The notes beneath the pieces are model-generated. The model saw only the letters and a program-made list of their open reading frames with translations. It was not told where the DNA came from and made no database searches. From the NCBI GenBank assembly GCA_000310025.1, contig FN649728.1:1456315-1520314 (forward strand): 64,000 nucleotides of DNA, read 5' to 3'. The stretch is from Ectocarpus siliculosus (taxonomy: Eukaryota; Sar; Phaeophyceae; Ectocarpales; Ectocarpaceae). Positions 1 through 64,000 of this stretch are shown one piece after another (position 1 is the stretch's first letter; every line of letters starts with the position of its first letter). The translations under genes were made by a program, and so were the position numbers.

Positions 1-1003
1 CGATCTCTTCATTGGAAAACACTCAACTGAGTGATTACCACCGTCCCATGCTAACTTACATACAAAAGGTACACTAAAAAAAATGGACCCCACCGGTCCA
101 CAAGCCAATTTCAATCAACGACCCTAAATCTGGGGCCCTCCGCTCCCGTTTACACACACGGTCAGAGAGAGGTACATCCCCTGGTTCAATCTTGCTACTT
201 CACAGAGATAGAGAGAAGGCCAACCGAGGAAGACGCGAAAAGGACAAACGAGATGGAAAATTATGGAAAAAGAAGAGAAAGACGAAGAAAACGAGGCAGG
301 AAAAAAAAAAAAACCCACAAGACAAACAAAAGACATACACCACAATCACAATCTATAGATACAGCACACGACGACAGCAGTCCTTCACACCGAGCGCGTC
401 TCATACACATGGTCTGCATTGCGCCACGTGGCGGCTGTCACTACCTCTACTCGCTCTTCCGCGGATACTGGTAATGCCACGCGTAGAGTTTCTCCCTGTT
501 GGATACCGAAGGGCTGTCCGCCCTTTCTCGACGCGTTGCGGCGCCGTTCACCGTGAGACAGCCGACAAGTATCTCCGTGCATTCCAGCTTGGGCCGCCTG
601 GGGAGCCTTGTGCGTCTCCATTCCAACCCGTATGTGCGCAAACCTCATTTCGAGAATGTCCTGGGTGAAACGCAAGGATGCAAGGGGCAGTCACACGCAT
701 CGAGGGAGTCGAACATACGGACATGAAATAGTTAAGCCGGACCGACGTGACACCAGCAACACACGACGGTATTGTAGCGACAGTCAACAACAAAAATATG
801 TACACAGGCACACACCTAAGAGAAAAAAACGAATAAGCCCCAAATTGACAAAAAAATATTTTCACCAGCACGGCCGCGTCCTAGTGGTCAACACCGCAAC
901 GACCGTGATCATGTACTTTGGTTTACGCAAAAAAAAAAAAAGCAGCAAGCGGTCGTTACCTGGCTAAACATGCGTGGGTATATGAAGCGGGTCGCCTTCC
1001 CGT
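1..1003. other. Region without a supported gene
   Basis: A-rich purine tracts (about 240-320) and several short overlapping open frames occur here. None has splice sites plus a recognisable protein motif. Part of it is presumably the 3' flank of the minus-strand exon that ends at 1004. Confidence 0.4.
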
Positions 1004-1243
1004 CTACTTCTTTGACAAGACTTTGCCGGTCGACGTAGGGTTACCAGTAAATCCGTGGTCCTCATTGCTGTCCACGGTACTAGCCCACCATCGGACAATG
1101 ACAGCGTGCATGTCCTTGGTGAGAAGTTCTGGCACGCCCTCCTCCAGGAAGCCTTGCTCGAGGAACACGTACACAGGCAGCTTCGCCCCGTCGCTTCCCT
1201 CCCTGCCCGGTTGAAACCCCCGAGGGTATTTCGGACCATCCGC
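1004..1243 (-). CDS. Terminal exon of an unidentified minus-strand gene
   Basis: On the minus strand a T-rich tract ending in TATGCAG (a strong acceptor) is followed by 79 codons in phase 0 and a TAG stop at 1004-1006. The peptide begins ADGPKYPRGFQPG, continues through KLPVYVFLEQGFLEEGVPEL and ends TGKVLSKK. Its composition looks like a soluble globular domain, with few low-complexity residues and no predicted membrane segment. I do not recognise the family. I could not find a phase-matched exon upstream between 1.3 and 2.1 kb, so the gene is incomplete in this annotation. The splice acceptor and amino-acid composition are seen directly; that it is a real last exon is inference. Confidence 0.45.
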   Translation of the reverse strand, partial: ADGPKYPRGFQPGREGSDGAKLPVYVFLEQGFLEEGVPELLTKDMHAVIVRWWASTVDSNEDHGFTGNPTSTGKVLSKK

Positions 1244-2159
1244 CTGCATAAGAAAAAAAATCACGTTTGTTAAGACAGTGCCCGACGATCCTCTTCGGCT
1301 AGACTATGCGCGTTATCGGGGGTCCACTGCTGTGTTGCGTAAAAATGACGAGCGACCATCGACTTCAAGCTGCGACCATGAGACGAAACTGGGTGTCGTC
1401 AACGTCGTACGCCGTCAGTATTGGACAAAACAAATACTTCCATTGGCGCACCTTCGTGGGGTCGGGTGTGGCCTGCAGAGCGTCTGTGCCAGCGTTGGAC
1501 GGTCAGGATGTTCGGCGCTTACGTCTCTCGTCTTCATCCTTCTTGGCCGATTGTGTCGGTGTGACGGCAGAACGAGTCCCCAAGCTCTGGCGCCCCGGAA
1601 AAACGGGGGCGTTTTCGCTTCTCGCCGTCGCCGCCGCTCCACCCTTTGTTTGTGCGTGGCAACGAGCAAAACGAACGACGCTCGCTTGATCGCTAACCAA
1701 GCCGGCCGGTACCCCCCAAGAGGCCAGCCACACTCTGCAATCGCAACTCTCTCTCAAGATTTCGCCACGTAAATAAAAGTGGAGATACGATCGATGTCCA
1801 TGTCCATACCTGGCGGGACACACGGGGACAGAGAATCCGAAAAAGACCGGGTGTTGGCAGAACTGCAATTTTTTGCCTATCGCAGACACAACACACGTGT
1901 GTGGACAGAGGTTACCACCCATCCCTGAAAAAAAGTTTTTTTCGCCTGGGACGTTGTCCCGGTTGCTGTGGGGTCGTGATGGGAGAAGACACCGCAATCT
2001 GCCGCCATCTGCAAAATACTCAGCGTTTTGCATTTCAGACACTCCAGAAATGCTTGGACATGTCGTGTGCACGAGGTTTATAAGGTTTCTGCTCACGAAA
2101 TAGCGCACAACAAACCGTGCCACATCGTCATGTGCGTCATGTGGGGGGGTGTCGGACTC
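1244..2159. other. Probable intron or upstream part of the minus-strand gene; no exon assigned
   Basis: A 206-codon open frame on the minus strand (1503-2123) covers most of this stretch, but it shows no recognisable motif and its composition is not clearly protein-like. Upstream exons of the gene ending at 1004 may lie here. Confidence 0.3.
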
Positions 2160-3099
2160 TTAGACCCCGATTTATGGGAACAAAATCTAGTCGATAAATC
2201 TTGATCTTGGCCAAGATCTGCCAGTTTCACGATTTATGGGAGCAAAATCTTCCGATATATCTTGACCAAGATTTCTCGAGGCCCGAAATCTGCCCTTTCG
2301 AACAAATCTTGACCCAAGATCTGTCGAAACGAGCCTTCCGACAAATCTTGAGGCGGCGTAACAAATCTTGCCTCAGTGCGGCGCGATCACCGAAGGTCAG
2401 TCGACCTAATCGTCCATAACGCCATGAAATCTGCACGTGGCACACTCGCAAGGGTCTCTAACGCACCCTGGCGTCACTGTGTCGGCGCCACGGGCGCCGA
2501 CAGCGAACGAAAACAACCAAGGCGCGCGAAAAAAATGCGTATTTGCCCTGGCTCGTTCCACGTGCGTCATCACCAGTCTGTCGAGGGACCGTTCAAAGAG
2601 TATTTTATTTTGAAGTAGAAAAATAGAGCAGGAGGAACGTTTTGCCAACACTGCTCTGTCGTGTGCGACGCTTGTATCTCTTCATCGAATCACCCCACAC
2701 CCAATCCGTTTGCACCCGAGCCAAATCCATGGGTGCAGATGACAGCGCCGGAGGTTTGACCTCGATACGCCTGCTACATCGTGAGATACGTGCATGGGTG
2801 TCATCGGCCTCGGGTTGATGCACTTTCTTGTCAGTTGGACAGCAATGGAACAGTTTTGTTTCTCCGCTTGACATGAGCTCGTGGGCAACGGATTCAATTT
2901 TGCACCCCAGGTAGGCGCCCATCGGTAGTATTCACCCACAGTGTTGAGGCAATACAGCTGGGGGAGGGATGCCCCTACAACAACTGCGTCATGCTCACTT
3001 TTCGCCACACCTTGGCATCTTCCGTGGACCAAGTGGCCGTTGTGCCTTTTTCAACTTCAAGCAGAAGAGAGGAACAACACGCCGCATTTTCAACATTCA

Positions 3100-3107
3100 A
3101 GATTTTT
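3100..3107. repeat. Left 8-bp target-site duplication of the hAT-like element
   Basis: AGATTTTT lies immediately before the left terminal repeat and is repeated exactly at 4577-4584, immediately after the right one. Confidence 0.8.
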
Positions 3108-4576
3108 CAGGGTATTCGTCGGGAATTTTCCCGACGTGTTTTACCGCCCTCGGTAGGCGGATCCGGTAATTGGCGGTATACCGCCGAAATTCGCTTTACC
3201 GCCTACCGCCGAAGGCGGTACCGCCGAAAAAGCAGATACCGCCTACCGCCAAAAAACTACCGCCGTATTTCGAACCGCCTAAAAACTACCACCATTTTAC
3301 GCGATACCGGATACCGCCAAAAAGGTACCGCCGTGTTGTGTACCGCCAAAAAAACACCGCCATATTGGCTACCGTCGAAGCTATACCGCCATATTGGCTA
3401 CCGCCCACAAAAAAATGCCAAATTGGATACCGCCACAAAGGTACCGGCAAAAGGTCAGTGTTGGTTAAACGATTGAACAGGATGATCACCTGATGGGAAG
3501 AACTGGAGTTCAATTCTCGCCAATGTCATATTTTTTTCCGAATCGTCTGGAGTTCATTTTTTATTTTTTGTTCCTCTTCGGTAGAACCTCGATGGTGTGC
3601 ACTGTGCACTACTGTCGCATGGACCACAGCAGCAGCAGTGTAGATGCACACACGCACCCACCGCACAGCGCGTGTGATGCAACAGAACGATGAGCAATTT
3701 ATCCGCGAGTGTTAGTGCTTCTTCTAATAGTGCGGAGGCTGCGAATGCTGGTGTTGCTGATTCGGGGACGCCTTCTTCTGGCAATTCGGTGGTTGCCATC
3801 AACGATTCGGTGGTTGCTGAAGAAGAAGAGGAGGTGGTGTTGCAACCCCCACCACCCCAGCCTGAAGCCACGTTTCCCTTTGCTGCTGTAGACTTGTCTT
3901 AGCGTTTTTACGTTTTTACGGTACTTGGTTGGTCTGATGGTTGGTCTGATATATATAAAAAAAAAAATCAACATGCCTACGCCATCCGGTGATTTGTGAT
4001 TTTGTGATTTTGTGTCTCAGCCTCTTATGCTTCTGTCGTCTTTCGTATTGCAGAAGGCTGGACAATTTACTATACTTCGAAGTGTATATTTTACATGTAA
4101 TCGCTTTGTCTACATACATTGCGTGCTTTGCATTTCTGGGGTGACATGGTGGGGAAGAACACAAGAATATACTCCGGAGTTGTCAGAAAAGATATATATG
4201 CACCTAGTCTCGCCGGAAACGACTCACGGAACACCGCTGCTGTAACATAACTTGTGCCGGACAGACAATTGCGAACCGCCGGCGGCGTTCCCGATATTAT
4301 TCGCGTTACCGGCAACTGCCGAAGGCGATACCGCCATGTTGCGTACCGCCGAAGGCGATACCGCCGAAAAAGCAGATACCGGCAACGGCCGAAGGCGGTA
4401 CCGCCGTATTTCGGACCGCCTAAAAACTACCGCCATAATTCGCGCTACCGGCAACCGCCGAAGGCGGTAATTTACCGCCGAAAAACCAGATACCGCCTCC
4501 CGCCAAAAAACTACCGCCGTATTTCATACCGCCGAATCTGTTACCGCCCCAAAAAACGCTACCGACGAATACCCTG
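3108..4576. mobile_element. Non-autonomous hAT-like DNA transposon
   Basis: The element is 1,469 bp long. It starts with CAGGGTATTCGTCGG (3108-3122) and ends with the exact reverse complement CCGACGAATACCCTG (4562-4576). The 8-bp duplication AGATTTTT flanks it on both sides. An 8-bp duplication with CAGGG ends is the signature of the hAT superfamily. Inside both ends (about 3140-3460 and 4262-4560) the words TACCGCC and CCGCCGAA recur many times, like the subterminal motifs bound by hAT transposases. The middle (about 3480-4250) encodes no recognisable transposase, so the copy would depend on one elsewhere. The perfect terminal repeats and duplication suggest a fairly recent insertion. Confidence 0.82.
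3690..3902 (+). CDS. Small open frame inside the hAT-like element
   Basis: A 70-codon frame starts at ATG 3690 and stops at TAG 3900-3902. It is rich in Ser, Ala and Val, then has a run of five Glu (EEEEEVV), a proline stretch and a hydrophobic end. It shows no BED finger or RNase H motif and cannot be called a transposase. It may be a leftover 5' coding exon of the parent element or a chance frame. Confidence 0.25.
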   Translation: MSNLSASVSASSNSAEAANAGVADSGTPSSGNSVVAINDSVVAEEEEEVVLQPPPPQPEATFPFAAVDLS

Positions 4577-4584
4577 AGATTTTT
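4577..4584. repeat. Right 8-bp target-site duplication of the hAT-like element
   Basis: AGATTTTT directly follows the right terminal repeat and is identical to 3100-3107. Confidence 0.8.
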
Positions 4585-4696
4585 CCCCCATAAATCGCGA
4601 TACTGCAAATCTTCGCGGAGATATATTGTGAGCAAATCTTGGGTCAAAATGCCAAGATATAATTGCAAGATTATGTTTCCATAAAGAAGGGTCTTA

Positions 4697-5735
4697 TTAT
4701 TTTAAAAGACCGTGTGTCCGCACATACTCCGAAATGTATCCACACATATACTACCCAAATACCCCGTACATACGCGTCCCACATTGAAAATACGTTTGCA
4801 AACTGAGGGAGATTGCATGCCCTACGATTAAAAGGGTGCCACACACAAAACGCCCGACCAGTACCTAACACATATCATCTGCACCTTCCCAACATAACAT
4901 ATATGAGACACACAAGACAGCTACCAAACTGTCTTGTTGAGCCTGTTACCCGCAGGGGAGATGTCCCTATATGCTGTCTGGGAAATCGTAGACATACAGG
5001 TACTTTCTGACGCCATGAATCCATTGCTAATCTATCTCAGACTCTTTTCTATGATAGAGATGGTTTCGTTGTGTCATATTAAGAAAAATAAAAAAAAAGA
5101 TGTGCGGCGTGTCGTCCAGGGGGGTCGCCAGGGTACAAGGATACAGGGATGGTGTGAGACAAGTCGCCACCATTCCGTCAATACTCCATCATTTGGCAAA
5201 CCGTAAAAAGCGTTCGACTCTCACACATACAGAGCATGGTCCTCTGTGACCCGTTGCGTACGGTACACCCCCAAAGCCAAGCCAGGCGCACTGCAGTAGA
5301 CTCCAGTCGGTTGCAGGCGGAGTACAAAACACAGGGTCACACCGTCTACACAGTCGATAACTTTTGCTACCTCACCTTTCACAGTCCAAGATGCTACCCA
5401 AAGCAGGAGTACGAGTAGCTTCATCGATTGAGCACACCGGCACCCTCGACAGGTAGGCAGGTCCCAAGAGATGTTGATCTGTTGCCGGGGTACTCCTTGC
5501 CCTGGGTCAGGCGGCGGAATTCATGTGTGCTGCTGGAAAAAAAAAAAAAGCGGCCGCCCATTGCGGGCATCCCCGGCCATCCCCCCCCCCCTGTGATCGG
5601 CCTACTTGTATGGTTATTTTTTTTATTGTATAGTCAATAGTCTTTGGCTTGCTCGGCCCGTGGTGCATCTGCAACCAGAGTTCTCGTTGCTTGCGAACAG
5701 CACAGCAGAGAGGCAGAGGAGTCACGAGCCAAAAC
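4697..5735. other. Upstream region of MIC60
   Basis: No gene was recognised. It contains a poly-A run near 5533, a C run at about 5581-5592 and AT-rich stretches. The MIC60 promoter and 5' untranslated region must lie here or just upstream, but no core promoter motif could be assigned. Confidence 0.4.
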
Positions 5736-8700
5736 ATGTTGGCCGCGGGGCGTTCTATTCCTGCGGCGACAGCGGTTCGCCGAACCGCTGCTGCGAAGAG
5801 TGCCAGCGCTTTCGTTTCGAGAGCTGGTGCCGCTGCTGGCCGCGGCCGCCCCTCGTCCAGAACGCTATCCTCCGAGGGCACAGGCACGCCCGGCACGGTA
5901 GCTGGTGCCCGAGCTACGGCGTCTGCTGGTGGGTTCCGTCTCCGTGCTTCTGTTGACGCTGCCTGTTGTGCTTGCTTGCGTCCGTGTGTGATAGATTTGA
6001 GCAGCACACCCGAGGGTGTGTGCGACCGGGCATGCCGGACCTTCGATTCCAATGTACTGCTGTAGACATGTAGACATACCCCAACCTCTGCTGCACTGCT
6101 GTTGGACGATCCGGAGGCGGAGCAAGTTCAGCACAGCAGTACGTTCTGTGGGCGCAAGTCCGGCGTGACGATTGTTTCCACACTTATTGAGGATTGGTTT
6201 GCGTTTCGTTGCACATGCTTGGCCTAGAGCTGATGAGTGTTTTCGTCATCCCCTGCTGCCTTCAAATCGAGTTCGAGTTTCGGATGCATGTGCCTTTGCA
6301 CGTTGTACTTGTAGTTTTGGCAGCAACCCGCAGCTGATATGCTAAATGAGAAATAGACAGCGGAGCACACGTGCGAAGGTAGAGGTTCAAAACATGGGGT
6401 CGTCTGCAGACCACCATCAACGGCTGCAGTGGACCCTATTTGAAAAGACTCCGCTGTTCTTTAAGAAATTGCTCCCGTTGTGTCTGCAAGCATCTATGTA
6501 GCACGTAAGAGTGCACCGACCGTTCGAACCGCAACCACCGCTGACGAGACTGCAACCGGCAGTGTTGCTCATGACCGCCGCACCAATAGCCCTCGGGTAC
6601 CAATTAAGCACTCATCACACCCGGTCCCTCCCTGGGGCCCCTCATCATCTACTAGGCTCGTTGCCAGCGTAGCGCGGCGGCCTCTCGGGCTGGATCGGGG
6701 CAGCTCTTCGTATGCATAGACATAAAAGATGCTTTTTTTCCTCCACGAAAACTGGCTCTCCGTTGGACACCGGAAGGCCTTACACAATGTTCTACTGTTG
6801 CTTGCATGTGTACATGAGGTATCGTGCAACCTGACGGCTACAGCCGCGCTTTTTGCTGCCTTACCCCCTCACTCCCCCTACCACAACCGTCTGACAATGC
6901 TTCCGCTCTCTTCGTCTTTTCTCCACAGGCGCAGCGCCAGCGTCCCCTGTCGTTGGCGGCGGCAGCACCAGCGGCGGCGGCGGCGGCAGCGGGGGCGGGG
7001 GTGGAGGTGGGGGCGGGGGTGGGGGATCCGGCGTGGGTGGGGCGGCCGCGCGCCTGTTGGCGGGGGCTGTGGCCATCGTGGGCGTGGACATGTTGGCTTA
7101 CGCGAAGATTCCGATCGTTAAGGACGCGGTGGACCACTACCTGTCCGGTCCACTGCCGCCCGAGGTGTACGACCTTTATCGCAGGCGAGTCGCGCGCGGG
7201 GGGGGGGGGGTACTCTTATGTTTTGCATTCCTTAACAATTAAAAAATTTACCCCAATCCCGGGGGGGGGAAAAAATCATGTTTTTTCCTGCCTTAACCGC
7301 TAAAACATTTAACACCCCCCTTCTTTAAAAAAACGGGCGTTTTTTCCGCAAGAACCAATCAACCTCCTTTCTAATCATGCCAAACGTGAATTACAAACGG
7401 GGGGGTTCCGAAGCCAAACCAAAAATTCAGAAGGTTTCCCTTTTTCCTGGTAAAACAAGGTGTTTAACAAAAACAAAAAAAGCTTTCCAACAANNNNNNN
7501 NNNNNNNNNNNNNNNNNNNNNNNNNNNNNNNNNNNNNNNNNNNNNNNNNNNNNNNNNNNNNNNNNNNNNNNNNNNNNNNNNNNNNNNNNNNNNGGGCGCC
7601 CGCGCCCTTTTGGGGGGGGCTTGTGCCCTTGGGGGGGGGGAACTTTTGGGTTTCCGGAAAGTTTCGGTTCTTAAAGGACGGGGGGGCCCACTCCTTTTCG
7701 GTTCCACTCCCCCCGGGGGTTTACGCCTTTTTTCCCGGGGGATTCGCGCGGGGGGGGGGGGGGGTACTCTTATGTTTTGCATGCCTTAGCAGTTAAAACA
7801 TTGACCCGAGTCGCGGGGGGGGGAATGACTCATGTTTTTGCGTGCCTTAGCGGCTAGACCATTGACCACGCGCGTCCTTCAGAGGACGGGGCGTTGTTCC
7901 GGCAGGACCGATCGACGCTCCTTCCTACTCATGCCAACGGTGACTCACAACGGGGGGGGTGCGGAGGCGAACCGAAGATTGCGGAGGGTTGCCTTTTTCC
8001 GTGGTACAGCAGGGTGTTGACGAACACCAACGAAGGCTTCGCAGCAGCAGCTCGTGGCGGTGCACGTACGGCGCGCATCACACTTGGGGGGGATGGTTTT
8101 CGTACGTTCTCCGGGTTTGTTTCTTTCCCCCAAGCCTTGTGCGTTGGCAATCTCTAGATAAGAATGGAGGCAGGATCACGCCGGCCGAGTCTCCAGTCCC
8201 ACTGCACTTCTCGACGCCTTCCATGACTATTTCGTTCGTCTCCTTGCCCCCCCACCCCCACCCGGCAGGTGCGGTATGCATGTGGCGTACCCCCCAGGAA
8301 AGGGCACGCCCACGAGGGAAGGTAAGATGAGGGAGTCAGCACGGAGGGGAGGTGCCTACCAAGTATCAAAGACAGGAGCATCTATACAACGTTGATTGTT
8401 GCGGGCGTAACGGAAGGGCTTGCTGCTCCCCCTCATGCTAAGGAAATTTCCTGCAGTTGGGAACTTTTTTGTGAGCAGCCGATTTTCGACACATGCACGC
8501 TAGGAGGGGATCCGGTCGGGAAGGGTCACCCCCTCCCTGCCCACGCCCGCCGTTCTTGAGTCCCCCACGCGGTTCTTGATTCCAACCGAAAGCACCTCGG
8601 GTCGAAATCATGAAGGGCTACGGGTAGAGAGATAAGGTTGTGTCGTGGTGTTGCCGCCACGCGATTGTCGCTGTGCCGCCGCGGGCTGTAGCTTGTTCTT

Positions 8701-11700
8701 GGGCCCGGGAAAACTGATGGTGCAAAGGTCTCCTTCCTGGTGTTCGAGTTCTGCGGTGGCCCGGCTATCAGCATTCGCGCTATCGCCTTCGTCCCCTCTC
8801 ACTTGTCTCAAGCACACACTGCCTCCGGGACTCTCTCGCGCGCGCGCACTCGCTATCTCTCGCTCTCTCTCGCCTGCTTGGGAAAAAGCGTGGGACTTCG
8901 GGTTGACCAAGAGGGCCACCGACAAGGTACGGCAGCTATCCCCTTTCAGCCGCGGCGACAAGTCAGCGAAGCCTGACGAGGTGTGTGAAACCCAGTCCTT
9001 TCGTGTCGAGGTCCCTGTGTTCCCGGGCGCTGTGCTTTCGGGCCCCTGTTAGCCCGACATTCCTGTTTCACAGGTCGCTCGTAAAACGTGATTCACGCAA
9101 GACAATAGCTAGACTAGCACATCCAAAAACGGGAAACGACGCGAGTCGAAAACAAGCAAGATACAAGCAAGACGTGGTGCTTGGATGGGCTATAGAAACA
9201 GTGCCCGCCAGCTCCCCTGGGGCCGGATCTGCGCCGCACACCGCGCTGCCGTAGTGTGCGATGAAATGTCGCTGCCTCCTTTGGCTGGCAAAACTCGCAC
9301 TAATTGTATAAGGATAATTCCCTTCTCCTACTTTTCTGTTTGGTGATCTTTGAGCTGTCCTTTGCCGAGTGTGAAATATCGCCGCGCTCTGTTTATTTCT
9401 TGCTTCGAAGCGTTTCATTGGCAAAAATCAAGGGTTGTGGTTGTCTTGCCACCGCTCTCAACTGCCGCCCAGTCGCCCCTACACCTCAATTAACCGTGCG
9501 AAGCGGGAACATGGCATGCCACCGGAAAGATAAAAATGCTCCTTGATTTTGCGGTTTCGTGGGTTGAACTTGTCGCAAGATGATAAATTAGAGTGGATCG
9601 GAGCGCTGACTGAAGTCTGTCTGGTGTTTGTGTCGTTCGTGCGGTCGCCATCTCTGTTGCACCGCCGGCTGCCGCTGTGTGTCCGCCCCGGCGACCAGTT
9701 CACGTCGAGCGGCTTCGAGGTGAGCAAGCACGGGAAGGTACTTCTTGAGGCTTGGCGCACTCCTTCGTGTTGTTTTGAGTTTCTGCCTCTCGCTTTTTCC
9801 TGGGAGCACGAGTGACCTTTGTTGTACTGTAGTTGCCACCGAGAAGCAGTCGCGTGCCTTGTCAACCTGTCGATGCCTTTGGGTGTAGTCTGCAGCGCAA
9901 ACGGCGGGGGGCGGGACAGGCTTGAGGCACCCTCAGTTCGTGACTCATGGTAACCGCAATCCAAACGACCTTGGTCATTTTAAAAGACAAATAGCAGCAA
10001 TCCCATCCCGTTGTTTTTTGTACACCTAATGTTTTGTGCCGGCGTATGTGCTGCGCGTGTCGTTGTAACGCCAGATCGACACGTCTGGGCTCAACAAGGG
10101 TTTCTCCGTCTCGACCCCTCCCCCAGAAGGCAACAGCAGCAGCAGTAGAAGCAGCAGCAGCAGCAGCAGCAGCAGCGATAAGGGCAATAGCACGTTGGTT
10201 ACACCTCCCCAGCCCGCGGCGTGGGAAGACACAGCTACGGCGGATGAGGCGGTAGAAGCGGCGTCCTCCTCCGCCCCAGGGTGGAAGACCGGCGCCATCG
10301 TCAGCGGCGACGGCAGTGGCAGCACCAGCCTGTCGGATTTCTTGGGCGACGATTCCGGGGCCGATGTAGAGGATAAGGCCATGGCGGCGGCAATGGTGGC
10401 GACAGGGGCTTCTCTGGCAGGGGAAAGGGAATCGTTTAGCCGCGAAAGCGCGACCGCGGCGGCGGAGAAGAAGAACGAGGAGGGGGCGGAGGCTGCTACC
10501 GGCGAGTCGGAATCCTCGGGTGTTTCGAGCATGGTCACGGACTCTGGGGATGCCGCGGTGAGAGAAGCCGAGGCTCTCTTGAAGGAGGCCGAGGCGGCGG
10601 CGGCGTTTGCCGCTGACTACGCTGCCGCTGCCGCCGCCGCCGCTGGCGACGCCACGTCGTCCATCGAGACCCTCTCCGGCGGAAGTAGCGACGAGTCGAG
10701 CGGCGACAAGCTTGCTTCGTCCCCGGAAGGGGACGACCCTGCCTCCGCTGCTGTCGAGCACGCGGAGGTGTCAGGAGAAGAGGTTGGCGAGGGGGAGGAG
10801 GGGCTAGCGTCACCGTCTACGCTGGCCGCGCTGCAGGAGAAGGAGAGGCGGGACGCCGAAGCGAGGGAGGAGCTTGACGGCAAGAAGCGCCGCATCAGGA
10901 ACGAGGCGCTGTCGTCAGTGGCGGAGGAGATGGAGGTGGCCTCCGCTGGCCTCAAGAGGGAGCTGGAGCAGAGCATGCTCAAGGTGAGATCCTCGGGAGA
11001 GGGGAGGTGCCGTCGGGGGAGAGATGGGCATCGAGCGGTGGTGGGATCGACAGGGAGGTATGTAGACATGAGTAGGCTCTGGGGAAAGTCGGTGAGTGTG
11101 ACGTGGAGTGGGCAGTTTTTTTTTTTGCTGTGGCGCTCTGGGTGCGGGGGGAGGTGATGCGGCATTTGAACGATTTTTTCTCACCGTTATTGGTAATGAG
11201 TGATACGTATCGAGAAAATTGAGGTTCCCACCCACCGTCTGTTGGTGTTGCTTTTGATGTAGTGCACCCCCGATCAGTGTAGGGCGTCTCTTGTGAAGCA
11301 TGCGAGCGGTTTGTTGGCCTCGAAAGAGGCTCCGCGGTCAACGGTCAGCCAACGCCAGCGAGCAAACGCCCCCCCCCCCCCCCCCCGCGTGCGTGCGTGT
11401 CTGCCACATGACAGGACCTGAAGGACCTTGATGAGGACAGCCTTCGGTTTCGCGTAGCCCAGCTTGCGACCGAGCTCCAGGAGAGGACGAAGTGGGAGGC
11501 CCTCCGGCTTATGGACGGCGTCCAGAAGAAGGAGGCAGAGATCTCGGATAAGGTGTGTGCGTACGCGAGAAGTTGTCCAGCCAGGAGGGGTTTTTGTGTG
11601 AGAATGTTGTCTTCATTTTATCAGGCCCCCGCTGAGCGGGTGTGTACTTTTTCACTCCTAGCGCAAGTGACACCAAATGGTTTTCGCAGTCCAGGAGGGC

Positions 11701-14700
11701 TTGCACATCTGTCAGTTTTTTCCTTGCCATGAGATTGTCATCGCGTGCACAACCCAGGAGGGCTTGCACACCTGTCGGCCGTTTGCGTGCCATGGACTTT
11801 TCATCGCGTGTACAACAATTAGCCTAGCTACCCTTTTACTCTCCACTCTCCACCCACCTCGCCCATGTTGTATGAGTTCGAAATATTTCCTTGCACGGCC
11901 GTCTCAATGTTTTGTCCTGCTGTCGATCACTCGGCAGTTCGCTCGCAGGCTTTTTTTGGCCACACCGCAAAGTAGTATTCTGAACTCCCCCCGCCTCATG
12001 CACATCGAAGACGCCCCTTGCACCTACGCCGCTGAGCCCCCGGTACTCCTTGCCCCGTGCCCCGGCCTTTTCGCAGTACGAAGCCCTCTTGTCCGAGCAG
12101 AAAGAGAGGTACGACGGGGCGACCGGGAGGGCTCTCAGAGAACAGGAGAAGGAGCTCTCGGCAGAATTCGTGGAGAAGTACGGGGCCGAGCTGAGGGTCC
12201 ACCTAGAGCACCAGGTGTGTGGAGCACGGGCAACAACAAATATCGCCCTTGCCCTTTTCATTCCAGCATGGCCTTCTGTACACCACGAAACGGTCACCGC
12301 AACCGTGGAGAATACTGCTCACCTGACCGGCTGGCATGAACCGATCCAACCCGCGCACGCCACGCGCGGCCTCAAGTCTGTCTTGGCTACCATGTTTACC
12401 TGGCGGCGTTTTTTCGTCCCTCTCGCCGCGGTCGGGTTTCACGCGTTGGTTCCATTCCACACGATTGAGGCATCACATCGACCTGCCCTCGGTACAGGTC
12501 GGCGGGTGCGTATCCTCGCCACCACCGCAAACGGCAACAGCAACATCAGCAACATCAACAACCACAACACCCATGCGGGGATAAAGTGGCCACCCCGTCT
12601 ATGCTAGTGATGCGATGCGATACTGGAACCACCTCCGAACACAACATGCGTGGGCCACCCGAACCAACCCCAATCTGCCGGTGATGCAACTTCGTACGTA
12701 CCCGTTCGCAACAGGCGAATGAGTTTACAGAAGCGCTGCACGCCAACGCTGTCGCCGGCAGGGAGGCCCTGGAGCAGGAGCTCGAGAGGAGGCACGCCGA
12801 CGTGGTGAGCGCTGCAACATTTTTTTTTTAGCACCGTTTGCGTCTGCTGTAGAGACAGACGCCAGCGAACCTGAGAAATTCGCTCTTCACTGAACGCAGA
12901 AAAAAATAAATGCCTGGCCGTAGGCATTGGTGGTTCACGCAAGGCACGGCATTGCGCCCCACAAAACACATGGCATAGCATTGCGCTCCACAACGCTATA
13001 TGGCACACGGCGGCACGATACGACAGGTGGCAGAGCTGAAGGCGCAGGATCTCGACAGGTCAGAGAAGGTGGTGGCGGAGCTGAGGGAGCTTAGCAACAA
13101 GGCCGAGAGCAAGATTATGGAGGTGGAGGCTGCCCGCAACGCCGAGGAGGTATTTATCTACGTACTTTGAGTGTACGTTTTCGAGCCTAGCTAGCGCTCT
13201 TTATCAGCAGGTACCCTTATGTTTCTCGACTTGTGAGTGCATGACTTGGAGCCTAGAGATCCGATACCCCCACGTTTTTCGATCGAGCCTTTTTTGTACC
13301 GCTACTTTTCCTCGAACATGACGGTAATTTTCGAATCGGTACATGCCGACCTTTTTCCAAGCCGCATCTGCCCTCGTGCGTACCAGTAGGCGTATGGATT
13401 GGAGGTGAAGAATGCGGGGAAACCCGTTACTCCACCGCGCGTGGGGGTGTGCGTTGAGACACTCCTCGGCCTGACTTTATCGGCGGTTTTCTCAATTCTT
13501 TTTTATGTTACGGAATTTTTCGTTTAGGCTGCAAAAGTAAGACCGCTAGATTTTGACCCCTATGGCGACAGACGGTCGAGGCAGCCCGTCATGATCGCGG
13601 AAGGACAAACGAAGATAACACACCAGTGAGCACGTCACCCGCGCAAAACCCACAGAATCTCCCTTTTGAAGAATACTATGGGATTGTAGATTGATGCACG
13701 AGTTGTTCGGAGGAATGTGGCCCCCCTCTTTCCGTAAACGCGTTGCTCCGCCCCAGCCCCGGCTTGACGTCTCTTTCCTTTTTTGACATTTCTCGCGGTT
13801 GATACCACCATGGCTGCTTACAAGGCGGAGAGACTCGCCAGCGAGAAGGTACATCGCGTCACGCACGCCACCCTCTCCCTCGCGGAGCGGTTCACGAGCT
13901 CGGCGCCGATCAAGAAGGAGTTGGATAACCTGCGGCGGCTGGCGGGCGGGGACCCTCTGCTGGAGGCCGCGGCGGAGTCCATCCCCGCGGACGCGGCGGC
14001 GAAGGGGATCCCGACGGTGTCGCAGCTCAAGCAAAGGCATGTTTTTGGTTCAGATAGCCGACTCGTAGACGGCTGTTCGAGGGAAGCACGCGTGGCCCCG
14101 TTCTGCGATCCGATCTGGGCTTTCGTTGCCTTTTTTTTTGTGTTGCGCATCTGATGGTACCCGTACCTGCCGGTTCGAAAGGGATCAACGCGTGGCTGTA
14201 ATCTTCGATTCGGCCCGTGTTTTTTACGTAGATGAGCCCGTTGAAGTGGAGCACGCGTGGCTCCGTTCTTGGATCCGGTCTGGGCTTTCGTGGCGTTTTA
14301 TGTTTTTTTGTTGGGCATCTGATGGCACCCCGCCCGTTCAAGGGAAGCACGCGGGCGTACGTTCTTCGATTCAACCCGGGCTTTCGTGGCGCGCTACCTA
14401 CTTTTTTTTTTGCGCATATTACGGCGTATCCCCCCCGTTTCGAGTAGGCGGAGGGAGGTGTATGCATGTCGTAGTGCACCCCAGTTTTTTTTGTATCTAC
14501 CAGGCCTTTGTTGCTTGCACCAAAGCGTGGAACACGCCACAGTGTTTTGAGCGAATGACCACAGGCGGAGGGCGAGCCTCGCGCTGGCAGGCACTTTTGT
14601 GGGCCCTACGTTCGTTCCCGCTTGTGCATTGCAGTGCAGATCCTCTCTCCAAGGATCACCTTGGCGGAGGATAGTAATTACGCTGTATAATCTATGAAAT

Positions 14701-16307
14701 AGAGCGGGGGGTTCATAACACTATCCCTCAACCCACACCCGCAACCCGTACTAACAACAATTGAAAATATATCCTCACAAAGGCTACTGCTTTCCAAGGC
14801 ACGATGGGGCTTATTAACCCTCTTCACCCGTTCATGACCCCCCCCCCCCTTTCATTTTGTCACCCTTCACGTAACCCCCTCCCCCCCCCCCCCGGCCTCT
14901 CTTTTTTTTCGCGTGACATTGTTGCGACGCAGGTTCGGCATCGTGAAGGCGGAGTGCCGCCGCGCCGCCCTGGTACCGGAGCAGGCCGGAAACGGGATGA
15001 TGGGACACCTGGTCGCCTCGGCTCTTGCCAAGATCACGTTCGCCCCTAAGGGCATGGTGGAGGGGGACGAGGCGGAAGGAGTGCTGGCCAGGGCCGACTA
15101 CCTGCTCGAGGTGATTTTTTTTTTTCTTTTTTTTTTTTCGAAGTGTTGTCTTTACGGGAGGGCCATGAGGTGCCCGTGAGATCTTTGTTTATTTCTGTCC
15201 CGTTGGTTGACCGCCCGGTCTCCCGCAGTCTTAGACTGCCCTATGGCGTTTCGTCTCCAACTGAGGAGCTCTGCATTGTGGTTGTCCTGCTGGATGTATC
15301 GGTTTTTGTCAACCGGAATGTGGAATTCCGCTGCTCGTGACTTCCTTTTTCGGAGACAAATGCTTGCTTCATGAGTGAAGGCTCGTGATCGTTGTCGGGG
15401 ATGACGTAAACTTCCGGAGGGTTTTGGCCTGAAGAGGCTTTGGCCGACTGTGGCCACCAGGGCGTTTCTGTCGTCTGTGCCGATGTCTTTCTTTGGTGCT
15501 GGCCACAAACGCCCCGGAAACTACTTGAACGCACAAATGTTACTTCGTGTGTCCGCAGACGAATCAGTACGGACAGAGGGAGGTTCCGGATAGAGAAATC
15601 GGAACGGTTGTTGGTGTGAAGGCAACAACAACAACAACAACAACAACTTATTGTTTCTCGTGTGTGTTTCTTCTTCGAAGGCTGGAGAGCTGCAGTCGGC
15701 CGTCGGCGAGCTGGACAAGCTGCACGGGCTGCCTGCGGACGTGGCGATGGACTGGCTCAAGGACGCCAAGACGCGCCTCACCGCTGATGAGGTGAGACAG
15801 TTGTGTGCGCCTGACGTTTCGTATTGTTTTGGCTGAAATGATCAAGGCAGTCATAAGTTTCACACGGGATGGATGTCTGGCGTTGTGCGTGGTTTTGACT
15901 GAAATTATCAAGGCAGTCAGAAGACCTCCTCTTTGGGGAGACTCGCGGTATGGCGTTTTACGTGTGTGGCAGGATTGGCTGACCTGCGCCGCCAGTAGGG
16001 CTCGTCACCGTCAGCGAGGACCGACTGTTACTGTTGAACCTTATGTTGTACCTTGTTTTGTCGCGTTTGCTCCGAGCTTGAGCTTTTCCCGTGAATGCAG
16101 GGCCCTCCCCGCTCCCCTCCGTACCGTCCGCCAGCGTTTTTCTCATCGTAGAGTGTGACCCTTTGCCACCACCACCACCACCTCGCACACCTTGCTGCCC
16201 ACGTTTGCCAACCGCGTGGACGAACTTTGCAGGCCCTCAGGGTTATCCGTTGCCACGCCTCCATCCTGAACGCCGAACACCTCGAGGCTTTGGATGGAAA
16301 GGCGTGA
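5736..16307 (+). CDS. MIC60: MIC60 / mitofilin, MICOS complex core subunit
   Basis: MIC60 anchors crista junctions in the mitochondrial inner membrane. The start ATG opens an Arg/Ala-rich presequence (MLAAGRSIPAATAVRR, then SSRTLSSEG), a good matrix-targeting signal. Exon 2 gives a Gly-rich linker and one membrane segment (ARLLAGAVAIVGVDMLAYA, about residues 100-118). A long Ala/Ser/Glu-rich region, coiled coil and the C-terminal mitofilin domain follow, with LKQRFGIVKAECRRAALVPE, ARADYLLE and DWLKDAKTRL diagnostic. Exons: 5736-5928, 6929-7184, 10075-10983, 11415-11552, 12077-12214, 12715-12804, 13027-13149, 13825-14036, 14933-15110, 15681-15791, 16233-16307. All junctions from 10075 onward keep phase. 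Exons between 7184 and 10075 are unresolved; weak candidates are 8889-8926 and 9699-9719. The exon 1 donor could instead be at 5904. Length is about 800 residues. The intron after 14036 starts with GC. Confidence 0.88.
7040..7493. other. Left contig end with degraded tail before gap 1
   Basis: From about 7210 the sequence becomes a poor copy of the clean sequence at about 7755-8047, with shared anchors such as GGTACTCTTATGTTTTGCAT. Errors are concentrated in homopolymers. It should not be interpreted biologically. Confidence 0.75.
7494..7593. other. Assembly gap (100 N)
   Basis: Exactly 100 N, a placeholder length. It lies in an intron of MIC60. The flanks overlap each other (see findings), so the true gap is probably negative. 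Confidence 0.98.
7594..7752. other. Degraded copy of MIC60 exon 2 after gap 1
   Basis: This stretch follows 7040-7199 almost base for base but with many substitutions to G or T, for example the GTTAAGGACGCGGTGG region. It is a low-quality read end covering the membrane-segment exon, not a second exon or a pseudogene. Confidence 0.75.
7745..7872 (+). repeat. Two tandem copies of a G-run-led dispersed repeat
   Basis: A G run followed by TACTCTTATG-TTTTGCATGCCTTAGCAGTT, then ACATTGACC, occurs at about 7745-7805. It is repeated in diverged form at about 7815-7872. A third copy lies at about 48243-48304. Confidence 0.55.
10131..10180 (+). repeat. AGC trinucleotide tract coding for polyserine in MIC60
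   Basis: An AGC-rich run interrupted by GTAG encodes a serine stretch near the start of the 909-bp MIC60 exon. It lies in the unconserved linker and is likely length-polymorphic. Confidence 0.7.
11692..11818 (+). repeat. Tandem duplication of about 64 bp in a MIC60 intron
   Basis: Two diverged units begin CCAGGAGGGCTTGCACA and end CATCGCGTGYACAAC, inside the intron 11553-12076. Confidence 0.6.
14074..14440 (+). repeat. Degenerate tandem repeat in a GC-AG intron of MIC60
   Basis: About four units of 70-100 bp share GGAGCACGCGTGGC, then TCTGGGCTTTCGTGGCG, a T run and GCATCTGATGG. They fill the 5' half of the intron 14037-14932. Confidence 0.6.
15623..15648 (+). repeat. AAC trinucleotide microsatellite
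   Basis: About eight AAC units lie in the MIC60 intron 15111-15680. Confidence 0.8.
15825..15925 (+). repeat. Tandem duplication in the last MIC60 intron
   Basis: TTTTGGCTGAAATGATCAAG and TTTTGACTGAAATTATCAAG, each followed by GCAGTCA, are about 65 bp apart. Confidence 0.55.
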
Positions 16308-18911
16308 AAGTGTTTGGATTGCGTGCAACTGATCGCCTGCTTTCGGGAGGCTTCTTGCCCAGCCGGGAGATGGAAGGGGGGATACATGGAGTGTTTTTCA
16401 GTTTCAGATGATGCGAGGGGCTGGGACCTTTTTGCGAAGCCGTTGAACGGGTATGCAACTGACTGTGGGGTGCTCCAGGCAGCTCGCTTTGTGTTGGGAT
16501 ATGCATAAAAGTAGAAAAGTGTCATGTGTCTGACGACGGACACACGAATATCAAACGTGCCACCGATCTGAAAGAGATTCGCGGGAGCCACGATATTTTG
16601 GGGGACAACACAGACAGCCACGAAGCGAGGGGTGCGCGGCCTCTTTCGAGAGAGGCCCAAGGTTGGGTTTTTCCACTGCCTGCGTTTTTTCGGTGCGACA
16701 ATCCAGGCGCGGTCGGTGTGCTGGTGGTACCCATTGCAGCTATGCGTCAACCGCCATCTACAAATCTTGGCGTTTATGAAGCTACCTGGGACGTCACCGT
16801 GCTCGAGCGCTTGAGAGTCCCATGGTTTGGTTCATTCCCCTTTTAATCGCCGCACCCCTCCGAGTTCGTTGTATTTTGGATCGTGCATGGAAGTCGTTTC
16901 GCGCTCCACGCATACATACATGCATTGAACGAAACCCTGCATCCAACAAAGCCGCTCTGCTGTCGTCAAACATCATGCCGTGGCATGGTGGTTCCCTCAC
17001 AGAGTGGATTCAGGTGGTTGCCTAACATGGTGGCTTGTACCCACGGGCCATGCTACGACGTGTAGTCTATATGTCTCGGAAGAGGAAAACCTAATGTTCA
17101 TGGGCGGAAGAGTTGTGTCGTTCCCCAAGGCTGCTGTGCATATTGCACAATTTTGGTTTTGGTGGTCGGCGAATTGACCCCCATCTCGATTTCCAGACAT
17201 CATGACACGATATCACACAACCGCACTCCGAGAAGTATGGTGTGTATGTATTTTGATTCACTGTTCACTCGATGGAACAAATATTAGGCTAAGTAATTAA
17301 ATGGGTGGTGTCACCGCTTGGTGCGGCAGTGAGACGCAATTTACACTCCGTACAACAACGCAATGCAACAACCACAGAATTTACGCAAACTCTATGCAAC
17401 ATACGTTGATCATCCTCTCTAAAGTAGCAGGGCATGCGAAGGGCAGCACCCTGTGTATTTTCTGTCTCTCTTTCTTGCCGGGCCTCACGACAAAACGACG
17501 CGAAAAAATTGAAAATAATAAAAAAAAAATTGCGAAGAACGAATACGCAAGGGGGCGCCGTGGATTGTAGTGACCCACTGTGTGCATACCCCCAAGAACC
17601 AGCCTTCGGCGGAGATCTGAGTGTAGCAAACACGTACGGTGGGAGCCCTTCCGCTACCCAGACAACTGACAGATGTTCTGAGAGAGAAAGGGAGCGCGAT
17701 GGCTGCTACCAGCTGAACAATTTTGGTAAGTCCCGTGTTTCGGGTCTATGACGGTAGGCCGTACTGGTGGGCAGTAGTAGCCGCACCCTGCCATTGTTGT
17801 TTTCGGAAGTGACGAACAGCCTCTGGGTTCCAGACCACATCACAGGGAACAGGGAACACTCGGCGGGTTACCAAGGTGAAACTGGTCTGTTGTTTACCAA
17901 TTACATTGGCACCCGCTGCTGCTGTTATTTTGGTGTTCCTGGTGACGGATGCAACACAACGAAACAATAGCGTCCCTCTACAACAGCAGCAGTCTACATA
18001 CATCGACCACCAATGGAAGTCGTTTTTAGCATACGTAAAAAATATTTACAGCAGTTTTCGGAGCATTTTGTTTGTGCCGGCAACAGCGTCAGCGCCAGTG
18101 TTGCAGTGGACTACTGCTGTACACAAGTGTTGCAGTATTAAAAGTAGTGCGTCTGACCTGATAATGAACTCCACGGAAGAGATAGGTAGCCCGCCGAGCA
18201 TATAGTGCTGAAGAAGATGTAACACGGCGGCCCATCAGCTGTTTCAGATCAAAAAGGTGTTCAGGATCTTGGGCACCGGCTCTCTTTGAGACCTTCACTG
18301 ATACAATGTATGTAGCCGACGACAAATGGCTATTTGTCCTCTGAAAGCAATAAAGTAGAGAGTCTGCCGAGAGTCACTTGTTTGCTGATGAAGAAATGGC
18401 GCCGAAGGTGTGTGCGGAGCTGTTCCGAAACGCAATACGATGGGCTCAAGGGTATCGTAGGGCATCGGCATAGTCCGCACCAAGGTCTATGCAGAGCTGT
18501 TCCGAAACGTATTACGATGGGCTCACGGGTATCGTAGGGCATCACGGGTGTCAACGAGATCCATGAAGAGGAACTCTCGTGAAGCCCCCGGCGACATCAG
18601 GGTTTGCATCGTGTGCAGCCTCGACGGAAAGGCGAGGGTTTAGGTTGGAACACCGGCTATATTTACACTGGTCACATACTAGAATTTGGCAAAGAGTAAA
18701 TTATCGAAATTGTTTTCCCTGTCTCAAAGAAGTTCCGGGTAGCGTGAGAAAACACGCAGCGCAAACCAGGGAAGACCACAATGATCACCACCTTCCTCCA
18801 CACGATCTGTGTTAACTTCCCGCACAGAGACAAGTACAAACGGAAATCTCGAGGTATCTTGGCCGGGGGAGGGGGGAGACTTGTCGCCATCTCCATCCGT
18901 CTTGAGAGAAG
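16308..18911. other. Intergenic region between MIC60 and the Slo-type channel
   Basis: I see no exon with a recognisable product on either strand. A diverged 50-bp direct repeat (GAGCTGTTCCGAAACG...GGTATCGTAGGGCATC) occurs at 18417 and again at 18494. The 3' end of MIC60 and the promoter of the channel gene must lie here. Confidence 0.45.
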
Positions 18912-21900
18912 ATGTCGCCAGGGCACGGGGGCCGCAGCCACGGTCATGGCCGCCACGTAAGCTTTGCATTAGTGGCCTTGTTTGCCATGTCGGTGTCGTT
19001 TGGATGCGTTTGAGAGGAAGTGTCGGCAATGAAAGTTTGATTCGTTGTGCCTGTGGGGGCAAGGGGGGGGGGTGGAGTCCTATTTTGCCGCACCTCGTAG
19101 GCAACACACGCTCTGTGCCCCCGCCCCCCTCGGCGTGTTCCGTGTTGCTCCACGACATCTTAGATCGCTCCCTCCTCCCGATCCACGCCTCGCACCATTC
19201 ACCACCATCACTCACTACGACCAACAATACGAAAGTACCCTTTCCTGTGCATATCCCCCTGGTACCTTTCGCACACGGCATCGTAAAAGTGTGACCACAT
19301 ACGAAAAATCCGTTTCCCGTGGATACCGCTTTGTTTGGTATCCTTAGAACACCGCATCATGAAAAACGCAACTGCAAACTAAACAAATGCGCGCAGGACG
19401 ATGACGACGACGCAGAGTGGATGCAACTGCTGAGGCCCAGCGAGTTTCGCGAGGTGCTCGAGATCGACCGGGCCCGCCAGGACGTCGAGCGTCAGATCAT
19501 ACACTCAAACCAGGTACACATTGCGCACCCGCCAACGCCATCATATCTGTGGATTATCCACAGGCAATTGTTGCTACGTGGCAGCGGGGACGAAGAGAGA
19601 TGGATGGCCTTTTGTGCAGGCACTGTCTGCAAACCGTTTTGGGGTATGGGATCTGCGGCGGGTGTTATTTGACGCTGAAGTTTGAAGAACGCCTCCCCGG
19701 CGGCCGGTAATGTTGAAGGACCAAGACGAGGGGGGGTGTTGCAGAACGAGCGGTCAAGGGGTCGCTGGGGGAAGAGGAAGAAGCTCCTCTTGTGTCGTCG
19801 GCGTGTCGTAGTTCCTTCCTGGTAAGATAACTACCACGGTGAGGTCCTTTCCTTATCTTGGTCGAGCTTAGAGTCGCGGTTGTGTGTTTCCTCACGCATT
19901 TGTGTGGGTAGGAATCCAGTTTCGAGACAGAAAAGGCACAATTGAAGCCTTATGGCCGCAGCAGTAGGCCATAGGCGTTCTTGTTTTGTGCTGCTGGGTA
20001 GATTCTTGGCTGCTTGCTTACAGTCAGTGAGCTGTCTTCGTGCGCACCTTGGCTTCGGTCAGCGACACCCTCTTGCTTCGAGTTGTGTTGACCCTGCCCC
20101 GAAACAGTCCCTAGTTGTTTGTCTTGTCTCTCTTCCCTCGGTCGAAAAAACCTTCCACAGACACTTGCCGGATGGCCCCCGTGAATAGGTTCCCTATACC
20201 TATTCTTCTCATTTTCTCCAGTCTCTTGTGTTCTCCCTCGGTTTGTTGGTGCCACGGATCAGCATTGAAGTTCCTTGTGGTATGGTTGCGTACCGTATTC
20301 TCTATTCCCAATGTCGGCTTGAGGTGTACACGTGGTATGTTTTTCGCAGGCCAAGCTTGCGGGCAGATCGGAGGCGGAGAGGAGGGAATGGACTACGAGT
20401 GGCTACGGAATGGCAGGGGTCGGCGCCTCCGCCGCCCGCCGCCGACAAGATGACGTGATGTCCCACCTATACTCCAAGGCATGTATGAATCGGTGTCTGG
20501 GATAAAATCGCGAAGCCGCGCGTGGTGATGGCAATCGTGGGAGGCAGGCTGTTTCAATAAAACCGCGTGATACTTGTTTGCTTTGCAGTTACTGTTGTCT
20601 AGGGCAGATCTACTGTTCGTCTCTGTCCGGTTGCAGTTCGTCGCCATGTTGTCAGCGCGCTACCTCCCAGGAGGATCCGCTTGTCCTGTTTTTTTTTTTT
20701 CTGCCTGTATGACTGCTGTTTATGTTGTGGTTTGGTGTTTCTACCCAGGCTTTTACCACGCGCGTGCCCTTGCCCTCGAGCACAATCTGGCCTCTTCATT
20801 CCACGATCTCCCGGGCATGACCCGACATGCGTCTTCTGCCGTGCCTATAGGCTCACACAGCATGGTCGAGAACACATGCAGAACAACCCCGTCTCTTTTA
20901 ACGCAGGTGTGCGTTTACCGTGGATGACTGCCGTGCTCGCCTCCACCAACCACTCTGGACACTTTTGTCTTGACTAAGCTCGAGGAGTACCTTAACTACT
21001 CCCATGTGTTTCTGGCATTTCTGCCGTGTCACGTTCGATGCTCAAAACACCCAACAGCACGTGGAGGCCAAGACGATTGTGAAACTCCTCCCCGGTCCTG
21101 GAGATGGAGAAAAGTTGGCCCAGCTCCCGTCGCAGAAGACACTGGACTTGGTTGTTGGCTTCCTGTCGGGACCTCTGTGAGTAGTACTGTTGCACAGCAT
21201 GAACCTGTATGTCATATAGTGATGGAAGGTGTTGCCTGCGTTTTCAGCTGTTGCGAAACCATTTTCTAACCCCCGTGAACGTACTCGAGAACGGCTAAGG
21301 CTGTGGAGGCTAGCGGGGCCGAAAAGAGGACCTGCCCTTCTTTCTCAGGACCAGCGACTTGATCTCAACAAATCGGGCAAACACTCTTCAAGGGATTGGG
21401 TACATGGTTATCAAAGTTTCACAAAGGGCTCCTTTCCTTGACGAAGGAATGGCGTCGTCGGTATTGGATAATGTTCCCTCTGGCACACTGCAGCTCCTCC
21501 TATTAGTTGGAACAAATAGCAGGCCTCGACTTTGTCTCGCACAGCGAATGGAGTACGTTTTTTTTGTAGAATGAGAGTTGTTGATTGGATCAAGGCGAGG
21601 ATGGGGCTGGTGACGTGAGCAGAGATACGGTAACGACGCGGAGAACATGAGAATAACAAGGGTAGTCAGGTATGCCACGCGTACAACCCTCCGCCGTTTC
21701 TTCGTCGTCAGACCTGACTGGATGCCCTCATTTCCGTCTTCCCTCCCACCTGAGCCTCCCCGCCATGGAAACCACGCGCCGGGAGTAAACATTTACCCAA
21801 ACCTCGCATCGAACAGGTTCGGCGCAGTGACGATGCTGGTAACCATCGGCTCCGTCGGCATGTACCTGTACGAGACCACCTTCGACGAGCGAGACGACGG

Positions 21901-23989
21901 TGAGACCCTGGCAGGAAGGCAAGCGGGCTTATGTACCAAACTAGTTCGTCGTATGGTATGTGGTCCCGAAAATTGAGCTCTTCAGTGTCAGAAGCAAGGC
22001 TATAATAGGGTATTGAGAATTTGGAGGGGAAGCGATACTGGACTGGAGAAAAAAGGCTAGAACAATAAAAGCAGATATCGACGACGGGCGCATATTCCTT
22101 CGACCCAATCCCGTTTTGTTCCCTCATTTCCGGAGACAACTCATTGGGGTTTCGGCCAGGAGTTGGAAGAGCCGCCTTGTCCGTTTACGCTTGCCCCCAC
22201 CAGTAGGGGAGTCTGGTACAATTCATCCTCCAAATGAATGTCCCCAAGCTTAATTCATCCCATGTGCGTGCCCGACACGATGAAAATCCGCTCGCCAAAG
22301 GTACGGGCGGGGGCGGCTGGTACAAGACCGGGCACGACTACCCCTTCTGGTTTCTCATCGTCGAGGTTTTCCTCATGGCCTTCTTTACGGTGGAGCTGGG
22401 TCTGAGGGCGGTGATGGCTGATCACGACCGCAGCTTTTGGCTGTCGACGGCGAGTCACTGATTTTGTTTTTTGTGTGTGATTTCGTTGCTGCCGTTGCCT
22501 CTGATGATCCTCAAGGCTAGCAGGACGGCTTCCGTGATAGTAGGATGTTGCATAGGGTGCCAAAGACTTTGCACCTGGAAAAAACATTCCGTGGAGATCG
22601 TACGAGAAAGTTCAACCTTCAACAGGCACCTCCCCCCCTTAATAGTGGAGAGTTTTGCTTCCCTGTCGATTCCTGCTTGAAATCCCAGGTTTTCCCCCCA
22701 ACTCCCCATTTCCAACCCCATTCCACAAATGCAACGCACGATACGGTGTGCAGGGCAAGCCTGCTGTCCGTCACGCAGCCTCGTGGCGTTGGCCTATCGT
22801 ATATTTGTTCTGACTCCTCCCCGCCCGGCTGTGAAACGCTGATGCTGTTGTAGCTGTGTCGTCATTGGTGTCAGGAATGCACGTGATATGTAGTTACACT
22901 ATCACCCCCCGCTCCTTAAGGGAGGGCAGACTCTGGCTCTTTTCCCCATACTTTGACCCAACAATAAGAAGAAACAACCTTCCCACCAGAGGAACCTGGA
23001 AATTGATTCTAATATCAGTAGAAGACACCATCAAGAGGCGTCATGCGTGCTGGCACGTTCAGGTTTGCTACTGGAGCCGAAATATCGAAGGTCGCTCGCT
23101 CTCTAAACAGTCCGAAATCTGCGCCGGAACCAAGCGGCATCCAACATTGGTCACAGCCGTGCTCACCGCCACGGACCGTTAACCCCTAAACCGAGGTTGT
23201 CAGCAATAGCTAAAACCCGCATTTCTAGGGATTGGCGTCAGTGGCGGCGAGCACAAGCAGTACAAGACACTTGGGTGTCGGTCCAATTTGCAGAGATTTG
23301 CGGAGATGGTAGGCCGCTACTACGACCCTCGATATCACCACCACAGAAGCAGATTTTAGCGCGCCAACACGCACCCCCCGCTGCTGTAGGATGTCCTCTG
23401 GTGATATAAGTACTACCCACCAGGTTCCTGGCAACACAGAGCTTATTTGAGCGCCTGCCGTTTTGACTGTTGTGACTTGAATTTGGAATAGTGTAATTTT
23501 ATCTTGATTTCAAAGGAGGCGTGTGGAGGTAGACGCGTGAAATGTATGTTTTGAGAAGCCTCTACTGCCGCCCTGCGCGAGAATCAACGATGTCTGTCTT
23601 TCGCGATGCCTTCCGACTGGTCTTGTGCCTCTCGGGTGCCATTTCTGGTGCTCTTGCGTTTGTTTTCATTACTTGTCAGCATCAAAGTTCGTGTTCTGCC
23701 ATCCCTTAAAACAAAGAATGAACCCACAAGCCCGCCGTTGGATGCCGTCCGCCTTTCCCTCATACACGTCTTTCAACACGCAGGAGACGGTGGTAGACAT
23801 TATGTCGGTGGTGCCGTCGGTGCTGTTCGTGGCGTTCGACCTGCGGCTATGGGGGTTCCTGAGGTTCCTGAGGCTGGTTCGCTGGGCCGACGTCGTGACC
23901 ATCTTCAACGGTCGTAGGAGGAACCGGACTCACGAAATGGCGGACAAGAATGCCGCAACTTCAGATGAAACGGCGGAAGGCGTGCTAGC
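18912..23989 (+). other. SLO: Channel exons 1-7: N-terminus and S1-S4
   Basis: Exons: 18912-18956 (tentative), 19397-19513, 20350-20478, 21058-21176, 21817-21899, 22301-22449, 23784-23989. S1 spans the 21176/21817 junction (SGPLFGAVTMLVTIGSVGMY). S2 is in 22301-22449 (FWFLIVEVFLMAFFTVELGL). S3 and S4 are in 23784-23989 (VVDIMSVVPSVLF, then WGFLRFLRLVRWADVVTIF). S4 has arginines in the R-x-x-R-x-x-R spacing of BK. Two junctions use GC donors: GCATGT at 20479 and GCGAGT at 22450. Confidence 0.78.
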
Positions 23990-26900
23990 GTGAGTGCTGC
24001 TGTCACACTGTCTACCACAGCTTGCTACTCTTTCTGGCTAGCACGTTCAGTAGCGTAACGCCTTTCACATACAGCTATACTGCTGTACTTCACAGGTTCT
24101 TCCAAATGGAGAGCGCCAGCTGGAAATGACACCTGCTTGCTAATTTTGAAATCTTGTTTCTAATTCTGAAATCTTGGCCGATCTTTCCGGTCCATAGCTC
24201 GAGAAATGGCTTTACAAAAATTGGTCAGTTCGAGTTCTGAAAATTGGAGCAACTGGCCATTTTCTAGCCGAATTCGAGAGAATCGTTGGCAACGGCCGCC
24301 TTCTTGTAGCATGAAACCCAGACGCTATGCCTAAATACACCCAACCGGGCGCAAATAACATGATGTGTTAAGGTAAACAGAGGCGGGAGACGAGGTGTTT
24401 GCACATGCTACTATCGTGGCTTAAAGCCCTGCATGAAAGTAAGTAACAGGAGCTCGCACAGCAGTCCTTTGGTACTCCCGACCATCCTCTCATCGGTCTC
24501 TCGCTACGATGGCGGGAAACCCTGGTTTCCTCTCCCGTCGATACCATCCTGTTTTGCCGAACAACGGCTCCACTGTCAAAGGAGCAACGTGTTGCCTGGG
24601 CATGTGAGGATGACCGCGTTTTTTCGGCCACCGCACGTGTTAGTCTAGGACACGACGTGCTTGTGGCTAAGCGCGGAGATGCGGCGGGATTCACAGGTCA
24701 CCCGCTTTCTGCTAGACCTCCGAAAAAATCACCGCAACCTCAGGCGTAAACGTTTCTTTTACAAATAGTTTAAAGGCTCAAACCAACGAAAAAATGATTT
24801 TGTTTTTTTTGTTTGAAAAGTGTTTTCGTTGTTGATACTTCTGAGGTAATATTTAGGACGAGTCGAGATCATGTTGTTGGTTTGGGTACTGATTTTTTTG
24901 GAAATTCTTTGTCTCCTCTACCGAACAAAACTAATAAAATGTACACGGAAAGTGTGCTGTCGCAAGACCCGGGGCGGGAAGTTCTCGACACAAATTTGTC
25001 TTTTGTGTTCCACCCCGAGCAGAAGGCCACGGGGGCTTTGTCGGTGCTGCCACTATTCAGTGTCGCCCCGAAACCACCACGATTCGACCCGCTGCCCCGC
25101 GGCACTGAGCACACACGAGTACGAAACAGCCGTGCGCCTGTCTGCCAGCCGTACTCATCAGCCAAGTGGTGGGGATGAGGTCGCATACAGTACCCAGGCA
25201 AGTTACGAAAATGTTGGTGCCAACTGCACCCCCCACACAACTGCTTGACGAAATGTTCTCTCGTTGCCCGACAAAAAAGCCCTGCAATCAAAAACACACA
25301 TTTGAACTTGTTCTGGCTATAGCCGAATCGTCCAAAAGGGTATGCATACAAAGTCCTTCTGCTGCAACCGGACAAGCGTCGAAACGATGCCGATAACCCA
25401 GACCAGCCGTCGAGAACATGGTGAGGCACAGGGATAGAGGGACGAAACGCCGCCCCCCCCTACCTACACAATTCCGAGCGAAGGAGGACACGCCATAGTA
25501 AAGCGACCTGGTATCCAGCGCCTGCTGTTCCGAGGACATGACACTGTCCTCGGCGGACCGTCGCCTCGTGTGGGGCATTGCCGCCCTCGAGGTTTCCACC
25601 GGCCGCGTGGTGCCCTTCGCCTTAACTTTAGATAGGATTATCACCGTCGTCACCACCGCTTGCGATACTACGGTGAGTTTTAGCGTACGGTGGCACCGCC
25701 CCCGTCAGTGCGTACCTCTGACGACATGTCTCGGAGACTTGTTCGTTGTGGCGGCGATTGCGACGCTATTAGTGTTGCACCCTGCGGCTGCGATAAACTC
25801 GGAGGACTTTCACATCGTGTGCCGTGTTTCGTTGGTGCGTTCATGTCTCAACGTTGCTTTCTTTCTTTCCGTTCTCACAACTTTGGTGCAGCATATGCTC
25901 CGAATTAGCCCAGGGGTGACTCGATAGTGGTGTGCCGCAGCGCTTCGCTGCAGTTGTGAACGAAGCTGTAGCTGTGGGAGCATCGAGGTACAGGCAGACT
26001 CTATGTGGGATCGCCAGCCCTGGCATATGCCAGTCGTGTTCGATTTCGACTTTCCTACCCAGGGGTTTCATGACCCACTCCTGCAGCGTTCATTGTCGCA
26101 CCACCCTATCGGCTGTTAATAGTACTTCACTGACCCTTTGTTAAATGAACCGCGTTGGTAAGCCCTCTGCTCTTCTTGTTGCCATCCCCGTTGTAATCGT
26201 GGCTGTATATCAGCAGGAGCTGGGTCTAGCTCCTGTGGCATCCACTCAGTCGAAAGCCGCAGCAATTGCTTGCCTTCCTCATCTTTTCGTACTCTCTGTC
26301 GTTGGGAAAGAGTGAAATGAGGATGCAGTCGATCAGATCAGTTATCCCCGTCACGAGGTGTGCTTCTTTTCGTCCCGAGGTGTTTACGAGCGGCATTGAG
26401 GAACAAATACGCAGGCACGGTGGGCACAAGCGTGGTGATTTTCGCTCGCCAAGTGTGATATCAAACAGAAGAAGCACTCTTAGGGGGAAGATTGGCAACA
26501 TTCAGCAGCGCTCCGTCGACAATTTTCAACATTCGTCGAAATCAATGTCGATTGGCAAGAAACCCGTTAACAACGATAGTAGACGAAATGAGCTGCGCGT
26601 TATCGCTACCTATGTCTACGGCTCGAATCTGTTGTATGCGGGAGGACTCAGCAGCAGGTGAACCACAGGGCGTGCGCTTGTCCTGCAGATGCCCTCTTGT
26701 CATCTGGCTTGAAGGCGTCACGGCGTCGGTTGCACGTGAATGCAGGGGGGAGACTCTCGTGGTCACGGCACTTTGGGCTGTGCGTGATGGGTCCCTGATG
26801 GCCATATTGAATTCGTTTCCTCCCCCCCCCGACGTTTCGGCGCTTCGATTCTTCGATCCCGCCTGTCGCTTACTCCGTGCGTCCTTTTCCCTGCCGTTGC

Positions 26901-28375
26901 TGATGAAATGGTTGTGTGTCGGGAAAATCTTGAAACTGAAAGCGTGACCCATGCCCGCACGCAGCGTTTACGATTTTTCGAGTCATGTTTTGTTCTCCCC
27001 TCGTCCGTGCTGTCTGTCCCGCCCGCCCACAGACGAAAACGCGAGTCTTTGACGTCAGGCCTCAAGCTGTTGGCGTTCGTGGGCCGGTACGTTCTCGTGT
27101 ACGCCGGGTGTGTGTTTCTACTCAGCAGGGCGGAAGGCGGCATCGAGGTGAGACTGCGCTTCAGCCCATCGCTCCCTACCTCCCCGTAGACACGCGCGGT
27201 TTCTTCCTTTCGTGGATAGTCCCGGAGGCCTTGCTTTTGTTTCCCGCGGTGGTCGCAAATTTGGTGCATCCGATTGGCTGGACCATCTCTTGTTGATTGC
27301 CTCTTGATACGATAGTACTTGCTTGACGGTAGTCCCGGTGGGCGTGCAGCGACAGCGTTTCTCTTCCCGGGCCCCCTGATGTTCCCTATGTTTCCGGTTT
27401 GTCCACGACGACGCTTGTTTCACCAGGATATCTCCGAAGCAGACCCCGAAGAGGCGATTGATTTTACCTCAGCCCTGTACATGGCGGCCACCATGCTGTC
27501 GACGGTGGGAGAAGGGGTATACGGACCCGTTCCCATGTCCCGGGGTGCGCGCTTGGCATCCGCTATCGCCGTGCTGGTGTTCGTGCCCCTCGCTGCCATC
27601 CGGGTGCGTGGGAAGCATTGGTCCGTCTGATTTTCACGAAAAACTGTGCTCTAGTCAACCCATTTGTTGTTTGTGCTCCAGTGAAGTGAGCCTATTAAGG
27701 TCCGACAAGTTGAAGAGTCCGAGGGTAACTAGGCAGCATGTATGTGCTGTGTTGTTCAGTGTTTTGCACATTCGACTCTTTGTTTTACCGGAGACGTTGT
27801 TTGTCTCACAGCGAGGCGTCCCAAGTCACGACAAATCGTCTACAACACGACCCACAGCCCCGCCTGCAACGCAAGCTCCCGGAAGATCCCCTCGGCATCC
27901 CGCTCCCGATACAAAGCGCACCACTGCTGTTCCCATGCGTTGGCACCCTCTTCTTCCCTTCCCCCCCCCGTCCTTCGGGCAAATTAATTGCCGCGCTCGT
28001 CAATCGGAACAAAACAAAATGGAGCGAAGGTGGCCGACGTGATCAAGAACTCGAGCACCGCGCGCACCCCGGCCCGTGCCGTGTCCCTGCCTTCCTCCGT
28101 GCGCGAGAGGCATGTGGTGATGTGCGGATCCGTCAACGCCACGAACCTAAAGGCCAGGCTCCAGGAGATGTTCCACCTGGACCACGGGAACCACAACATC
28201 CGCTGGGTTAGGGTGAGCGAACCCGAAGGATTCGAGCCTTTAGGGAGTTTCAAATCTACCGAAAGTCTTCTTGTCCAGAAAGGCGAGAACGTTGAATTTT
28301 TGTCGCTCAGGGAGTGGGCCAGACCGGGGTTCGTCGCTTTCGCGACGGCGAAAAGTGAATCACCCCTTTTGTGTG

Positions 28376-28408
<33 letters not shown>

Positions 28409-31400
28409 TCATCCCATCTATTCTGGCGCCGGTTTACAGGCCTTTCGGCGCATTGTATGTACCTGACGTATCAGACGGGGTCACACAAGAGGAAGGCCAC
28501 ACAGGCGCTTTGTTCTCTTTTCGTTTTGTTGTTTTACCCCACCTTTCCTCCTGCGGTGCTTGCCTTAGTTTTTTTCGCGAGAAGGGTTCAGCCATCCCTG
28601 TGCCTCGTCGACCGTGAAGCCGAAGTTTGTGTACTCACGACCTAGCATGGTACATCGCTTTTCACAAGTCAAGCGGTACTGAAGTAGTCCAGACGCAAGT
28701 GCAATGTAACCCTCTCTCGAACGTCCCCCCCAAGTGCCACCGGGGCTCTCGCTAGCCATGCTTTGTGGTTGCCAGATTCGTGCGTAGTGTCATCGGGACC
28801 ACGCAACCCTCGAACCAGCCCAACGACATCGATAAACACGCGTGTGTACACCCCGAACGGTAGGTCGCTACTTATTCTGGGTTTGGACCACGCTATGACG
28901 TTAGGATATACATGAAAAATCTTATTCACAACTGCTCCGTGCACTGGCTGGCTGCGGAGTGAACTAGCCCTTCTGGTGTCGACTTCTGGAAAGACTCGGA
29001 CCCACACAGGGAACGTGAGCGAGTATAATGATCGCTGTGTTGTCGCGTCTCTCTTAACAACGTCATGATGGCCGACCACACAGGTGGTGGTGATGTCTCC
29101 GAAGCCTCCAGGCCCTCGCATAGATGCCCTCCTGGAGCACCCACGCTACCGCGGCCGGGTCACCTACCTTCAGGTAGGCGTGGCTGGTGAACCTTAAGCG
29201 CCCGTTGTTGATAAGGGTTTTAGTGTTTGCCCTGTGTTTGGGGTTACGGTGGACGTTGGCGGTGGTGCGTGTTGTTTTAGGGTTAAGGCGGCGGTGCAAG
29301 CAGTCATCCTTCGCCGGCAATGTAATAGCTTTTTCACGTGTCAAGGACCCAGTATTCATTGATCCCGGAACACCCTTGGACGTGCCCGTTGCCACCACGG
29401 AGCCTTGAGCGTGAAATGGATGGTGTTTTTTGTTGAAGCCTCGAACACTTACCTGCGCCGTTTTCTTGTGTCGTTCCGTTCGTTTAACGCTTGTTTTGTT
29501 TTCCTTTCAGGGCTCTCCCCTGCACGACGATAGCCTGCTGAAAGCCCGCGTGGACGACGCTTCCGCCGTCATGGTTCTTGCAGACAAGTGAGAGGGTTAC
29601 CCCCCGAAATATACCCCAACACAGCTAGATGACGGTGTCTGCCCAAACCTCTTCGTGTATCGCCTTGACGCATCTGGGTCCCAGGAACCATGTTTCTCAG
29701 CGGTCGGCCTCGCATTTATTATGTTTCCGAGCTGTGTCGCTGCCGCATCTCCTTGCCATGTCGGAATCAAGGCTTGCGGCTGCTTGCCGGAGGAGCGGAG
29801 AAAAAATTATGGCAAGCAGTGCTTGTGCTTCAAGAACACTCGTTCGATTTGTTTCACCCAGGTCGGTGAACCTCTTTGCCTCTCATCCGCATCCCTCGCC
29901 CGCCTCCTCCCCCATTCCATTTCGCGCCTCTGTTGTGCCCATAGAGCCCCCCCGAGCTCGCACGCGGAGGACATGGGATTGTCCCTGCAAGCGATTTCGG
30001 TCATGACTCACGTCGAGGTGGGGGAGCACTAGCAACATTTAACCGGCCGCGTGTTTTTCCACGTTCGAGATTCGATGCCGGCACTGGGTCTTTTCGCGTG
30101 GTGTGCTTGATCGAAGCGACACTGCTATCGAGTTCCAGCAGGAATCGTGTTCCATCAATAGAGTATTCTACGGAAATGCATCACGAGGTGTCGCAGTGCT
30201 TTCGCTGATCAACGGCTTTAATCCAGGTAGCGCTTTGCGGACTTGCGCGCGAGGCTTGGTGCGCCGTTCATTCTCGTTCGCCGGTCCTTAGCGCTCTTCT
30301 CGACCGCAGCTAGATCATTATTCATGATGCTGTTGGCGTGGTCTAGTAATGACTGCGAGGCGCCCACTCCCGCGCAACGATCGAACGCCTGCAGCTTGAC
30401 CGCAGGCAGGGGTGCGGCCCGAGGCTGCTGGTGGAGCTGGTCGACCCTAACGCCGCGCTGCACCTTCAGGTGCGTGGCGAACGAAGGTCCTGCATTTGTC
30501 AGGGCCGCCGCTGCGGGTTATTCATCGACTTAGGTCGCTGGGCTTATTGTTGGGTTCGGTGATGATGGCGTTATTGTTTACCGCGCTTCCATAGAAGGCG
30601 CTGTTTTCTCGACGTAGGGTCGATTGCTCGTGGAGTGGTCAGGCATCTTGAAATGCTGCTGCACCAGCAACAGCTTCTCAAAGCCAGCAACGAAAAACGA
30701 AGGCTTTGGGTTCCTGATCCGCCATCCGCCTGCCCATATCCGCGCAGCCTCAATGCCAGGTGTTGGGGGAACTGATACCTAGATGAAATCATTTCGGCGC
30801 GTTTATATGGTTGTTTATCTTTGCTTCTGCTGACCACTGTTGCTTTCGCGCGGTTCCGTAAGAGCAGGCTGCCGGCATCAAGCATGTGGTGAGCAGCGCG
30901 CAGGTGAAGCTCAGCGTGCTGGCGCAGTCGTGCCTCTGCCCTGGGTGGGCCGCGGTTGTGGCCAACCTGCTGGAGTCTAGGGCCGCGCTCCCGGCGGAGG
31001 TACAGAGCTGTGTTCTTGTGTCTGTAATAGCTGAGGCGTAGCAGTGAGGCTAAATCGCAGTCGTCAAAGGGCGTTGGCGAGGTCAATTCTCTCTTCGGGG
31101 GTGGCAGCCTTGTTGTTGCTTGGTTGCTCGTTTCGTGAAGAACCGTTGGGGCCCCTTCGCCGTTTGTTGCGCGTGACGTTTCAAGGAATTTCTGCTGCCG
31201 GTGTCATGCAAGTCACATGGTGTATGCGCGAAGTGCGCTATCATGTGGACATCGCCTTGTGTCGTGGTGTGCTTTTTCATACGAACCTGACCGTGCACGA
31301 CACTTGTGCGACACGGATCGTTGAAACGTCTTGAGTCGAGGAATATTATCATCCAAAGGCCTTTCAGCAAAAGTGTCGTGGTCGACGCCGTCACACACAT

Positions 31401-34400
31401 CAAAAATATTAATGTTTACTGCTCTGCAATCGGGGTTCACTGCACATGCCGTCATGTTCGTGAAGAAGTTTCAAGGTGCTGTACTCTTATGCAAGACTGC
31501 GATCACAACGCTTGCCACGGATGCGTTTTTTTCTAGATAGCAAATCATCATGTTCCACCTCACTCGACCATGCGCCACCGCCGCGGTAACTAACTAGCAC
31601 TTAACGATTTGTCTCATAGCGGGCAAACCACTCCCCGAACTTGTGTGTGTTGTCGTCGGTAAAAGGTTCTTCAGCAAGGGTCCTGGCTGGCCGAGTACTA
31701 CGTCGGGGCGAAGAAGACCTTCTACAGCGTCGAGTTCTCTCCGGCATTCACCGGGGTTCTTTTCGGGGATGCCGTCGTGCACATCTTCGAGTACTTCGAG
31801 GTATGGGTGTCAGGCATTGAATTGGGGGGACTAGGCGTTGGGAGCTGTTGTCAACGTACTTACTTTCACGTTCCCAATCAGCATCAGGTGAACAATGTCT
31901 TCGAAAACGGTTTGTCGCGTTCATATTCAGCACCAAGTCCGGCGGCTTAGCATCCGAATGTCCAGCATTGTCTCTCGGGTGATGATGGAGGCGAAAGGAC
32001 ATGCACGACTGTCATCTTTCAGCAGTATCGACCCAACGTTGCTTGAAAACTACAGACGTCAGGCTAATGAAGCGTTGCCATCGTGCCTTCCCTTCTGTCG
32101 TCCCCCTCAAACTCCGGCCTTCGCGTATCAGCTGATTCTGGTGGCAGTGGAGACGAAGCGCCATGGACAGGCCGGGCTGGACGGCGAGTACAACGTGGTC
32201 GTTAACCCCGGCGGGGACTACCGCATCAGCAAGGGTGACCGGGGCTTCCTGCTCGCCGAATCGCAGGTAAGTACATGTGCGGGGGTCGGCACAGATGACA
32301 CCTGAGGACCAAAGAATTATTTCGATACGGTCATCCAGAAATACACTGAGAGCCTGTTCGTGGGCGTGGGACAGTGCTAACGTAGGGAGTGGCTGTAGAG
32401 CAAGCGAGAGGTCATATGCACCGTTGTAGTTTTGCAGTTGGGAGATGGGAACGCTAGAAGAAGGCACTGCAAAGCGGCGCTTGGTTCTCCCTTCCCACTC
32501 CCTCGACATCCTCCCTGAAATCCCGTGGTCTTCCGTCGTGGGGGGACAATCGAAATGCGAGACGACAGGCTGATGCGCGGGTGATCTGGGACTACATGGC
32601 GGAGGACGGGATGGGCGGTGCTATCGACGAGGGTACCGGCCGCCTCAAGGAGCGCTTCAGCAGCCCCGAGGAAGAGGAGGCCCTTGCGATGGAAACGCTC
32701 GGCACCGCGGGGGTAGCCGGCATGGGCCCCGAGGTCAGTCGGTCATTTCCTGCCTTAAGGCAGAGAGTTTTTTGTCAAGCATGTGAATCGTGTTTGCCTT
32801 GATGGATTAGTTTTATTTGGCCATTCTGTTGCGTGGTTAGAGAGGACTATGCCGTCGGCTTGGAAACTCATCCTTAGTGCAGCACCAGTATGCGTGTACA
32901 CCTCGAGGTGCGTTTCGGGTTATTAAACATTGAAGTTCGCGGGTTGATGCGCCTGCCTTCGTAGTTTTTTTTCGTTCGATGCCATCGGTTTAACTCTCTG
33001 CGCCTTAGGTCAGTATGTTTCGTTTTTTCGAAATCCCTTGCCTCACTAGGTTGACATTCACTGCGTGCTGGTGCTGCGGCTGTTGTTGCTGTTGTCGGTG
33101 CCCTATCAGACATTTGTGGACAGCATGGTGTTCAGCCGAACTCTACTGCACTGCCAGAAGAAACTTCCCGATGGACACTCCCCCGACACCGGACTGCTGC
33201 TGGAGTGGGCCAGGCAGTTCCAGGTTTGTATAGTAGATGTTGGTAGGATTTCTACGGTTTCGTCTTTACTTTGGGTTCGAAGGGTGTTCGGGGACGCACA
33301 AGGCTTTGCTCCCGGTCGCGATGAGCGCCTGCCTACCGCATACGACGGGGCCGTCAGACGACCATGCATGTGATGGTGTTCAGTCGTCGCGGCAGCATGC
33401 GTCGGGCTAAAAATCCGTGTAGACAGATGGTGCTTGTAGCTCCGCTGTCATACATCGCACCATCTGAATATGTCTTTTGAGGCTGTGGAATATCGGGAAT
33501 TTGCGAGTCATGTTGTGCGGGGTGGAGACCACAAGGCCTGCTCACGGTGGTTGGTGGATCACCTAGTACCTTCCCAGCTTCCCACGATGCACGTCAAAAC
33601 TCGGCACGATTGGAATAGTTTAGTTCTGTCGATCTCTTGAAGTGCCCCACGCCGGGAATTTATATCTCAGGGCGACCTTCCTCGGATGGAACCGTGAGCT
33701 CCAACCGTTGAGAAAACTGACGGTAGCTGAAAGACTATGGTCGAGCATGGCAACGACCCTTCCCCGCCTGCTTCCTCCTCACCCTCCAGGCGTCGAACGG
33801 CATGAGCGACAAGAAGGTGGTGAGGAAAGTGCTCGCGTCCGCGGGGCTCGAGCCGCCCGTCGCCACGACTCCGGGGTCGAGAGGATACGACGCCCTCGCC
33901 GCCGCCGTGCCCACCAGCAGAACCGCCACTAGCAAGATCTTCGCGTCCGCTCTCGCCAAGAAGCCCAGCAACCATCAATGGGGCAAGCAAGAGATGCTGG
34001 CTCGCCCCGGCGGAAGTGTCGCGGGTGATGCTGCTGCTACCCTGGACCCTTTCGGCAGGCGGCTTCGGAAGGCCGGAGCCCGCGGGGGTCCGGGCGCCCG
34101 CGAGAGGTTCTTGTCGGACGTCATCGACGAGGAGGATTTGAGCCTCGTCAGCCCCTTGCTTGGTCGAGACGAAGGAGGAGATAGAGGTGGAGCCGGAAGA
34201 GCCGGTAGAGGTGAAGGCGACGGAGCTGGCAGAGATAAGGGTGTTGTCGGTGGAGATGAAAGCAAAGCTGGAGGAGGCGACGGAGATGAAGGGGGGGGGC
34301 GAGGGGGGGGTGGAGACGGAGATGAAGGCCAAGCCGGCGGAGTTCATGGAAACGAACGTGGCGACGGCAAAGCTGATGGAGGTGAAGTTGTAGTCGGTGG

Positions 34401-37400
34401 AGATGAAGGCACACCTGGTGGAGGTGATGCGAATGAAGGAGGAGCCGGAGGTAAAGGTGGAGCCGGCGGAGCTGAACGAAAAGCTCGTGGAGATGAACGT
34501 GGAATCAGTGGAGACGAAGTCTTAGCCGGCGGAAGTGATGGAGATGAAGGAACAATCGGTGGAGAGGAAGGTGGAGCCGGTGGAGATGAAGGAAGAGCCC
34601 GTGGAGATAAACGTGGAATCGGTGGAGATGAAAGTCGACCCGGCGGAGATGAAGGTGGAGCCGCGAGAGCCGGTGAAGATGCAGATAGAGCCGGTGAAGC
34701 CAGTGAAGCCAAAGGTGGAGCCGGTAGAGATGAAGGGGAAACCGGTGGAGGCAGTGAAGGTGGAGCCGGTGGCGCCGGCGATGCAGGGTCTGCGTTTGGC
34801 GGTTTCGCAGTCGGCGTGGACCCTGCCAAGCCCGCCGAGCTCACGGAGTACGCGCCCGTTCCTCAACCCCTCGAGGTGTCTGTTGACTGCCTCAGCAGGG
34901 CGTCGTCTGCTGGTTGTTCTTCTGCTCTGTCCGATCCCGCGGTACCCGGCGAGGAAGTGGGAGAGGAAAGGGGGAACGGGAGGGATGGCACGGAAGTGTT
35001 CGGCAACAATGGAAATCATGTTGTCGGGGATAGCTCGGCGATTGACTCTACCCGGGATGCGGAAGGAGCAACAACTGCAGCTAGCAGAGCAGCACCCTGC
35101 ATTGAAATTCCGTCATCTACCAGCTTAGAGCAGCAGCGGCAAGAACAACAAGGGGCTTGGCCTACTTCTTCTGGCAGTGCATCAAACCCCGGCGGCGATG
35201 GTGTCGGGGAACAGGCTGGCCTCTTGACGGTTGAGGAGATAATGTCGGAGCTGAAGGCCGTGGAGGTGATGAGTGTTCTGTTGGACGTTCATGTCGTGTT
35301 TCAACTTTCACTCTCGCACTCGCCATGCCAACCGGAGGCTGGAATGATTCGTTTCTATCTATCAGTACATCTGGATACAACGCACCTGGTACACCTAGAC
35401 AAGAGCTGCAATGCAGAGGGACGAAGCTTTTTCCTCTCGTCTTATGGCCGTGTTCGTCCCTGTTGCTCGTGCTGGTTGTTGTCTCCTGGATAGGTGTCAA
35501 GTCTCACAAGGGACGATGCGTACGACCGTCTCTTGGCCCTCTGCTCGGCCGCTAACACGGCCCGGCTCCCCACACGCCCGGAGTCCGGTGAAACGATCAC
35601 CACTCCCACCACTCCCACCGCCGCCGCCGTTCCAACTGCGGCAACAAACGCGATGATGGACAACGCGCGCCTAGTTGCCGAGGCAGGGGACGGAGGTGGC
35701 ACACCTACCGCCGCAGCCGCAGCCGCCGCGGCTGCCGCCGCGGCTGCTGCCAGCGCTGCCGCTGCTGCATCCACCGCGACAATGGGGCTGCGTGCGAGTG
35801 TCATTGCTTGCCGTCGGAGAGTTTCCACGGCAAAGCACCTGGTGGGGCACGTCGTTGTGGTGGGCTTCCCTGCGAGGTACAGGACTAAATACGTATATGG
35901 GAATTGTTCGGTGTACTCGTTGCCGTTGTGGTGCCCTCCTGCTGTTGTGATCCTTGCTCGGTTGGCCATGTTTTTGAGAGTCGTGCTTGAACGGGATGTG
36001 GTGCTATGAGGCCCGCCCGTCCCCAGCGCTCCTGGTGCCCTCCTGTTGTTGTAGTCCTTGGTCGTTTCTCATGTTTGAGAATCGTGTTCAAACGGGAGAC
36101 GACACTTTCTGGGACACCCTTTCGTCCGCCTCCAATTTCCCATTAAGACTTGGAGCACACCCTCCCCCGGTGATACGTGATGTCACCTCAGGCCATCGCA
36201 CCTCGAGTGCTTCCTGCGGCCTCTCAAGGGCTGGACCGGGGGCGCCGGCATGGGGGGAGGCCGGGAAGTCGGCGGTGGCGGCGTGCCAGTGGTGCTAGTC
36301 GCCGACGACGTGTCCAGGCTGGAGTCCGCCCTCGAGGTGGTCGATAGACATGGCTACGTGAACACCAGCGAGGTAATTTCTCTCGCTTGATACCGGCCGG
36401 GCGATGGTCGATGCTAACGTAGTTGTCAGCATCTTCAGATGTGCGAGAGGTGACACTCCTTTCTACGCTTGATGGCAGATGTAGCGGCGGGCGAAGGTGA
36501 TAGGTTTCGCTGGCCGCCGAACACGGCGAATGCTAGCCGCCGCTAGCGGCGTAATGCCAGTGCTTTGTTTGCACTCTACCCCCATGAAAAGGCACCAAAA
36601 CGTCCAAATACCTGCAAGACCCATCTCACCGGCGAATGACGCTGGATCACCGCGGGTACCCTGTTTTGGTGTGGGTTATGTTTTTCGTCCCGAAGGGCTT
36701 GACGATATTGTATGCATGTCTTTCTTTTATGTTGGGGTCGTCTTTTTGCTTGGTGCTTCTCCTCGTGCTGCCGTTTGACAGGTTTACCTCTTCGAGGGCT
36801 CGCCGGTCAGTCGGACGGATCTGGAGAACGCCGGCGTGCGCACTGCCAAGGCTGTCCTCGTCATGAAAGATTCCAAGTAAGCCCACCCGCCAACATGCAC
36901 TGGGGCACGTGAATAAGTGGCCACTGCCACTGCGGGGCGCAAGGGGGTTAGAGAGGGAAGGCCTTGCTGACGTTGCAGGGAGGATCAGGTCCAAGGGGTA
37001 GGGAGAACTTGAACGAGCGAGAAAAAACAACAGTGACCGATGATGGCCATCATTGCCTCACGGGGACCCGTTACTGTCGTGCGAAATACATCGCAGCAGC
37101 GGAGGGAGACAGGTGTTTATTGCAAGGACTTGGTAAGACATGATGCATAGAGACGCCGTCAATGGGGGACGTATCTCACAGCAACAGCCTAACGTTGAAG
37201 CCTTCAGCTACACAACATCGAGCAAAATTCCACGCCCGAAAACCTGGCAATCTTTTGCACAACCTCACTACATGTCTGCCATTCGTCGGACAAACGCTTC
37301 CTTTTGCCCGTTAATGATCCCATTCCCGTTGACAGGAGCACGAGATTCAACTATGGAGGGTCGGGAGACCCGCTTCGCGATGCTGAGGCTCTTGTATCGT

Positions 37401-40400
37401 TCATCAAGATGGAGGATGGTCTCCTGTCCGAAGACCAGGTACGATAAGTGGCGACGTGGTTGGCTTTTTTTTCTTCGGTATGGCGGTACATATACCGTAG
37501 GTGTTTTCTTGAGACGATATGCATAGGGCACAAGACACCCTCATCCGACGTTTTTGCGAGTTTGACGTCATGTAGGACTTGGATAGTTTATTGCTGCACC
37601 TGTTGGGGGTATACCAGTCTGTCGTGGGGATGTGGTGTTGTGGCTCAGGTCTCAACATGGACGACGAAGAGACACGGTGCTCGGCAGTGGGTTTCGTGCA
37701 AGCATTATTTCCGACTTGGCAGCAGGACTGCTTTGAACCTTTGGATTGCCCTCACTTGAATTCATCTCGTTCGCACCGCTGGCTAGAGAAGAGTCCGTGT
37801 TGAGTAAACAACTACGACAATGCTGAGAGGCTGGTGCGTGCTGAAGCAACACCAATATTCGCCATCCCGCTCATCTTTTTCACGACTTTTTCTCGCCCCG
37901 TGCTCTCCAACCACAAAGGGCAGTGTTCGTGAACATGGCCGTGGGTGGATATCACTACCGATACATGTTTTTCGTGGTGACCTGCAACCCCTTCTCTTCT
38001 CTGCCTTCAATTGCCGTTCCTCTTGAAATAATAAAAAAATGGTTGCGATTTCGGTTTGCAGCATGTGGTGGTGGAGCTGGAAAGCTCAGCCAACGTCCGC
38101 TTCCTACACGCCCGCGCGGAAGCCAAGAGTCTGAGCGCCATCGTCGCCCTGGGCGGCGCCGGCGCGGGCGGCGCGGCCGACGAGGCGCACTACCTGTGGC
38201 CCAAGTTCGCCGCCGGGATGACCTACAACTCGTCCTTCGTCGACTCTATGTTCGGACAGGCGTTCTACCGCCCCTCTAGGTTTGTCTGCCCTGTACTGTG
38301 TTGTGTTTTTGCGTCGCGCGCGAGCTGTGCGCGATTTCTTCCGAGTTGGAGTACACCCTGTTTTCTCGAGACGTGCGGCTACCCCTCACTCGTTTCTTTG
38401 CTGTTGATGGTGTTGCATTTGTTCTGCGTTCGCGTGTGTGGGATTGGCGGAAGCGTCCCCCCTCCCCCCCGAGAAAATCTAAGGCCCGCGCATGCCTACT
38501 TCGTTATCTGGTTGGTGAGGTGCCGGATATCTCTAGGTTGCTCGTAGGTGCTTTTGATTTGACCCCTTTTTGATTCATCAATTCACGTAGCCGGTAGGCT
38601 GCCCCCCCCCCCCCCCCCGCTGTAAGGGCCTATTACTTTCGGGTCCCCTCTTACCCATGGCTTTGGGCGGGTGGGTGTTTAATAACAAGTGGGGGGGGGC
38701 CCGAAAAAAAATTGGGGAAAAATATGCCCCCCGGGGAAAGGCTAAAAAAGAAAAAATAAGGGAACGAATCATAAAAAAATAATCCTCTTTTGGGGGCAAC
38801 ACCCAAAAGGGCAAAAGCTCCGCCAAACTCCTAACCCGGTTTTCCCCCGTTGGCATGGTTTTTGGTTTTTCCCCCGTTGCCTTTTTTTTTTTTATGGGGG
38901 GGGAAGAAACCCCCCCTTGGGCAACTGGGGGTGGAACAAAAATTTTTGGGCCACCTCCTTTAACAAGGCTCAACTGGCTTAATCTGAACGCCCTTTTGCC
39001 CCTAACAGGAACGCAATTTTGAAATGCCTGGTCCCCTTGGCCCGGGGGGAAAAAGAAGAACAAACGGGGAAGNNNNNNNNNNNNNNNNNNNNNNNNNNNN
39101 NNNNNNNNNNNNNNNNNNNNNNNNNNNNNNNNNNNNNNNNNNNNNNNNNNNNNNNNNNNNNNNNNNNNNNNNTTTTTCCGGGTGGGAGACCCCCCTTTTT
39201 TCCGGAGACGGGGGGCTCCCCCCCCCTGGTTTTTTTGCTGTGAAGGGGGTGCCATTTTTTCGGCGTTCGGGGGGGGGGGATGGGGGAAAGCCCCCCCCCC
39301 CCCCCCCGAAAAAATTTAAGGCCCGCCCAGCCCTATTTCTTTTTTGGGTGGGGGGGGTCCCGGATATTTTTGGGTTGTTGGTAGGTGCTTTTGATTTAAC
39401 CCCTTTTTGGTTCATCAATTCAGGTAGCCGGTAGGCGCCCCCCCCCCCCCCCACCGCTGTACGGCCCTATCACTTCCGGCTCCTCTCTAGCCATGCCTTT
39501 GCGCGGCTGCGTGTTTAGTACCACGTGGCGTGGCGCCTGAGAACAAGCTGGGCAAGAGTATGCCCCCCGTGTACAGTCTAATAACGAACACATAGGCGAG
39601 CGAGTCATAGACGACTACTCCTCTTTGCGGCGCAGCACCCAAAGGCGCAGACGCTCCGCCAATCTCCTATCCTGTTTCTCCGCCGTTGCCATGTTTTTTG
39701 TTTTCTCCGCCGTTGCCTTTTTTTTTTGTATGGTGCGGCACGAATCCTCGCCTTGGTCACGTGGGCGTGTACCAATAGTTCTTGGCCCACCTCCTTTGAC
39801 CATGCCTCACCTGCCTTACTCTGATCGCCCTTTTGCCGCTACCAGGATCGCACTTCTGAATCGCCTGCTCCTCTTGGCCCGGGGGGAACAGCAGGAGCAA
39901 CCGGGGATGGCCTCGCGTTCCCCGCCACAGGTGAAAACAGTGAGACAAGTCGTTCTTTCAAAGCTAAACAGACTCGAGATTATCGTAGAATTCACGGATA
40001 TCATCGGTTTGTGGATCTGACGTAGCCGTTTCCCTTGCCTGTCGTGTACCATCGTGTCGTTCCCTCGGTTTGTGAGTACCGCAAGCAAGTGAGCGAAGGA
40101 ACGCTGTGGTGTCCCGTTACCCATTTCCCGGCAATTAGGCGGTACTGTACCAAGATGCTTTTGTGCATGCTTGCTGCACCCGATTGACGATAGTTTGCTG
40201 GGTAAACAGGTATATTCAGAAGCGTACGTCTGCTACACTTAGACCCCTGATATCGTTCACGTCGAATGATACCCAAGGCTTGCCACGACCGCCCATACTC
40301 GCTGTTTGGGGATTTAGGTGGCTGCAGAAGACCACTACATCGCACTGAGGGTTGTACGGTCGATGTCCAGGCTGTCGTTCTTGGGTTAATGTCGTTGGGC

Positions 40401-41282
40401 TTGAGACTCGACGGCATGCACGACCTAATCAGCGTTCGTCAACCAATGATACACATCTTTCCATCCGCGTAGACGTGTCCTACCAGTGTCTCACATTCCG
40501 TTCGCGGCTGCGCCTCCCGTGGTTGCAAACCTGCGCGGGCTCAAGGGTCCAAATCAAGGTGAGACCCGTTCTCCTTCGGAAACCGGGGCATCACCAGGAC
40601 TGGAGGGAGATGGGCTGGGCAGGGAGTGCTGCCTGAGGCAGATGGCCGTGCCGCCGAGCCTCCTCGGCCACTCGTTCGGGGAGATGTTCCAACACTTGGC
40701 CGCTCCGCCGCTGAGGTGAGCTCACAAGACTTCGTTGCTGAGTGGGATGCTTGCTCTCCCTGATGGCCCACGCTCCGCCTGATCATGAAATGTCGCTTGA
40801 GGTGATAGTCTTCCATTGAGAGATATGCTTTGATGGCAGGCAGGCGTGCAGGCGTGTTTTAGGACCACTGTCTTGATGGTTGGGGACAACGGTTGCTTGC
40901 TTCATTCGGCGTGCAACTGCAAATCGTGTTGCAGCAGCTATTCATATGTGTCATGAACATTAAAGAACAAACACCATGTATTTGCGCGACTGCCTCTACG
41001 ACACGAGAAGACGAAACCTCGGGTGAAACGCAGGCATGGAAGGGTGCTGGTCGAAGTCAGACGACAGGAGCAATTTGTTCGCCACATGTATGTTGTTGGT
41101 GCGTTCCCGTTGTCACAACGCCGTCGATCTATACGTCGCGCAGGTGCGTGGCGTTTGCGCTTCTTCGCGCTCGAGGCACGCGCAACGCGCCCGAGCCATA
41201 CGTTTACACCGGCCCGAGGGCCGACACGGTGCTGCACCCGGGAGACAGGGTGTTTATCCTCGGAAGACCGCCGGTGCTGTGA
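18912..41282 (+). CDS. SLO: Slo/BK-type potassium channel, voltage sensor plus tandem RCK domains
   Basis: This is a large potassium channel of the plasma membrane or an organelle membrane. About 29 phase-consistent exons encode roughly 1,700 residues. Order: Asp-rich cytosolic N-terminus, S1-S4 with RFLRLVR in S4, S5, pore and S6, RCK1 (including LAQSCLCPGW, a BK hallmark), a 492-codon low-complexity exon, RCK2, and a C-terminal module ending in LGRPPVL before TGA 41280-41282. Animal BK is about 1,100-1,200 residues; the excess is mostly the linker exon. The filter reads TVGEG and the Asp-rich calcium bowl is missing, so conduction and calcium gating may differ. The first exon (18912-18956) is only a phase-compatible guess. 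The start of the second-last exon is also uncertain. The separate entries below give exon coordinates. Confidence 0.88.
27033..27603 (+). other. SLO: Channel exons 8-9: S5, pore loop and S6
   Basis: Exon 27033-27147 encodes the S4-S5 linker and S5 (LKLLAFVGRYVLVYAGCVFL). Exon 27427-27603 encodes the pore helix and filter (YMAATMLSTVGEGVYGPV) and S6 (ASAIAVLVFVPLAAIR). The exon before (ending 23989) joins directly to 27033 in phase, skipping the 3-kb intron. GAA at 27511-27513 stands where potassium channels have Tyr, and the next position but one is Val instead of Asp. Confidence 0.85.
28030..32266 (+). other. SLO: Channel exons 10-17: first RCK domain
   Basis: Exons: 28030-28212, 29084-29173, 29511-29587, 29945-30017, 30410-30469, 30868-30999, 31675-31800 (or from 31666), 32132-32266. 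The RCK1 Rossmann strand reads ERHVVMCGSVN, followed by VTYLQGSPLHDDSLLKARV, SAVMVLADK, LAQSCLCPGWAAVVANLL and VVNPGGDYRISKGDRGFLLA. These match BK RCK1 in order. RCK domains form the cytosolic gating ring and bind ligands such as calcium in animal BK. Confidence 0.85.
28371..28408 (+). repeat. GT dinucleotide microsatellite
   Basis: About 19 GT units with one GC interruption lie in the channel intron 28213-29083. Confidence 0.9.
32569..35265 (+). other. SLO: Channel exons 18-20: RCK1-RCK2 linker with GDE-type repeats
   Basis: Exons: 32569-32733, 33110-33223, 33790-35265. The last is a single 1,476-bp exon (492 codons). It has a charged start, then roughly 200 residues of Gly-Asp-Glu repeats (units like GGDEGGAG, about 34165-34790) and a Ser/Ala-rich tail. 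The underlying DNA is a degenerate 12-15 bp tandem repeat (GGTGGAGATGAA-like). Animal BK has a much shorter unstructured linker here. It is probably disordered. Confidence 0.78.
34165..34790 (+). repeat. Coding minisatellite in the channel linker exon
   Basis: Purine-rich units related to GGTGGAGATGAAGG repeat many times with drift. The other plus frame reads VEMKxEPVEM-like repeats and the minus strand also stays open, a by-product of the repeat composition. Confidence 0.7.
38338..39072. other. Left contig end with degraded tail before gap 2
   Basis: From about 38600 this is a poor copy of the clean sequence at about 39430-39911, including a damaged copy of the exon at 39846-39930 (AACAGGAACGCAATTTTGAA against ACCAGGATCGCACTTCTGAA). 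Confidence 0.78.
39073..39172. other. Assembly gap (100 N)
   Basis: Exactly 100 N inside the channel intron 38280-39845. The flanks overlap each other, so it is probably a placeholder for an unmerged overlap. Confidence 0.98.
39173..39420. other. Degraded start of the right contig after gap 2
   Basis: Follows 38338-38585 with many homopolymer errors, for example around TTTGCTG and the long C run. It is a low-quality duplicate, not a real repeat. Confidence 0.75.
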
Positions 41283-43654
41283 ACGTCATGGATAGTACGA
41301 GAAAGGGGTTTGTGGTTGCCTGCCTGGACATTGCTTGGTGTTTGCCTAAGGTTTGGGGGCGTTGGCGATTTCGGTTTGAGGTGGCCTGGCTAGGGCGCAA
41401 AGAGTCGGGAGAGGTGGGTAGACGAGTCCAGATTACCAGTGCACTTACAATGGGTAGAACAGGCGGCCACGAACGGGAACGCCGGGGTGCAGAGAATAAA
41501 ATCTAGACGGGTTGACCAGAAGGAATGCAAGGGTGGATCTGGGCGAGTGGGGGCCACAGCATACGATAATGGTTCAAATTTTGTCTCTCAGTGACTGAAC
41601 AGCAGCCACACGTCGGTTGCCGTGGTCGTTCTGTGCAACAAAACTTTTGATATCGTTCATTTTCGCGAATTGGCGTTTTAGTATGTTCGTGGTTTTGGAT
41701 TGACCGCAGGCCCCACGCCAGGAAAGCGCTGCTGAGAACTTTTTGGGGGTATGACAAGGTAACAAATGGAGTGACAAGTGAATAATTTTGAATGAATGTA
41801 TACATTTTATCGGAGTTGAGACATTACTTCAAACCGTGCATGGTCCTTCCTACGGGATCCTGCGTTGTTCTAGCAGGGCGGGTTCATGCATAAGCTGCAT
41901 CATCGCTGCAAAAAGTAAAGTGTATCGTTTTCGGCGCTCGGGCTGTAGCTTCGGCCGTTGCGTTGGCTTGAAGTTCAGGCAAAGAACCCAAGAAGTACCA
42001 TCCTTTGCCAAGTCCCAGGCTGCCGCTCGGCCTACTTGCACCGGACATGAAGAATGCCACAGGCAAATCACGAGAGGCCACCGTGACTGAGTCATGTTTG
42101 CATCGTGGAAAACAGTGCAAGAGGTCATGATGCCCGGGAAAACTCTAGAGAACATTGGCCAGAGAACCTGATTCAGCTGCTGTACACTACCCCAGGCTGG
42201 CTACTGTATATCCACGGACAAGGGTTACGTTGTCATTGACACCGAGTGTCGAACAGACGAACTAGGCGACCGCAACGGCAGGCGTGCATCTCTGATGCAG
42301 AAATAACGCCAGCATTGAAAAACGAGCCGTCGCGGTTCTCTGAGGCCAGCTGATAGACCTGCAGGCCTGTCCGGTATACTGTAGCCCTCTCTCTGCCAAA
42401 ACATTCTTGGTGCTGAGGATTTTGGCCAGAAACCTCGCTCGAAATCTACGTTCGCGTTGATCAATGTTACTGCACCCGCCCCTCGTCCTTAATGAAGGGT
42501 GCCAAACATGGAGCTAATAGCTTCATCCGCGGTCGCTGATATTCACGATCCTTGCGCCATTCGCGAGCCACCAGCGGTGCGCTTCTTGCTCGTTGAACTT
42601 GGACCGGTCAAACATGACGGTGATGACCTGCCATGCATGCCCAGACGGCAGGAGGCATCGAAGCAAAAGGGGGAACAACCGGTGCGAAAAAGCGTGGGTG
42701 AAGGAGCGTAGGTGAAGGAAACAATATCGAACTGGCCTCCAAGGTACTCTTGTGTGAGGCTTCAAGAGTGCTTCAATCAGAGCGCGTCCGATACCAAAGT
42801 TGAACATGCAGATCACATGATCCCCGCGAGTGAGTACAGGCTATCCTATGGAGATAACTCCTCTGCCAGCGAGGAGATACGGATTGTGTCATTTTGATCG
42901 CCATGGTTGTTCACCCAGAAATCACCTCCTCTGCCCCATGAACCTGACGCCCCTCTCCTCCTATGCCACCGAAGCTGCGGCCCTCGTCATCAACTCGACG
43001 TCCGAGCAACAACGTCACACCCGTCGATGCAGCTCGTCCTTCCGGAAAGTGAGGCACTCTCGTGGCTTCATTGTCTACCACCTTCGGTTTGGCCGATGTT
43101 CCTCGAAAATCAGAGTCTGGCCGCCGACGCATGCTGCAGGGATCAAAAAGCCGCGGATCTCTAACCTTCAAGCGGCCCTGTTTGTCGATGGGGTCCCGAA
43201 CGTAGAACGGCACCGCCAGCAATCAACGTTCAGGCGATGTTCTCTCAACGAGTATAGATGGAAGGAACTGTCTCAGGGATACCCGGTGCTCACTGTTTCT
43301 GCTGGTACTTCACGGATCTTGCAGACTGAAGAACCCTGATCGGCAATTACACGGAAGAATTCATCTGCGTTCTCATGTCTTCGAATGTAACGCGAGATAC
43401 AAATCCGTTGGTTTCTTTCTGCATGTGCACTCCCTAACCAGCGCTTTGCGTGAAGTACCATGTGTACCAGATATTACAATATGCACGTGGATTTTTGAAT
43501 TTCACGTCGCCGGGATCTTATCCGCTGGGAGTTTGTGGTTCCGAGAAAGCCACGAGGAGGATTTGAGAAAAAATTCCAAGTGGACCGCATTGGCGATGAA
43601 TAGTTCGGTAAGACTTCGTCGCCGAAAGAACATTGCTAAGCTTTCGAATATTAA
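41283..43654. other. Convergent intergenic region
   Basis: Lies between the stop of the channel gene (plus) and the stop of the coiled-coil gene (minus). It contains short open frames only, none with a recognisable motif. Both 3' untranslated regions and polyadenylation sites are expected here. Confidence 0.45.
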
Positions 43655-46600
43655 TCAAACTCGGCTTGGAAAAACCCTCGGGGACTCTGCCCAAAAGCAA
43701 AGTTTACGACACACGCTGGGGCGCTTCCGGGGCGGACTGAATATGCTTGATGCTCCACCCTCACGACGAACCTTGTCCGCAGAGCTTGTCGCCGCGTCGA
43801 AGAAACCGCCTGCCTGTGCTGTCACAGGAAAACCTGTCCCTTGTGCTGGCATCAGGAAGCTGTCCATTGCATGACCGCCATCGTCGCCGGAATCCAGTGC
43901 ACCTGCTCCCTCGCACGCTTGAGAATTCGAACCGGACGCGTGATGTTCGTTTCGCCTCTCGAGGTTTGTGTGGTGCTCGTGGCGGTCGGCCTCCGTCACG
44001 CTCACCTCGTCGTCACTCTCGTTCCACAGATCAAATCTTCCACCGAGACGAGTAACCGCTCCTCCACCAACATCGCCACCCTTTTCGTGACCACCATCAA
44101 CACCATCATCGTCCAGGTATGACGCGGTGGCGTGGGTGTGAGCTCTGCACGATTGGGCTCCTCCCGCGACGGCTGTAACCGAGGTTTCCGTACTGGAAGG
44201 GAAAGTCTCGTTTCGTGAGATGCCAACGATCTCGTCCCGGTCGCGATATCCGCCACAGTCTCCAGTCCCCACACTCACCCGTCGTCGTCGTGGGTGTTCT
44301 TCTCCTTCGTTAGCGCTTGTGCCTCTAGCTTGGTCTAGCTGTTGCCCAATATTGAGGACATCATTCCACCGTGGACTTCCACTAACGGTGGCAGCGGCCG
44401 CGTCCAGTCGGGTGCCGCCTTCTACGATGTGACGAGCCCCGCCGCCGCTCCCACGACTCCCAGATGCTCGCCTCTCGTCAGACCACGGGTAATCCATGGC
44501 TCCCGCCGCTCCTCCACTGGGGGTGAATTTCTCGGCTCCAGACGTTGCTACTAGGACGCTCAGCTGCTCTTGGCCGGCAAGCGTAAGGCGATCTTGCGCT
44601 TCACCGCCAGGCCATCCCGCAGATGTGTGATCGCGTGACGGGCCTAGTGCGTCATCGTCATCCAGGTATGGACCGCTGTTGTCCCTGCGAATCCCGGCGA
44701 CGTGCTCCACGGACTGCGCCTCGTACAGAGACAGGAGGCTGCTTGTTCGCGCCAACGCCCTGTCAGCGCTTAGTGTCGGAGGTGTGACGGCGTGTCGTTC
44801 TGATGTCCTGCTCGTTTGGATCTCCCAAGACCTTCTCCTCCCCACCGTGCTGTTGGGGGTACCGTTGGCACCACGGGCTTGACTTTGATGCATCGGTGCT
44901 CCCGACTGAGATGGTTTCGAGCGCGGGGCGATCGGTCATTGGATCCGTTTGCTTCAGCGTGATGTCAAGTGCACGTTGATGGTAGAGCAAACACCTACGG
45001 GTTTCGCAGGAACAACTGATCGTGGGCGCCAATGAACTTTGTATAGGATGCTTCTCCTGTTGAGCGCACTCTTCCCAAGAGACGCCCTACAACCGGTTCC
45101 CGTCTTTTTGAAGGTGCATCATGTTCGTAACCGGAAAGAAACTTAGCTATCCTCGAAATGTTATTACCATCTACCGGCTTCCACCCAAACCTACTCACCT
45201 TTGTTCTAGTTCGTCGACCTGCCGCTGCGCCGCGAGGAAGATGGAACAGAAGTGGACCAGCCGCGGCTCCCTTCCTCGATCGGTCGTGCGACCTGCCGCT
45301 ACAGCTGGTCCGGCGTCTACCACTGCTTCCCGCTCCGCTTTTCCCACCGTCGCCACCATCTCCACCACCCCCACCGCTTCCGCTACCACCAAGTAGACCA
45401 TGGCTCGCGACGCCAAGTCTCTCTTTCTCCATGATCTTTTCGACGGCCACCCGGTAGAAAGAGTCTTCGGACAAGTCGTTTTTTGCCTCTGTTGCCACGA
45501 CTGGAGTGACGTGGTTTCCACCGTCGGGGGAAGTTTCTCCCTCCGTCTTTTGCCGTCGCTCATTGGCCGTCATCGACACGATACCACCGCCATCGCCAGT
45601 CCTGTTGACATGTCCCTCGTCTCCAGCGTGGCTCCTCGCGCGTCGCGGCGGTGGCGGCTGGGTGAACAAAAGGAACCCATGTCGAGGGAGAAGTATTTTC
45701 CGATGAACATTGCACGGTGGTTGTGGAGAACGTTCATGCATTTTTTGTAGTCATAGCGGTATCACGCCAACGTGTGGAGCATACCAGGCGGGTGGGGTTT
45801 CCTGACATGATTTTGGCACTCCTGACGCAAAACTACCTCAGCAGTGAGACTACCCGCCCTGAATCTCCTTCTCACCCTTGATTCCTCCTTCCTCCAATAT
45901 AACTGTGAACATCTGGCGCTCACCCTTCGTAACCTACGCCTTCCCCCGCCACCTCGGGAGTTGGGCGCTGTGCGGGACTCCCTTCCGGTGCCGGCTCCGA
46001 CTGCATCTGCGGCGGCCGCCAGAGTATCGGCAATCTCCGTGGCCCTCCGTTCCGCGGACTCGCGCTCCCGCTCGGCTCTCAACTCCGACGCTCGTCGTCG
46101 TGCTTCTCGGATTTCCTAGGGAAGTATGTTATTGGAAGCAACGGTGCCCCAAATTTAATCCAGTGGTACACTTTTTATCATCAACGCCTTTTGGTTCTGT
46201 GTCTTTTCGGTGTTTCGTCGGGACCTGTGATACCGGAAGAAGGTCAGTACGCGCTGGACCTCAGTACAAAAAACGGAGATCCGGGTACAGGGCGGTAAAG
46301 GTTTGGTTGCCGATGGTGATAGCTACAGCACCACCACCGGCAGGCACCAGCCGCAGTAATGGCAAGGCGCGGTCAGAGCAACGACGGCATCCCACCCCGA
46401 CAACGGTTACATTTGGCAAGGCCTGGTCACTTACCTCTCGTGTCTCTTCCTCCTTCCTTTGTCGCTCAAGGGAACGCAGGTGCTCCGTTTTTGCCTTCGA
46501 CCTTCCTCCCGAGAGTTCGAGGGACACACGGGGCAGGCATGGCGATGGGCGCTTCAATGGGAACCCGGGACAACTAGAGCCTGTAGATCGTGTAGCTGTA

Positions 46601-49600
46601 GCTGCACCGAAAGAGCAGCCACCTTCGCCTGTTGGCTAGCTCGCAGCCTACTTAGTGTTGCATCGTGAAACCATGCTGGTACATCCGCAGCGGCTATTAC
46701 CTACACCGTCGGTTGGGCATATGTTCACCTACGATGAAGAAGCACATGGAGTTTGTCGACCCCATCCTACCCTATCCACGTCCTTGAATTTGATCACTCA
46801 CCAGCTGCGACCGCTTAGCCCGGCAACAAGGGCGTCTCCCTTCCCTTCCTGCTCCTTCGCCGCTTCGACCTGCCTCCTCGACTCCAACACCTGTTCCAGC
46901 GGATGTGTATAAAGTCTTGTTCAGTTTAAGGCGTACGTGCCATATATATACTGGTTCCTGGTCTGATGGCGTCTCGTGGGCGATCGGCACAGAGTCCCCC
47001 AACCCTCTGTCGGCCAAACCCTTACTGTCACACGAGAGAACATGTCTCTCAGGATCTGATTCCCTTCCTACCGACTGAAATTTTGCGAGGCTTGGCTTCG
47101 TTCTGGGTGTGCGGCGCGTTGGTTGATCTTGTGCCTGCCCGTTTTTCGTCGAAACGTGACTCCACAGGGGATCGATTTGTGTGCACCGGTACGGAGAACA
47201 GTAACCACGCAACCAAGTCTAACGGTCACAGCATCAACGTTGGTGTTCAAGCAAAGAGCAGACCGGATCCATGTGATGGGATTCACATCTCATGAACAGA
47301 TAAAAGGACAGACGGAACCGAGCGCTAGGCGCGTGCATGCTCGTCATCCTTGGAATGTCAAGTTCATTTCTCGAGTATGTCCAAAATGCCTGTGTTTACC
47401 TTTCCTATTGGCCATTCCACTGTTTCTTCAGCTCAAAAAGGTGCACACAGCTCCCGACTAAATAAAAAGGATCTGATTTGTGTTCTACGGGTTAACAATC
47501 TGCGCGTCCTCCCAACGCACCTTCTTACTCCGGGCTTTGGCCCACTCCTTCTGTCTCTCTAGCATGCCACTCTCTAGCATCCTCCCCATCAAGCTTCGCC
47601 TCCTGCTCTCGGTAACGCACCGAGGATCCCCGCTGTCCTCGCCGTCATTTTCTGGTGCGCTCGCCGGCCCAGAGGTAGCAGACGCCGAAGCGCCCGTCGC
47701 CATATGATGACGGACTTGTTGGTCCCCCGTTCCCAACATGCCTCGCTCCTGCCCATCCTCTGGTTTTCTTTCGCAGATTCCTGACACTCGCGTGACGTGG
47801 CTTTCTTCGGCTCGTCCTTCACTCCGTTCTCTTGCGTCGCTTCCATCGACACGAACAACGGATTGTGGCGATTTATGTTCGCTCTTTAACCCCGGTGTTG
47901 ACTGGTCTGAAACGCCAACTGACATCAGGGGTCTAGATGCCGTGTTGTTCTTGGACCAGCTTAATCCGGTTGCAGCGGTGGTAGCCGTGTGGGTAGCATT
48001 TCCAGCAGGAGTTAGAACCCCCCCCTGGGAAAAAAAGGGCCGGGTTACTCGCCCGCCGCCGTTGTTGATTCGCGATGTCAGCGGCAACGACAAGGGTGTC
48101 CGTGGGGTCGACTGAAGGACGATGGAGGCGATGTCCGCCCGGGGGTTGATCTTGCGAATCTTCTCAACCAACGCTTGCGCCTCCTCGTCCTGGGTTTGAT
48201 CAAAAGGGTCGAAAGCACAGAGAATTTCATTGGAATATGCCCGAGGTGGGGGGGGGGGGTGTACTCATAGTCGTGCATGCCGTAGTCGTTAGACCATTGA
48301 CCTCGCATCCCTACAAAGCCGGGACGGAGCACGCCGGGTTCTCACCGGACCAGGCTCTCACATCATCAAGCGCGAAGCGCCGTGAGGTATTCGGCGAGTC
48401 GCATGGAGGGTGCGCTGCATCCTGCTAAGGGTGTTGGGCATCTTGTGCTTACTTCCTTGCGTACGGATGACATCTGCGTATGTCTCAATTTATTTTCTGG
48501 TGCGTTCACTTCCAGAGACAGGTATAAGCACTGTGTAACTGCCTCGAGGATGCTTGACCATTTTAACACAACGTGGTGCGATCATCTCCCCTTGCGCGGA
48601 GTGAGGTTTTTCCACCCCGCACAACATGATCCACTCGACCACCATTATGGTTACCCCCCAAAAAAAAACAGAGGAAAAAAAAAACCGGTAACCTTGTTGC
48701 CGAGTTCACGAAGTGAATTGGCTTCTTTTACAACGTCGTTGCCAAGCGACGAAAACCCAATCCCGATGGCAAACACCGAGGGGGGGGGTATGCCCCGAGG
48801 TGGGGGGTATTATTATTCATTTTCCAGCGGCAGGGTTTTCCACTGGAAAACATCGTTCCGACTGTGCCTGACTCACCGGACTTCGACCAAGTCATGCGCG
48901 CGCACGCCGAAGTATCGAGCAACCAATGATAGACACAGACTCGAAGACCCATGACTCTGGTGAACTTTATCCCATCACCTGCTCTAGTGCCGCCAACAGC
49001 TCGGGACGTGTTCCCGCCTCTCCCAACCCGGTGCCTGCGGCTGATCCGCGGCCGCTCTTGCCGCCTTTTCCGCGAGCATCACCACAACCCTTGCTGGTCA
49101 AATCACCAACGGACCAGGGCACCGCGCCGTCGCCATCAAGAAACGCCGGCAACGGTCGAGCTCGAAAAAACGTCCGCTTTTCCGCCTCCTCTCGTATGCT
49201 GTGCACCATCCGCTCCTTCTCAGCGATGCTCGCCTCGTGCCGTCGCACACACTCCAGCTGATCTGGGTCGAAGTCCTTCCCCTTCTTGGTCGCTTCCGTC
49301 TTGTTCTTCTCTGTGGCCGGCGGGGTGGCAAGCGTTGCTACCCTCGGGACCAGCGGCACGCCGCCTGCAGCTGTCCGTCGGGAAGACGAAGGCGCAGCGG
49401 TGGTCGTAGACACTAGTCCCTCCCCGTTGCATCCATCTCTGCGTTTCTCGCCCTCTCCCGACTCCAGCGAGACACCGGCGGCGGCGTGTTCTGTCGGCTT
49501 GCCTTTCTCATCGGAAGCGTTACTGTTGCCGCTGGGAGTTCGGAACCTTCTGCGACTCCGAAAGGGTGGAATGATCTCAGCGATCACTTCTGGCGGCGGT

Positions 49601-51222
49601 GGTTGCCGTCGCCTCTCGTCCGTCGTCTTGGCCGCCGAAGCGCTCCGGATTTCCTCTGCCGTCAGCAGCGCGCGTGGCGGAGGTTCGTTCCATGACCGCC
49701 ACCGAGACTGCGGAGCAGAAACCTCCTTGTCTTGGTTGCTGCCTGGAATGCTTCGGCCTTTTCCCCCTCCCTCGGTCATCCTTCGACGTCTCCGTGTCCC
49801 GGCGTTCCCGAGAGATCGCGCCAAGATTCCCCCTACGCTTCCGGCATCGGTCGCCCCGCCCTCGCAGCACGGAGCAATCATGCCTCCTTGGTTTCCTCCC
49901 TCGACGTTGCTACCGATGGTGCCTCCGCCTGATCTCTTGCTGTGCTTTGCCTTCATCTCGTGATTGTTTTGCTGCTTGAATGAAACAAGCTGGGCTTCTG
50001 ATTTTTCCTCGTCTTTCAGTGCCGTCACGTTTATTCCTCGCTGCCGGTCATAGCTGCACACAATTTGGGCGATACCGTTACACACGAGCATAGGCACTCA
50101 GAGGGGAAGTTCGAAGTGGAGTTTGGGTGATTTGGGCAAACCAAGAGTATCTATTACGGCGTCGTTGAAGTTGTGCTTCGCGATGTTGGTGTATTCCGAA
50201 AATCGAGAAACGAATCAAGGCGTAGACAGGCTACCGAGACATGCAGGAAGTAGCGAAACGGGACAGGTTGATGGCGTGAAACAGAGGAGCGCGTTTACGT
50301 CGCAACCAATGTGGTCAAATGCGGAGACATGATTCATCGGACGTGATGCGGACTGAGTAGTGCGTGCTGGCACCCGTATCGGAAACCACGAACGGGATCT
50401 CACCAACTACAGTACATCGTCACCGATGCTTTACGTCGTTTCGCCAATAGTCAAGTGCTCTTACTTGTCCAAGCGTTGTTTGAGAGTGAGCTTGAGGTCC
50501 ACGCACTCCGAGACCGCTCGGTCGCTGCTGGTCATGATGCTGTTGCCGACGCCAACGACGTTCTTTTTCGCCGCGACGTAGTCTCGCAGTTTCGCCCCCT
50601 CCGACCTAGTAAATCCTGCTCTCCCTTCGTCTCGGCTTCTTCCGCCTTGTGCTCTGGGACCCTTCGATCGTGAACCCGGGCCATCCCGTGATGCCTTACG
50701 GGTGTCGACGCCGTTACTCTCATCCTGCCCGTTCGACGAAATCAACTGCTGCTGAATCCCAACGTGCTTGTTCTGCGGAATGATGAGTTCGTCGAAGTAC
50801 CTGACAACGCAATGGAGGCGCAGTGCTTGTTAAACGGAGAAAATTGGTACACGCCTGCAGTGTGGTGACAGCACCACGACGGAGGTTTACACCCGTTTCA
50901 TGGCCAAGATTAAGAGCGTGTCAGGCAACACCGCGACAAAAGTGCAACCCGCACAGTCAAAGCTTAACACGATTCCGGCGCATCAACACCACATTATGTG
51001 AACCAGCTGTCCGGGAGCCGTACGCCCCGCATTTCATATGCAACTACAGGAGCTTGAATACCTGAGACCGGCTTCTACCGCATCCACCTCCGTGAGCGCG
51101 GATGCTATCCCTTCCTCGATCCTCCTCTCTGTCTTGACCAGGTTCACGACGTCACGCTCGTAGGAAGGTCGCTTCCAGCTCCAACGGCCACCTTTCCGGG
51201 AATACTTTTCGAAATGTCTCAC
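43655..51222 (-). CDS. Large coiled-coil and low-complexity protein of unknown function
   Basis: Ten exons on the minus strand keep phase across every junction and give about 1,507 codons up to TGA 43655-43657. In transcript order: 51062-51222, 50465-50800, 48979-50053, 47521-48189, 46802-46890, 46581-46635, 46435-46494, 45924-46115, 44999-45657, 43655-44882. The junction after 46581 is weak. The first exon reads GRWSWKRPSYERDVVNLVKT and the second ends in KNVVGVGNSIMTSSDRAV. A Ser/Gly/Arg-rich exon follows, then charged coiled-coil segments (EHLRSLERQRKEEETRE, EIREARRRASELRAE). The C-terminal exons are rich in Gly, Ser and Asp. No enzyme motif or membrane segment was seen. A cytoskeletal or scaffold role is possible but is only a guess. 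The 5' end is not settled; an in-frame ATG at 51397-51399 is one candidate start. Confidence 0.62.
48243..48304 (+). repeat. Third copy of the G-run-led dispersed repeat
   Basis: A G run, then TGTACTCATAGTCGTGCATG, CCGTAGTCGTTAGACCATTGACC. It matches the 7.75-7.87 kb copies. It is intronic or at the acceptor side of the exon starting at 48189 on the minus strand. Confidence 0.5.
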
Positions 51223-51600
51223 CTGCTTGCATGTCGTACAGGGATCACGCACAAGAAACAGCAGTAAACAAGCAAGCCTGATTGCGTAGTCGTGGGGGTG
51301 CGAGATCCGTCTCCCGTAGTATGTAGAGGAGAAGGGTTTCTCCTGCTCGTCTGGTGCTCTGGTTGGAATGCAGCGTCTACCACTACATCGATGGCGCAAG
51401 ACCCCTTTTGGAGCACTTCATTATATCGCGTGCACCCAACAACAATAAAGGTCCATATAGGGAACTCGCGTACCGTATGCCACTACGCAGTCAATGCATA
51501 CATAAGCAGAGCAGAGTTCCCCTCGGCTTTTTAGCCATAAGTACCCCAGCAGAGACTTGCAGGGGGGCATTGAGTAAACCTAAAATTTCTGTAGGTTATT

Positions 51601-51693
51601 GAAGCCGAAATCGAACCATAGCTGAGGTCAGGCTAATGGTTTGATTTCGGCTCCTATATCGTGGGGTTCGTGAGCCCCGGCACTTTCACTTCC
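51601..51693 (+). repeat. SINE-like hairpin repeat, copy 1
   Basis: Arms GAAGCCGAAATCGAACCAT (51601-51619) and ATGGTTTGATTTCGGCTCC (51635-51653) are complementary at 17 of 19 positions. They are followed by TCGTGGGGTTCGTGAGCCCC, a tRNA T-arm or B-box-like hairpin, and GGCACTTTCAC. Confidence 0.65.
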
Positions 51694-51854
51694 GAGGAGC
51701 ATGAGTCCCCTTGCCACCGCTACTATCCCGTCCAATCTTTATTTCGCTTCATATCACTCGCCACCCACATCCTGCAGAATATTCCAGGGTCTCAGACGAG
51801 TCCTTCCGTCACATATACTCTGACCGGGAGTATCCTGGGTCTCAGGAAAAATAC

Positions 51855-51960
51855 TACTTCAAAGTGTCCAGCCTGGGTCTCGAACCCACGACTAACTAAG
51901 AGTCTAAGTTCGGCTTCTATATGGTTCGACTGTACGAGATCTTTTTGATCCCCGACTGCT
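51855..51960 (-). repeat. SINE-like hairpin repeat, copy 2
   Basis: Read on the minus strand it has AGAAGCCGAACTTAGACTC, then TAGTCGTGGGTTCGAGACCC and CTGGACACTTTG. GGTTCGAGACC is an exact match to the RNA polymerase III B box consensus. Confidence 0.6.
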
Positions 51961-52997
51961 ATGCATTCACTGGTTTTCTCAGTTGAAGGTCCAAACAAGG
52001 GCTATACGTCTACCGTTGTACGAAACTTCTTCTACAGTCCGGTATCCAGCAGGTGGCCTTCACTCCCCGCAGACTAAACAGTCGTTCTGTGGTGCGATGC
52101 CTTTTGTAAAGAAATCGTTCGGATTGTAGACTACACCTTCTTGGACATCGGAGATAGCTCCGGTTCTAAGGCACCGCTGGGTCGGTTCGTCGCCGGTGTG
52201 TCCATGCCGCTGCTTCTTCGTGTGGCTGGAGCGAATAGTGAAAGTGCCTGGCAAATCAGCGTGCGACAACCGAAGCCAGCAGCAACAAAGATTAATGCTG
52301 GCCTGAGGTGTCTAGGGGATGTCTATTTTGCTGGTCAAGTCTGATCTAAATAAAGGTTCATTTGCGGCCCCCCTTTGTGAGAGAAACACATGCATGCCTA
52401 GACTACACGGCAATGAACAGAACGAAGCGTAGAGTATCCTTCTGGTCAGTGCGAGCGTTGTCCACCACTGAAATCTATGTAGGTGAAAATGAGTCGACAA
52501 CTATATCACCTCGAGCGTGAATCCTTCTGTATTATGATCCAGACCATATATCTTCTGCGGATCCTGCCGATTAGTGACCGACCGCCATATCGTTTGGGCA
52601 AAAGGCAACAGCGATACAGTCAACGAGGCACACCTTTGCCTCCGTGCCTGCCCAGGTGCAACTTGCTTGCATCGACGGGGGCTACCGCTGCCATGCCGAT
52701 GAGCTACGTGCCCTTACCGCACAACCCCAGCGTTCGTTGTACCGTGACAAAATCCAACCCCCCTCCTTCTCGGGATTCCGTACATCCGTCCTTGATGTGC
52801 CCGTGTCCGATGAGCATTGCTGGCTCATGTTGGATCTTTGCATCTTGTTCCTGTTCGAATTGCTCCGCATATTTCCCCCCGAAACTGTGGTTCTCTCTGT
52901 CTCCCATGGTGCATTATGTCTTGGTGAACGAGTGTACACTGGCTACCGCTCTCGCCTGTGCGTTCCCGCTTGTAGCAGGACTGGCCCAGCACATAAC

Positions 52998-53769
52998 ATG
53001 GTAACCAATCACTACGCCGTAATGGGCATTCAGGACTTTGCTCGCGGGTCGGAGGCGAAACGCGCCTATCATCGCCTTGCGCTTGTATGGCATCCAGACA
53101 GGCAAGTAAACGCATCGGAACAGCGCAAGACAGAGGCAGAAGACGTGTTCAAGGTGAGCCAACCACCTAAAATCCAAGTGCTGTTAGATCGTTCTCTGTT
53201 AAAACGGCACTGACACAGTCGGAAGACAGCTTGATTGGTGAAAAAGGCATGCCCGACAGCAAGCAGAGACCTCGTTCTGTGTACGCATACATGCAGACAG
53301 AAGTACTGCTTGTAGCAAACATGTAGAGCGTACGTGTACATAAACGATCATGGGGAGAGAACGAAGATAGCCTATGCGCACTGCTGTGTACACACATGCA
53401 AGGATACATGGTGCCGAACCAGCTGTTGTTCGGATAGTGAACGTGGTGTAGGTGGCCGTTAGATCCTTATGGTCTGGTTGTAGGCTGTACACACATTTCA
53501 AAATCATCGCAATAGAGAATCAAAATCATCGTGTCCCACTACATGTACAGCAATGTAAATGGCGTATTAGCCGCTCATCGGAGACATAGTGTTGTTAATG
53601 GATGCATCCTCCTTTTTCCCTCTGGTGCAAATGGCGGTATATTCGCCCCAACGATAGAAAATCAACGAAGCCTACGCCATTTTGAGCGATAAAGTACGCC
53701 GAAAAGAGTTCGACCTCGACCTTCGAAGCGAGCTTCTCGGTATGTCCGGCGGCACCAGCAAAACAGCAG
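52998..53769 (+). other. J domain exons of the zinc-ribbon protein
   Basis: The two exons join as VFK-KINEAY. The J domain is complete: helix II (EAKRAYHRLALVWHPDR), the HPD loop and helix III (KINEAYAILSD). All residues needed to engage Hsp70 appear present. Confidence 0.88.
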
Positions 53770-56700
53770 GTAAGACCATGATGCAGGTCAGGAATGTTAA
53801 GCATGACCAACACGGCAGAATAGGGCGTCGCGGTTCCATACTGATTTTCTACACATCAGAATCTTCTGAAACCAGCGACTTGTGTGCTGGTCTCAGCCCG
53901 CGTGGGACCTTGCATGTAGGTAATGAGTGGCCGTGAGCATGTTGTCACGTACGAGAGGATGGTGAGATACGAATATTGCGCAAAAAAAAAAGAAAGCAAT
54001 GAGGTGTATCGTTTGACCAAGAACAGCAACACAAGAAGAGTACCATATGCACCATCGCACTGGGGAGTGGCAGGGTTGCAGGCAGGCTCGACAAACGGGT
54101 ACGCCGAAAAATGAAGCAAATCTTGGCGAAAGGAAAAGCCAAGCCCACCGCCACAAGGTCGGGAATACCCGTGGCCTTCATGCGCTCCACATCGACTTGA
54201 ATTCATTCTTGCTAACTGGCTTGGCAGAAGTAGAACCAACACCTCACGATTCTCGTTCCCGCCGGTCGGGGTGCGACCAACACGATCCGCTGATATTTAC
54301 GGATATGCGGCGGGCGACGGACTCATGTAGTATGCCTTCACCGGATTCACGGTCAGCAGGTGCAAACGCTGGGCAAAACGGCACCGATCCTCCGAAACGA
54401 TCTAGCGGGGGAAACACACCGGACGGCGTAGCAACTCGTCAACTGATGTGCCCCGAGTGCGGGATCGGCACGACAGTCAAAGCAAGCAAGAGAGGCGGGC
54501 CCTCTCTCCAATGTTACGGATGCTCGGCATACTTCCATGAGGTGCGGAGGAGAGCGATCGACATGGTCCCCTCTTGCAACTAAACCTGAGAGGGAGCGAT
54601 TCGGCGGCGCCTCTAGAGTCTGTCTTGGCTGACTCGAGATGCAGGACGAGAACATCTTCACTCTTGGCACCTCGAAGGATTCCCACCAAACCCTCTACGC
54701 TGTGGCGTTGGCGAGACCTGTGCGACAAAACAAGCTGCTTCATCGTAATAAATGGCACCAAGTGCTGGTCGAGGTGCCAAGCCTGCTGCCCCCTTCGTTT
54801 ACCCTTGAATGACTCGATTCTTCGAACTGATGGGTTCCCCAGGTGTACTGCGCGGGGTGCAAAGAGTGGGGAGCTACAAAGGGCCGACGAGGCGAGAGCT
54901 CAATGAGGTGCGGCATTCACAGTCGAGTGAATGCACGAGGCTGACAACACCGTGCGTGCCACTACATCGCCAACCTCCCCCCCTTGAAAGGGATTATCGG
55001 CGGTTCCTCAAGTACCACGCAGGACCGCGCAATGTACACAAAAAATGTCAGCACGGGCGGGTTAGACATCGCAGTCGTAACCTGACGTCACTGCTGCGTT
55101 TCAACGTGACCAATCGCCGCGCGGCGGCTCAACCCGCAGGTGTGCGTGCGGCAACGTCTTCTGCCAAAGCCGTTGTCCGTCGTGCCGGCGCTGGAACACG
55201 TTCAACGGCGAAGTCCAGGGGGGGGGATCGCGATCGTGCGGGTTCTGCGGCTGCAAGTTTCACGAGGCGTTTTGCCCCGGGTGCAGCAGGTGGGGAAGCG
55301 AGGAAGCACTGCTGTCTACATTCTCAATCTCAAGGCCACCGGGAGGCTTGGGATCAGACACTGCAGTATCCACGGCTGAAAACCTGCGACCCGGCGGCAG
55401 TACGGCGTGATAATTACAGCATACCTTGCTGGGTGCACGCCCACTAGGCATCCCCAATCAAAACTGATGCATCCCCGAACCTTTGTTGCTCACAGGTGAA
55501 AAAAGTCACACCTCGCACGTGCTATGGCGGTCTAACGCCGTTTGCCGACACCCGTGTGCCACGCCAAACATGCCATTCGGTCGCCATTTGTTTTCGTCCT
55601 ATCTCGCCAACGAAGCTGGGGTGTCTGGGAGGGGAAGAAGGGCTGCAGATCGCTATCCTGCGACTGCACCGTTGTGTTCTACGAGATATCGTGCCAATCG
55701 TGTGGCATGTGGGGCAGGTGTGTCGATGTTCGAGTGGGAATTCTCTTCCTATAAGTTCTGGACATCAGGTAGACTACGCCTCTCTAGGCATGTTTGGAGG
55801 AAACCGCCGGGTTCACGGAAGAGGAAGGTCATGATTTGTTGGGTCATTCTATTTTCTTGCAGTCTACTCTACCTTCCTTCTGTCGTGCTTTCATTTGTGA
55901 CGGTTTGAAGGGCTCAGCCGCCTTTCACTGTAGGAGTCGATCGCCAAGTCGAATTGATACAAAAAACAGTTCGTGTAACAACTGTACGCCGAGGCCCGAG
56001 GTTCCGTCGAAACGTCAGGAAAGTGCGGGATTGCAAATTTTTCCGCCCTGTGCCAAATCGTGCCAGATGCACAGCGGAGGAAGTAGTTGATACCTTGAGC
56101 AACCAAGCTTCCGTGGAGGGAAAACCATGTTCGGTCCCACCAGATCGGCAAGGCATTGTCGGAGACTACGGGCGTGGCGCGGAAAACACATTACAATGGC
56201 AACGAGAGACTTGAGCTTGTTATGCGAAGAGGCTCGAAATTGTCGAGACGAACCTTCTTGGGAGGTTCAAAGATGCACTTTGTGTATTCCACCACGCTGT
56301 CAGCAGCACTGCGTCCCCATGCGACACCGCCGTAAGTTGTTCCGGAGCATCCCATCCACACAATTCCGCCTGAGGGGGTAGATGCTAAACTACGTTTCAC
56401 GACATAAACAAACACATTGCAAAGAAACGAATGTCGTTCTGAGTTTCAACGGCAGGGAAGAACGGGGCTTAAGGATATACAAGACTCAGCATTCCGAGAA
56501 CACGCCTGGATTTGATTGTTTGTACTTCAGCGTTTCTCGAAAAAGCGTTGGATGTCTCTCGCCCTCCAGACCAAATACATGCTCTGCCTCCTCAACCGCC
56601 TCGCGAACCGTTACTTCGATAACACCACAGCGTCAAGGGTCGTCACGCCGACGCAAACAACTCCCTCTCCTGCGGCAACTGTGGCTCGGAGTCCCACGAG

Positions 56701-59170
56701 GCGTTCTGCCCCTCCTGCCGCCAGTGGGACTCCTACGCCGGCGCCAAGGGAGAGTCCACCCTGGTCTGCAAGAGCCCGCGGTGCCGCGTCCGCCCGGCCG
56801 ATGGCAAGAAGACGGCCGCGGCGGTGGCGGCGGCGGCGGCGGCGGCTGAGGCGGCGACATCGACGACGAAGTTCTTCCAGGTGTACTGCGAGGTGAGGGG
56901 CCCCGGCGACTCGTCTTGACGACGGGCGGACGTCGCTAGGGAACTCTGAAGAGGGGTGGTGGTTCTTTTGTCGCGTGCGGTTATGTCTTCGAGCGGTTGT
57001 TTCCGAGAGTGGGATTTCCCCCATCCCATTCGCCGAACTAGCCTACCTGATACGATGATGCACTGTGAGTTGGGGGCGTCGGAACCTCTCTTACAGTCAA
57101 TGCCATCTTTGTTGTCTCTTTGAATGCGGTCATTTGTCGACAGGAACACCGGTGGGAAAATGTTCGTCTTCCACGTTCTAGTCTCCTCTACCCTGATTCA
57201 TCTTCACCTCCATCCCATATGGCCTCCCCATTTTCGGCCCTTCATTTTCCGTCGTCTCACTCCTTGCCGTCGCCCCATGATATATCTTCTCACGACCTCT
57301 GCTTTTTCGATGTTGACCATAGCGTTGCGCTTGCTGGAGAAGCGTGTTGGGGGATAAAACTGCGATAGGCTCGGCAAACATCCGCTGCGAGGGGTGCAAG
57401 ACCGACATCTGCGGTACCACGTGCCCCGCGTGCGGGAACTGGGACCAGCTCCCACGGCCGCAGAACGTCGGCGCCGGGGCGACGCGCGTTAGCGACAAGA
57501 AACCCGGGCAGGAACGCAGACGTGACCGTCATCGTGCCGCCAAACAGGATAGTGACAACGGAAGTTCGTCGCGGAAAAAAACGCATCAGTGCACGTCCTG
57601 CGGGCACGAGCCCCCGCCGTCTCCGGACCAGGGAGGACAAGCGGCGGAGGCATACTCGAGCGAGCGCGCCCATGAGGGCGTAGGAGCCGCGACGCAAGCA
57701 CCGGTGGCGGTGGCGGCGGCGGCAACGGCGGCGGTGTCGGCAAGGGCAGCTGCAGCAGCAGCGGCAGCAGCGCCGAAAAGTGCGGCGGTGTCACCAGAAA
57801 TGGAAAACGACAAGTCTGCCACGACAGCAACAACCGCAGGGGGGAGGAAGCAACCCCCCGCTGCGACGGAGGTGGGGACGGTGCTGGAACAGCGACCATG
57901 TACGCGTGACGATCCACCAGCCGTGCGGCGGAAACAACAGGGCTCGACACCATCACTCCCTGTCACCGCTGCAAGCAGCATGGGGGGGGAAGCTCCCCCG
58001 CAGGCGCCCACCCCGGCGCCGATTCACGGCATGAGCGCAATACCTCCGCCGCACTGCAACAGCCCTCGACGGGAACATATCGCGGAAAACGCTATTCTGC
58101 CAGCCGGCAGTCTCACAAGCAGGGACACGGCAGCAGTGAGCGCTACGAGCGTTCAACTCAACAAAGGCGATGGTGAAGAGGGCAGTGGCAGCAGTCTCGC
58201 CGAAAACGACGCCGGGCACGGCATCGCTGGCAGTGGTCTCGAGGCGCAAGCGGACGGACAACCTGTACCGATGTTTTGCGTGAATAACGACGACGCGCTC
58301 CGTCCTGCTGCACCAGTGTCTGCGTTTCCCGCTCAGCCACCGCCACGGTCATCGAGGAAAGAGGGTCGCCGTCCTTTCGCTCGGCGTCGTCCCGTGCCGC
58401 CGTCTTCGTCGGAGGAAGCCATGAAGCAAGGAACGGGAGCGGCGGGAGCGGCAGAGGCAGCGATACAAGTGACCACCAAGGATGGATACCAAGGATTGCC
58501 TCCGCCTCATACTGACGATGGAAAAGAGCTGTCGGGAGCTATCGCACCGCACGACGACGGCGGTGAGGTTGCGTCCCGACGAATTGGGCGTAGTCGTCGG
58601 GCATCAGACCGAAACGACGAGATCCAACGTGGCGCCAGCAGAAGAAGAAGAAGCTCGAGACAGAGACAGAAGCGCCTTGGGTCTTCCCCGAACCCTTCTG
58701 CGAAACTGGCGGAGAATACGACGGAACCCTCGCCAATTATGACGATGACCGAAGAAACAGCCGTGGTGGAAAAAACCGGTGACGCAGCGGCGTCGACCAA
58801 AAAGGTCGTCCGGAGCGCTCGCTACACGTCGTCTACCACCTCATCCCCCCCTGCCAGCGCAACCTTCACCGCCGTCCCCCGCGAGAGCAGCCCGCCGCCC
58901 CCTCCGGGCATACGAATAGGCAAGAGCGACGAAAACGAAGGAAGTAACGACGGTCCGGGCACAAGACGTCGCGAAGGACAAGGGCAGGTGATGGTCCACC
59001 TGGCGTTTTGCTCCCGATGTGAAGAGTACCAGAGCTGGCGGGCGCCGTGGAGGAGTGGCGGCAACTGCTGGCGCGGGTGGAAGGAGGGCGCGAATGGTGA
59101 TGGTGTTCGAAGACACTGCACGGAGTGTGGAGATTTATTCGCCAATGTCAGCTACTACCCGGCGCGGTGA
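52998..59170 (+). CDS. J-domain (DnaJ) protein with a chain of zinc-ribbon-like modules
   Basis: Eight phase-consistent exons encode 1,002 residues: 52998-53153, 53658-53769, 54228-54541, 54843-54907, 55140-55289, 55616-55717, 56631-56892, 57323-59170. Residues about 5-70 form a J domain, with NHYAVMGI, the HPD triad at 32-34 and KINEAYAILSDKVRRKEFD; J domains stimulate Hsp70. From residue 164 a Cys-rich array runs to about 428. It alternates C-x2-C pairs followed by W (VYCAGCKEWG, FCPGCSSWG, SCQSCGMWG, FCPSCRQW, CPACGNW) with C-x-x-C or C-x-C pairs before an F-H-E-like motif (CGFCGCKFHEAFC). A 500-residue Ala/Ser/Arg-rich linker follows, then a last ribbon (FCSRCEEYQSW and HCTECGDLFAN). Exon borders cut inside modules, so splicing rebuilds them. 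No signal peptide or membrane segment is visible. The client and site of action are unknown. Confidence 0.82.
54418..57450 (+). other. Zinc-ribbon array exons
   Basis: At least five modules are spliced from six exons. Split codons at the junctions restore each module, for example FCPGC-S-SWG across 55289/55616, GMWG-S-VKG across 55717/56631 and VYCE-RCACW across 56892/57323. Regular Cys spacing through the junctions is strong evidence for the exon set. Confidence 0.8.
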
Positions 59171-60623
59171 TTCGCGATTGGTTTATCGGCTCAAAGAGTT
59201 GCAATTGTGGCGTTTGGCTTCGTCTCCGAGGGGGTTGGATACGCAGCGAAGGGCTTTTGATTGCACACTCAGGAGTTTTGGACGTGCATCGTCTTGCCTC
59301 TGCCGTCGACAGCCGCAAAAGCCTAGCCGGTGTTTTGAGAAGGGGATAATGTGTTCACAAAATGCCTCCCCCTTGAGGGACGATTACTTCCAACTGATCG
59401 CATAGCGGTCGGGGTCGGTATCTCCCGCGAAGCCGTGTGGAGGCCTCCATGTTCCTCCCGTTGCCCTGCGCTTGGCCCAAGTGGCGCATCAAATGAAAGC
59501 GATTTCGCCCGCGAGCAAACGCATAGCACAGTACACCCGCTTGCGGTGCAGTCTCTCTGTGTCGGCCCTTTCCCAAAATCGCCCACGAGCAAAGGTATAG
59601 CACAGCAGACCAGACGCGCTCGCAGCCCAGTCTCTCCTTGTGTCAGCTGTGTCCCGTTCCAGCACAGCTGCCATCGAAAACGTAGAGCTGCCATCGAAAA
59701 TGCGGGGCTGCACGGCAGGAAGATCGCCCGGCAGTACGACCCGGGGTTGTCGGCTTGTGGTTTGGTGCCGTTGCGACTCCGAAGTTGTGTGTTAGTTTGT
59801 GGCTGTTGCACAGGTACCGCTCTATTAGTACCTTTCACGAGCCAGTTACACGACGGGTGCAATGAGAGGAACAGACCCATTCCCGCGCTACAACTGCGTA
59901 TTGAGAGATTAGAGAGTCGATTAGAGAGTCGGGGTTTCTTCATGTAAGACGCTGACACTTCTGTCTAAACGGTAATGATCCATTAGTGGACACCGAGTTG
60001 TGTGTTTGGGTGTGGCCGTCCAATAAATTCTGGCGCCAGTTCACACAACGTTCGGTGCCCTCTCCGACGCGTCAAAACGGGGTAAATGCGCGATCCGACC
60101 CTCACTCCCGATCAACATCCCCGCAGGTATCCACCTGAAGGCGATCACCATACCCGGGGTTTGCGTACCCTCCGTCTTTTAAACCCTAACCTTAACACTA
60201 ACTAAAAAATGGGCCCAAGATGGGCAACGTCGGCCCGCCCGCGCGCCCTGCAATCGCTGCTAGCGCTGACGATATCCACCCGTAATGGAGAGAAAAGACA
60301 AAACAATAACGGCGACTGCTTTCCCACAGAACGAACGGCATTCCCTCGGGAACAACGGCGACGATGAAGCATCTCACAACGAACAACGGCGTTCCCTTTC
60401 AACACGAAAGCGAACCGCCTTACGCCATTCCCTGGAGCAAAACGACATGCTGTCTTCTGTAAGGGTCTTTCTACTCACTGGAACTATCTTGCCTCGACAA
60501 AACACGAATGAGGCAAGAGAGACCGAAAAACAAGGCGCGGCAACCTCCACAATCCGCATTCGACAATGACGGCACCATGGAGGAAACACCGCTACCCTTA
60601 CGCCTATATCCCCAGACCAGCGG
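59171..60623. other. Convergent intergenic region
   Basis: Lies between the J-domain gene (plus) and NDUFA12 (minus). It has a diverged tandem duplication of about 65-75 bp near 59510-59650 (GAGCAAACGCATAGCACAG and GAGCAAAGGTATAGCACAG). No gene was recognised. Confidence 0.45.
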
Positions 60624-63310
60624 TTACACTTCCGTCAGGTCTCGGATCGGCTGCTTGGTGTTCAAGCCCTTCGGGTCCTTGGGGTCCCACGTCTCCATGC
60701 TCTTCTGCTTGCTGAATCGTCCCCCCTTGTCAGACAGCGCATGCTGCGGGTGCCCCGGCTGCTTGTAGTACCTGAAGCAGAGACCACACGCGCACGGTTT
60801 AAAAAAGAGAGAACGTGCGGCAGGGTACATACAGACACACAAACTTTGATATTTGGTAGATACCTTTTTCCTCTACGGCGTCTAGCGGTCTCTCGCCGAG
60901 CGGCAAAAAAAAAAGCGATGTTTGATTGATTGATCACTTTCAGTCGGAAAGACCCGAACCGCGCATATTTGACCACAAACACTTTTTCTCTGCCCTTTAG
61001 AAATCAGTCCGCTACAAGAAATCACCAAACGCTTCACTGCTGGCGAGGCGCGAGTGTTGCAATTACAACTCCTTCTGAAGCGACAAATTGCCGCGATACG
61101 TAGGCGCGGGGGCCGGGGGGGGGGGGGGGTCCATAAGAGGAGTCCTTTCGTGCAACAACGGTTCGACGACACCTTGCCATCAGGGAGAGAAACATACATC
61201 AATGGACCAACCGCGATTTGAGATGCGAAAGGAGCTGGTATGTATCATGGTGTGAAATGTCACGGTGCCCTGTGACGGGTTGCCTGTGACGTTACAGAAG
61301 TCGAAATCAAGCCATTAAACCCCATTAGACTAGTCAGCCGCTGACTACACAGTTGAATGGTTTAATTTCGGCTTCCAGAAAGGTCAGTCGTGTCGAAAAA
61401 CGGTAGTCGTAGGGTTCGAATACCCTCTGACACTTTCACGTAGGGTGAATAACGGTTTCATTTCGGCTTCAAAAAGACCACGTTAACTCTCAGAGATGAC
61501 GTCAGTGCCACCAGACACTGAGGACCGTGCGTGATAAGCCGAACCTCCAGCAAGAGAGGACAACACAAAAAATCATTGTCGTGACCACCCCCACCGCCGC
61601 CAACACACGGAGCGCATCTCACATGTCGGGCTCCCCGGGCTCCTGCCAGATGTTACCCATCCCCGCACCCCGCGGCCTCCACGTGGATCGGTTGACGTCG
61701 TCGACCCGCCCGGGCGCCACGAAGTCGTTGTGCGGCGTGTGCTGCCCGACGGCGATTTCGATGGGCTTCATCTCCGGAAGCTGCGAAATAGAAACAGAGC
61801 CGTTGCGGTGTAATGCGAAGACACGCAAGAATCATTTTAGGGCTGCCAACGCAAAGACAGTAAGGTTATTACGAAAAAGGACCAGGGAGAGGGCGCACAG
61901 AACCTAACCCTAGCCCTTAACCCCCAACTTAGCCGATTCTACACTTTTTGATTGCTTACTCGGAAAAACCCGCGTAAACTAGTGAAACAATGTTTAAAAG
62001 TGTCAATACAAACACAGCAAGACGCAAGACTACGATCGAGATATAACCGTAAGCGGTGAAGTCATTTTCTAGCAGCGGGAAGTGACGCGGGACGGGTGGG
62101 CGAGAAGCGTGCGCTTCAACGGACTTTGGGTGGCGTTTCACCTCGTCAGCCGCAACAAACTGTTGCAATACGCTCACGCTTTCATGCATGTCCTCCCTGA
62201 AAAGCGAACCGAGCTCACAGCAGCAGTACAGTAGTTGGTCGATTTTTCACCACAGCTGCAGCGCATTTTGGATTGCCAGGCATACGCAATGGCGGGAGCG
62301 CCCTGGGAAAGCAAACTGCATAGTACTCGTGATACGACAAGAGCGCGGTAAAGTCGTGCCAATACAAGACGTGTTTCAAGGACATGCTGTGCCAAAGGAT
62401 ACGGAGAAAACGACGAGGTAGGCCATCTAGGGCTAGCGCACGGCGGCCGTAGCGCAAGGGGTTGGCAGCATCACACTGCTGTCAGAGACCAAATAAACAC
62501 GTCGACAGGGGGTGCCAGTTCTCTCAACGCTCATTTCACGGTAGGCTTGCCAACGGTTGCATGTTTATTCCTCCGCAGAGTCTCCCTGGCCTTTTCCCAA
62601 AACTGAGCGAAAGCGCCCCAACACACGATTTACTGTAGACCGCGCACCTCTGCCGCGGCCGAGGGGGTGTGGTCGCTCATGTGGTGCAGCCACGGGTGCC
62701 ACGAGGCCGTGACGGAGCTGCTGTCGTAGTTGTGGATGTCGGCGTACTCTACCCATCTGTGTTGGCCTGAAAACGAACAAAAGCGAAGGACGAGGACGAG
62801 GACACACGACACCCACAAACCCCACGAGGTGAGGTTTCGCTGTCAACGTGCCGTTACAGACACGACTAGGAGGTCCCGTCGGCATCATCCCTCTTCGCAT
62901 GCGGAAAGAGGGCCGACAGCAGTTGGCGGTTGCGTTGGCTGCATGTGCCGAAATGAAAACGCAATGTACAAGGAAACGAATGGGAGTTCGTGCTTTTCAT
63001 CTTTCACATGTTTCTCGCCATTCCTTTTGAAATCGAAGACGGCAAAAAAAATGTGGGACCCCCCACCATGCTTGAGTCTCTCCTCCGAATTGCTTCCACT
63101 TTTCTGTGCGCATCCGATTGGGTCCAGGGGCGGTTACATGGTGGTGTTCCAAGACAACGTAAAAGGATTCTCATCGTGGTCCCCAGACAAGTCAGTCAGA
63201 AATCTCCACTCGCCGTAAGGGTAGTCCTTGTTCTCGTAGTACTTGTTTCCGTGCGAATCCTCCCCTTTCAAGTCTCCGAACTTAATGTCCCCGACCTTTC
63301 GTGGCGGCAT
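60624..63310 (-). CDS. NDUFA12: NDUFA12, accessory subunit of mitochondrial complex I
   Basis: Four minus-strand exons (63214-63310, 62648-62766, 61623-61780, 60624-60771) give 173 residues with perfect phase. The product belongs to the NDUFA12/B17.2 family, peripheral subunits of NADH:ubiquinone oxidoreductase on the matrix side. Diagnostic motifs are GEDSHGNKYYEN, YGQHRWVEYADI and SWHPWLHHMSDHTP, in family order. The length is slightly above the usual 140-160, with a charged C-terminus (NTKQPIRDLTEV). The first intron starts with GC (GCGAGT), and the conserved YG-QHRWVEY junction proves it. The chosen ATG (63308-63310) starts MPPRKVGDIKFGD; the frame stays open upstream through an Ala-rich stretch, so an earlier start is possible. 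No clear presequence is present, as is usual in this family. Confidence 0.9.
61297..61435 (+). repeat. SINE-like hairpin repeat, copy 3
   Basis: Arms GAAGTCGAAATCAAGCCATT (61297-61316) and AATGGTTTAATTTCGGCTTC (61356-61375) are complementary at 17 of 20 positions. Then follow TAGTCGTAGGGTTCGAATAC and CTGACACTTTCAC. It lies in an NDUFA12 intron. Confidence 0.65.
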
Positions 63311-64000
63311 TGCGGCAGTGGTGGCGGCGGCGGCAGCGGCGGCGGCGGCGGCAAGAGGAAAGCGTGTTTTCCGGACGGGGGTGCCGTAATAATAGCATGC
63401 CCGGTAAGAAGGTGTGCGGTGACAGACGGCGAACACCAGCATCTACGGCCGCCGCAGCAACGTGGGCGTTGGACCATTGAAATTGGTACGACCCTTGCTG
63501 GAGACAAAAATGAACAAAGGTAAACGACGTTGTAGTTGTACGGAAGATACATGTCTGGCACCGCTGCATCTTCGGGCCATTGCGAGAATCGAGTGGCCGC
63601 ATTGCGGTCGGGTCAGTTCAGACGGCACGCCATGTATTTAGTTTCATATTTTTAGATGTGCTCAACGAATCAACTTGAGTAACTGGTGTGAAGGGACGGT
63701 GTTGCTGCTGCTCTCACGGGGTGCCGAAATGCTCCTCTTGCGGGGGAACAGCAGTGAGTGACACTCCACAAACAAGTCGTGTAGACCAATGTTCCTCCGA
63801 CTATCGCTATCAATCTACCGAGTCGTGTCAGCCCTGCAACCGCCTCTGCCTTCTCTGGGGAGTAACGGCGATACGACTGTCGGTGAGAGCCTACAGCAGT
63901 AGCAAAGGTGCCGACCGTGAGACACACGGATACACGATGCCCACTCCACAGATTTCACTCAAATTCGTCCTGTAAACCATCAGCGCCCTGACGATTCAGG
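63311..64000. other. Upstream region of NDUFA12, with a possible Cys-rich exon
   Basis: The NDUFA12 promoter should lie here. On the plus strand a short frame near 63690-63758 encodes CCCCSHGVPKCSSCGG and runs into GTGAGT, a good donor. It could be part of a gene extending past the window edge, but there is no acceptor or start codon that settles it. Confidence 0.3.

Follow-up and report, generated by a model that had tools for sequence, protein, structure and literature searches.

A Slo-type channel gene of Ectocarpus siliculosus that reads TVGEG in its selectivity filter

Results

Exon structure of the gene

The window, a stretch of 64,000 nucleotides of the Ectocarpus siliculosus genome that was analysed as a whole, carries on its + strand a channel gene that we traced from at least position 21817 to at least 38279; the trace stops short of the start codon and of the last part of RCK2. 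We placed the exon ends manually, guided by splice letters, phase and resemblance to BK; the agreement of phases reported below is therefore partly built in and does not test each junction independently. From S1 to the linker between RCK1 and RCK2, 15 exons join into 629 codons with 0 stops and with the frame kept at every junction, and five further stretches of RCK2 join into a single open frame.

The S1 exon (21817-21899; FGAVTMLVTIGSVGMYLYETTF) is an open frame between aacag and gtgaga whose phase fits the next exon; the start codon and any earlier exons lie outside the trace. The S2 exon (22301-22449) is in phase and aligned to BK from WFLIVEV onward; gcgagt was chosen as its donor, and the intron that starts with these letters (22450) seems to be of the GC-AG type. 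The S3-S4 exon (23784-23989; LRLWGFLRFLRLVRWADVVTIFN) is in phase and follows the BK S3-S4 alignment, and the S5 exon (27033-27147), likewise in phase, aligns to BK in its second half. The pore exon (27427-27603) supplies the pore helix, the TVGEG filter and the outer part of S6, and was placed by its translation, its phase and a match to PF07885 (26.2 bits vs. a cut-off of 22.5). The end of S6 and the first strand of RCK1 (RERHVVMCG) share an in-phase exon at 28030-28212 that matches Slo-like_RCK, for which an alternative donor at 28206 also keeps the frame.

RCK1 continues, in phase throughout, in exons at 29084-29173 (VVVMSPKPPGPRIDALLEHPRYRGRVTYLQ; Pfam), 29511-29587 (GSPLHDDSLLKARVDDASAVMVLAD; Pfam), 29945-30017 (APPSSHAEDMGLSLQAISVMTHVE; BK alignment) and 30410-30469, in two exons that match BK_channel_a in Pfam (30868-30999, AAGIKHVVSSAQVKLSVLAQSCL; 31675-31800, GSWLAEYYVGAKKTFYSVEFSPAFTG) and in a C-lobe exon placed by the BK alignment (32132-32266; LILVAVETKRHG to NPGGDYRISKGDRGFLLAESQ). 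Two in-phase linker exons follow (32569-32733 and 33110-33223), and a further, low-complexity linker exon probably lies between 33.8 and 35.3 kb. RCK2 begins with an open frame at 35836-35876 (HLVGHVVVVGFPAR), the 5' end of which was left unset, and runs on in phase through exons at 36192-36372 (HLECFLRPLKG), 36782-36876 (VYLFEGSPVSRTDLENAGV), 37336-37438 and 38062-38279 (HVVVELESSANVRFL to YLWPKFAAGMTYNSSFVDSMFGQAFY); the joined RCK2 matches Slo-like_RCK at 38.4 bits. In the 3' part of the gene there is a gap of 100 N at 39073-39172, flanked by a direct duplication (38336-39900; spacing 836-837 bases, 76-79% ungapped identity) that has the look of a repeat or of two copies poorly joined in the assembly.

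Family assignment

When the joined pieces, one of 628 residues and one of 212, were compared with Pfam, BK_channel_a reached 77.4 bits (cut-off 26.8), Slo-like_RCK appeared once per piece (56.1 bits, and the score given above for RCK2; cut-off 24), and the joined protein also matched Ion_trans (40.6 bits; cut-off 25) and Ion_trans_2 (26.9 bits; cut-off 22.5); no cyclic-nucleotide-binding domain was among the matches of either piece, and so nothing in them indicates descent from CNG channels. The best solved-structure match of the part from S1 to RCK1 was BK alpha (PDB 8v60, E 1.3e-35), and all 30 PDB matches at E ≤1e-5 were BK/Slo-type chains, which together with the six-helix Slo architecture speaks against descent from the NaK family and leaves a likeness in working only. 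As far as it was traced, the gene shows the Slo/BK architecture in order, with S1-S6 including the S4 arginines, the pore and two RCK regions. The original prediction of a Slo-type gene is thus borne out, both by Pfam domains above their cut-offs and by in-phase S1-S6 and RCK exons. On sequence the gene is a Slo-family homologue, and we file it as such rather than as a BK K+ channel because the TVGYG(D) signature is missing.

With BK alpha (PDB 7ynz, 8v60) and KCNT1/Slo2 (8hir) the gene has in common the order of S1-S6, the two RCK regions, BK_channel_a and Slo-like_RCK, and it departs from BK in its filter (STVGEGVYGPVP vs. STVGYGD), in a diverged pore helix and in its calcium sites. At the RCK1 calcium site, where we assume the residue roles, the first acidic residue of BK is unmatched (CADPDAED vs. 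APPSSHAED). The matching RCK2 exon, which reads ANVRFLHARAEAKSLSAIVALGGAG, lacks the aspartate-rich calcium bowl when set beside what we take to be the BK bowl sequence; the bowl is a mark of Slo1, not of all Slo channels.

The filter codons

The pore exon translates without a stop into DISEADPEEAIDFTSALYMAATMLSTVGEGVYGPVPMSRGARLASAIAVLVFVPLAAIR, with accag and gtgcgt at its flanks and phase 0 on either side, and its product comprises the pore helix, filter and outer S6 (IDFTSALYMAATMLSTVGEGVYGPVPMSRGARLASAIAVLVFVPLAAIR). The filter stretch is MLSTVGEGVYGPVP: the segment S-T-V-G-E (27499-27513; TCG ACG GTG GGA GAA) ends on the Glu codon, and what follows ACG GTG GGA is GAA GGG GTA TAC GGA, with GGA at 27508-27510, GAA at 27511-27513, GGG at 27514-27516, GTA at 27517-27519 and TAC at 27520-27522. 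Read contiguously this is TVGEGV; the K+ channel signature TVGYG(D), near-universal and including the Tyr that contributes to K+ selection, is absent, and a NaK-type TVG[D/E]G with both glycines is present.

TVGEG in a Slo-type pore exon, as originally predicted, is therefore confirmed in the letters of the assembly, within one in-phase exon. Three further statements of that prediction stand in part. Its codons (GAA for the filter Tyr, GTA for the Asp) are correct, but that they replace Tyr and Asp holds in only one of two alignments, an insertion, TVG[EGV]YG, fitting about as well; its count of two base changes from Tyr to Glu applies under the substitution reading only; and the exon is in phase as described, but it is not a pore clean except for one residue, the pore helix having diverged as well.

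Other candidates for the filter were considered within the window. With all six frames scanned, the pattern [TSV][VILMT]GxG matched 24 times in open frames 40 residues or longer; only this exon among them was pore-like, and a second pore exon with TVGYG was rejected; the VLGYG match at 19636 has neither Thr-x before the Gly nor an S6-like helix alongside. A tiny intron within the pore exon was also dismissed, since the sole GT-AG option near the filter, judged by eye, spans about 10 bases and breaks the frame.

Other pores and Slo-type paralogues in the genome

The genome searched comprises 189,456,909 bases (492 contigs), and counts taken from it are lower bounds. As a query, the pore exon matched only itself genome-wide, with no second copy. 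The Pfam pore model gave 19 matches at E ≤1, including the window gene, some of which may be two pores from one gene. In 14 of the 18 others the Tyr position could be read within the match, and all 14 read GYG; in three (L022, L024 and L025) the filter is divided by an intron within the Gly77 codon, with Tyr-Gly at the head of the next exon; and one match (L023) ends before the Tyr position and is unreadable. GYG is thus found in 17 of the 18, and the window gene is the sole exception among the readable pores. Two of these pores (L018 and L021) have GYGE and GYGT in place of GYGD.

Three other genes appear to be Slo-type paralogues: A (C3, 2.48 Mb), B (C10, 2.67 Mb) and C (C55, 0.19 Mb), in all of which STVGYGD can be read across introns. 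Their support as Slo-type genes is thinner than that of the window gene: B and C each have a Slo-like_RCK exon above the cut-off, and A has exons below the cut-offs only (BK_channel_a 25.7 bits, Slo-like_RCK 22.7 bits). Among five BK_channel_a exon matches in the genome, the two of the window gene score highest (35.5 and 32.8 bits), followed by that of A and those of B (22.5 and 19.5 bits), with none in C, while for Slo-like_RCK the order is B (34.2 bits), C (30.1 bits), the window gene (27.3 and 22.8 bits) and A; because introns cut the four genes differently, neither order compares them fairly. The window gene is only distantly similar to these paralogues (best tblastn match 42% over 43 residues). 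The original prediction had named, as what would speak against it, close homologues that all carry TVGYG beside a lone deviating and unexpressed copy, and one part of this is found, in that TVGYGD is carried by the three Slo-type paralogues.

Substitution or insertion

Counted by hand on the alignment rows, the loop from STVG to S6 has 13 residues in the window gene vs. 11 in A, B, C, BK, KCNT1 and NaK. Two readings of equal standing would account for this on the sequences compared: either Glu stands for Tyr and Val for Asp, with two residues gained farther out, or a gain of three codons (EGV) separated Gly77 from Tyr78, with loss of the Asp. In the latter case the nine extra bases, GAAGGGGTA, would lie at 27511-27519 (equally 27510-27518), as placed by the alignments and by the intron found at the same codon position in paralogues A and C. 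The first-printed optimal alignments place an EGV insertion before YG for three of the five references (A, B and KCNT1) and align E with Y or D in the other two (BK and NaK), with co-optimal alternatives in the cases of B, BK and NaK. Under constrained gaps, insertion and substitution scored 22 vs. 20 for A, 24 vs. 24 for B and 15 vs. 12 for KCNT1, whereas for NaK substitution prevailed (17 vs. -3 for insertion); the BK score (12 vs. 8) was set aside as the constraint barred the best gap pattern of BK.

Introns bear on the same point. In 3 of the 19 pores (L022, L024/L026 and L025/L054), two of them Slo-type and one elsewhere, an intron interrupts the Gly77 codon after its second base; in A, C and L022 both donor and acceptor are seen, and this is the site of the extra bases in the window gene, a coincidence that we roughly estimate to arise by chance in a few per cent of cases. 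Because the extra bases sit where these pores carry an intron, imprecise intron loss or sliding of a splice site is suggested as their source. Under either reading we infer that the physical filter is best taken as TVGxG with x = Glu, because T-V-G-E-G follows the pore helix with both filter glycines in place.

Pore helix divergence and intactness of the frame

Over the 15 residues of pore helix and filter up to TVG, the window gene shares 7 with each of A, B and C, which share 9-12 among themselves; identity to BK over the same residues is 5 of 15 for the window gene vs. 7-8 for the paralogues. The window gene thus has the most deviant pore helix of the four Slo genes, while both of its RCK regions are still recognisable. 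It lacks the H-D/E-x-L-Y-F pattern of the paralogues and has Met at what we take to be Thr72 in KcsA numbering. Such divergence fits a new selectivity, and fits a loss of conduction too.

We simulated neutral change in the 629-codon frame; among 500 replicates at each level, the frame stayed open in 302 at 0.01 changes per site, 173 at 0.02, 44 at 0.05, 7 at 0.1 and 0 at 0.2. Long-standing decay of the gene is unlikely. The original prediction had argued from intact S4, S5, S6 and both RCK domains that this is no pseudogene; the open, in-phase exons (the RCK regions as far as traced) uphold that argument against an old decayed copy, and recent decay is still compatible with them.

Searches for other TVGEG channels

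A scan of prokaryotic sequence for TTVGEGx[FY]xP returned 26 stretches. Of these, 20 lie in frames 60 residues or longer, and Pfam assigned none of the 20 to an ion-channel family (the other 6 lie in shorter frames); none of the translated flanks of the 26 was taken for a pore; the scan had no positive control and, restricted to TT and a fixed spacing, would miss even the window gene, where Ser precedes TVG. One stretch (L053) is hydrophobic on both sides, but Pfam assigns its frame to a bacterial PH-domain protein. In viral contigs the pattern scan gave 0 matches, and a protein scan gave 14 candidate stretches, 0 of which were confirmed. A literature search for the word TVGEG, with most subscription papers outside its scope, found nothing, and among the matches listed for brown algal, stramenopile, Ectocarpus and protist K+, Slo and RCK channels no such channel was recognised by title or by the start of the abstract; this absence is weak evidence of novelty. 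What the gene seems to present is a known fold and a known filter chemistry in a combination new to us, with no natural TVGEG channel found in these narrow prokaryotic, viral and literature searches.

Discussion

To our knowledge, two natural groups of channels carry an acidic residue at the position of the filter Tyr, NaK and CNGA, and both are non-selective. CNGA channels are gated by cyclic nucleotides and have no RCK domains. In one report, NaK (TVGDGN) is described as non-selective with two ion sites, and its TVGYGD mutant as K+ selective with four (PMC9822992). A NaK chain with TVGEGNFSP is in the PDB (2q6a), presumably the D66E mutant, and according to a TRPA1 paper that substitution changes the filter only slightly (PMC5100928). 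The NaK of Bacillus cereus (PDB 2ahy) and 2q6a resemble the window gene in TVG[D/E]G, where the Tyr78 position is acidic, and in an aromatic residue and Pro thereafter (NFSP in NaK, VYGP here); unlike the window gene, NaK is short (110 residues in 2ahy) and has neither voltage sensor nor RCK, its next residue is Asn rather than Val, and its loop is two residues shorter.

CNGA subunits carry TIGE, and human CNGA4 TVGD, according to PMC10761061, which describes vertebrate CNG channels as non-selective and the CNGA Glu side chains as facing the pore and needed for Ca2+ permeation and block. They are like the window gene in being six-helix eukaryotic channels with Glu at the equivalent filter position, and they are Ca2+-permeable as well as Ca2+-blocked; they are unlike it in lacking the second filter glycine (TIGETPPP). 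NaKTs of Tsukamurella paurometabola offers a further natural non-canonical filter in a Ca2+-dependent non-selective channel, but it is a two-helix channel whose filter reads LPMGNGPLSP and whose Ca2+ site is another one. The residues next to the Glu match none of the precedents (GDGN in NaK, GET in CNGA, GEGV here).

We reasoned that, because the natural groups with an acidic residue there (NaK and CNGA) are non-selective, an altered selectivity is by analogy the most likely consequence of the acidic filter residue. The reading that we tentatively prefer, though at rather modest strength, is that the gene may encode a Slo-gated, non-selective, divalent-sensitive cation channel in which an RCK ring and a voltage sensor are retained. 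An intact Slo-family subunit, with voltage-sensor-like S1-S4, pore and two RCK regions, would have T-V-G-E-G in place of T-V-G-Y-G-D; the TVGxG backbone would still form, given that neither filter glycine is lost, with a ring of four Glu side chains at its outer end. As in NaK, the two outer K+ sites would be lost and the pore would pass Na+ and K+; as in CNGA, Ca2+ and other divalents would be attracted and would either pass or block; and the channel would still open in response to its RCK ring and to membrane voltage. The filter would have arisen by substitution of Tyr by Glu and Asp by Val, or by gain of EGV at the paralogue intron site, pushing the old Tyr-Gly outward. With its longer loop, the outer filter may copy no known one.

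A more specific and bolder version, which we consider unlikely, is that a Slo channel became Ca2+/Na+-permeable when three codons were gained at the ancestral intron site in the Gly77 codon, turning TVGYGD into TVG-EG-VYG and setting a carboxylate ring of the CNG/NaK kind on a voltage-sensing, RCK-gated body. If so, a Ca2+-activated channel would depolarise where BK repolarises, and the loss or sliding of an intron would have rewritten an ion filter.

The same pore could instead belong to a subunit that has given up the ion path and keeps gating ring and voltage sensor for sensing or for assembly with the canonical paralogues, lowering the current of mixed tetramers or changing its selectivity. 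Three TVGYGD Slo-type genes are on hand as partners, and the many changes in the pore helix combined with high BK_channel_a scores would suit such a role; on the other hand, the T, the V and both G of the filter backbone are retained and S5 and S6 are open and hydrophobic, all needless if conduction had been dropped, and co-assembly is doubtful because identity to the paralogues is low. We regard this non-conducting or modulatory role as possible but somewhat unlikely. Were the gene simply losing its function, with constraint relaxed on the pore and the remainder yet undecayed, this would fit the multiple pore helix changes, the single genomic copy of the pore exon and Slo-like_RCK exon scores no better than those of B and C, and the number of replicates still open at 0.02 changes per site leaves room for a recent loss; 20 joined exon stretches without a stop and with splice-like flanks at their joins, albeit at hand-set ends, nevertheless make this rather improbable.

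The remaining two explanations would retain an ordinary K+ channel or remove the anomaly altogether. If the true filter were displaced, TVG-EGV-YG, with three residues bulging out and selectivity kept, one would understand the EGV-insertion alignments of A, B and KCNT1, the 0-3 points by which constrained gaps favour insertion for them, and the introns of A and C at the EGV position. A K+ filter, however, requires T-x-G-Y-G contiguous after the pore helix, and we know of no precedent for a three-residue bulge inside one; the BK and NaK alignments put E over Y or D, NaK favouring substitution by 20 points, and the Asp after YG is absent as well, so that we hold a displaced K+ filter to be very improbable. 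An assembly or consensus error at 27508-27520 might be suspected from the run of four G within the filter codons and from poor stretches of the assembly, namely the N gap and its flanking duplication, but reading frame and splice phases are intact to either side, a slip in the homopolymer would put the sequence out of frame, and restoring TVGYG needs a clean nine-base change; such an error has very little to recommend it.

Under the preferred non-selective reading, cells would gain an inward, depolarising current activated by Ca2+ or a ligand, opposite in sign to that of BK, and in an alga this would bear on the Ca2+-dependent electrical signals of its cells. In NaK to NaK2K mutants, swapping the Tyr-site residue and its neighbour makes a non-selective filter K+ selective (PMC9822992); a natural acidic Slo would amount to the reverse experiment in a eukaryote.

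A minor feature of the gene concerns the stretch between its RCK1 and RCK2 exons, where a 588-codon open frame (33727-35493) with a high content of Gly, Asp, Glu and Ala contains diverged tandem repeats with periods of 21 to 114 (34454-34730); this frame probably encodes an extended linker of low complexity in the channel.
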